From positions 1 to 36,212 of the forward strand of contig JAFWYQ010000096.1 of assembly GCA_017517605.1 (NCBI GenBank): DNA of 36,212 nt. The letters are read 5' to 3'. Both the position numbers and the translations under genes were made by a program. Of the stretch, positions 1-36,212 are shown in pieces. Source of the stretch: Bacteroidaceae bacterium (GTDB lineage: Bacteria; Bacteroidota; Bacteroidia; Bacteroidales; Bacteroidaceae). Every line of letters starts with the position of its first letter. Position 1 is the stretch's first letter. Under the pieces are notes generated by a model. It was not told where the DNA came from. It saw only the letters and a list, made by a program, of their open reading frames with translations, and did no database searches.

Positions 1-252
1 AAAGAATCGGACCCTCAATGGCAGGTCAGATGTAGCCTTGATTATACGATGTATGTAATGAACCGGGAAGCAAAGGCGTTTTACAAAGAGCAGTTCGGCA
101 TGATTCCGGGGATGCTTACAGCTTCGCCGGAACTCTCAGGAAAAGAATGGAAAGCTTTGGGACTTGAGGATATGACGGTAGTTGTGTACGGACGTGTACC
201 TTTGATGGTTTCCGCTCATTGTATCAACTGTTTTCCATACGGGCAACCTTGA
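1..252 (+). CDS. Peptidase U32 family protein, C-terminal part, cut at both ends
   Basis: The frame is open from base 1, so the true start lies outside the window; the ATG at 49 is internal. The readable peptide contains DYTMYVMNREAKAFYKEQFG and then VVYGRVPLMVSAHC. The YGRxPLM stretch is typical of the later part of U32 'collagenase-like' proteins; characterised members include RNA hydroxylation factors such as RlhA. The family match stops at about SAHCIN (base 228). The last residues, CFPYGQP and a stop, are read from DNA that on the other strand encodes the Wzz-like protein, so the reading frame has run into foreign sequence. It is therefore a 3'-truncated gene, or one half of a contig misjoin. 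The family call is moderately secure; catalytic activity of the remnant is not expected. Confidence 0.7.
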   Translation, partial: KESDPQWQVRCSLDYTMYVMNREAKAFYKEQFGMIPGMLTASPELSGKEWKALGLEDMTVVVYGRVPLMVSAHCINCFPYGQP

Positions 253-766
253 TTTTCTGTGACAAAACATTGATACTGAAATAGGGATGACTATAATTCA
301 ACAAACCATAGATGAAATTTCCTGCCGAAGGACGCTCGTAAGCCAACAAATTCTTCACCGTCTTTTCCTCGCTACGCTTATCAATCAAAGCCTTTACCTC
401 TTGGGGAACAGATGCACTGAACTCTTTGAAATGCTCGGCCAAGATATAGTTGTTATTCTGGTTTTCATCACCATAGGTCATTACACGGGCAAACAGTCGC
501 AAAGAGACCCGCTTCAATGTTCGCTCGGTACTGATGATATGCATCAGATTGGCCATGTTGGCTGCAGAATTGGAGGATGAAGCACTTGCCCCGGTTTCGA
601 TATTATATCCAGAGATTATACCTGTGTAGATGGTTGTCTTAACAGTGTAATCCTTGCTCAAGTTGCTGGTCATCAGCCAAGCAATGATTAAAGCAATGGT
701 CGGTATAATGGCCAAATACCAACGGATACGATATAGAAAGCGAACGATAAATCTGAAATATTCCAT
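224..766 (-). CDS. Wzz-like chain-length determinant/EPS transport protein, 3'-truncated
   Basis: This 180-residue product begins with a short cytoplasmic stretch and a membrane helix at about residues 13-33 (rich in I, L, A, W), followed by an extracytoplasmic region, the layout of polysaccharide co-polymerases (Wzz/GumC type) that control export or chain length. Family members usually carry several hundred residues and a second C-terminal helix; here the protein ends at KVARMENS with a stop at 224-226, where the plus-strand U32 fragment begins. The missing C-terminal half suggests a rearrangement or assembly chimera. It is the last readable gene of the minus-strand operon that starts at 3263, 25 bp after the TolC-like gene. 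Wzz-like membership is inferred from the N-terminal layout and the neighbours. Confidence 0.65.
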   Translation of the reverse strand: MEYFRFIVRFLYRIRWYLAIIPTIALIIAWLMTSNLSKDYTVKTTIYTGIISGYNIETGASASSSNSAANMANLMHIISTERTLKRVSLRLFARVMTYGDENQNNNYILAEHFKEFSASVPQEVKALIDKRSEEKTVKNLLAYERPSAGNFIYGLLNYSHPYFSINVLSQKIKVARMENS

Positions 767-791
767 AAGATTATCTATTATTGTTATACAA

Positions 792-1592
792 TTATTCGGT
801 AGTAATGTTAGTAATGATAGGAGTATGTGTCATGATTTCCAACAACACAAGGTCTGTACTGATTTGCGCCTGAATGGATTGATAAGTTTGTACGGCATCA
901 TTTTCAAAACGGCGTACATCAGCCAAATCCTGTATGGTTGCCTGATTGTTGCGGAAACGCTGTTCTATCATCAAACTGGCACCTCGGTATGCCGCGGCAT
1001 TCTCTGAAGCGGTTTTCAAAGCAACAAGGTTATTGGTAATGCGCACATAAATAGTGGCAATCTGTTGTTTCAACTCATCAAAAGCAACCTCTTTTTGTAC
1101 AGAAGCCTTTTCTACCGCCAGACGTTGACGATTGACACGTCCGTTCAAATCCCACAGGCTTTCCAAACCGACATTGACGCTGGCTCCAACATTCCAATAA
1201 CTGCTTTCATAACCATTGGCAATAGAAAAGATTGGAGTCATGACATCGGTGGATGTACTGGTCGAACTGGTATTACCATACGAATAACTGCCATGTACAC
1301 GGAAAAAACTCAGGAATGCCATTTTTTCCTTAGAAAGAAGTTTTTGTGCCAACTGGCGTTCTTTTTCCAACAGTTCAATGGATGGGGTAGATTTGGCATT
1401 CTCGAACAATGTGCCCAAAGGGGGCAACTTTATATTGGCATAATCAACACTCTCCAAAAGGCTCGCCTCTGAACCTGCAATCTGATTTTGACTAATGTCA
1501 GTCGCAGCTAAAGAATCCATCGGTGCTTGAGCCTTTAAAACCGATACAAGCATCAGAAAAAAGCCTGCAATAGTTATCAATCTTCTGTTCAT
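792..1592 (-). CDS. TolC-like outer-membrane protein of an exopolysaccharide operon
   Basis: The product has 266 residues. A signal peptide covers about residues 1-22 (MNRRLITIAGFFLMLVSVLKA). The remainder is rich in long helices (for example residues 70-95 and 165-250, with many E, Q, K, A and L), separated by a Ser/Thr-rich segment (SYGNTSSTSTSTD) that could form beta-strands. This fits one half of an outer-membrane efflux (TolC-type) subunit; classic TolC has two such halves and about 450 residues, so this is a short or single-repeat form. Position between the Wzz-like gene and a sugar transferase suggests a role in polysaccharide export across the outer membrane. The family call is moderate; a helical periplasmic protein of another type cannot be excluded. 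Confidence 0.55.
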   Translation of the reverse strand: MNRRLITIAGFFLMLVSVLKAQAPMDSLAATDISQNQIAGSEASLLESVDYANIKLPPLGTLFENAKSTPSIELLEKERQLAQKLLSKEKMAFLSFFRVHGSYSYGNTSSTSTSTDVMTPIFSIANGYESSYWNVGASVNVGLESLWDLNGRVNRQRLAVEKASVQKEVAFDELKQQIATIYVRITNNLVALKTASENAAAYRGASLMIEQRFRNNQATIQDLADVRRFENDAVQTYQSIQAQISTDLVLLEIMTHTPIITNITTE

Positions 1593-1630
1593 TTTAAATA
1601 ATACTCTATTATATTATATCGCACAATAAA

Positions 1631-2791
1631 TTATACATTTTCCTTCTGGACGAAAGCAGTTAATGTTCTGAGAATAATCTTCATATCCAAAGCGAAAGAA
1701 TATGTTCTTCCGTATGTTATATCCAGTTGTTTGCGTTCTTCGGCTGACAATTTACCCGAATCGCCCCGTTTCTCCACTTGCCAAAGTCCTGTGAGTCCGG
1801 CAGGTGCGATAAAACGGTCGATACTTTCATCATCGGTCAAGAGTTCCGCTTCGTACAGAGGAAGAGGACGATTACCGACTACAGACATATCTCCACGCAA
1901 GATATTGAAGAGTTGGGGAAGTTCGTCGATGCTATATTTGCGAATGAATCGACCAACACGTGTGACTCTGGGGTCGTTCTCGATTTTGACAAACACATTT
2001 TTCTGCAGATTGCTCCGTTGTACACTAAGTTCTTTTTCTGAAATGATAAAATCATCAGAAATCAACATCACATCCTCCTCACCGGCCAATGTAGGGGATG
2101 AATGGAATTGTGTTTCGGCTTCTGTATCATCATCCGCATTGTATAGGTTCTGATTCTCAAATTCTTTCAAACGTTTATCCGCATCTGCATACATACTTCG
2201 GAATTTAAGAAAATCGAATATGGTATAGTTTGAACCTACACGTTTGCTTGTATACAATACAGGCCCCTTACTCTCCAACCTGATAGCTATGGCGGTTAAT
2301 AAAAATACAGGGGATAACAGAACTATAGCAATGGAAGAGAATACAATATCAAACAGACGCTTCCATAACGGAATCTGAAAACTCAAGATTTGCTCTTTAC
2401 TTCTGGGAGGGGTAAAGAGTAAATCCTTCTTTTTCCGAATAAATTCCAACTTTTGTGCAATGTCCGAAATGGAAGCATTGATTGAAAGCGTGTCGTTGAT
2501 TCCTGATGACAGGTAGGACGAACGCTCGTTATCGTCAATGGACTCTGCCATGAGAATCAAATATCCATTTGGCCGTTTCTTGCGCAAATAGGCTATGGCC
2601 GTAACATCTTCATTCAAGCTACGCTTTTCGTACAGGATGACACAACAGTCACTTCCTGTAGTGGAAGCAGCTTGCTTGCATACCCGAATTACATCTTTGT
2701 AATTGACGGCAAACAGAATCTGCGTCTCCGGCAAAAGCGAAAGCCTTTCTTTCAGTGCAAGGTTAGTTCCTAAAAAAACGACGTTTATCAT
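1631..2791 (-). CDS. Initiating sugar-phosphate transferase with N-terminal receiver-like domain
   Basis: The 386-residue protein has two parts. Residues 1-125 look like a receiver (CheY) fold but lack the N-terminal acidic pair (MINVVFLGTN) and the phospho-acceptor Asp (VILYEKRS), so phosphorylation is unlikely. Residues 141-386 are a bacterial sugar transferase (WbaP/WcaJ class): a membrane helix at about 147-170, KFRSMYADAD at 196-205, DELPQLFNILRGDMSVVGNR and a closing GLTGLWQV segment. These enzymes move a sugar-1-phosphate onto undecaprenyl phosphate at the inner membrane, the first step of polysaccharide synthesis. The common VVGPRP is VVGNRP here. It lies between the response regulator (109-bp gap) and the TolC-like gene (38 bp), all on the minus strand. 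Confidence 0.85.
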   Translation of the reverse strand: MINVVFLGTNLALKERLSLLPETQILFAVNYKDVIRVCKQAASTTGSDCCVILYEKRSLNEDVTAIAYLRKKRPNGYLILMAESIDDNERSSYLSSGINDTLSINASISDIAQKLEFIRKKKDLLFTPPRSKEQILSFQIPLWKRLFDIVFSSIAIVLLSPVFLLTAIAIRLESKGPVLYTSKRVGSNYTIFDFLKFRSMYADADKRLKEFENQNLYNADDDTEAETQFHSSPTLAGEEDVMLISDDFIISEKELSVQRSNLQKNVFVKIENDPRVTRVGRFIRKYSIDELPQLFNILRGDMSVVGNRPLPLYEAELLTDDESIDRFIAPAGLTGLWQVEKRGDSGKLSAEERKQLDITYGRTYSFALDMKIILRTLTAFVQKENV

Positions 2792-2900
2792 TCTCTGGAA
2801 AAGTATTTAACTTTTAAATTATCTTATTTACCCAATCTGTCAACACCTTGATATAATTACGTGCGTATATAGAGTGTATGAGTGAAACCCGACAATGTTT

Positions 2901-3263
2901 TTATATGATTTTCTTCACTCTCACTTTCAATTCCAATGGGTTGAAAGGCTTGACGATGTAATCCGCGGCTCCAATCTCCAACAAGCGGATGCGTTCGCTG
3001 GTAGAATCCTCGCTACTCAACATGATGACAGGGATATGTTTGAACAATTCGTTTTGCTTTAACCATTCAAGGAAGTCATCGCCACGCATCTCGGGCATAC
3101 GGATATCTGAAATAATCAAGTCGGGAGTATTGCCTTCCTGCAACCATTTCATGCCTTGCAAACCGTCTGAAAGCCAAATGCAATCATATTCGCTCATCAA
3201 ATAGATATGAAGTATCTTGGCAATAGTCTCTTTATCGTCCAGAATCAAAATCTTTTTCTTCAT
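2901..3263 (-). CDS. Stand-alone response regulator receiver protein
   Basis: The 120-residue product consists of one receiver domain and nothing else. It has the acidic pocket (D9, D10), the phospho-acceptor D53 in LIISDIRMPEMRG, a Ser at 83-84 in the switch position and the conserved K105 in VKPFNPLEL. With no output domain it must act by protein-protein contact. It is the first gene of the minus-strand exopolysaccharide operon and directly precedes the sugar transferase whose own receiver-like domain is degenerate, so a regulatory interaction between the two is plausible but inferred. No histidine kinase is present in the window. A promoter with a good -7 box lies 54 bp upstream of the ATG. 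Confidence 0.85.
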   Translation of the reverse strand: MKKKILILDDKETIAKILHIYLMSEYDCIWLSDGLQGMKWLQEGNTPDLIISDIRMPEMRGDDFLEWLKQNELFKHIPVIMLSSEDSTSERIRLLEIGAADYIVKPFNPLELKVRVKKII

Positions 3264-3316
3264 GTTGTTCTTTTTTTTTGTGGTTGGTTAATAGGTAATT
3301 ATAACACTAATTGCAG

Positions 3317-3348
3317 CAAAGGTACACGTTTTTTGTTAACTAAACCAA
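3317..3348 (-). promoter_or_regulatory. Bacteroidetes-type promoter for the exopolysaccharide operon
   Basis: On the minus strand a TACCTTTG -7 box (3324-3317) is preceded, after 20 bp, by TTGG (3348-3345), a fair match to the TTTG -33 element. It lies 54 bp upstream of the response-regulator ATG. Confidence 0.6.
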
Positions 3349-3609
3349 TTTTAACAAGACTTTTTTATGTATAAATTGTTTCCACCTGCCGTATAATTTG
3401 TTGCATATCACTATAAATGAACATCTTACAGACGCATACACTCAACAAGATTTAATCGTATTGGATAAAAACGCTTTTCATACCTTAAATAATACAAGAA
3501 GGCAGTCACACATATCGTTTTCGTTACGATATTAATCCTGTTTGGTTTTCAAAGTGTTATAATATGTAAAAATATAGCATACAAATGACGATAACTTAAA
3601 TAATTCTTT

Positions 3610-3617
3610 TATATTTG
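3610..3617 (+). promoter_or_regulatory. -7 promoter box for the Nudix regulator gene
   Basis: TATATTTG followed by C matches the TAnnTTTG(C) element of Bacteroidetes promoters and lies 22 bp before the ATG at 3640. No clear TTTG is seen at the expected -33 distance. Confidence 0.5.
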
Positions 3618-3639
3618 CGGCCATAATTTTGACACGAAA

Positions 3640-4368
3640 TTGATGAGACAAGATATCTTAAATTGTTACCGAACCGTAAATCCACATATATCAGTCGATT
3701 GTGTTCTGATTGGATTTGATGGAGAAAAACTGAGCGTCCTCTTGGTCAAGCGTCAAGGAGTGGTCGACAAGGATTTTTGTGACACCAAGTTGCCTGGAAG
3801 TCTTATTTACATAGATGAGGACCTGGACGAAGCCGCTAAAAGAGTGCTGACTGAACTGACAGGGTTGAAAGATGTAAAACTTGACCAGTTCAAGACCTTT
3901 GGAGACAAGAATCGCACCAAAAATCCCAAAGACACCTTGTGGCTGGAAAGATTGCACAGTTTGAAGACACCTGTTGACCGTATAGTGTCAGTGGCCTATT
4001 TGTCGTTACAGAAAGTTGACAAGAAAATGATTTTCCCCAACTACAAGTATGAGCCATGTTGGAAATCAGTGAAGGAAATGGGTGAGTTGGCTTTCGACCA
4101 CAAGCAAATAGTCGAAGAGGCATTGCTCTACATCCGTAATCGGGCAGAATTGAATCCTACGTTTTTGTTCTCCCTCTTGCCCAAGAAGTTCACGGCTGCT
4201 CAGCTAAGGAAACTGTTTGAGTTGGTTTTCGACAAGACATTCGATGTGCGAAACTTCCATAAGCGTATAGCGCAAATGCCCTACGTGATACCCTTGGAAG
4301 AGAAGGAGAGGGGAGTAGCCCATCGTGCCGCACGATACTACAAGTTCGACAAGAGCAAAGCAAAATGA
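3640..4368 (+). CDS. xylR: Nudix-fold transcriptional regulator of xylose genes (NrtR/XylR-like)
   Basis: The 242-residue protein has an N-terminal Nudix-fold domain (about 15-150) and a C-terminal winged-helix region (about 165-235, FTAAQLRKLFELVFDKTFDVRNFHKRI). The Nudix box is degenerate: the position of the catalytic REUxEE reads RVLTEL, so the glutamates that bind metal are missing. This fits the NrtR-type regulators, in which the Nudix fold has become a ligand sensor, and argues against hydrolase activity. In Bacteroides relatives a gene of this type sits directly before xylulokinase and xylose isomerase and is thought to control them; the order is the same here. The ligand (xylose or xylulose derivative) is inferred. 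The symbol follows function and context rather than homology to Proteobacterial XylR. Confidence 0.75.
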   Translation: MMRQDILNCYRTVNPHISVDCVLIGFDGEKLSVLLVKRQGVVDKDFCDTKLPGSLIYIDEDLDEAAKRVLTELTGLKDVKLDQFKTFGDKNRTKNPKDTLWLERLHSLKTPVDRIVSVAYLSLQKVDKKMIFPNYKYEPCWKSVKEMGELAFDHKQIVEEALLYIRNRAELNPTFLFSLLPKKFTAAQLRKLFELVFDKTFDVRNFHKRIAQMPYVIPLEEKERGVAHRAARYYKFDKSKAK

Positions 4369-4381
4369 AAGCTAAACAAAC

Positions 4382-4436
4382 CTTAACCCTAGCTTAAGCC
4401 TACCTTAACCTTGACTTAACCCTACCTTAACCGTCG
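4382..4436 (+). repeat. Five tandem 11-bp repeats upstream of xylB
   Basis: Five units of consensus CTTAACCCTAC follow one another with no spacer, starting at 4382, 4393, 4404, 4415 and 4426. The 11-bp period is close to one DNA helical turn, so the same face of each unit would be presented to a protein. The last unit overlaps an inverted repeat, CCTTAACC-GTC-GGGTAAGG (4425-4443, one mismatch). The array lies 13 bp after the regulator's stop codon and 75 bp before the xylB ATG, the expected place for an operator. It may equally be one of the short-word arrays found elsewhere in the window. Confidence 0.85.
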
Positions 4437-4510
4437 GGTAAGGATGGCCCAACATAAAGAATAGGTATAATACATTAAATATATAATAGAAACCATTAAA
4501 AACAAATTAC

Positions 4511-5986
4511 ATGTATTTAGTAGGATTTGACATAGGCAGTTCATCCGTAAAGGCAAGTCTGGTGAACGCTGAGAATGGAAAATGCGTAGCTTCGGCTTTC
4601 TATCCGAAGAGTGAAGCCCCCATTACCGCCGTACAACCCGGATGGGCAGAGCAAGACCCTGAAATGTGGTGGACGAACTTGAAGTTGGCACTTGCCGACG
4701 TAATGGCAACATCAGGTGCCAAGGCCGACGAGGTGGATGCTATCGGTATCTCATATCAGATGCACGGCCTCGTGTGTGTAGACAAGAACCAGCAGGTACT
4801 CCGTCCCTCTATCATTTGGTGTGATTCACGCGCAGTACCCTTTGGCGAACAGGCTTTCAAAGATTTAGGCGAAGAGATGTGCCTCAAGCACTTGTTGAAC
4901 TCTCCAGGCAACTTTACTGCTTCCAAACTCGCTTGGGTAAAGAAGAACGAACCCGAATTGTTCGAGCGTATCGACAAAATCATGCTCCCCGGTGACTATA
5001 TCGCCATGCGCCTTACAGGTGAAGCTTGCACCACCGTATCCGGCCTTTCAGAAGGTATGTTCTGGGATTTCCAGAAGAACGATGTGGCTGATTTCCTTTT
5101 GGATTATTACGGATTCGACCGTTCAGTTATCCCCACCATCCGTCCGACATTCAGTGAGCAAGGCCATATGACCGCACAAGCCGCTGCTGAGTTGGGATTG
5201 AAGGAAGGAACCCCCATCACTTACCGTGCAGGCGACCAACCAAACAATGCACTTTCATTGAATGTATTCAACCCAGGCGAAATTGCCTCTACAGCAGGTA
5301 CTTCAGGCGTAGTATATGGAGTAAATGGCGTAACTGATTACGATCCGCTTTCACGTGTAAACACCTTTGCACATGTCAACCACACCGCTACTGATCCGCG
5401 TACAGGTGTGCTCCTTTGCATCAATGGCACAGGTATCCTCAACTCATGGATGAAGCGCAACGTGGCTCCTGAAAACATTTCGTATGCCGACATGAACGAC
5501 CTCGCCGCACAAGCTCCTATCGGAAGTGCAGGTGTAAGCATCATGCCTTTCGGAAATGGTGCAGAGCGTATGCTTCAGAATAAGGAGGTTGGATGCTCTA
5601 TCCATGGCATCAACTTCAATATCCACAACAAGAGCCACTTGCTCCGTGCCGCTCAAGAGGGTATCGTATTCTCATTCAAGTATGGTATTGAAATCATGCA
5701 AGGCATGGGTATGAACATCAGCAAGATTCATGCCGGACATGCCAATATGTTCCTCAGCCCCATCTTCCGCAACACATTGGCCGGTGTGACAGGTGCTACC
5801 ATCGAACTCTACGACACCGACGGTTCAGTAGGTGCAGCTAAGGGAGCCGGTATGGGTGCAGGTATCTACAAGGACAACAACGAAGCCTTCGCTACATTGG
5901 AGAAACTCGAAGTTATCGAACCTGTAGAGGCTGACCGCGCCGCGTACGCCGAGGCTTACGAGCGTTGGAAGGCAAACATCAAGTAA
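4511..5986 (+). CDS. xylB: Xylulokinase
   Basis: The 491-residue protein is an FGGY-family sugar kinase of normal length. Its phosphate-binding N-terminus reads GFDIGSSSVKASLVN; GISYQMHGLVCVD and IIWCDSRA follow, typical of xylulokinases. The catalytic Asp is in YRAGDQPNNAL, and the second ATPase-domain phosphate loop is in STAGTSGVVYG. It converts D-xylulose to D-xylulose 5-phosphate with ATP in the cytoplasm, feeding the pentose phosphate pathway. It precedes xylA by 64 bp on the same strand and follows the Nudix regulator and the 11-bp repeat array. Codon use is that of a strongly expressed gene (many GGT, AAG and AAC codons). Confidence 0.95.
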   Translation: MYLVGFDIGSSSVKASLVNAENGKCVASAFYPKSEAPITAVQPGWAEQDPEMWWTNLKLALADVMATSGAKADEVDAIGISYQMHGLVCVDKNQQVLRPSIIWCDSRAVPFGEQAFKDLGEEMCLKHLLNSPGNFTASKLAWVKKNEPELFERIDKIMLPGDYIAMRLTGEACTTVSGLSEGMFWDFQKNDVADFLLDYYGFDRSVIPTIRPTFSEQGHMTAQAAAELGLKEGTPITYRAGDQPNNALSLNVFNPGEIASTAGTSGVVYGVNGVTDYDPLSRVNTFAHVNHTATDPRTGVLLCINGTGILNSWMKRNVAPENISYADMNDLAAQAPIGSAGVSIMPFGNGAERMLQNKEVGCSIHGINFNIHNKSHLLRAAQEGIVFSFKYGIEIMQGMGMNISKIHAGHANMFLSPIFRNTLAGVTGATIELYDTDGSVGAAKGAGMGAGIYKDNNEAFATLEKLEVIEPVEADRAAYAEAYERWKANIK

Positions 5987-6050
5987 CCACAATTGATAAT
6001 CATTTTATAGTTAAAAGAGTATAAACCTTTATTATTAACAAAAAAAAGTT

Positions 6051-7367
6051 ATGGAAAAGAAAATTTATTTCCCTGGAATCGAAAAGATTCAGTTTGAAGG
6101 AAAAGAGAGTAAGAACCCCATGGCCTTCCGTTACTACGATCCCGAGAAGGTTGTTATGGGTAAGAAGATGAAAGATTGGTTGAAATTCGCTATGGCTTGG
6201 TGGCACACACTCTGCGCAGAGGGTGGTGACCAGTTCGGTGGCGGAACCAAGAAGTTCCCTTGGAATACAGCTTCTGACGCTGTTCAAGCAGCTAAGGACA
6301 AGGTAGATGCAGGTTTCGAATTCATGCAGAAAATCGGTATCGAGTACTACTGCTTCCACGATGTTGACCTCGTAAGCGAAGGCGCAAGCATCGAAGAGTA
6401 TGAAGCAAACTTGAAGGAAGTGGTTGCTTACTTGAAGCAAAAGCAAGCTGAAACAGGTATCAAGCTTTTGTGGGGTACTGCCAACGTATTCGGTCACGCT
6501 CGTTATATGAACGGTGCTGCTACCAATCCTGAATTTGACGTTGTAGCTCGTGCTGCTGTTCAGATCAAGAACGCTATCGACGCAACTATCGAGTTGGGTG
6601 GTTCTAACTATGTATTCTGGGGTGGTCGCGAAGGTTACATGAGCCTTCTCAACACAGATCAGAAGCGTGAGAAAGAGCACTTGGCCAAGATGTTGACTCT
6701 TGCTCGTGACTACGCTCGTTCAAAGGGCTTCACCGGTACATTCCTCATCGAGCCGAAGCCTATGGAACCCTCTAAGCACCAGTATGACGTAGATACTGAA
6801 ACTGTTATCGGTTTCTTGAAGGCTCACGGTTTGGAGAACGACTTCAAGGTGAACATCGAGGTGAACCACGCCACTTTGGCAGGTCACACATTCGAGCACG
6901 AATTGGCAGTAGCTGTTGACAACAACATGCTTGGTTCAATTGACGCTAACCGTGGTGACTATCAGAATGGTTGGGATACTGACCAGTTCCCCATCGACAA
7001 CTACGAACTCATCCAAGCTATGATTCAGGTAATCCGCGCTGGTGGCTTCGGTAATGGTGGTACTAACTTCGACGCTAAGACTCGTCGTAACTCTACCGAT
7101 TTGGAGGACATCTTTATCGCTCACATCGCTGGTATGGATGCTATGGCTCGCGCTCTCGAAAGTGCAGCTGCATTGCTCGAAGAGTCTCCCTACAAGAAGA
7201 TGTTGGCTGACCGCTACGCTTCATTCGACGGTGGCAAGGGTAAGGAATTCGAGGAAGGCAAGCTCAACCTCGAGGACCTCGTTGCATACGCTAAGACTGT
7301 AGGCGAACCCAAGCAGGTAAGCGGCAAGCAAGAACTCTACGAAGCTATCGTGAACATGTACGCATAA
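6051..7367 (+). CDS. xylA: Xylose isomerase
   Basis: The 438-residue protein matches the longer class II xylose isomerases. Visible motifs are [10 protein letters not shown] (catalytic H103, D106), the metal-site region [31 protein letters not shown] and GSIDANRGD followed by WDTDQFPID. It interconverts D-xylose and D-xylulose in the cytoplasm with divalent metal. It follows xylB in the same operon and is closed by a strong terminator. Codon use is very biased, suggesting high expression. In related Bacteroides a xylose/H+ symporter gene commonly follows; none is present before the terminator here, so uptake must be encoded elsewhere. Confidence 0.97.
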
Positions 7368-7389
7368 TTTCGAGTAATTGACTAAGTCT

Positions 7390-7431
7390 GAAGAGTGAAG
7401 AATCCGAGTGGTTCTTCACTCTTTCTTTTTC
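7390..7431 (+). terminator. Rho-independent terminator of xylBA
   Basis: A perfect 12-bp inverted repeat, AAGAGTGAAGAA (7391-7402) and TTCTTCACTCTT (7412-7423), with a 9-nt loop is followed by a T-rich tract (7424-7431). The arms are made of the 7-bp word GAAGARt that forms larger arrays at 13350-13435 and 32398-32426. Confidence 0.9.
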
Positions 7432-7522
7432 TGTGGGTTACTTATATGTTTCTAATCTTTATTCCTATCCATGTTTTAACTCATTTTTTCCCATTATCTG
7501 CATACAATAGAATATTTTTTAC

Positions 7523-7530
7523 TATCTTTG
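7523..7530 (+). promoter_or_regulatory. -7 promoter box for manC
   Basis: TATCTTTG followed by C fits the Bacteroidetes -7 element. It lies 68 bp before the manC ATG and downstream of the xylA terminator. No convincing TTTG is present at 19-20 bp upstream. Confidence 0.5.
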
Positions 7531-7598
7531 CCACTTATTCACAAATTTGAATAAAAGAAGAACTCAACAGATTAGATAATCAACCATTCAAAAATAGT

Positions 7599-8657
7599 AT
7601 GGCAAACAACAATCACGTAGTAATAATGGCCGGTGGCATCGGTAGCCGCTTTTGGCCGATGAGTACACCTGAGAGACCGAAACAATTCATTGACGTATTG
7701 GGATGTGGACGTACGCTGATTCAATTGACGGCCGACCGTTTCAAAGGCATTTGTCCACCTGAAAACATTTGGGTGGTGACAAGCGAAAGTTATGCCGACA
7801 TCGTGAAGGAGCAACTTCCTGAGATTCCCGAAGGAAACATCCTGCGCGAGCCTTGCCGACGCAATACGGCTCCGTGCATTGCATACGTCAGCTGGTGCAT
7901 CAAGGCACGCGATGCCAAGGCCAATATGGTAGTAACTCCGAGTGACCATATTGTGATGGACGTTCCTGAATTTCAGCGTGTCATCCAATCGGCACTGAAA
8001 TTTACTTCGCACTCTGATGCCATCCTTACATTGGGTATGAAGCCCACTCGTCCCGAAACAGGATATGGATATATCGAGGCCGACCTCTCCACGGCTTCGG
8101 CACGCAACAAGGAAATTTTCCGTGTCGATTCCTTCAAGGAAAAGCCCGACTTGGCTACGGCAGAAAAGTATATCAAGAAGAACAATTACTTGTGGAATGC
8201 AGGCATCTTCGTGTGGAATGTGAATACCATCGTCAATGCCTTGCGTATTTATCAGCCGGCCATATCGGAGATTTTCGAGAATCTGTTGCCCTACTATGGC
8301 ACTCCTCAACAACAGGAGAAAATCAACCAGGAGTTTCCCAAGTGCGAAAACATCTCTGTCGACTATGCCATCCTCGAGAAGGCCGAAGAGATTTTCGTAT
8401 TTCCCGCCTCTTTCGGTTGGAGCGACCTTGGCACATGGGGAAGCCTCCACGGACAGAGCAAGCAGGATACCAACCACAATGTATGCATCGGACAGGACAT
8501 CCGCCTTTTCGAGACCAAGAATTGCCTGATACATGCCACACAGGAGAAGAGGGTAGTGGTGCAGGGATTGGACGGCTACATCATTGCCGAGAAGGACAAC
8601 ACGCTGCTCATCTGCAAGCTCAGCGAAGAACAGCGCATCAAACAATTTTCTGAATAA
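7599..8657 (+). CDS. manC: Mannose-1-phosphate guanylyltransferase
   Basis: The 352-residue protein has the nucleotidyltransferase signature near the N-terminus (VIMAGGIGSRFWPMSTPERP, then KQF), the VTPSDHIV nucleotide-site motif, and FKEKPD and LWNAGIFVW in the sugar-binding half. Length matches the single-domain form; the phosphomannose isomerase domain of bifunctional ManC/AlgA proteins is absent. It makes GDP-mannose from mannose 1-phosphate and GTP, which the next two genes turn into GDP-L-fucose. The following gap to gmd is 157 bp and AT-rich, so gmd may have its own promoter. Confidence 0.92.
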   Translation: MANNNHVVIMAGGIGSRFWPMSTPERPKQFIDVLGCGRTLIQLTADRFKGICPPENIWVVTSESYADIVKEQLPEIPEGNILREPCRRNTAPCIAYVSWCIKARDAKANMVVTPSDHIVMDVPEFQRVIQSALKFTSHSDAILTLGMKPTRPETGYGYIEADLSTASARNKEIFRVDSFKEKPDLATAEKYIKKNNYLWNAGIFVWNVNTIVNALRIYQPAISEIFENLLPYYGTPQQQEKINQEFPKCENISVDYAILEKAEEIFVFPASFGWSDLGTWGSLHGQSKQDTNHNVCIGQDIRLFETKNCLIHATQEKRVVVQGLDGYIIAEKDNTLLICKLSEEQRIKQFSE

Positions 8658-8814
8658 TTTAGTATAAAAAACTTTACAATCCGTCATTTACGAAGGGATT
8701 GCCGTGATAAAAGTTGAACTTTGACCACCTGAAAGTTTAGCCTTTTGTAAACAATTGAAAATAAATCTGTTATAAATAGATTAAAATTTAATAATAATAT
8801 TTTATAATTTTAAT

Positions 8815-9906
8815 ATGAAAAAAGTTGCTTTAATTACCGGTGTTACAGGTCAAGACGGTTCATTCTTGGCCGAATTTTTGCTCGAGAAGGGCTACGACGT
8901 ACACGGCACCATCCGTCGTTCGTCCGTCGACTTCCGCGAGCGTATTGCCCATTTGGAGGGTACTCCTAATTTCCACCTCCACTATGCTGACCTCAGCGAC
9001 TCGATGAGCCTTGTGCAGGTTGTTGCCAAGGTACGTCCCACTGAAATCTATAACCTTGCGGCCCAGAGCCATGTGCAGGTGTCGTTCGACTCTCCCGAGT
9101 TCACGGCCGACGTGGATGCTACGGGTGTCCTCCGTGTCCTCGAAGCCGTCCGCCAGTGCGGATTGGCCGACACATGCCGCATCTATCAAGCCTCTACCAG
9201 TGAGCTTTATGGCAAGGTGGAGGAGGTTCCCCAAAACGAAAACACTCCCTTCCATCCCTATAGTCCCTACGCCGTGGCCAAACTCTACGGCTATTGGATT
9301 GTGAAGGAATACCGCGAGGCATACAACATGTATTGTTGCTCTGGCATCCTCTTCAATCACGAGAGCGAGCGCCGTGGCGAGACTTTCGTCACCCGCAAGA
9401 TTACCCTTGCCGCAGCACGCATCGCCCAAGGCAAGCAGGACAAGCTCTATTTGGGAAACCTTTCTTCTTTGCGCGACTGGGGCTATGCCAAGGATTACGT
9501 TGAGTGTATGTGGCTTATCCTCCAGCAGGAGAAGCCCGAAGACTTTGTCATCGCGACAGGCGAGCAACACTCTGTGCGCGAGTTCTGTTACCTTGCCTTC
9601 AAGCACGCAGGCATCGAACTGGAGTTCCAAGGCGAGGAGGAGAACGAAGTGGGTATCGACAAGGCTACCGGCCGTGTACTTGTGGAGGTAAGCAAGGATT
9701 TCTATCGTCCGACCGACGTGGTGAACCTTTGGGGCGACCCCACCAAGGCCAAGCAGAAACTCGGATGGAATCCCTCGAAGACATCACTCGAAGAACTCGT
9801 GCGCATCATGGTTGACCACGACATGAAGCAGGTGGCCGTAGAGCGTGCAAGCGAACGTATCAAGATGAACCTTGCCGAATATCTGGAGAAGGGAGTTGTG
9901 AAATAA
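8815..9906 (+). CDS. gmd: GDP-mannose 4,6-dehydratase
   Basis: The 363-residue short-chain dehydrogenase-type enzyme has the NAD(P)-binding GVTGQDG loop at residues 9-15, STSELYG at 127-133 and the catalytic Y152-x3-K156 in [29 protein letters not shown] is diagnostic for GDP-mannose dehydratases. It converts GDP-mannose to GDP-4-keto-6-deoxymannose in the cytoplasm. The gene sits between manC and fcl, which catalyse the steps before and after it. Third positions are noticeably richer in G and C than in the exopolysaccharide genes at the left end. Confidence 0.96.
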
Positions 9907-9925
9907 AATTATTCATGGCACGCTA

Positions 9926-10118
9926 ATTTTTCAGAACACAGAGACACGGAGACACAGAGGACATATTTGCTAATCTACGATTCACTATTACGATTGATGA
10001 ACTGTTCAGGGATATTACAATTTATTTAGTGGACGAGTAAATCACGAAATAGTCCAATTATAAAGAGTCAAACAAAAAGAAAAACTCTGTGTCTCCGTGT
10101 CTCTGTGTTCTGAAAAAT
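9926..10118. repeat. Perfect 34-bp inverted repeat around 125 bp, between gmd and fcl
   Basis: The left arm is 9926-9959 and the right arm 10085-10118; they are exact reverse complements. Beyond the outer ends the match resumes imperfectly (GCACGC on both sides after a short indel). Each arm contains three 8-bp units of ACACRGAG. The 125-bp interior is AT-rich, has no coding frame, and carries CATATTTGC, one mismatch from a -7 box. The RNA could fold into a long hairpin, and the DNA could in principle invert. No recombinase gene is in the window. Confidence 0.9.
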
Positions 10119-10151
10119 AATCTGCGTGCTATTTTTATTGTGTATAAAAAT

Positions 10152-11225
10152 ATGATTGAAAAGAGTGCTAAAATATACATTGCTGGTCACCGCGGCCTTG
10201 TAGGTTCAGCCATTTGGAAGAACCTCGAAGCCAAGGGATATACCAACCTTGTCGGTCGTACCCACAAGGAACTTGACCTGCTTGACGGAGTGGCCGTGAA
10301 GCGTTTCTTCGACGAGGAGAAGCCCGAGTATGTCATCCTTGCCGCCGCCCACGTGGGAGGCATCATGGCCAACAACACCTATCGTGCCGACTTCATCTAC
10401 GAGAATCTGCAAATCCAGCAGAATGTCATCGGCGAGAGCTTCCGCCACGGAGTGAAGAAGCTCCTCTTCCTCGGAAGCACCTGCATCTATCCGCGAGACA
10501 TCGAACAACCCATGAAGGAGGATGCCCTGCTGACCTCTACGCTCGAATATACCAACGAGCCGTACGCCATTGCCAAGATTGCAGGCCTCAAGATGTGCGA
10601 GAGCTTCAACCTCCAGTATGGAACGAACTACATTGCCGTAATGCCCACCAACCTCTACGGGCCTAACGACAACTTCCACCTCGAGAACAGCCACGTCCTG
10701 CCCGCTATGGTGCGCAAGATACACCTTGCCAAATGCTTGAACGAAGGTGACTGGACGGCCGTGCGCAAGGACATGGATGCCCGTCCTGTAGAAGGCGTGA
10801 GCGGTGCAAACACCAACGACGAGATTCTCGCCATCCTTGCCAAGTACGGTATCACCCCTGACGAAGTGCGTCTGTGGGGCACAGGCAAGCCCCTGCGCGA
10901 GTTCCTGTGGAGCGAAGAGATGGCCGACGCCAGCGTCTATGTCCTCGAACATGTCGATTTCAAAGACACCTATGCTGAAGGAAACCGCGAAGTGCGCAAT
11001 TGCCACATCAACATCGGCACGGGCAAGGAGATTACCATTGCCGCATTGGCACAGCTCATCGTCGATGAAGTAGGCTTCAAAGGCCGCCTCACCTTCGACT
11101 CCACCAAGCCCGACGGCACTATGCGCAAGCTCACCGACGTCAGCAAGCTACATGCCCTCGGATGGCACCACCAAATCGAAATCGAGGAGGGTGTCAAGCG
11201 CATGTACCGATGGTATTTGAGTTGA
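10152..11225 (+). CDS. fcl: GDP-L-fucose synthase
   Basis: The start at 10152 is preferred to upstream in-frame codons because those fall inside the right arm of the inverted repeat; the 357-residue product then begins directly before the dinucleotide site (GHRGLVG at residues 12-18). Catalytic Y138-x3-K142 lies in NEPYAIAKIAG, and GSTCIYPRD precedes it. It epimerises and reduces GDP-4-keto-6-deoxymannose to GDP-L-fucose. It is longer than the roughly 320-residue E. coli enzyme; the extra residues lie around ARPVEGVSGANTNDEILAIL, an insertion I associate with Bacteroidetes forms. GDP-fucose may serve surface glycans or protein O-glycosylation; no fucosyltransferase is in the window. Confidence 0.95.
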   Translation: MIEKSAKIYIAGHRGLVGSAIWKNLEAKGYTNLVGRTHKELDLLDGVAVKRFFDEEKPEYVILAAAHVGGIMANNTYRADFIYENLQIQQNVIGESFRHGVKKLLFLGSTCIYPRDIEQPMKEDALLTSTLEYTNEPYAIAKIAGLKMCESFNLQYGTNYIAVMPTNLYGPNDNFHLENSHVLPAMVRKIHLAKCLNEGDWTAVRKDMDARPVEGVSGANTNDEILAILAKYGITPDEVRLWGTGKPLREFLWSEEMADASVYVLEHVDFKDTYAEGNREVRNCHINIGTGKEITIAALAQLIVDEVGFKGRLTFDSTKPDGTMRKLTDVSKLHALGWHHQIEIEEGVKRMYRWYLS

Positions 11226-11228
11226 GAT

Positions 11229-11299
11229 AGTTTAAGGTTCAAAGCTTAAGATCTAAGGATTGAACTTTTTGAACCTTAAACTTTAAACCTTGAACCTTC
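11229..11299. repeat. Inverted repeat built from 7-bp words after fcl
   Basis: A perfect 15-bp inverted repeat (11229-11243 and 11268-11282, 24-nt loop) lies three bases after the fcl stop. The right side continues as four 7-bp units AACCTTA, AACTTTA, AACCTTG and AACCTTC (11272-11299). It could act as a terminator hairpin, although the following tract is TC-rich rather than a clean T run. Confidence 0.8.
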
Positions 11300-11349
11300 C
11301 TTCCCTTACAATTGTTTTCTGTCTATACCTTATAATATACTATCTCATT

Positions 11350-11859
11350 ATGGCAGAAACAAAAATCAAGGGAAACCCCGTGCATTTGGCGGGCGACTTT
11401 CCGCAAAAGGGAACCAAGGCGCACGATTTCGTGCTGGTGAAAAACGACCTGAGTACCCTCCGCTTGAGCGACTTGCGGGGCAAGACCGTGGTGTTGAACA
11501 TCTTTCCAAGCCTCGACACATCCGTGTGCTCCACCACCGTGCGACGTTTCAATCAGTTGGCCTCCGCCTTCCCCGACACCGTGGTGCTCTGCATCTCGCG
11601 CGACCTACCATTTGCACAGAGCCGTTTCTGTGTGGCCGAGGGCATCAAGGATGTCATTACCCTTTCCGACTTCCATCTGCATTCCCCCTTTGGGCGCGAC
11701 TATGGAGTGCTGATGACCGAAGGGCCCCTCAGCGGACTCTTTGCCCGCGCCATCATAGTCATCAACCCCGAAGGCACCGTCATCCACACCCAGCTGCTAC
11801 CCGACATCACTTACGAACCCGACTACAAAGCCGCGTTGGAGAGTAGGGGGGAGGGGTGA
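11350..11859 (+). CDS. tpx: Thiol peroxidase (2-Cys, Tpx)
   Basis: Starting at the ATG at 11350 gives 169 residues, the normal Tpx length; the open frame extends 60 bp upstream but without a better start. The peroxidatic cysteine is C60 in SLDTSVCSTTVRRF and the resolving cysteine C94 in SRFCVAEG, the Tpx spacing. GLFARAIIVINPEG is the conserved C-terminal strand. It reduces peroxides, usually with thioredoxin as electron donor. In Gram-negative bacteria Tpx is often periplasmic, but no signal peptide is seen here. Its last codons overlap a frame that runs into the GH5 gene, which has its own promoter at 11877-11908. Confidence 0.93.
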   Translation: MAETKIKGNPVHLAGDFPQKGTKAHDFVLVKNDLSTLRLSDLRGKTVVLNIFPSLDTSVCSTTVRRFNQLASAFPDTVVLCISRDLPFAQSRFCVAEGIKDVITLSDFHLHSPFGRDYGVLMTEGPLSGLFARAIIVINPEGTVIHTQLLPDITYEPDYKAALESRGEG

Positions 11860-11876
11860 AGAAAACTGAAAAAATC

Positions 11877-11908
11877 TTTGGTGCAATTCCAAAGAATAAG
11901 TATATTTG
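11877..11908 (+). promoter_or_regulatory. Bacteroidetes-type promoter for the GH5 gene
   Basis: TTTG (11877-11880), 20 bp, then TATATTTG (11901-11908) followed by C. Transcription would begin a few bases later, which rules out the in-frame ATG at 11856 as the start of the GH5 gene. Confidence 0.7.
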
Positions 11909-11930
11909 CAACGTTAAAAAAAATGGAAAT

Positions 11931-13094
11931 ATGCTTACACTCTCAACCCTCCACCGTAAAGGGATGCGCACAGCCAAGTTGCTGATGGCAGCCCTGTTGC
12001 TCAGCAGTCACCTGCAAGCGGGCAACCGCGATTTCTCCCTCGGCCTCGGATGGAACCTTGGCAATCAGATGGATGCCCACGTCAATGGCGTGGCCAACGA
12101 AACCAGTTGGGGCAACCGCATGGCCACCCAACAAACCTTCGACAGCCTCCGTGCCTATGGATTCACCTCCGTCCGCATCCCCGTCACATGGTTGGGTCAC
12201 ATAGGACCTGCACCCGAATACAAGATTAACGAGGCTTGGCTCAACCGCGTGGCACAACTCGTTGATTATGCCGAAAACGCAGGGCTGAAAGCCATCATCA
12301 ACATCCACCACGATGGGGCAAACAGCCAACATTGGCTCGACATAAAGGGAGCCGCCAAGGACGAGTCCGTCAACCGCCGCGTGAAGGCCCAGCTACACGC
12401 CCTATGGACACAGATTGCTGAGCGCTTCAAGAAGAAAGGCCACTTCCTCGTGTTCGAGGCGGTCAACGAAGTGCACGACGGCGGATGGGGACATGGCGGA
12501 AACCTCACCGATGGCGGACGCCAGCACGAGGTGGCCAATGAGTGGAACCAGGTGTTCGTCGACGCCGTACGCGCCACGGGTGGGAAGAACCGCAAGCGCT
12601 ACCTCGGTGTGCCTGGCTATTGCACCAACATCGACCTCACACTCAAGCACTTCCGCTTCCCTGCCGACAAGGCCAAAAACCGCCTCCTCGTCTCCGTACA
12701 CTATTACAACCCCGTCGAATTCACCCTCGAGAACCGCACTGACGAGTGGGGCTATCAGTCACCCAAGAACCAAGGGCAGCACACCGACGAGCAGCAGGTC
12801 GACTCCATCTTCCACCTCCTCAAGACCACCTATGTCGACAAAGGCATCCCCGTCTACATCGGCGAGTTTGGATGCACCCGCCGTGCCGATGCCTCCAAGG
12901 AGCACTACCGCGAGCACTACCTCCGCCACGTGTGCCAAAGTGCCGCCCGCAACGGCCTATCCCTCATCTATTGGGACAACGGTAGCCGCGGAGCTGGACG
13001 CGAATGCTCGGGCATCATCGACCACGCCACCGGTGCCCCCATCGGCCGTGGAGGCGAAATTGTCAACCTCATGCTCGAAGCGTATGGACGGTAG
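11931..13094 (+). CDS. Secreted glycoside hydrolase family 5 (endoglucanase-like)
   Basis: The 387-residue form starting at 11931 is chosen because the promoter lies between it and the longer start at 11856; the ATG at 11964 is an alternative and begins a clean signal peptide (MRTAKLLMAALLLSSHLQA). The single GH5 domain shows LGLGWNLGNQMD, VRIPVTWLGHIG and INIHHDG. The acid/base is E180 in FEAVNEVHDG and the nucleophile E312 in YIGEFGC. The pattern resembles subfamily GH5_4 (cellulases, xyloglucanases, mixed-linkage glucanases), but the substrate cannot be read from the sequence. No carbohydrate-binding module, SusC/SusD pair or lipobox was seen, so it is not part of a classic polysaccharide-utilisation locus here. 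The gene is rich in G+C at third positions. Confidence 0.88.
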   Translation: MLTLSTLHRKGMRTAKLLMAALLLSSHLQAGNRDFSLGLGWNLGNQMDAHVNGVANETSWGNRMATQQTFDSLRAYGFTSVRIPVTWLGHIGPAPEYKINEAWLNRVAQLVDYAENAGLKAIINIHHDGANSQHWLDIKGAAKDESVNRRVKAQLHALWTQIAERFKKKGHFLVFEAVNEVHDGGWGHGGNLTDGGRQHEVANEWNQVFVDAVRATGGKNRKRYLGVPGYCTNIDLTLKHFRFPADKAKNRLLVSVHYYNPVEFTLENRTDEWGYQSPKNQGQHTDEQQVDSIFHLLKTTYVDKGIPVYIGEFGCTRRADASKEHYREHYLRHVCQSAARNGLSLIYWDNGSRGAGRECSGIIDHATGAPIGRGGEIVNLMLEAYGR

Positions 13095-13150
13095 CTAATA
13101 TGCCAATGTGCTAATGTGCCAATATGCTAATGTGCCAATGGGCTAATGGG
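13095..13150 (+). repeat. Seven tandem 8-bp units, consensus CYAATRTG
   Basis: The array starts one base after the GH5 stop codon and is exactly 56 bp. Units alternate between CTAAT- and CCAAT- beginnings; the last two end in GGG instead of RTG. The spacing is perfectly regular with no indels. Confidence 0.9.
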
Positions 13151-13152
13151 CC

Positions 13153-13208
13153 TAAGTCCTCGTCAACTGAGCCCTTGTCAACTCGTCAACTGAGCCCTCG
13201 TCAACTGA
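13153..13208 (+). repeat. TCAACT-word array
   Basis: The segment opens with TAAGTCCTCGTCAACT (13153-13168). CGTCAACTGAGCCCT occurs at 13161 and 13184, with 8-bp words YGTCAACT between and after. The opening 16 bases recur with one change at 35192-35207, upstream of the PAP2 gene. Confidence 0.88.
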
Positions 13209-13349
13209 ATTTGGTTTTGCCCACTCGGCTACTGTTCTCCACATGCTGGCCATACAGGTTGACATCACTCGCCGATTGACGTTTGCAAAGATACAATATC
13301 GTGCCCAGGGATGTCAAGAGGGGTGTCCGTTTTAGCGGAAAATAAACAT

Positions 13350-13435
13350 AAAGTGAAGAACGAAGAGTGAAGAATGAAGAATCCTAATATGCTGACTATC
13401 GGATTCTTCGTTCTTCATTCTTCACTATTCACTTT
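13350..13435. repeat. 35-bp imperfect inverted repeat of GAAGAAT words
   Basis: The arms are 13350-13384 and 13401-13435, matching at 30 of 35 positions by eye, with a 16-nt loop. The left arm contains four 7-bp units (GAAGAAC, GAAGAGT, GAAGAAT, GAAGAAT). The same word builds the xylA terminator at 7390-7423. It could terminate transcription from the GH5 gene; a T-rich stretch follows the right arm. Confidence 0.85.
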
Positions 13436-13647
13436 CTTTCTATTTTAACATTTGGGGTTCGTGGGGTTGTAAGGAAAATTCAATTCGCATTACATTGAGA
13501 GGTTAGGGACTTTTCTTTGGTGTGTATGTCTTACAGTCTTATTATTTGCATAATAATCATACATTCTGTTTTTCTCATTTTTTGTAACTGTCATCTGTAA
13601 GACTGTAAGAGGCGGCGCCTCGGGAATAAAAATAAATGCTAATTTAT

Positions 13648-13678
13648 TTTGTAGTCCGCTCGGCTTGCACTACCTTTG
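13648..13678 (+). promoter_or_regulatory. Bacteroidetes-type promoter for the PBP1A gene
   Basis: TTTG (13648-13651), 19 bp, TACCTTTG (13671-13678) followed by C. Both boxes match the consensus, 39 bp before the ATG at 13718. Confidence 0.75.
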
Positions 13679-13717
13679 CACTTTATTTGCATAAAGAGGT
13701 CTGTTTAGAATAGAATT

Positions 13718-16039
13718 ATGAGAAAGAAATTCATTTATACACTTTGGGTGCTCCTCCTGCTGGGGGTGGGCAGTGTGTTTTTCCTGTTTTTTGCCATCAC
13801 AAAGGGATGGATTGGCTATATGCCTCCGGTGGAGGAATTGGAGAATCCGAACTATAAATTTGCATCGCAGGTGATTTCGGCCGATGGCGAATTGATGGGT
13901 ACGTGGTCGTACCAAAAGAACAACCGTGTGTACGTGAGCTACCAACAGTTGCCCAAGAACCTGGTGGATGCGCTGATTGCTACGGAGGATGTGCGCTTCC
14001 GCGAACATTCGGGTATCGACTTCCGTGCCTTTATGCGTGCCCTCATCAAACGCGGTATCATGGGCGACAAGAATGCGGGCGGTGGCTCTACCATCACCCA
14101 GCAGTTGGCCAAACAGCTCTACTCGGAGGTGGCGGGAAGCACTCTGGAGCGCCTTTTCCAGAAGCCTATCGAATGGGTGATTGCCGTAAATCTGGAGAAA
14201 TACTATTCGAAGGAGGAAATCCTGTCGATGTACCTCAACTACTTCGACTTCAACTACAACGCCATCGGTATCAAGACAGCATCAAACACATATTTCGGCA
14301 AAGACCCATGGGAACTGGATACGGAGGAGAGCGCCATGCTGGTGGGTATGTGCAAGAACCCCTCGCTGTACAATCCGCGCCGATTCAAGGAGAATGCGCT
14401 GAACAGACGAAACACGGTGCTCTCGCAAATGGAGAAGGCGGGGTACCTGAGTGAGGCAGAGTGTGACTCGTTGCAGGCCATGCCGATTGCACTGAAATTC
14501 CGCCGTGCCGACCACAAGGAGGGTATCGCCACCTATCTGCGCATGTATCTGCGCGACCGCATGATGGCCAAGAAACCCTTGCGCAGCCACTATGCCGAAT
14601 GGCAGAACCAACAATTCTACGAGGATTCGCTGGCGTGGGAGACCGACCCGCTCTTTGGCTGGTGCAACAAGAACTTCAAGAAGGACGGACGGCCCTACAA
14701 CATCTATACCGACGGACTGAAGGTGTACACCACCATCAACAGCCGTATGCAACGCTATGCCGAGGAGGCGGTGGACGAGCATGTGAAGAAGTATCTGCAA
14801 CCTGCCTTCTTCAAGGAAAAGAAGGGACGCAAGACGGCTCCCTTTACCAACAAACTGACAACGAAGGAGGTGGAAACCATCCTTGTGAGAGCCATGAGGC
14901 AGAGCGAACGCTACCGCCTGATGCGCAATGCAGGACACACGGCCGAGGAGATAAGAAAGGCATTTGACGAACCGCACGAGATGAGCGTATTCACCTACGA
15001 CCGCGGAGAGGTGGACACCATCATGTCGTCGATGGACTCTATCCGCTACTACAAGCACTTCCTGCGTTGCGGATTCATGTCGATGGAGCCTTCGACAGGC
15101 CATGTGAAGGCTTACGTGGGAGGACCCGACTTCACACACTTCCAGTATGACATGGCCATGGTGGGCCGACGTCAGGTGGGCTCGACCATCAAGCCTTACC
15201 TCTATACACTGGCCATGGAGAACGGCTTTACCCCGTGCGACGAGACACGAAACGTGGAGCAGACCATCATCACCGAAGAGGGAAAACCCTGGAGTCCGCG
15301 CAACACAAGCCGAAACCGCTATGGCGAAATGGTAACGCTGAAATGGGGCTTGTCGCAATCGAACAACTGGATTTCGGCTTACCTGATGAGCAAGCTCAAC
15401 CCCTATGCCTTCAAGAATCTGCTGCATAGCTTCGGCATACGCAACCTCGACATTCAACCCACACCGGCCCTCTGCCTCGGCCCTTGCGACATCTCCGTGG
15501 GCGAAATGGTGAGTGCCTACACGGCCTTTGCCAACAAGGGCATCCGCGCCAAAGCCATGTTTGTGACCCACATCGAGGACAACGACGGCAACCTGCTGGC
15601 CACCTTCACCCCCGAAATGGAGGAGGTCATCAGCGAGGAGAGCTCGTACAAGATGCTTGACATGCTGCGCGCCGTAATCAACGAGGGTACGGGTGCACGC
15701 ATCCGCTCGCGCTACAACATCACCGCCGACATGGGTGGCAAGACGGGTACGACGAACAACAACTCCGACGGTTGGTTCATGGGATTCACCCCCTCGCTCG
15801 TGAATGGTTGCTGGGTAGGTGGCGAAGACCGTGACATACACTTCGATGGCATGAACTACGGACAAGGTGCCAGTATGGCATTGCCCATCTGGGGACTCTA
15901 TATGAACAAGGTATATGCCGACAAGGAGTTGGGCTATTCGCAGGAAGAGACCTTCCGCATCCCCGAGGACTACGACCCATGCCGAGGCCTCTCAGAGGTG
16001 GAGGAGCACTTGCTGGAATTGGAAGAACTGTTTCAATAA
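13718..16039 (+). CDS. mrcA: Bifunctional penicillin-binding protein 1A (class A PBP)
   Basis: The 773-residue protein has an N-terminal membrane helix (about 5-27), a GT51 glycosyltransferase domain (about 60-230) with catalytic E90 in ATEDVRFREHSG and GGSTITQQLAKQL at 122-134, and a transpeptidase domain with S489-T-I-K492, an SxN motif in SQSNNW and K675-T-G. It polymerises and cross-links peptidoglycan in the periplasm. An insertion of roughly 100 residues rich in K, R and E between the two domains (around 330-430) is typical of class A PBPs as a linker, but its exact fold is unknown. It has its own promoter and no operon partner upstream; purN follows after 53 bp and may be co-transcribed. 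Confidence 0.95.
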   Translation: MRKKFIYTLWVLLLLGVGSVFFLFFAITKGWIGYMPPVEELENPNYKFASQVISADGELMGTWSYQKNNRVYVSYQQLPKNLVDALIATEDVRFREHSGIDFRAFMRALIKRGIMGDKNAGGGSTITQQLAKQLYSEVAGSTLERLFQKPIEWVIAVNLEKYYSKEEILSMYLNYFDFNYNAIGIKTASNTYFGKDPWELDTEESAMLVGMCKNPSLYNPRRFKENALNRRNTVLSQMEKAGYLSEAECDSLQAMPIALKFRRADHKEGIATYLRMYLRDRMMAKKPLRSHYAEWQNQQFYEDSLAWETDPLFGWCNKNFKKDGRPYNIYTDGLKVYTTINSRMQRYAEEAVDEHVKKYLQPAFFKEKKGRKTAPFTNKLTTKEVETILVRAMRQSERYRLMRNAGHTAEEIRKAFDEPHEMSVFTYDRGEVDTIMSSMDSIRYYKHFLRCGFMSMEPSTGHVKAYVGGPDFTHFQYDMAMVGRRQVGSTIKPYLYTLAMENGFTPCDETRNVEQTIITEEGKPWSPRNTSRNRYGEMVTLKWGLSQSNNWISAYLMSKLNPYAFKNLLHSFGIRNLDIQPTPALCLGPCDISVGEMVSAYTAFANKGIRAKAMFVTHIEDNDGNLLATFTPEMEEVISEESSYKMLDMLRAVINEGTGARIRSRYNITADMGGKTGTTNNNSDGWFMGFTPSLVNGCWVGGEDRDIHFDGMNYGQGASMALPIWGLYMNKVYADKELGYSQEETFRIPEDYDPCRGLSEVEEHLLELEELFQ

Positions 16040-16092
16040 AATAAGAGTTAAAGGCCTCACCCCCAACACATTTTTATAAAGTTTGATGGAAT

Positions 16093-16686
16093 ATGGAAAA
16101 TAAGAAATGCCGCATAGCCATTTTTGCCTCGGGCGAGGGGAGTAATGCGGAGGCTATTGTGAGCCATTTTGCCAATCACAATGCGATTGAAGTGGCGCTG
16201 ATGGTATGCAACAAGGAGAAAGCAGGCGTGTACACCCGCATGGAAAAATGGGGAATACCTTGCCACTATATTGACAAGAAGGAGTGGCAACCGGGTTCGA
16301 CAGGCCAACAAGTGCTGGACTTGATGCGCAACGAAGGTGTCGACAGAATTGTGTTGGCGGGTTTCCTTGCCTATATCCCCGAAACGATTGTGCACACGTA
16401 CGAAGGACGCATAGTGAACATCCACCCGTCATTGCTCCCCAAATACGGAGGGAAAGGCATGTGGGGACACCATGTGCACGAAGCGGTGATAGCCAACCGC
16501 GAGGCCGTAAGCGGAATAACCATTCACCATGTAACCGAAAAGTTGGACGATGGGGGCATCATTTTCCAAGCGCAATGCCAAGTGTTGCCCGACGAAACAC
16601 CCGAATCACTGGCCACACGCATACACCAACTCGAACACGAGCACTATCCACGCATCATAGAGCAATTAGGGATGATGGATGTATGA
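16093..16686 (+). CDS. purN: Phosphoribosylglycinamide formyltransferase
   Basis: The 197-residue protein has the standard length. The phosphate-binding segment is IFASGEGSNAEAI near the N-terminus; LAGFLAYIPETIV is followed by NIHPSLLPKYGGKG, which carries the catalytic Asn and His; the catalytic Asp lies in HHVTEKLDDGGIIFQ. It transfers a formyl group from 10-formyl-tetrahydrofolate to GAR in purine synthesis. It runs towards the yjbQ-family gene on the opposite strand, with 18 bp between their stop codons. Confidence 0.94.
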   Translation: MENKKCRIAIFASGEGSNAEAIVSHFANHNAIEVALMVCNKEKAGVYTRMEKWGIPCHYIDKKEWQPGSTGQQVLDLMRNEGVDRIVLAGFLAYIPETIVHTYEGRIVNIHPSLLPKYGGKGMWGHHVHEAVIANREAVSGITIHHVTEKLDDGGIIFQAQCQVLPDETPESLATRIHQLEHEHYPRIIEQLGMMDV

Positions 16687-16704
16687 TAAAGACATTCAGA
16701 AGGA

Positions 16705-17118
16705 TTATCCCAACACCGTTGCCACTACACGACGACTTCCTCCATCGTGGCGGAACTCGCACAGGTAGATGCCTTGCCATGTGCCAAGATTCAGATGTCC
16801 GCGGGTAATGGGAATCGTAAGGCTGACACCCGTCAAACTGCTCTTTGCATGAGCAGGCATATCATCGTCGCCCTCCAAAGTGTGATAATAATAAGGTTCG
16901 CGCTCGCGCACGAGGCGATTGTAAATGGCTTCCATGTCGTGGCGCACATCGGGATCGGCATTTTCGTTGATGGAAAGGGCGCAACTGGTGTGTTTGATGA
17001 AAAGGTTCAGCAAGCCCGCCTCGGGCAAAGGGTGGGGCAGGTGACGGATTACCTCTTCGGTTATGATATGAAATCCGCGTGTGCGGGGCTTCAGGGTAAA
17101 TTCTACTTGGCTTATCAT
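16705..17118 (-). CDS. YjbQ/UPF0047 family protein
   Basis: The 137-residue product matches the compact YjbQ family over its whole length: HTSCALSINENADPDVRHDM, then a GDDDMPAHAKSSLTG motif and LGTWQGIYLCEFR near the C-terminus. Conserved His, Asp and Glu residues in these motifs suggest a metal site. Some members have been reported to make thiamine phosphate as a side activity, but the physiological role is unsettled, so no pathway is assigned. It is transcribed away from the MBL-fold gene's 3' end (76-bp gap, same strand), possibly in one transcript with it. Confidence 0.9.
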   Translation of the reverse strand: MISQVEFTLKPRTRGFHIITEEVIRHLPHPLPEAGLLNLFIKHTSCALSINENADPDVRHDMEAIYNRLVREREPYYYHTLEGDDDMPAHAKSSLTGVSLTIPITRGHLNLGTWQGIYLCEFRHDGGSRRVVATVLG

Positions 17119-17194
17119 GAATTAAAAAAACTGATTCTTAACTGACGCGTAAAAGATAGCTTGTCCACTTGAAGCGGCTATTTATGATACGTCA

Positions 17195-17842
17195 CTAAAA
17201 ATTCCTCATATAAAAATTATTCTGTTTCTCGTATCCGAGGGTGGTAAGCTCGCCATGACCAGGATAAACGAGGGTGGCATCGGGCAAGGCAAAGAGTTTC
17301 TCGCGTATGCCATCGATGAGCTGGCGGATGTTGCCACCGGGGAGGTCGGCACGTCCGATGCTTTCGCGGAAAAGTATGTCGCCCGAGAAAAGGCAACGGG
17401 CATAGTCGCAATAGAAAGCCAAGCTACCGGGTGAATGACCGGGCACATGGATGCATTGCACGATGTGCCGACCTAACAGTAGTTCGTCGCCATCCTCCAA
17501 ATAGTGTCCGATGGGAGCCGGTTCGCCAGGAAACTCCAATCCGAACATGCGCGTGCGGTTCGGCGCATCGGTCAACCACTCCTCATCAGCGCGATGGGCA
17601 CATGTCTTCAATCCGTATTGCTTGTAGATGAATCCATTGCCAAAGATGTGGTCGAAGTGCAGGTGGGTGTTCAGCAAGAACTTTATCGTAAGCCCTTCTT
17701 CGTCGATGAATTGCTTCAGTTCGTCACACTCTTCGGGAGTGTAGCATCCTGCATCAATCACGGCCGCTTCGCGTGTAATTTCGTCCCATAAAACATACGA
17801 ATTTACGGGTAACATATTGAATTTAAATTCCTTTACTTTCAT
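17195..17842 (-). CDS. MBL-fold metallo-hydrolase (glyoxalase II-like)
   Basis: The 215-residue single-domain protein contains THLHFDH at 59-65 (H60, H62, D64, H65), a further ligand His in HVPGHSPGSLAFY, the bridging Asp in CLFSGDILFRESIGRAD and a last His in VYPGHGELT. All metal ligands of the metallo-beta-lactamase superfamily are therefore present. The GRADLPGG and PGHGELT segments resemble hydroxyacylglutathione hydrolase-like proteins, but Bacteroidetes usually lack glutathione, so the true thioester or other substrate is unknown. No signal peptide is present. Confidence 0.88.
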   Translation of the reverse strand: MKVKEFKFNMLPVNSYVLWDEITREAAVIDAGCYTPEECDELKQFIDEEGLTIKFLLNTHLHFDHIFGNGFIYKQYGLKTCAHRADEEWLTDAPNRTRMFGLEFPGEPAPIGHYLEDGDELLLGRHIVQCIHVPGHSPGSLAFYCDYARCLFSGDILFRESIGRADLPGGNIRQLIDGIREKLFALPDATLVYPGHGELTTLGYEKQNNFYMRNF

Positions 17843-17872
17843 AGTTATGTTTTTTCTATTGACAAGAGATTG

Positions 17873-18010
17873 AAATTTACGATTTACGATTTATTTACTA
17901 TTTGGTGATTCTACTATTCAACTAAAAAACTCGTCAACTAAAAATTCATAATTAGTTCGAGCATAGCTCTCATCAACTTCGCAGTCACAAATCACAAATC
18001 ATAATTCAGT
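17873..18010. repeat. Short-word arrays between the MBL and rsmG genes
   Basis: The 189-bp gap contains TTACGAT repeated at 7-bp spacing (around 17878-17892), CAACTAAAAA words with CGTCAACT (around 17918-17942) and ACAAATC words (around 17987-18001). These are weaker relatives of the arrays near 13.15 and 35.2 kb. No gene was recognised. Confidence 0.6.
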
Positions 18011-18031
18011 TGAGTACATCTTGTCACTTCG

Positions 18032-18652
18032 TTAAATGCCTAAATAGACAACCTTCTTCGTCTCGAAAAAATCTTCGGTGAAGTGGTCCTTCAAATCGGT
18101 CATCATCACACGGTTCTTGAAGGGCATGGCCTCGTACTCCAACTCGCCTCCTTTCAGACAGATGAGTCCGTTGGGGAGGGCATTTGCCTGCTCCTTGCGG
18201 ATGTTCTTGCGCACCAGCTTCACCAAATCGGCAAGGGGCATCACGGCACGGCTCACCACGAAGTCGAACTGACTCTTCTCCTCCTCGGCCCGGCAATGGC
18301 GGGTGGTAACATTCGTAAGGCCCGTGCCGGCAATCACTTCGTTGCACACACGAATCTTCTTGCCGATGCTGTCCACCAAGTGAAACTTCACTTCGGGGAA
18401 AAGGATGGCCAAGGGAATGCCGGGGAAACCTCCGCCACACCCAAGATCCATCACCGTAGTGCCCGGCTTGAAATTGATTACCTTGGCAATACCCAATGAA
18501 TGGAGCACGTGGTGCTCGTAGAGGTTGCCGATGTCCTTGCGCGAGATGACATTGATTTTTGCATTCCAATCCTCATACAAATCCTTCAGTGCGACAAAGC
18601 GTGTACGCTGCTCTTCGGTGAGGTGGGGGAAGTATTTATCGATTATTTCCAT
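18032..18652 (-). CDS. rsmG: 16S rRNA (guanine-527-N7) methyltransferase
   Basis: The start at 18652 (MEIIDKYFPHL) gives 206 residues, the normal RsmG length. A longer frame reaches 18739, but a promoter box at 18688-18695 lies inside the extra part and the extra residues do not resemble the family. The SAM-binding motif is VMDLGCGGGFPGIPLA, preceded by the RsmG-specific WNAKINVISRKD and followed by FHLVDS and VVSRAV. The enzyme methylates G527 in the 530 loop of 16S rRNA; loss commonly gives low-level streptomycin resistance. It lies 83 bp after the DoxX-family gene on the same strand. Confidence 0.94.
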   Translation of the reverse strand: MEIIDKYFPHLTEEQRTRFVALKDLYEDWNAKINVISRKDIGNLYEHHVLHSLGIAKVINFKPGTTVMDLGCGGGFPGIPLAILFPEVKFHLVDSIGKKIRVCNEVIAGTGLTNVTTRHCRAEEEKSQFDFVVSRAVMPLADLVKLVRKNIRKEQANALPNGLICLKGGELEYEAMPFKNRVMMTDLKDHFTEDFFETKKVVYLGI

Positions 18653-18687
18653 ACGTCTTTTACAATCCTTTCTTTTTTGAAACGATG

Positions 18688-18718
18688 CAAAAGTAGGAAA
18701 TGTCGGACATATACGCAA
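18688..18718 (-). promoter_or_regulatory. Promoter for rsmG
   Basis: On the minus strand TACTTTTG (18695-18688) followed by C is a good -7 box. A weaker TTG lies 20 bp further upstream (18718-18716). The position supports the start at 18652. Confidence 0.55.
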
Positions 18719-18735
18719 GGATTTTGCCCGAATAT

Positions 18736-19173
18736 TCATTCATTGAGGTCTGCCAGTATCCGTTTTTCGAGCCAAGCATCCAACGAATACTTGCCAGGCC
18801 CCGTCAAATAGAGGAATACGAACACCAACATGTAGATGAGTGCAAGCTCGCCACCATTGTCCAACGAACCGTCGTGAATGACAAAGAAGGCCATACCCAT
18901 GACAAATATCATAGGAAGCAACACAATGCGGTAGAGGAAACCGAAAATGAAGAAGAATGAACAGACAACCTCGGCAATGATAATCAGAATCAACGACCAG
19001 GCGCTACCGATGTGCAGGGGGTCGGGGAAATTGGATGACATCTCGCCAAACTCAAGCCACTTCTGCATACCGTGGTTGAGAAACATAAGGCCGATGCACA
19101 CACGGGCAAGCAACAACAGAAAGGAAGCCACCGAGGCGGACAAACGAGCGGGGAAAAGCAATCTTTTGAACAT
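18736..19173 (-). CDS. DoxX family membrane protein
   Basis: The 145-residue protein has four hydrophobic segments at about residues 15-33, 60-80, 84-102 and 109-127, the DoxX/DoxD layout. ARVCIGLMFLNHGMQKW near the N-terminus and LTGPGKYSLDAWL near the C-terminus are typical of this family. It resides in the inner membrane. DoxX-like proteins have been linked to thiosulfate oxidation and redox balance in various organisms, but no specific role can be assigned here. It precedes rsmG on the minus strand. Confidence 0.85.
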   Translation of the reverse strand: MFKRLLFPARLSASVASFLLLLARVCIGLMFLNHGMQKWLEFGEMSSNFPDPLHIGSAWSLILIIIAEVVCSFFFIFGFLYRIVLLPMIFVMGMAFFVIHDGSLDNGGELALIYMLVFVFLYLTGPGKYSLDAWLEKRILADLNE

Positions 19174-19311
19174 AAATCCAATATTTATTTAATGAAAACA
19201 TATTTATACGCATCGACAAAAAGAACAACGATTCCCCAAAAAGGTTTGCAAAATCACCGCCGACTTTTCAGTTTTTCATTTCAGCTATTATGCAGAGTGG
19301 AATATTTGCAG

Positions 19312-19319
19312 TATCTTTG
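19312..19319 (+). promoter_or_regulatory. -7 promoter box for map
   Basis: TATCTTTG followed by C lies 59 bp before the ATG at 19379. A second similar word, ATATTTGC, lies just upstream (19302-19309). No clear -33 TTTG is present at the usual spacing. Confidence 0.5.
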
Positions 19320-19378
19320 CTTCGCAATTTTGCATACACCACTCCCCTCAAACAAGAGAAAAAGAACTATTGACACGT

Positions 19379-20239
19379 ATGGCAAATAAAAAAATAAAAA
19401 GGAACTGGATAGTGCCGAAAGGGCAGGAGTTGACCGAGCTGGACAAGAAAGTGCTCTATTTTCAGAACAAAGGTTGCCTGGTTCCGAAAAGAAAACTGAT
19501 AAAGACACCCGAGCAGATTGAAGGAATCCGCCGTAGCGGTGTAGTTAATACAGGTGTACTCGACCTGATAGCCAGTGAGATACGAGCGGGGATGAGTACG
19601 GCGGAGATTGACCGTCTGGTGTACGAATACACAACGGCACACGGCGCAATCCCTGCACCATTGAATTACGAAGGCTTTCCGAAAAGTGTGTGCACCAGCA
19701 TCAACGAAGTGGTGTGCCACGGCATACCCTCCGAAGATGAGATACTGGAGGAGGGAGACATTGTGAACGTGGACGTATCGACCATCCTCGACGGATACTA
19801 TAGCGACGCCTCGCGCATGTTCGTCATCGGAAAAACAACTCCCGAAAAGCAACGTCTGGTGGATGTAGCACGCGAATGTCTGGAAATCGGTATGCAAGCA
19901 GCCAAGCCCTTCGGATTTGTGGGCGACATAGGCAATGCCATCCAGCGCCATGCACACAAGAATGGATTCTCCGTCGTGCGCGACCTTTGCGGACACGGCG
20001 TGGGATTGGCGTTTCACGAAGACCCCGATGTGGAACACTTCGGCCGAAAAGGCACAGGGATGCTGCTCGTGCCGGGCATGGTGTTCACCATCGAACCTAT
20101 GATAAACATGGGCACCTACGAAGTGTTTGTGGACGAAGAGGACGAATGGACGGTAGTGACGGAGGACGAACTCCCTTCCGCACAATGGGAGCACACCTTC
20201 GTAATGACGGAAAACGGATTGGAAATCCTCACATACTAA
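19379..20239 (+). CDS. map: Methionine aminopeptidase, type I, with N-terminal extension
   Basis: The ATG at 19379 is used rather than the TTG at 19370, giving 286 residues. The pita-bread fold (about 42-286) has all metal ligands: Asp in NVDVSTILDGYYSDASRMF, His in CGHGVGLAFHEDP, Glu in FTIEPMINMG and Glu in QWEHTFVMTENG. It removes the initiator Met from nascent proteins. An extension of about 40 residues (IVPKGQELTELDKKVLYFQN and a basic stretch) precedes the catalytic domain. Bacteroidetes usually also carry a map gene in the ribosomal-protein cluster, so this stand-alone copy is probably a second, extended paralogue; that copy is outside the window. Confidence 0.92.
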   Translation: MANKKIKRNWIVPKGQELTELDKKVLYFQNKGCLVPKRKLIKTPEQIEGIRRSGVVNTGVLDLIASEIRAGMSTAEIDRLVYEYTTAHGAIPAPLNYEGFPKSVCTSINEVVCHGIPSEDEILEEGDIVNVDVSTILDGYYSDASRMFVIGKTTPEKQRLVDVARECLEIGMQAAKPFGFVGDIGNAIQRHAHKNGFSVVRDLCGHGVGLAFHEDPDVEHFGRKGTGMLLVPGMVFTIEPMINMGTYEVFVDEEDEWTVVTEDELPSAQWEHTFVMTENGLEILTY

Positions 20240-20294
20240 AACGGTAAGGAGAGGTCGTTTGTCAAGAGTAGGATTTCGTCCGTTCATACAGGAA

Positions 20295-20362
20295 ATTTTC
20301 CCTACAGGAGAATTATTTTTTCCCCGTTGGAGAAAAATATTTCTTCCGTTAGGAAAAAAAAT
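20295..20362. repeat. Three tandem small hairpins after map
   Basis: Three stem-loops follow one another, each with a pyrimidine-rich left arm ending in TCC and a purine-rich right arm starting with GG: 20295-20313 (loop CTACA), 20315-20338 (loop CCGTT) and 20339-20362 (loop GTTA). All lie between the map stop and the tsaD promoter box. They could terminate map transcription, and the T- and A-rich arms would work on either strand. Confidence 0.7.
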
Positions 20363-20421
20363 ACAGTTGGCATCGGATGAAAGAAAAACAAAAAGTCGTT
20401 TATGTTTGTATAAAAAATGAC

Positions 20422-20429
20422 TATCTTTG
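20422..20429 (+). promoter_or_regulatory. -7 promoter box for tsaD
   Basis: TATCTTTG followed by C, with TTTA 19 bp upstream (20399-20402) as a one-mismatch -33 element, lies 45 bp before the ATG at 20475. Confidence 0.55.
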
Positions 20430-20474
20430 CACCGCGGAAGCTATCTCCTCTCCGCAGGAAAGGAAAAAGTATAT

Positions 20475-21497
20475 ATGAAAGATATAATAATATTAGGTAT
20501 AGAGTCGTCATGTGACGATACATCGGCTGCGGTAATCCGCAACGGAGTGCTACTCTCGAATGTGGTGGCCGGACAAGCCGTGCATGAATCGTATGGCGGA
20601 GTAGTACCCGAATTGGCCAGCCGTGCCCATCAGCAGAATGTAGTGCCCGTGGTGCACGAAGCACTCAAGCGTGCCGGAGTGTCCAAAGAGGAATTGAGCG
20701 CCGTAGCATTCACGCGAGGTCCCGGATTGATGGGATCGTTGCTCGTGGGAGTCTCCTTTGCCAAGGGCTTCGCCCGTTCGTTGGGCATCCCCATGGTCGA
20801 TGTCAACCATCTGCAAGGCCATGTGTTGGCTCACTTCATCAAAGAAGAGGGGGAGGAGAGCAAACAACCAAAATTCCCCTTCCTCTGCCTCCTTGTATCG
20901 GGCGGCAATTCACAAATCGTACTGGTTAAGGCCTATAACCAAATGGAAATCATTGGCCAGACAATCGACGATGCGGCGGGTGAGGCGATAGACAAATGTT
21001 CGAAAGTGATGGGATTAGGCTATCCGGGAGGCCCGATAATCGACCGATTGGCCCGACAGGGAAATCCCCAAGCATACATCTTTGCAAAACCGCATATAGC
21101 CGGATACGACTACAGCTTCAGCGGATTGAAGACATCGTTCCTCTATTCACTACGCGATTGGTTGAAGGAGGATGCTGACTTTATTGAGCATCACAAGGAG
21201 GACTTGGCCGCATCGCTCGAAGCGACCATAGTGGACATCTTGATGAACAAGCTACGAAAAGCATCCAAAGACTTAAAAATCAAAGATGTAGCAGTAGCAG
21301 GAGGTGTATCTGCAAACAACGGATTGCGCAATGCTTTTCGCGACCATGCCAAACGATATGGATGGAATGTATACATACCGAAGTTTGGTTACACAACCGA
21401 CAATGCAGCCATGATTGCCATGGCCGGATACTTCAAGTATCAGGATAAAGAGTTTTGCTCAATCGACATGCCTGCATACTCGAGGGTTTCATTCTAA
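20475..21497 (+). CDS. tsaD: tRNA N6-threonylcarbamoyladenosine transferase subunit TsaD
   Basis: The ATG at 20475 starts the 340-residue protein directly before GIESSCDDTSAAV, the conserved N-terminus. An upstream in-frame ATG at 20427 overlaps the -7 promoter box and is rejected. The metal-binding histidines H112 and H116 lie in VNHLQGHVLAH; SGGNSQIV, KCSKVMGLGYPGGP, YDYSFSGLKTS and GGVSANNGLR match the family; the last ligand Asp is in YTTDNAAMIA. With TsaB, TsaC and TsaE it makes t6A37 in ANN-decoding tRNAs. cinA follows after 12 bp, probably in the same transcript. Confidence 0.96.
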   Translation: MKDIIILGIESSCDDTSAAVIRNGVLLSNVVAGQAVHESYGGVVPELASRAHQQNVVPVVHEALKRAGVSKEELSAVAFTRGPGLMGSLLVGVSFAKGFARSLGIPMVDVNHLQGHVLAHFIKEEGEESKQPKFPFLCLLVSGGNSQIVLVKAYNQMEIIGQTIDDAAGEAIDKCSKVMGLGYPGGPIIDRLARQGNPQAYIFAKPHIAGYDYSFSGLKTSFLYSLRDWLKEDADFIEHHKEDLAASLEATIVDILMNKLRKASKDLKIKDVAVAGGVSANNGLRNAFRDHAKRYGWNVYIPKFGYTTDNAAMIAMAGYFKYQDKEFCSIDMPAYSRVSF

Positions 21498-21509
21498 ACT
21501 TTAACAAAT

Positions 21510-22016
21510 ATGAATATATCATTAGAAACTAAACTAATAAGCCGAGAAATCAGCGAACTGATGTGGAAAGATGGGATAACCTTGTCGACCGCAGAAAGTT
21601 GTACGGCCGGAAATCTGGCCGCCGCAATTACCGCCATCCCCGGAAGCTCCCATTATTATAAAGGAGGCGTAGTGGCCTATGCCAACCAAGTAAAGGAAAA
21701 CCTCTTGCGTGTAGATGTAAAGACGATTGAGACGTATGGCGTGGTGAGCGAAGAAACCGTGTGCGAAATGGTGAAGGGAGCAATGGAAACGTTGAATACC
21801 GATTACGCCATTGCCACTTCGGGCGTTGCAGGTCCCGGAGGTGGAACTCCCGACAAGCCGGTAGGCACAATTTGGATAGCTGCCGGAAGCCGCAATAAAA
21901 TCGTAACGATGAAGTTGGAAGGAGACGACGGACGCGAACAAAACATAGCCAAAGCGACCAAATCAGCCCTTCATTTAGTGTGCGATTTGCTTAAAGAAGA
22001 ACAAAATCTTGAATAA
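21510..22016 (+). CDS. pncC: CinA-family nicotinamide-nucleotide amidohydrolase
   Basis: The 168-residue protein consists only of the C-terminal CinA domain: TLSTAESCTAGNLAAAIT with the nucleophilic Ser/Cys region, SSHYYKGGVVAYANQVKENLL, ATSGVAGPGGGTPDKPVGTIWIA and a C-terminal helix. The N-terminal molybdopterin-like half of full CinA is absent, as in E. coli PncC/YgaD. The enzyme deamidates nicotinamide mononucleotide to recycle pyridine nucleotides. It follows tsaD by 12 bp. Confidence 0.92.
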   Translation: MNISLETKLISREISELMWKDGITLSTAESCTAGNLAAAITAIPGSSHYYKGGVVAYANQVKENLLRVDVKTIETYGVVSEETVCEMVKGAMETLNTDYAIATSGVAGPGGGTPDKPVGTIWIAAGSRNKIVTMKLEGDDGREQNIAKATKSALHLVCDLLKEEQNLE

Positions 22017-22039
22017 TTTAAGAATTAATTGCCAAAACA

Positions 22040-22071
22040 CTTGGTTATTAGGAATAAAAGTTGTTACTTTG
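22040..22071 (+). promoter_or_regulatory. Promoter for rpmB-rpmG
   Basis: CTTG (22040-22043), 20 bp, TTACTTTG (22064-22071) followed by C; each box has one mismatch to consensus. It lies 51 bp before the rpmB ATG. Confidence 0.5.
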
Positions 22072-22121
22072 CACCCTGTTTGAGATAAGCGTGTAAGAAA
22101 AACGTAAAAAGTAAGATAGAA

Positions 22122-22382
22122 ATGTCGAAAATTTGTCAAATTACCGGAAAGAAAGCCATGGTTGGCAACAACGTTTCACATTCAAAAAGAAGAACCAAGA
22201 GAGTCTTTGATGTGAACTTGTTTAACAAGAAGTTCTACTATGTAGAGCAGGATTGCTGGATTAGCCTGAAGATTTGTGCTGCTGGTCTGCGCGTGATTAA
22301 TAAGAAAGGCTTGGATGCTGCGTTGAACGATGCCGTAGCTAAGGGCTATTGTGATTGGAAAACGATTAAAGTAATCGCTTAA
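22122..22382 (+). CDS. rpmB: 50S ribosomal protein L28
   Basis: The 86-residue protein matches L28 throughout: [20 protein letters not shown] at the N-terminus, TKRVFDVNL, then [20 protein letters not shown]. The zinc-binding CXXC pairs of some L28 forms are absent apart from isolated cysteines, so it is a zinc-free form. It is the first gene of a ribosomal trio: rpmG follows after 24 bp and the DUF4295 gene 16 bp after that. Confidence 0.97.
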
Positions 22383-22406
22383 TAAAAAGAGAAGGAGAAT
22401 TGAAGT

Positions 22407-22595
22407 ATGGCTAAGAAGGCAAAAGGCAATAGAGTACAGGTTATCCTTGAATGTACTGAAATGAAGGAAAGTGGTCTTCCCGGAACTTCTCGTTACATCA
22501 CTACGAAGAACCGCAAGAACACTACAGAGAGATTGGAGTTGAAAAAGTACAACCCCATCCTGAAGAGAGTAACAGTTCACAAAGAAATTAAGTAA
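22407..22595 (+). CDS. rpmG: 50S ribosomal protein L33
   Basis: The 62-residue protein has the L33 pattern [18 protein letters not shown], then [12 protein letters not shown] and [18 protein letters not shown]. Only one Cys remains, so the four-cysteine zinc ribbon is absent and this is a zinc-independent form. It lies between rpmB and the DUF4295 gene, a conserved Bacteroidetes order. Confidence 0.96.
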
Positions 22596-22611
22596 TAAAG
22601 AAGTATAACTC

Positions 22612-22770
22612 ATGGCAAAGAAAACAGTTGCAACCCTTCAGACAGGCTCTAAAGAAGGACGTTCATATACAAAGGTTATCAAGATGGTAAAGTCACCCAA
22701 GACTGGTGCTTACGTCTTTGATGAGCAGATGGTGCCCAATGAAAAAGTTCAGGACTTCTTTAAGAAATAA
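22612..22770 (+). CDS. DUF4295 family small basic protein
   Basis: This 52-residue protein begins MAKKTVATLQTGSKEGRSYT, continues with KVIKMVKSPKTGAYVFDEQM and ends with VQDFFKK. It is strongly basic and is a Bacteroidetes-specific family that regularly follows rpmG; a ribosome-associated role is suggested by the position but is not shown. Start 22612 is 16 bp after the rpmG stop with an A-rich leader. A terminator follows 30 bp after the stop. Confidence 0.9.
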   Translation: MAKKTVATLQTGSKEGRSYTKVIKMVKSPKTGAYVFDEQMVPNEKVQDFFKK

Positions 22771-22800
22771 AAGAGACTGAATTTAGGTAATAATAATCAT

Positions 22801-22838
22801 AAAAGTTCCTGTCATTGAAAAATGAAGGGAACTTTTTT
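22801..22838 (+). terminator. Rho-independent terminator after the ribosomal trio
   Basis: AAAAGTTCC pairs with GGAACTTTT around an inner stem TCATT-GAAA-AATGA, followed by T residues to 22838. The T tract overlaps the -33 box of the ftsY promoter. Confidence 0.88.
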
Positions 22839-22866
22839 GTTAAATGACTGATTTGTTGTATCTTTG
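22836..22866 (+). promoter_or_regulatory. Bacteroidetes-type promoter for ftsY-rimO
   Basis: TTTG (22836-22839), 19 bp, TATCTTTG (22859-22866), both exact consensus. It lies 27 bp before the ftsY ATG and excludes an in-frame start at 22864, which falls within the -7 box. Confidence 0.75.
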
Positions 22867-22893
22867 TGGCTGAAACTTATAAATAGTAGCAAT

Positions 22894-23853
22894 ATGGGAT
22901 TTTTTAGTTTCTTTTCAAAAGAGAAAAAGGAGACCTTGGATAAAGGTTTGTCGAAAACCAAAGAGAGCGTTTTTGGTAAGATTGCGCGTGCAATAGCCGG
23001 AAAATCAAAGGTCGACGATGAAGTGTTGGACAATTTGGAAGAGGTGCTGATAACCTCTGATGTGGGTGTTGAGACAACACTGACCATCATCCAACGCATT
23101 GAAGAGCATGTTGCAAAGGATAAATATGTCAATACAGATGAATTGAATACGATTTTGCGCGACGAGATAGCTTCGTTGCTGACCGAAAACAATACAACCG
23201 ACACCGAAGGTTATGAAATACCTGAAGGCAAGAAACCCTATGTAATCATGGTGGTAGGTGTCAATGGAGTAGGCAAGACGACAACTATCGGCAAATTGGC
23301 TTATCAATTCAAGAAAGCAGGTAAAAAAGTATATTTAGGTGCGGCAGACACCTTCCGTGCGGCCGCCGTAGAGCAATTGTGCATTTGGGGCGAACGCGTG
23401 GATGTGCCTGTCGTAAAACAACAGATGGGTTCTGATCCCGCATCAGTGGCTTACGACACACTGAGTTCAGCCGTTGCAGGAGATGCCGACGTTGTGATTA
23501 TAGATACCGCAGGCAGATTACACAACAAGGTAGGCTTGATGAACGAGCTGACCAAGATAAAGAACGTAATGAAGAAAGTGTTGCCCGAAGCCCCGCACGA
23601 AGTGCTTTTGGTATTGGACGGATCAACCGGACAAAACGCTTTTGAGCAAGCAAAGCAATTCACCAAAGCAACAGAAGTAACAGCTATGGCCATTACAAAA
23701 CTGGATGGTACGGCCAAAGGTGGTGTAGTAATCGGCATCAGCGACCAATTCAAGATACCCGTGAAATACATCGGTTTGGGTGAAGGCATGGAAGACTTGC
23801 AGGCATTCAACAAAAAGGAATTCGTGAATTCATTGTTCGGTGAAGAAAAATGA
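22894..23853 (+). CDS. ftsY: Signal recognition particle receptor FtsY
   Basis: From the ATG at 22894 the protein has 319 residues. A short amphipathic N-terminus (MGFFSFFSKEKKE) is followed by the N domain and the SRP-type GTPase: GVNGVGKT at 122-129, DTFRAAAVEQL at 152-162, DTAGRLHNK at 204-212, TKLDGTAKGG at 268-277 and GLGEGMEDL near the end. The long acidic A domain of E. coli FtsY is absent, as is common outside Proteobacteria. It docks SRP-ribosome complexes at the inner membrane. The stop codon overlaps the rimO start (ATGA), so the two are translationally coupled. Confidence 0.97.
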   Translation: MGFFSFFSKEKKETLDKGLSKTKESVFGKIARAIAGKSKVDDEVLDNLEEVLITSDVGVETTLTIIQRIEEHVAKDKYVNTDELNTILRDEIASLLTENNTTDTEGYEIPEGKKPYVIMVVGVNGVGKTTTIGKLAYQFKKAGKKVYLGAADTFRAAAVEQLCIWGERVDVPVVKQQMGSDPASVAYDTLSSAVAGDADVVIIDTAGRLHNKVGLMNELTKIKNVMKKVLPEAPHEVLLVLDGSTGQNAFEQAKQFTKATEVTAMAITKLDGTAKGGVVIGISDQFKIPVKYIGLGEGMEDLQAFNKKEFVNSLFGEEK

Positions 23854-25154
23854 AGCGCAATACCATAGACATCATCACGTTAGGATGCTCGAAGAATCTG
23901 GTGGATTCGGAAAAGCTGATGCGTCAATTGGAAGCAAACGGTTATCACGTGACCCATGACAGTGCTTCGCCCGAAGGGGAAATTGCCGTCATCAACACTT
24001 GTGGATTCATTGGCGACGCGAAAGAGGAATCCATCAATACAATACTGGAGTTTTGCCAAGCCAAAGAGGAAGGTTTGCTCAACAAGGTATATGTTATGGG
24101 GTGTTTGTCCGAACGTTATCTGAAAGAACTTCAGGAGGAAATCCCCCAAGTGGACAAGTTTTACGGAAAGTTCAATTGGGATGACCTTTTGGCAGACTTG
24201 GGCAAAGCATACAAACCCGAATGCCGAATCCAACGCCATCTGACAACGCCTTCGCATTACGCCTATCTGAAAATATCAGAGGGATGCGACCGCAGGTGTG
24301 CATATTGTGCCATCCCCATCATTACAGGCAGACACATTTCCCGTCCGATGGACGAGATTTTGGACGAAGTCCGAATGCTGGCTGCACAGGGGGTAAAAGA
24401 GTTTCAAGTGATAGCTCAGGAATTGACCTATTACGGAGTAGACCTTTACAAAAAACAAACCCTGCCCGAATTGATTGAACGGATGGCAGAAATCCCCGGT
24501 GTTGAATGGATACGTCTGCACTATGCCTATCCGACAAACTTCCCATTGGATTTGCTGAAAGTGATGCGTGAGCACAAAAATGTGTGCAACTATTTGGACA
24601 TCGCCCTGCAACACGTGAGCGATAACATGCTTCAGCGCATGCATCGTCACGTATCCAAGCAAGATACATACAATCTGATAAGCCGTATCCGCGAAGAGGT
24701 ACCCGGCATCCATTTGCGCACAACCTTCATGGTGGGTTTCCCTGGTGAGACAGAAGAGGATTTTGAAGAATTGAAAGAGTTCATCCGTTGGGCCAAATTC
24801 GATAGGATGGGGGCCTTCCCGTACTCTGAGGAGGAAGGGACATATTCTGCCAATCATTATCAAGACGACATACCCGAGGAGACAAAACAACGTCGGTTGG
24901 ATGAAATTATGGCCATCCAGCAAGAGGTGTCTGCCGAGTTGAATATGAAGAAAGTAGGCCAAGTGCTCCCTATAATCATTGATCGCGAGGAGGGAGACTA
25001 TTATGTGGGACGTACTGAATTCGATTCACCGGAAGTAGACCTTGAAGTGTTGATAAGCAAAAGTGAAGGAACACTTGAAGCTGGTTCTTTCTACCACGTG
25101 CAGATAACGGATGCGGCAGAATTCGACTTGTATGCCACTCTTTTAAAGAATTGA
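23850..25154 (+). CDS. rimO: Ribosomal protein S12 methylthiotransferase
   Basis: The 434-residue protein has the three MTTase cysteines C13, C51 and C84 (LGCSKN, INTCGFIG, VMGCLSERY), the radical-SAM triad C146-x3-C150-x2-C153 in GCDRRCAYCAIP, and a C-terminal TRAM-like segment. LGCSKNLVDSE and KISEGCDRRC identify RimO rather than MiaB. It adds a methylthio group to a conserved Asp of ribosomal protein S12 using two iron-sulfur clusters. It overlaps ftsY by four bases and precedes the HU-like gene. Confidence 0.96.
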   Translation: MKRNTIDIITLGCSKNLVDSEKLMRQLEANGYHVTHDSASPEGEIAVINTCGFIGDAKEESINTILEFCQAKEEGLLNKVYVMGCLSERYLKELQEEIPQVDKFYGKFNWDDLLADLGKAYKPECRIQRHLTTPSHYAYLKISEGCDRRCAYCAIPIITGRHISRPMDEILDEVRMLAAQGVKEFQVIAQELTYYGVDLYKKQTLPELIERMAEIPGVEWIRLHYAYPTNFPLDLLKVMREHKNVCNYLDIALQHVSDNMLQRMHRHVSKQDTYNLISRIREEVPGIHLRTTFMVGFPGETEEDFEELKEFIRWAKFDRMGAFPYSEEEGTYSANHYQDDIPEETKQRRLDEIMAIQQEVSAELNMKKVGQVLPIIIDREEGDYYVGRTEFDSPEVDLEVLISKSEGTLEAGSFYHVQITDAAEFDLYATLLKN

Positions 25155-25185
25155 TTTTGAATAATAACATAGGAGGACACAAATT

Positions 25186-25458
25186 TTGAATCATAAAGAA
25201 CTCATAAGTATTTTATCCAAAGATTTAGGCACTTCGGTAAAAGACACTTCCGAAGTTGTCAATCGGATTGTTTCTGCAATGATAGACGAATTGCAGAAGG
25301 GGAATACTGTGAATATTCAAGATTTCGGTACTTTTGAAGTAAAGAAGAAGATGGAGCGCATTTCCGTCATCCCTTCTACCCAACAACGTGTTTTGGTTCC
25401 TCCTAAATTGACACTCACATTCAAGCCTGCAATCTCGCTAAAGGAGAAAGTAAAATAA
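25186..25458 (+). CDS. HU/IHF-like DNA-binding protein
   Basis: The 90-residue protein matches HU in length and layout: N-terminal helices (MNHKELISILSKDLGTSV), NIQDFGTFEVKKK where HU has the GFGTF strand, and TLTFKPAISLKEKVK at the end. The usual RNPxTG arm tip reads STQQRVLVPP, lacking the intercalating Pro of standard HU. The start is TTG at 25186, chosen because a perfect AGGAGG (25171-25176) lies 9 bp upstream; strong Shine-Dalgarno sites are unusual in Bacteroidetes. The gene follows rimO by 31 bp. It may bind DNA with altered specificity; its role is not known. Confidence 0.85.
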   Translation: MNHKELISILSKDLGTSVKDTSEVVNRIVSAMIDELQKGNTVNIQDFGTFEVKKKMERISVIPSTQQRVLVPPKLTLTFKPAISLKEKVK

Positions 25459-25488
25459 GCATAGTGAATAACCTTGAAAAACAATCGT

Positions 25489-26346
25489 ATGGCGGATAAA
25501 ATTCAAAAAGAGGGCTTGTGCTCTATCTTGATGAAGGAGAGCACAATGGCAGATACTGAAATTCGCAAAATCCTGGATGCATTTTTCATGCAAATCATGA
25601 AGGGATTGGAAGAAGAACGCTATGTAAAAGTCAAAGGTCTGGGGGTATTCAAGCTGATAGATGTAGAGAGTCGACGGAGCGTGGATGTCAACACCAAGGA
25701 ATATATCGAAATACCCGAACACCGAAAAATCACATTTACACCTGAATCAGCATTAAAAGAGCTGATAAACAAGCCTTTTGCACATTTTGAAACCATAGAA
25801 ATAAAATCCGATGGATTTTTGGGAAAGACACCTTCAAGCATCGAAAAGGAGATGGAAGCTGACCAAATAGACGAAGAGACAGAGGAAAACTATGCGGACA
25901 AAGAAATGGATGTAGCTATGTCAGAAGAAAAGCCAGATACCCCAACCATCGAAGGAAAGGTGAACATCGAAGAATTCACCCAAAAAGAGACACTTATCGA
26001 AGAGCCATTTATCGAAGAAGATATGAATGTAGAGGAGCCATTTACCGAAGAAGAGCCGAATGTAAAAGAAGAACCCATCGAAGAAGAAAATACAGTAAAG
26101 GAAGGTGTCGAAAATCTGCACAAAGAATCCGTTGCCGTAAAGCCCCAAGATACGATTCCTCATCAAGCACCTGTCCGCCTCATTGAGCGCCGTGAAGAAT
26201 TGCGCAAATTGGACAGACAATTGGAAGAGGAGAATAGGAAAAACAAGATATCCCTTACCATCATTTCCATTCTTATGTTTTTGGTTTTACTTTTCGGTCT
26301 ATTATTCATTCTTGCACCTGAGTTTTTAGAACAACTACTTTACTAA
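25489..26346 (+). CDS. HU-like domain protein with acidic linker and C-terminal membrane helix
   Basis: From the ATG at 25489 the protein has 285 residues (a TTG at 25474 is possible). Residues 1-95 are an HU-like domain (MADTEIRKILDAFFMQIMKG, then VKVKGLGVFKL and ITFTPESALKELIN). Residues 100-210 are strongly acidic with repeats such as EEPFIEEDMNVEEPFTEEE. A charged, probably coiled segment (ERREELRKLDRQLEEENR) leads to one membrane helix, about 248-275 (SLTIISILMFLVLLFGLLFI), and a short tail. The layout predicts a tail-anchored inner-membrane protein holding an HU-like domain in the cytoplasm. It lies 30 bp after the small HU-like gene, likely in the same transcript. Function unknown; chromosome-to-membrane attachment is a hypothesis. 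Confidence 0.8.
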   Translation: MADKIQKEGLCSILMKESTMADTEIRKILDAFFMQIMKGLEEERYVKVKGLGVFKLIDVESRRSVDVNTKEYIEIPEHRKITFTPESALKELINKPFAHFETIEIKSDGFLGKTPSSIEKEMEADQIDEETEENYADKEMDVAMSEEKPDTPTIEGKVNIEEFTQKETLIEEPFIEEDMNVEEPFTEEEPNVKEEPIEEENTVKEGVENLHKESVAVKPQDTIPHQAPVRLIERREELRKLDRQLEEENRKNKISLTIISILMFLVLLFGLLFILAPEFLEQLLY

Positions 26347-26443
26347 AAGTACCAAGGAATGTTAACGCAGAGGCGGTGTTTTGAGTATAATTGCAAATAC
26401 TCCTAAAAACTGCATCAATCAGTGCTTTTTTTTCCAAAAATAA

Positions 26444-26475
26444 ATTGCAATAGTTAAGAATAAATGCTACTTTTG
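26444..26475 (+). promoter_or_regulatory. Promoter of the moxR-bat cluster
   Basis: ATTG (26444-26447), 20 bp, TACTTTTG (26468-26475) lies 41 bp before the moxR ATG. The -7 box is exact; the -33 box has one mismatch. Confidence 0.6.
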
Positions 26476-26516
26476 GGCCTCAAAAACCGAAAGTAGAAAA
26501 ATAATATTATAAAATT

Positions 26517-27512
26517 ATGGCAGAAACAATAGATATTCGTGAATTGAACGAACGGATAGAGAGACAAAGTGCATTTGTTACCAATCTGATTGCAGGAATG
26601 GATCAGATTATTGTAGGACAGAAACATTTGGTTGAATCATTGCTCATCGGATTGTTGTCTGATGGACATGTGTTGTTGGAAGGTGTACCCGGTTTGGCAA
26701 AGACATTGGCCATCAAGACACTGGCTTCGCTTGTAGATGCCAAGTATAGCCGCATTCAGTTTACACCCGATTTGCTTCCTGCGGACGTGATAGGAACCAT
26801 GATCTATAGTCAGAAGGAAGAGCATTTTATCGCCAATAAAGGTCCGATTTTTGCAAATTTCGTGTTGGCAGACGAAATCAACCGTGCTCCGGCCAAGGTG
26901 CAAAGTGCCTTGTTGGAAGCTATGCAGGAGCGTCAGGTGACATTGAGCAAGAATACATTCCTTTTGCCCGAACCTTTCTTGGTGTTGGCCACTCAGAATC
27001 CCATTGAGCAAGAGGGTACTTATCCGCTTCCTGAAGCCCAGGTTGACCGTTTTATGCTGAAAGTCATCATTGATTATCCGAAGTTGGAGGAGGAGAAGAG
27101 AATCATCCGACAGAACATTTCGGGCGAAAAGATGGAGGTAAAGCCCAACCTCAAGGCCGAGGACATCATCGAAGCCCGCAAGGTTGTCCGCCAAGTGTAT
27201 CTGGACGAGAAGATCGAGCAATACATCGCTGATATCGTATTTGCCACACGCTATCCTCAGAAATACGACTTGAAGGAGTTGAAGGGATTGATTGCATTCG
27301 GTGGTTCGCCACGTGCCTCCATCAATTTGGCCTTGGCTGCTCGTGCTTATGCCTTCATCAAGCGTCGCGGATACGTAGTGCCTGAAGACGTACGTGCGGT
27401 AGCTCATGATGTGCTCCGTCATCGTATCGGATTGACATACGAGGCAGAGGCAAGCAATGTCACTTCAGACGAAATCGTTAGCAAGATATTGAATAAGGTT
27501 GAGGTGCCTTAA
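26517..27512 (+). CDS. MoxR-family AAA+ ATPase
   Basis: The 331-residue protein has Walker A GVPGLAKT at 56-63, Walker B FVLADE at 115-120 followed by INRAPAKVQSALLEAMQERQ, a sensor motif in VLATQNPIEQEGTYPLPEAQ and the lid domain at the C-terminus. MoxR ATPases act as chaperones that work with von Willebrand A proteins, here the DUF58, BatA and BatB proteins encoded downstream. It is the first gene of the cluster, with its own promoter; the DUF58 gene starts 61 bp after it. Confidence 0.94.
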   Translation: MAETIDIRELNERIERQSAFVTNLIAGMDQIIVGQKHLVESLLIGLLSDGHVLLEGVPGLAKTLAIKTLASLVDAKYSRIQFTPDLLPADVIGTMIYSQKEEHFIANKGPIFANFVLADEINRAPAKVQSALLEAMQERQVTLSKNTFLLPEPFLVLATQNPIEQEGTYPLPEAQVDRFMLKVIIDYPKLEEEKRIIRQNISGEKMEVKPNLKAEDIIEARKVVRQVYLDEKIEQYIADIVFATRYPQKYDLKELKGLIAFGGSPRASINLALAARAYAFIKRRGYVVPEDVRAVAHDVLRHRIGLTYEAEASNVTSDEIVSKILNKVEVP

Positions 27513-27573
27513 TATTTGGTTCATTGGTTGTTAGTTTATACGTTTTTTGTTCAAACTCAAAACTAAACTTGAC

Positions 27574-28443
27574 ATGGAAGCAAATGAACTGATTGAACGT
27601 GTCCGGCAGATAGAAATCAAGGCTCGCGGCCTTTCCAGCAACCTGTTTGCGGGTCAGTACCATTCGGCCTTCAAAGGACGTGGTATGGCCTTTTCCGAAG
27701 TGCGCGAGTATCAGTATGGCGATGATGTACGCGATATTGATTGGAATGTGACGGCGCGTATGAGCAAGCCCTATATCAAAGTGTTTGAAGAGGAGCGTGA
27801 GATGACCGTGATGCTTCTTGTGGATGTGTCGTCAAGCCTCGATTTCGGTACGGTAAAGCAAATGAAGAAAGAGATGGAGACAGAGATTGCCGCCACGCTT
27901 GCCTTCTCTGCTATACAAAACAACGACAAGATTGGCGTGATTTTTTTCTCAGACAGGATAGAAAAATTCATACCGCCAAAGAAAGGTAAAAAGCACATCC
28001 TCTACATTATCCGCGAGTTGTTGGATTTCAAGCCCGAAAGTCAGAAGACGGACGTGAAGATGGCAATTGAATACCTGACCAACGTATTGAAAAAGCGTTG
28101 TACAGCATTCATTATAAGCGACTTCATCGACAAGAACGACTTCACCAATGCGTTGACCATAGCCAACCGCAAACACGATGTAGTGGCTATCCAGGTGTAC
28201 GACCGACGTGTGGCCGAATTGCCCGATGTAGGTTTGATGAAAGTACGCGATGCAGAGACAGGTCACGAACAGTATATCGACACTTCATCAAGAAGTCTCC
28301 GCCAGGCTCACCACGAGTGGTGGCAAGAGCGCCAAGAACGGATGAACGTAGCATTTACGAAAAGTCGCGTCGACTCCATTTCTGTCCGCACGGATGAAGA
28401 TTATGTAAAAGCCCTCTTGAACTTGTTTGCAAGAAGAAGTTAA
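27574..28443 (+). CDS. DUF58 domain protein (VWA-like)
   Basis: The ATG at 27574 (MEANELIERVRQIEIKARGL) gives 289 residues. GRGMAFSEVREYQYGDDVRDIDWNVTAR is the DUF58 signature, found around residues 40-65. A von Willebrand A-like fold follows with the metal-site motif DVSSS in MLLVDVSSSLDFG. No signal peptide or membrane helix is seen, so it is expected to be cytoplasmic. DUF58 genes regularly pair with moxR, and the protein is thought to be a MoxR partner. The next gene begins 15 bp downstream. Confidence 0.92.
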   Translation: MEANELIERVRQIEIKARGLSSNLFAGQYHSAFKGRGMAFSEVREYQYGDDVRDIDWNVTARMSKPYIKVFEEEREMTVMLLVDVSSSLDFGTVKQMKKEMETEIAATLAFSAIQNNDKIGVIFFSDRIEKFIPPKKGKKHILYIIRELLDFKPESQKTDVKMAIEYLTNVLKKRCTAFIISDFIDKNDFTNALTIANRKHDVVAIQVYDRRVAELPDVGLMKVRDAETGHEQYIDTSSRSLRQAHHEWWQERQERMNVAFTKSRVDSISVRTDEDYVKALLNLFARRS

Positions 28444-28458
28444 ATAAAAAATTGTAAG

Positions 28459-29544
28459 GTGTTGAAAAAAAATAATATATATACTTTGCTTGTTGCTTTT
28501 TTGTGCTTGATATCCACAAGTGTTTATGCACAAAATGTAACCGTTGATGCCAGCATCGATTCAATCCAACGTTTTATAGGTGAACAGGCACGCATCAAGT
28601 TGGAAGTCTGTTGCAATGCCCGCCAATCAGTACTTCTCCCTCAGTTTGCCGACACCCTGATTACAGGGGTCGAAATTATAGATATTGCCAAAGCAGATAC
28701 ACAATATCTGAACAATAGGGAGCGTATGATGGTGACTCAAGAGTATATCGTAACCTCTTTTGATTCAGCTTCGTATTACATTCCTCCCTTCGAAGTGTCG
28801 GTGGATGGACAAGCCCATCACTCCCAAAGTTTGGCGTTGATGGTTTATCCCATGCCCCTCGACGAAGAGAATCCCGAAGCCATATTTCCTCCCAAGGACA
28901 TTATGCAACTGCCCTTGACTTGGGTAGATTGGAAGCCGGTGGTTTGGAAATTGCCCCTCCTTTTCATCATCATCGTTGCCGCCATCTATTTGATTGTCCG
29001 ATACCACGACAACAGACCCATTATCCGTAAGGTAAAGGTCGAACCCAAGTTACCACCTCACGAACAAGCCATGCTCGATATCGATCGTATCAAGGCTGAA
29101 AAGAGTTGGCAAAAGGGTGACCCGAAGGGATACTACACCGAATTGACCGATGTTATCCGTGTGTACATCCATGGTCGTTTTGGATTCAATGCCATGGAGA
29201 AGACCTCTTCGGAAATCATTGATTATCTGAAAGAAACAAAAGATAAGGAAGGCATTGAGGATTTGAAACAACTCTTCATGACGGCCGATTTGGTAAAGTT
29301 TGCCAAGTATGCACCGCTTCTGAACGAGAATGACATGAATCTGGTTAGCGCCATAGAGTTTATCAATCAGACAAAGGTTGAGGTTGACCCCAACGAGAAA
29401 CCGGCTCCTACCGAAATCACCATCGAGGAGAAGCGTTCAAAGCGCACCAAAGTGGCTCTGATTGTCGGTATAGTAACATTGGTCGTATTGGCAATGGTTA
29501 TTGTATATTTCGTTGGTAGCGACCTTTATAACCTCTTTTTCTGA
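28459..29544 (+). CDS. BatD-like membrane protein between DUF58 and batA
   Basis: The 361-residue protein starts at GTG 28459 or TTG 28462. It has a signal peptide (about 1-25), a beta-rich extracytoplasmic region to about 155, a membrane helix at about 161-181, a cytoplasmic segment and a second helix at about 331-352. The cytoplasmic part resembles the C-terminal part of BatD in the same operon: YYTELTDVIRVYI against FYEEVLKALWGYI, a spaced Ser-x-E with a following helix, then KFAKYAP against EFARYAP and a closing A-x-E. This suggests a duplicated BatD-type module. It is a regular member of Bacteroidetes bat clusters, with no assigned function. Confidence 0.75.
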   Translation: MLKKNNIYTLLVAFLCLISTSVYAQNVTVDASIDSIQRFIGEQARIKLEVCCNARQSVLLPQFADTLITGVEIIDIAKADTQYLNNRERMMVTQEYIVTSFDSASYYIPPFEVSVDGQAHHSQSLALMVYPMPLDEENPEAIFPPKDIMQLPLTWVDWKPVVWKLPLLFIIIVAAIYLIVRYHDNRPIIRKVKVEPKLPPHEQAMLDIDRIKAEKSWQKGDPKGYYTELTDVIRVYIHGRFGFNAMEKTSSEIIDYLKETKDKEGIEDLKQLFMTADLVKFAKYAPLLNENDMNLVSAIEFINQTKVEVDPNEKPAPTEITIEEKRSKRTKVALIVGIVTLVVLAMVIVYFVGSDLYNLFF

Positions 29545-29574
29545 AAATAGTAAACTGTTGAAAAAGGAACGATT

Positions 29575-30573
29575 ATGATTTTTGAAAATATTGAATGCTT
29601 GTTTTTGTTGCTGCTACTCATACCTTATATAATATGGTATGTCATGCGCCACAGACAGAGTACCCCTGCCATGCAAGTCTCCAGCACATGGGCCTATCTG
29701 AAGGCTCCGCGCAGCTATAAGGTGTATCTTCTGCATGTGCCATTCCTGTTGCGTGTGGTTGCATTCATCATGCTGGTATTGGTCATTGCCCGTCCACAGA
29801 CGACGGATAATTGGCAGAATACCGAGATAGAGGGTATCGACATCATGATGGCCGTCGATGTCTCCACCAGTATGTTGGCTCAGGACCTCAAGCCCAATCG
29901 TATAGAGGCCGCAAAGACCGTGGCGGCAGAGTTTATCAACGGTCGCCCGAACGACAATATCGGCCTCACCATCTTTGCAGGAGAGAGTTTCACCCAATGT
30001 CCTTTGACGATTGACCATGCGGTGTTGCTCAATCTTTTCCGCGAGATTGACTGCTCCATTGCCCAGCGGGGTATGATTGAGGATGGTACGGCTATCGGCA
30101 TGGGTATCGCCAATGCCGTTTCGCGCTTGAAGGATAGCAAGGCCAAGTCGAAAGTTGTGATTCTGCTTACCGATGGCTCCAACAATCGGGGCGACATCTC
30201 TCCATTGACCGCTGCCGAGATAGCCAAGAGTTTCGGAGTGAGAGTCTACACCGTGGGTGTAGGTACCAATGGTACAGCACCTTATCCAGTGCAAACAGCC
30301 ATGGGTACCCAATACCTCAACCAACCAGTAGAGATTGACGAAGCCACATTGACACAGATTGCCTCCACATCGGGTGGAAACTATTTCCGCGCCAAGGACG
30401 AGGCCGAATTGCGTCAGATTTATGCCGAGATTGATAAATTGGAGAAGACCAAGCTGAATGTCAAGGAGTTCAGCAAGCGCGAGGAGGAGTATGCCCTTTT
30501 TGCCTGGATAGCCTTAGCTTGTGTCTTGCTCGAAGTGTTGTTGAGAAATTCGGTATTGAAGAGGATTCCTTAA
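29575..30573 (+). CDS. batA: BatA, VWA-domain inner-membrane protein
   Basis: The 332-residue protein has hydrophobic segments at about 7-24 and 57-78, a von Willebrand A domain (about 88-290) and a C-terminal helix at about 305-325. The metal-ion site is complete: DVSTS in MMAVDVSTSMLAQD, GTAIGMGIANAV and LLTDGSNNRGD. The VWA domain should face the periplasm or cytoplasm depending on helix orientation, which cannot be settled by eye. BatA was first named from Bacteroides fragilis, where the bat genes were linked to aerotolerance. batB follows after 31 bp. Confidence 0.93.
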   Translation: MIFENIECLFLLLLLIPYIIWYVMRHRQSTPAMQVSSTWAYLKAPRSYKVYLLHVPFLLRVVAFIMLVLVIARPQTTDNWQNTEIEGIDIMMAVDVSTSMLAQDLKPNRIEAAKTVAAEFINGRPNDNIGLTIFAGESFTQCPLTIDHAVLLNLFREIDCSIAQRGMIEDGTAIGMGIANAVSRLKDSKAKSKVVILLTDGSNNRGDISPLTAAEIAKSFGVRVYTVGVGTNGTAPYPVQTAMGTQYLNQPVEIDEATLTQIASTSGGNYFRAKDEAELRQIYAEIDKLEKTKLNVKEFSKREEEYALFAWIALACVLLEVLLRNSVLKRIP

Positions 30574-30604
30574 CCTTGGATATATTTATAAGGAGGATTG
30601 AGTT

Positions 30605-31639
30605 ATGTTTAGATTTGGAGACCCCACTTGTTTATACTTGTTAGCTATATTGCCTTTATTGGCAGCCTTTTATCTGTTTTCCAACTACCGTCGGCACAAA
30701 CGCATCCGCAAGTATGGTGACCCTGATTTGCTCCGCCAACTGATGCCCGATGTGTCAAGCCATCGTATGCACCTGAAGTTTTGGCTCACCTTTGCAGCCA
30801 TTGCACTGATAATATTTGTGTTGGCTCGCCCTCAGTTCGGATCAAAGATGGAGACGGTAAAACGCAGCGGTATCGAGACGGTGATTGCACTCGACATCTC
30901 CAACTCCATGTTGGCCGAGGATGTGCAACCCAACCGATTGGAAAAATCCAAACGCCTGGTCAGCAAGTTGATGGAGAGTTTCACCAACGACAAGGTAGGC
31001 ATGATTGTGTTTGCCGGTCAGGCATTCACCCAATTGCCCATCACCAGCGACTACATTTCGGCCAAAATGTTTTTGGACGCCATTGACCCTTCGCTCATTG
31101 CCAGCCAGGGTACCGACATTGGTGGTGCTATCGATTTGGCCATGAAGAGTTTTACTCCCAAGGAGGAGGTCGGACGCGCCATCATCATCATCACCGACGG
31201 TGAGAATCACGAGGGTGGAGCCGAGGAGGCCGCCCGTGCAGCATCCGAGAAGGGGATGCTTGTCTATGTCCTCGGAGTAGGTTCGCCCGAGGGAGCACCC
31301 ATACCCGCCAATACTGGACGCTCCAACGATTTCCGCAAGGACAAGGATGGCAATGTTATCGTCACCCGCCTGAACGAAGAGATGTGTCGTCAGATAGCCC
31401 AAGCCGGCAAGGGAATGTACATTCGTGTGGACAACAGCAACTCCGCCCAACGCATCCTGCAAGGCGAGATTGACAAACTGGCGAAAGCCGACGTAGAGAC
31501 CACCATCTTCACCGAGTTCGACGAGCAGTTCATCGTTGTAGCATGGATTGCTTTGATTCTGTTGGTGTTGGAGGTGCTCGTGTTGGAGCGCAAGAATCCA
31601 TTGTTCAAGAATATCAAACTATTTGATAAAGAGAAATGA
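30605..31639 (+). CDS. batB: BatB, VWA-domain inner-membrane protein
   Basis: The 344-residue protein is a paralogue of BatA with the same plan: N-terminal helices (about 8-25 and 58-78), VWA domain with DISNS in VIALDISNSMLAED, GTDIGGAIDLAMKSF and IITDGENHEGGA, and a C-terminal helix (about 310-330). Its ribosome-binding site is unusually strong for this phylum, AGGAGG at 30591-30596. The ATG of batC overlaps its stop (ATGA), indicating translational coupling. It probably forms a complex with BatA and the TPR protein BatC; this rests on family knowledge. Confidence 0.93.
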   Translation: MFRFGDPTCLYLLAILPLLAAFYLFSNYRRHKRIRKYGDPDLLRQLMPDVSSHRMHLKFWLTFAAIALIIFVLARPQFGSKMETVKRSGIETVIALDISNSMLAEDVQPNRLEKSKRLVSKLMESFTNDKVGMIVFAGQAFTQLPITSDYISAKMFLDAIDPSLIASQGTDIGGAIDLAMKSFTPKEEVGRAIIIITDGENHEGGAEEAARAASEKGMLVYVLGVGSPEGAPIPANTGRSNDFRKDKDGNVIVTRLNEEMCRQIAQAGKGMYIRVDNSNSAQRILQGEIDKLAKADVETTIFTEFDEQFIVVAWIALILLVLEVLVLERKNPLFKNIKLFDKEK

Positions 31640-32388
31640 AAATACTGACTATGAAATATCTATTGTTTATCCTCGGTGCCAGTATGGCCATGGGAGCATC
31701 GGCGCAACGAACCGATCGCGACTTCATCCGCAGGGGCAACCGACTGTACGCCGACAGCCTCTTTGTAAAGGCCGAAGTGGAGTATCGCCGTGCCTTGGAT
31801 GCCAATCCGCAATCCGTCGAAGCCATGTTCAATTTGGGCAACTCCCTCTTGAGCCAGCAAAAAGCCGAAGAGGCCATGAAAATGTATCAGGCAGCGGCGG
31901 CACAAATCCCCGCTAACGAAAAGCACATTGCCACCAGCGAGGCCGACAAACTCCGTTTGGCACAAGTGTATCACAATGCAGGAGTCATCCTCCAGAGCAG
32001 CAAGCAATTCGACGCATGCATCGAAGCATACAAGAACTCCTTGCGCAACAATCCGCTCGACCACGAAACCCGCTACAACCTCACGTTGGCCATGAAGCAG
32101 CGCCAGCAACAACAACAAGAGCAACAGAATCAAGACCAGCAACAAGAGGAACAAGAAGAGCAAAAGGAGAAGGAGCAGGAGCAACAACAAAACCAAGAGC
32201 AGAATCAAGAGCAAGAGCAACAACAGCAACAAGAGCAACAACCCCAACCCCAACAGGAGCAGGATATGTCGCAAGAGAATGCCGAGCAATTGCTGAATGC
32301 CATCATGCAGGACGAGAAGGACATCCAAGAGAAAGTACAGAAAGCCATGCAGGAAGTGCAACCGCGTAGGTTTGAGAAAGATTGGTAA
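31636..32388 (+). CDS. batC: BatC, TPR protein with Gln/Glu-rich tail
   Basis: The 250-residue product starts at 31636 (overlapping the batB stop) or at the ATG at 31651, which begins a clean signal peptide (MKYLLFILGASMAMGASAQ). TPR helices cover about residues 25-150 (AEVEYRRALDANPQSVEAMF, then a second repeat with FDACIEAYKNSLRNNPLDHE). Residues 155-212 are almost entirely Q and E with scattered K, N and P, followed by a charged helix and the C-terminal RRFEKDW. The Q/E tract is encoded by CAA/CAG and GAG runs and is likely to vary in length between strains. TPR domains serve as partner-binding scaffolds. Confidence 0.9.
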   Translation: MKILTMKYLLFILGASMAMGASAQRTDRDFIRRGNRLYADSLFVKAEVEYRRALDANPQSVEAMFNLGNSLLSQQKAEEAMKMYQAAAAQIPANEKHIATSEADKLRLAQVYHNAGVILQSSKQFDACIEAYKNSLRNNPLDHETRYNLTLAMKQRQQQQQEQQNQDQQQEEQEEQKEKEQEQQQNQEQNQEQEQQQQQEQQPQPQQEQDMSQENAEQLLNAIMQDEKDIQEKVQKAMQEVQPRRFEKDW

Positions 32389-32395
32389 GAGGAAA

Positions 32396-32428
32396 GTGAA
32401 GAATCCAATAGTGAAGAATGAAGAGTGA
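32396..32428 (+). repeat. GAAGAAT words between batC and batD
   Basis: Three 7-bp GAAGARt words (32398, 32413 and 32420) lie in the 50-bp gap. The last contributes an ATG at 32418 that is in frame with batD; because it belongs to the repeat, it is a poor choice of start. Confidence 0.7.
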
Positions 32429-32438
32429 CATAAAAAAT

Positions 32439-34295
32439 ATGAAAAAGATATTGTTTGTATTATTTGCGTTGTTGATTGCACACGTCAGTGCTTTTGCCGA
32501 TGTGCAATTTACCGCTTCGGCTCCCAAGGCCGTAGTCAAGGGTCAGCAATTCCGTGTGTCGTATACCGTGACCACGCAGAAGGTGAAGGATTTCCGGGCG
32601 CCCTCTTTCGAGGGATTTGAGGTGCTGATGGGGCCTTCCACAGCGCGCAGTAGCAGTAGAAATATAGATATTGATGGGAATATGACAAGTACAAGCACCA
32701 TCACCTACACCTACATCCTCATGGGTGTGGCCGAGGGCGAATTTTCCATCCCCTCAGCAACCATTACGGCTGATGGTGAGCAGTGCAACTCCAACACACT
32801 GACCATCAAGGTGCTCCCTCCCGACCAAACCACGGGTAGCAGACAACAGGCGGGTAGGGGACAACAGCAGCAGGGACGCGCCTCGTCGTCCAGTGCCTCG
32901 TCCAACGGTCAGATTAGCGCCAACGACCTCTTCATCACCGCCACCGTAAACAAGACCAATGCCTACGAGCAGGAGGCCATCCTCTTGACCTACAAAGTCT
33001 ATTTCTTGGTTAACCTCCGCGAGTTGGAGATAAAGATGCCCAACCTCAAGGGCTTCCTCACCCAAGAGGTCGAGCTCCAGCGTGGCCAACCCACCTTGGA
33101 GCACTACAACGGGCGCAACTACAACACCATCGTGTGGAGCCAATACGTGCTCTTCCCCCAGCAAACGGGCAAGTTGGAGATTCCCTCCATCGATTTCGAT
33201 GCTACGGTGGCCGTGCGCACCCAACGCAATGTCGACCCCTTCGACATCTTCTTCAACGGAGGCTCCACATACGTCGATGTGCGCAAGACCATCTCTACAC
33301 CTAAATTGACGGTGAATGTCAATCCCTTGCCATCGGGCAAGCCTGCATCGTTTGGTGGTGGAGTGGGAGAGTTCGACATCAAGTCGTCCATCAGCACCAC
33401 CGAGTTGAAGGCCAACGAGGCCGTCACCCTGAAGCTCGAGATTTCGGGCGTGGGCAACATGAAGCTGATTTCCACCCCCGAGGTAGCCTTCCCGCAGGAT
33501 TTCGAGACCTACGACCCCAAGGTTGACAACAAGTTCTCCCTCACACGCAACGGTCTTTCGGGCAAGAAGGTAATCGAGTATCTCGCCATCCCGCGTCATG
33601 CAGGCACCTTCACCATTCCCTCGGTAGAGTTCTCGTATTTCGACTTGAAGAGCAAGAGCTACAAGACCCTCACAACCCCCTCCTACGAGCTGAATGTGGC
33701 CAAAAATGGCAACGGCGGTTCGGATCAAGTGGTCACCAGCTTTACCAACAAGGAGGATGTGCGCCTCATTGGGCAGGACATCCGCTACATCCACACCGGC
33801 TCGGCCAAGCTCATGCCCAAGGGACAATACCTCTTCGGCACAGGGCTTTACTATCTGTGCTACCTCATTCCCCTGTTGTTGCTCGTGGCCGTGGTTGTTA
33901 TCAACCGCCAGCGCGCCATCGACAATGCCAACGCCTCCAAGGTGCGCACCAAGAATGCCAACAAGGTAGCCGTCAAGCGTCTGAAGATTGCCGCCAAGTT
34001 GCTCAAGGAGAGCAAGCAGGAAGCCTTCTACGAAGAGGTACTGAAAGCCTTGTGGGGCTACATCAGCGACAAGATGAACATCCCCGTGGCCAACCTCTCC
34101 AAGGACAGTGTCGAGCAGCAGCTCGTGCAACACGGTGTCGACAAGCAGCTTTCCGACAAGTTCCTGCACCTGCTCAACGAGTGCGAGTTTGCCCGCTACG
34201 CCCCCTCCAGCATTGCCGGAGGTATGGACAATGTCTACGCATCGGCCATCGAGGTAATCAGCCAAATGGAGAGTTCAATCAAGCGAATGAAATAA
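32439..34295 (+). CDS. batD: BatD, large periplasmic protein with C-terminal membrane helix
   Basis: The ATG at 32439 (MKKILFVLFALLIAHVSAFA) starts directly at the signal peptide and gives 618 residues; an in-frame ATG at 32418 belongs to the GAAGAAT repeat. The mature protein has several beta-sandwich modules (VQFTASAPKAVVKGQQFRVS, later FDIKSSISTTELKANEAVTL), a Ser/Gln-rich spacer near residue 140-155, a membrane helix at about 465-490 and a cytoplasmic helical domain to the end that resembles the protein encoded at 28459-29544. BatD is a standard partner of BatA, BatB and BatC. batE follows after 19 bp. Confidence 0.92.
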   Translation: MKKILFVLFALLIAHVSAFADVQFTASAPKAVVKGQQFRVSYTVTTQKVKDFRAPSFEGFEVLMGPSTARSSSRNIDIDGNMTSTSTITYTYILMGVAEGEFSIPSATITADGEQCNSNTLTIKVLPPDQTTGSRQQAGRGQQQQGRASSSSASSNGQISANDLFITATVNKTNAYEQEAILLTYKVYFLVNLRELEIKMPNLKGFLTQEVELQRGQPTLEHYNGRNYNTIVWSQYVLFPQQTGKLEIPSIDFDATVAVRTQRNVDPFDIFFNGGSTYVDVRKTISTPKLTVNVNPLPSGKPASFGGGVGEFDIKSSISTTELKANEAVTLKLEISGVGNMKLISTPEVAFPQDFETYDPKVDNKFSLTRNGLSGKKVIEYLAIPRHAGTFTIPSVEFSYFDLKSKSYKTLTTPSYELNVAKNGNGGSDQVVTSFTNKEDVRLIGQDIRYIHTGSAKLMPKGQYLFGTGLYYLCYLIPLLLLVAVVVINRQRAIDNANASKVRTKNANKVAVKRLKIAAKLLKESKQEAFYEEVLKALWGYISDKMNIPVANLSKDSVEQQLVQHGVDKQLSDKFLHLLNECEFARYAPSSIAGGMDNVYASAIEVISQMESSIKRMK

Positions 34296-34314
34296 CAGAA
34301 GAGTGTAACCCTAT

Positions 34315-35151
34315 ATGAACATAGCAAGAATGATGAAACCAATCAGTATATATCTTTTCAGCCTCTGCCTGATGGTGCTTGGCACCCTGTCAGCACAGGC
34401 ACAAGCCACCACCGACTCAGTGGCCCATCCCTCCGCCCAAGCGGGTGGGACAGTGGCCGAGACCAGCAAGCCCATGGCCGACGAGGCCTATGCGGCAGGC
34501 GACTACCAGCGCGCCATCGCCCTCTACGAGCAGATTCTCGCCACCCAAGGCGAAGCGGCCGACATCTACTACAATCTTGGCAACAGCTACTACAAGGGCG
34601 AGCAGATAGCCAAGGCCATCCTCCATTACGAGCGCGCCCTGCAACTCGCTCCCGGCGACGACGACATCCGTTTCAACCTCGAGTTGGCACGTAGCAAGAC
34701 GGTCGACAAGATTACCCCCCTCAGCGAAGTATTCTTCATCACCTGGGCACGCAATTTTGCCAACCTCCTCAGCTCCGACGCATGGGCCAAGTGTGGCATA
34801 GCCTTCTTCCTGCTATTCATCGTAGCCGTGTCAGCCTACATCTTCGGTCGCAAGATAGCCGTGCGCAAGGTAGCATTCTTTGCGGGACTCCTCTTTTTGG
34901 CAATCTGTATAGTGGCCAACATCTCGGCAAGCTATCAGAAGGGGCAGCGCCTTAACCACACCGAAGCCATCGTGATGCACCCCACCGTGTCGGTCAAGAG
35001 CACCCCCGACAAGAGCGGTACCGACCTCTTTGTCCTCCACGAAGGATGCAAAGTCGAGATCAAGGACAACACCATGAGCAACTGGAAGGAAATCCGTTTG
35101 CCCGATGGCAATGTGGGATGGTTGCCTGCCGAGGCCATCGAGGCAATTTGA
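34315..35151 (+). CDS. batE: BatE, TPR and SH3-like membrane protein
   Basis: The 278-residue protein has a signal peptide or anchor (about 1-30), two TPR repeats (ADEAYAAGDYQRAIALYEQI and YYNLGNSYYKGEQIAKAILH) at about 53-115, two membrane helices at about 158-175 and 182-200, and an SH3-like C-terminal domain (about 218-278, AIVMHPTVSVKSTPDKSGTD and EIRLPDGNVGWLP). The layout is that of BatE. It is the last bat gene; a 99-bp gap with an 8-bp word array separates it from the PAP2 gene. Confidence 0.9.
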   Translation: MNIARMMKPISIYLFSLCLMVLGTLSAQAQATTDSVAHPSAQAGGTVAETSKPMADEAYAAGDYQRAIALYEQILATQGEAADIYYNLGNSYYKGEQIAKAILHYERALQLAPGDDDIRFNLELARSKTVDKITPLSEVFFITWARNFANLLSSDAWAKCGIAFFLLFIVAVSAYIFGRKIAVRKVAFFAGLLFLAICIVANISASYQKGQRLNHTEAIVMHPTVSVKSTPDKSGTDLFVLHEGCKVEIKDNTMSNWKEIRLPDGNVGWLPAEAIEAI

Positions 35152-35191
35152 AAAAAAATGAATTATGAATTATTCAACTTTAGTTCGGACA

Positions 35192-35231
35192 TAAGTCCTC
35201 GTTAACTTGTCAACTTGTTAACTCGTCAACT
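35192..35231 (+). repeat. Four 8-bp YGTYAACT units before the PAP2 gene
   Basis: Units start at 35200, 35208, 35216 and 35224, exactly 8 bp apart. They are preceded by TAAGTCCT, and the first 16 bases (35192-35207) match 13153-13168 with one change. Confidence 0.88.
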
Positions 35232-35250
35232 AAAACAATATAAATCGTAA

Positions 35251-35958
35251 ATGGTAAAAATGGACAGCGTGTTGCAACAATTGATATCATTCGACCAAGC
35301 GTTGCTTCTGCAACTCAACGGTAGCGAATCCCTCTTTTGGGACGGAGTGATGACGCTTGTCACCACCACCCAACTCTCCATCCCCCTGTTTGCCATGCTG
35401 CTGTATGTTCTGTTCAAGAACAGCACGCCCAAATACTTCTGGGCCACCCTCCTTGCCATCGGCCTCACCATCCTTGTGTGCGACCGTGTGGCCTCAGGCA
35501 TCTGCAAGCCCCTGTTCCTGCGCTACCGTCCTACGCACGACCCTGCCATCATGCACCTTGTCGACATTGTCGACGGCTATCGTGGCGGTCGCTACGGCTT
35601 CATCTCCAGCCACGCCTCCAACACCTTTGGCCTCTGCGTCTTCCTCTCGCTCCTTTTCCGTCACAAGGGGCTCACGCTGCTCCTCGTCATTTGGGCCTCG
35701 CTCAGCACCTATTCGCGCATCTATCTGGGCGTGCATTATGTGGGCGACATCCTTTTCGGTGTCCTTCTCGGTTGCCTCTCCGGCTACCTTTTCCACCGCC
35801 TCCTCGTATGGGCCGCACCCCGTTTGGGCGACACCCTCCGCACCCGCACCACCTCGTCGCCCTGCACCCCCACAGGCTATCCCGTGAGCGATGTCCGCCT
35901 CATTATCCTCACCCTCCTGTGCACCTATGCCATCGTACCCATCCTGGCGGTGATGTGA
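35251..35958 (+). CDS. PAP2-family membrane phosphatase
   Basis: The 235-residue protein has about five to six membrane segments and the three PAP2 motifs: K86-x4-R91-x-P in CKPLFLRYRP, SSHASNT at 119-125 with H121, and SRIYLGVHYVGD at 155-166 with R156 and catalytic H162. The active site faces the periplasm in such proteins. Members act on undecaprenyl diphosphate or phospholipid phosphates, including lipid A phosphates in Bacteroidetes, but the substrate cannot be chosen from sequence. A start at 35260 is also possible. It follows batE by 99 bp and may be outside the bat operon. Confidence 0.9.
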   Translation: MVKMDSVLQQLISFDQALLLQLNGSESLFWDGVMTLVTTTQLSIPLFAMLLYVLFKNSTPKYFWATLLAIGLTILVCDRVASGICKPLFLRYRPTHDPAIMHLVDIVDGYRGGRYGFISSHASNTFGLCVFLSLLFRHKGLTLLLVIWASLSTYSRIYLGVHYVGDILFGVLLGCLSGYLFHRLLVWAAPRLGDTLRTRTTSSPCTPTGYPVSDVRLIILTLLCTYAIVPILAVM

Positions 35959-35970
35959 CTTACGATAAAC

Positions 35971-36072
35971 TTTTCATCCGCAGATGACGCGGGTGACGCA
36001 GATTTTCTTGTGTTTTTATACCCGACTGGATATAATTTTTTCTGTGTCATCTGCGCAATCTGCGGATGAAAA
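35971..36072. repeat. Inverted repeat of 9-bp words after the PAP2 gene
   Basis: TTTTCATCCGCAGAT (35971-35985) pairs perfectly with 36058-36072. The match continues inward with about 11 of 16 positions (35986-36001 against 36042-36057), leaving a loop of about 40 nt. Both arms show a 9-bp period (CAGATGACG, CGGGTGACG on the left). It probably ends transcription of PAP2 and of the small minus-strand gene facing it. Confidence 0.85.
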
Positions 36073-36108
36073 ATGAATGGGTGCATCTGGGCACATCCTC
36101 CGCTTGCA

Positions 36109-36204
36109 CTACATGCAGCTCACCACACCCAGGCTCGTGCCGATAGCCGTCAGGATGGTGATGAGCGTCTGTATCACGATTTTCCAAAGTTCACGCTTTT
36201 CCAT
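36109..36204 (-). CDS. 'Smalltalk' family small protein
   Basis: A 31-residue frame reads MEKRELWKIVIQTLITILTA followed by IGTSLGVVSCM. This matches the smalltalk family of tiny Bacteroidetes proteins: a charged N-terminus, one hydrophobic helix rich in I, T and L, and a C-terminal SCM. The Cys before the final Met could be a lipidation or redox site, but no function is known. Such genes are often found near small HU-like and N-acetylmuramoyl-L-alanine amidase genes, which may lie beyond the window edge. It is transcribed toward the PAP2 gene and its stop is 36 bp from the inverted repeat. Confidence 0.8.
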   Translation of the reverse strand: MEKRELWKIVIQTLITILTAIGTSLGVVSCM

Positions 36205-36212
36205 TTTTTGAT

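Follow-up and report, generated by a model that had tools for sequence, protein, structure and literature searches.

Canonical HU and IHF proteins are small and soluble, unlike the product of a gene found on contig JAFWYQ010000096.1 of a Bacteroidaceae bacterium (GCA_017517605.1), in which an HU domain is joined to an acidic stretch and a predicted membrane helix. This raises the question of what an HU domain would be doing at a membrane, and with which partner. To our knowledge, how chromosomes are held or moved relative to the envelope is poorly known in bacteria outside the model phyla. Here we analyze the whole 36,212-nt stretch of that contig (the window) together with corresponding loci of its relatives.

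An HU domain joined to an acidic linker and a predicted membrane helix

The gene lies on the forward strand at 25489–26346, with an open frame from an ATG at 25489 to a stop codon ending at 26346, and encodes 285 residues (the membrane HU protein). A TTG lies 15 nt 5' of this ATG; in most relatives a Met stands about equally far from the HU domain, L021 having none there. Residues 6–94 (25504–25770) match PF00216 with an E-value of 1.3e-17 and 64.2 bits against a cut-off of 22.4, which places the protein in the HU/IHF superfamily, and its best PDB matches by sequence are IHF/HU proteins (E 1.7e-6). The domain is full-length, as in HU/IHF proteins generally, yet the protein departs from a canonical subunit in its length, in its helix and in having Val rather than Pro at the arm tip. 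None of the more specific models reached its cut-off: no HU/IHF equivalog model reached its cut-off on this protein (best IHF-alpha, 42.2 bits vs. 111), HU-HIG (PF18291) narrowly missed its gathering score (24.8 bits vs. 26.2), neither PF18174 nor PF18175 was listed at E 1, and no NCBIfam model reached its cut-off on this protein or on its relatives L026 and L162.

Directly after the HU domain comes the motif NKPFAHFE (25768–25791, residues 94–101), which is absent from the small HU encoded next to it. It is followed by an acidic linker (25813–26232, residues 109–248) with 45 Asp/Glu against 16 Lys/Arg and a net charge of -29. A preliminary description of this DNA had called this part strongly acidic repeats; the acidity was borne out, but a regular repeat structure was rejected, as the part holds a single 15-nt direct repeat in two copies. 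The linker leads to one hydrophobic segment, a predicted transmembrane helix (26245–26316, residues 253–276; Kyte-Doolittle maximum 3.1 in a 19-residue window) with Lys and Arg concentrated on its N side, and the chain stops nine residues later with the tail PEFLEQLLY and the stop codon (26317–26346), at the place where a LysM domain continues in most relatives. A SPOR domain was also sought in the protein, with no match. The layout of HU domain, acidic stretch and single C-terminal helix is thus as first described, and the same layout was found again in proteins of relatives.

Among the 15 PF00216 matches in this genome assembly, which is 80.5% complete, only the membrane HU protein has a hydrophobic stretch above 1.6; the next, L014, is cut by a contig end and reaches 1.5. 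Five other HU paralogues of the same genome (L008, L010, L011, L012 and L015) share the tail ATGGNPL after a Gly-rich stretch, and L005–L007 share another C-terminal end that is helix-turn-helix-like by eye.

Upstream on the same strand lie rimO (23850–25154; Radical_SAM, UPF0004 and TRAM_2 domains), encoding the ribosomal protein S12 methylthiotransferase and serving as our locus marker, and a small, soluble HU of 90 residues (25186–25458; PF00216 E 5.6e-23) that starts with TTG, keeps the arm-tip Pro and is the proposed dimer partner. Downstream, a MoxR-type AAA ATPase (26517–27512, forward strand; AAA_3 E 2.1e-65) is the first gene of a Bat-type cluster, whose BatA/BatB-like genes score below curated cut-offs; it begins 171 nt past the stop of the membrane HU gene, and the gap (26347–26516) is too small for a LysM remnant. 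The same order, ftsY-rimO-HU-HU-AAA-DUF58, is found in Bacteroides finegoldii (WP_007758232.1 and WP_022275144.1) and Parabacteroides distasonis (WP_008778384.1 and WP_009275120.1), where the gene at the equivalent place is named rimO. In both, the second HU protein (419 and 363 residues, respectively) extends past the helix, unlike that of the window, in B. finegoldii with a LysM match that scores 20.1 bits (cut-off 20.9), and in P. distasonis with a stretch that is LysM-like by eye and has no Pfam LysM match. Both records annotate each gene merely as "HU family DNA-binding protein", which hides the helix and the LysM end.

In the window, the Bacteroides-type promoter pattern occurs three times against 0.71 expected, once at 22836 before ftsY and nowhere near the HU genes; sigma-70-type sites (12 vs. 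10.2 in shuffles) and terminators (4 vs. 4.7 in shuffles) occur about as often as in shuffled sequence, and nothing in the window reached an Rfam gathering score. The small HU apparently lacks an ATG start in several species (25186 in the window; L084, L089 and L155), its start reading LNNKEF or LNHKEL instead of MNNKEF, with TTG in the window.

A conserved two-gene module downstream of rimO

A contig scan of close relatives gave one locus only, so we used whole-genome searches and surveyed the DNA 3' of rimO in 144 loci: 12 from the genus (12 of 15 genomes, the other three having no RimO match), 92 from the family (92 further of 101 genomes, seven of the 101 being genus genomes counted in the genus set, with G542 left out for a partial RimO and G030 for no RimO match) and 40 from the order (40 of 178 genomes, taken by best RimO score from the 166 with RimO, omitting those already included). 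For the order set, absence means absence within about 5 kb of rimO, or within the shorter regions of L108 and L110.

Both HU genes lie side by side in 95 of these 144 loci; 88 of the 95 have a C-terminal LysM domain, six (the window included) lack it, and one, L085 (G002), runs off the end of its contig and was assigned by hand. Seven further loci carry a single fused gene with a small-HU-like segment, a membrane-HU-like segment, a helix and LysM. The module is lacking at this place in 39 loci (six genus, one family, 32 order), and in none of the 144 did we find either separate HU, small or membrane, in the absence of the other. By its sequence, the window gene is a shortened member of a conserved module made up of rimO, a small HU and an HU/acidic linker/helix/LysM protein: it has rimO, the small HU directly upstream and the N-x-P-F-x-x-F-E motif, and lacks the C-terminal LysM. 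The preliminary description had proposed a search for its architecture in other Bacteroidetes, and had missed the LysM domain that most of the resulting proteins carry. In the remaining three loci, L162, L166 and L214 (G528, G512 and G511), the post-rimO site is occupied by a helix-LysM protein in which we found no HU domain, and the small HU is missing; there the wall part seems to have outlived the HU part.

The pair is not essential everywhere, since it has been lost in six of the 12 genus loci. Whole-genome searches of these six genomes returned only weak matches of plain-HU size in G003 and G008–G011, and none in G012. One of these loci, L086 (G010), is rearranged, with rimO followed by an opposite-strand gene, glycosidase-like by eye, in place of MoxR.

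Such losses also bear on a reading in which the protein is a membrane-bound regulator, its LysM or membrane part sensing the envelope and its HU pair altering transcription, for instance of the adjacent Bat-type cluster. The pair sits where one would expect such a regulator, flanked by rimO and the MoxR/DUF58/Bat-type genes, both in the window and in the two named relatives; however, rimO still adjoins MoxR in five of the six genus loci without HU genes, the module lies away from rimO in some families (G057, G038), and HU proteins bind DNA with low sequence specificity, all of which leaves this reading, to our minds, very improbable.

A scan of the phylum listed 97 of 296 genomes. Many of these matches are plain HU proteins (profile positions 6–93) or plain LysM proteins (343–396), which we did not count as module members. 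The list includes 31 genomes of f47, a family of another class, for which it names only genomes with a match. Among the 27 best-scoring f47 loci, which we read individually, all 27 have a LysM match in the membrane protein, and in each the gene of a small HU comes immediately before, the two genes touching or sharing a few bases.

Presence and absence of the LysM end

Membrane HU proteins of relatives are mostly about 310–640 residues long, with a linker past the helix and a LysM domain at the C terminus. The best PF01476 match has an E-value of 1.9e-9 (L162). In a Pfam scan of ten proteins, LysM was above its cut-off in L026, L029 and L043, below it in L022 and L044, and unreported in L016, L031 and the short forms L018, L019 and L021; at a threshold of 0.01, only nine of the 25 members of set A1 (whose start sites we chose ourselves) had a Pfam LysM. 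The remaining LysM assignments rest on a profile built from the family itself. A profile of nine such LysM-type C-terminal ends matched 22 solved sequences at E ≤0.01 (best 9.5e-15), most of which are named or known as LysM proteins.

As in the window, the chains of G005, G006 and G007 stop just past the helix with LysM absent, and the match in G002 ends at the same residue as these short forms, with its C-terminal end on another contig. LysM is also lacking in G553 and G527, which belong to another genus whose five other sampled members have it. To place these absences we used a tree of the RimO tail and MoxR, in which MoxR is missing from 33 of 108 rows and 43 of 105 inner branches stay open. 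On it the genus falls into more than one group, and the LysM-less state requires three changes, at least two of them forced by starred branches, so that LysM-less forms occur in two separate groups. The tree is blind to direction, that is, to LysM gain vs. loss; loss appears more likely than gain because the distant f47 also has LysM. Since LysM is absent from the window's clade, contact with the wall would not be required there.

Loss of LysM might instead have left the module unimportant, making the window-clade gene a remnant on its way out. G012 lies inside the window's clade (SH-aLRT 99) and has neither gene, and both are likewise missing from five of the other six genus genomes placed on the tree, the pattern that decay would leave. 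Yet in the four short forms whose sequence can be followed through to its end, the HU domain, the helix and the tail, as APEFLE..Y or APELLE..Y, persist despite a scrambled linker; reading frames stay open, and all five short-form genomes retain the small HU. We therefore regard decay as improbable. We class the window gene as a derived, shortened form of the module instead of a full member.

Predicted membrane topology

One hydrophobic segment was found in 103 of 104 surveyed membrane-protein ORFs, and Lys and Arg are more numerous on the N side of the helix in 82 of the 104, tied in 14 and fewer in eight. Under the positive-inside rule, the side of a membrane helix rich in Lys and Arg is the cytoplasmic one, and this bias would therefore place the HU domain in the cytoplasm and the LysM domain in the periplasm. 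Together with the HU profile, it supports the earlier proposal of a membrane-held HU domain, which we predict to face the cytoplasm. The same description had suggested that the acidic part could mimic DNA, an idea that found no support: across 94 proteins the linker ranges from 43 to 438 residues and from a net charge far below zero up to +3 (median 28% Asp/Glu), and that of the window protein is non-repetitive.

Two unlike HU subunits and their natural fusions

The two HU proteins differ consistently. Small HUs (n = 95) have Pro at the arm tip in 98% of cases, a Lys-rich arm base and a median net charge of +4, whereas membrane HUs (n = 91) have Val (86%) or Ile (8%) at the arm tip, a hydrophobic or acidic arm base and a median net charge of 0 (-1 for the membrane HU of the window). 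The 91 were chosen for a single HU match below 1e-20, and arm-deleted and diverged ones are omitted from these counts. In the window, the arm tips read VIPSTQQ in the small HU and VDVNTKE in the membrane HU, which also lacks a basic arm base. The changed arm tip previously ascribed to the small HU thus holds for its flanks; its Pro is retained, and the larger change is in the membrane HU. Behind the HU domain, the 91 membrane HUs conserve the motif N-x-P-F-x-x-F-E (N 97%, P 85%, F97 86%, F100 87%). A looser form, N-x-P-F/Y-x-x-F/L-E, follows the membrane HU in two classes (25768–25791 in the window; L043, L044, L050 and others), and f47 proteins have a similar stretch by eye. In the f47 loci, both subunits carry the arm-tip Pro, again by eye, and the asymmetry between subunits therefore probably arose later.

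The arm of the membrane HU is deleted in some species (L143, L144 and L147, from G577, G520 and G026). In G026 (L147) the arm-less membrane HU is also fused behind the small HU, which suggests that arm loss preceded fusion there. The post-HU motif is retained in arm-less and fused forms alike.

To examine the fusions, we built models solely from unfused proteins. The first HU of the fused proteins fits the small-HU model in seven of seven cases (7e-27 to 7.5e-5), and the second fits the membrane-HU model clearly in four of seven (L147, L106, L113 and L165), marginally in L170 (0.0076) and weakly in L117 and L130. Pfam reports two PF00216 stretches each in L170, L106, L113 and L147, a sub-threshold HU in L117 and none in L130. 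Within the family, fusion requires two changes on the tree, with one origin still compatible with starred branches; the remaining four fused loci come from two other families. Natural fusions in the expected order, and the lack of any lone separate HU among the 144 loci, argue for the earlier suggestion that the neighboring HU is the dimer partner, joint absence being the weaker evidence of the two because one deletion can remove adjacent genes.

The asymmetry also feeds the chief rival explanation, in which the HU pair is a protein-binding platform at the membrane and DNA is not its ligand. Precedents exist: CCDC81 is a proposed protein-binding platform, and RodZ, a membrane protein that binds MreB, has a DNA-binding-type fold. 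A membrane HU that is neutral and has neither Pro nor a basic arm base, yet strongly conserves its arm sequence and the post-HU motif, the latter even where the arm is deleted, would suit such a platform well. The basic small HU, with its nearly invariant Pro, would not, and neither would the Pro seen in both subunits of the f47 loci read. On balance, we consider a platform unlikely, if less so than the other alternatives, and favor a pair that contacts DNA. The membrane HU itself may not touch DNA, as it has no arm Pro, few basic residues at the arm base and no net positive charge, and has had its arm deleted in places; DNA contact would then fall mainly to the small HU.

Relation to known systems

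The nearest known parallel is the HU-CCDC81_bac_1/bac_2-SPOR proteins of Bacteroidota (PF18174, PF18175 and PF05036), which likewise combine HU-type domains, one hydrophobic helix and a peptidoglycan-binding domain at the C-terminal end. They differ from the window protein in having two HU-type domains per chain, the first much reduced, in ending with SPOR rather than LysM, and in occupying another locus. The general plan of a membrane HU with a wall-binding domain is thus already known from them, and the LysM form looks, by sequence comparison, like a variant apart from that family's models. The genome under study has a tandem HU-CCDC81_bac_1/bac_2-helix-SPOR protein of its own (L077:1324–2499, contig C25), and hence two types of membrane HU that differ in their wall-binding end or have lost it. 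PF18175 was matched in 60 of 79 order genomes, a count of PF18175 alone. We also examined whether the membrane HU is tied more closely to HU-CCDC81_bac_2, and rejected this; the profile comparison gave 93–95% probability over 49–62 HU columns and nothing more specific, with the motif used for it catching only eight of 30 such proteins.

Other systems resemble the module in function only: RodZ, FtsK/SpoIIIE and Noc hold a DNA-binding-type fold or DNA at the membrane, and do so with folds other than HU. Burroughs and colleagues, in a survey of the HU superfamily (Cell Cycle 2017), reportedly predict that HU proteins of Bacteroidetes act in chromosome partition, and may already describe the LysM form. 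In the open-access literature searched, we recognized no paper on an HU-helix-LysM protein; passages of PMC10434189 concern unrelated genes.

A putative link between DNA, membrane and peptidoglycan

We propose that the two adjacent genes produce two unlike HU subunits that would pair as a heterodimer. The small subunit, basic and with a canonical Pro-bearing arm, would provide the main grip on DNA, and the neutral membrane subunit, through its acidic, flexible linker and single helix, would bring the pair to the inner membrane on its cytoplasmic side. For most relatives we envisage a chain that then crosses the membrane to a periplasmic LysM domain, and hence an ancestral device connecting DNA with both inner membrane and peptidoglycan; the window's clade no longer has the LysM part, and membrane anchoring alone would remain there. 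Such a device could serve in nucleoid positioning or segregation. We lean, by a modest degree, toward this reading of a heterodimer that holds DNA to the inner membrane and also, in the majority of relatives, to peptidoglycan. A stronger version, in which the module is a dedicated and ancient chromosome-to-cell-wall tether of Bacteroidota, with one HU subunit gripping DNA, the other anchoring it and LysM seated on peptidoglycan, and with the window's clade cut down to the membrane-only form, we put forward tentatively, as an attractive possibility that we would not yet back.

If the proposal is true, a conserved HU pair with a membrane-spanning subunit and a wall-binding tip would form a physical link between nucleoid and wall, in a system open to testing in gut Bacteroides. 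The natural variants that are LysM-less, HU-less, arm-less or fused reveal which parts are dispensable, and the window's clade would amount to a natural truncation experiment on the tether.
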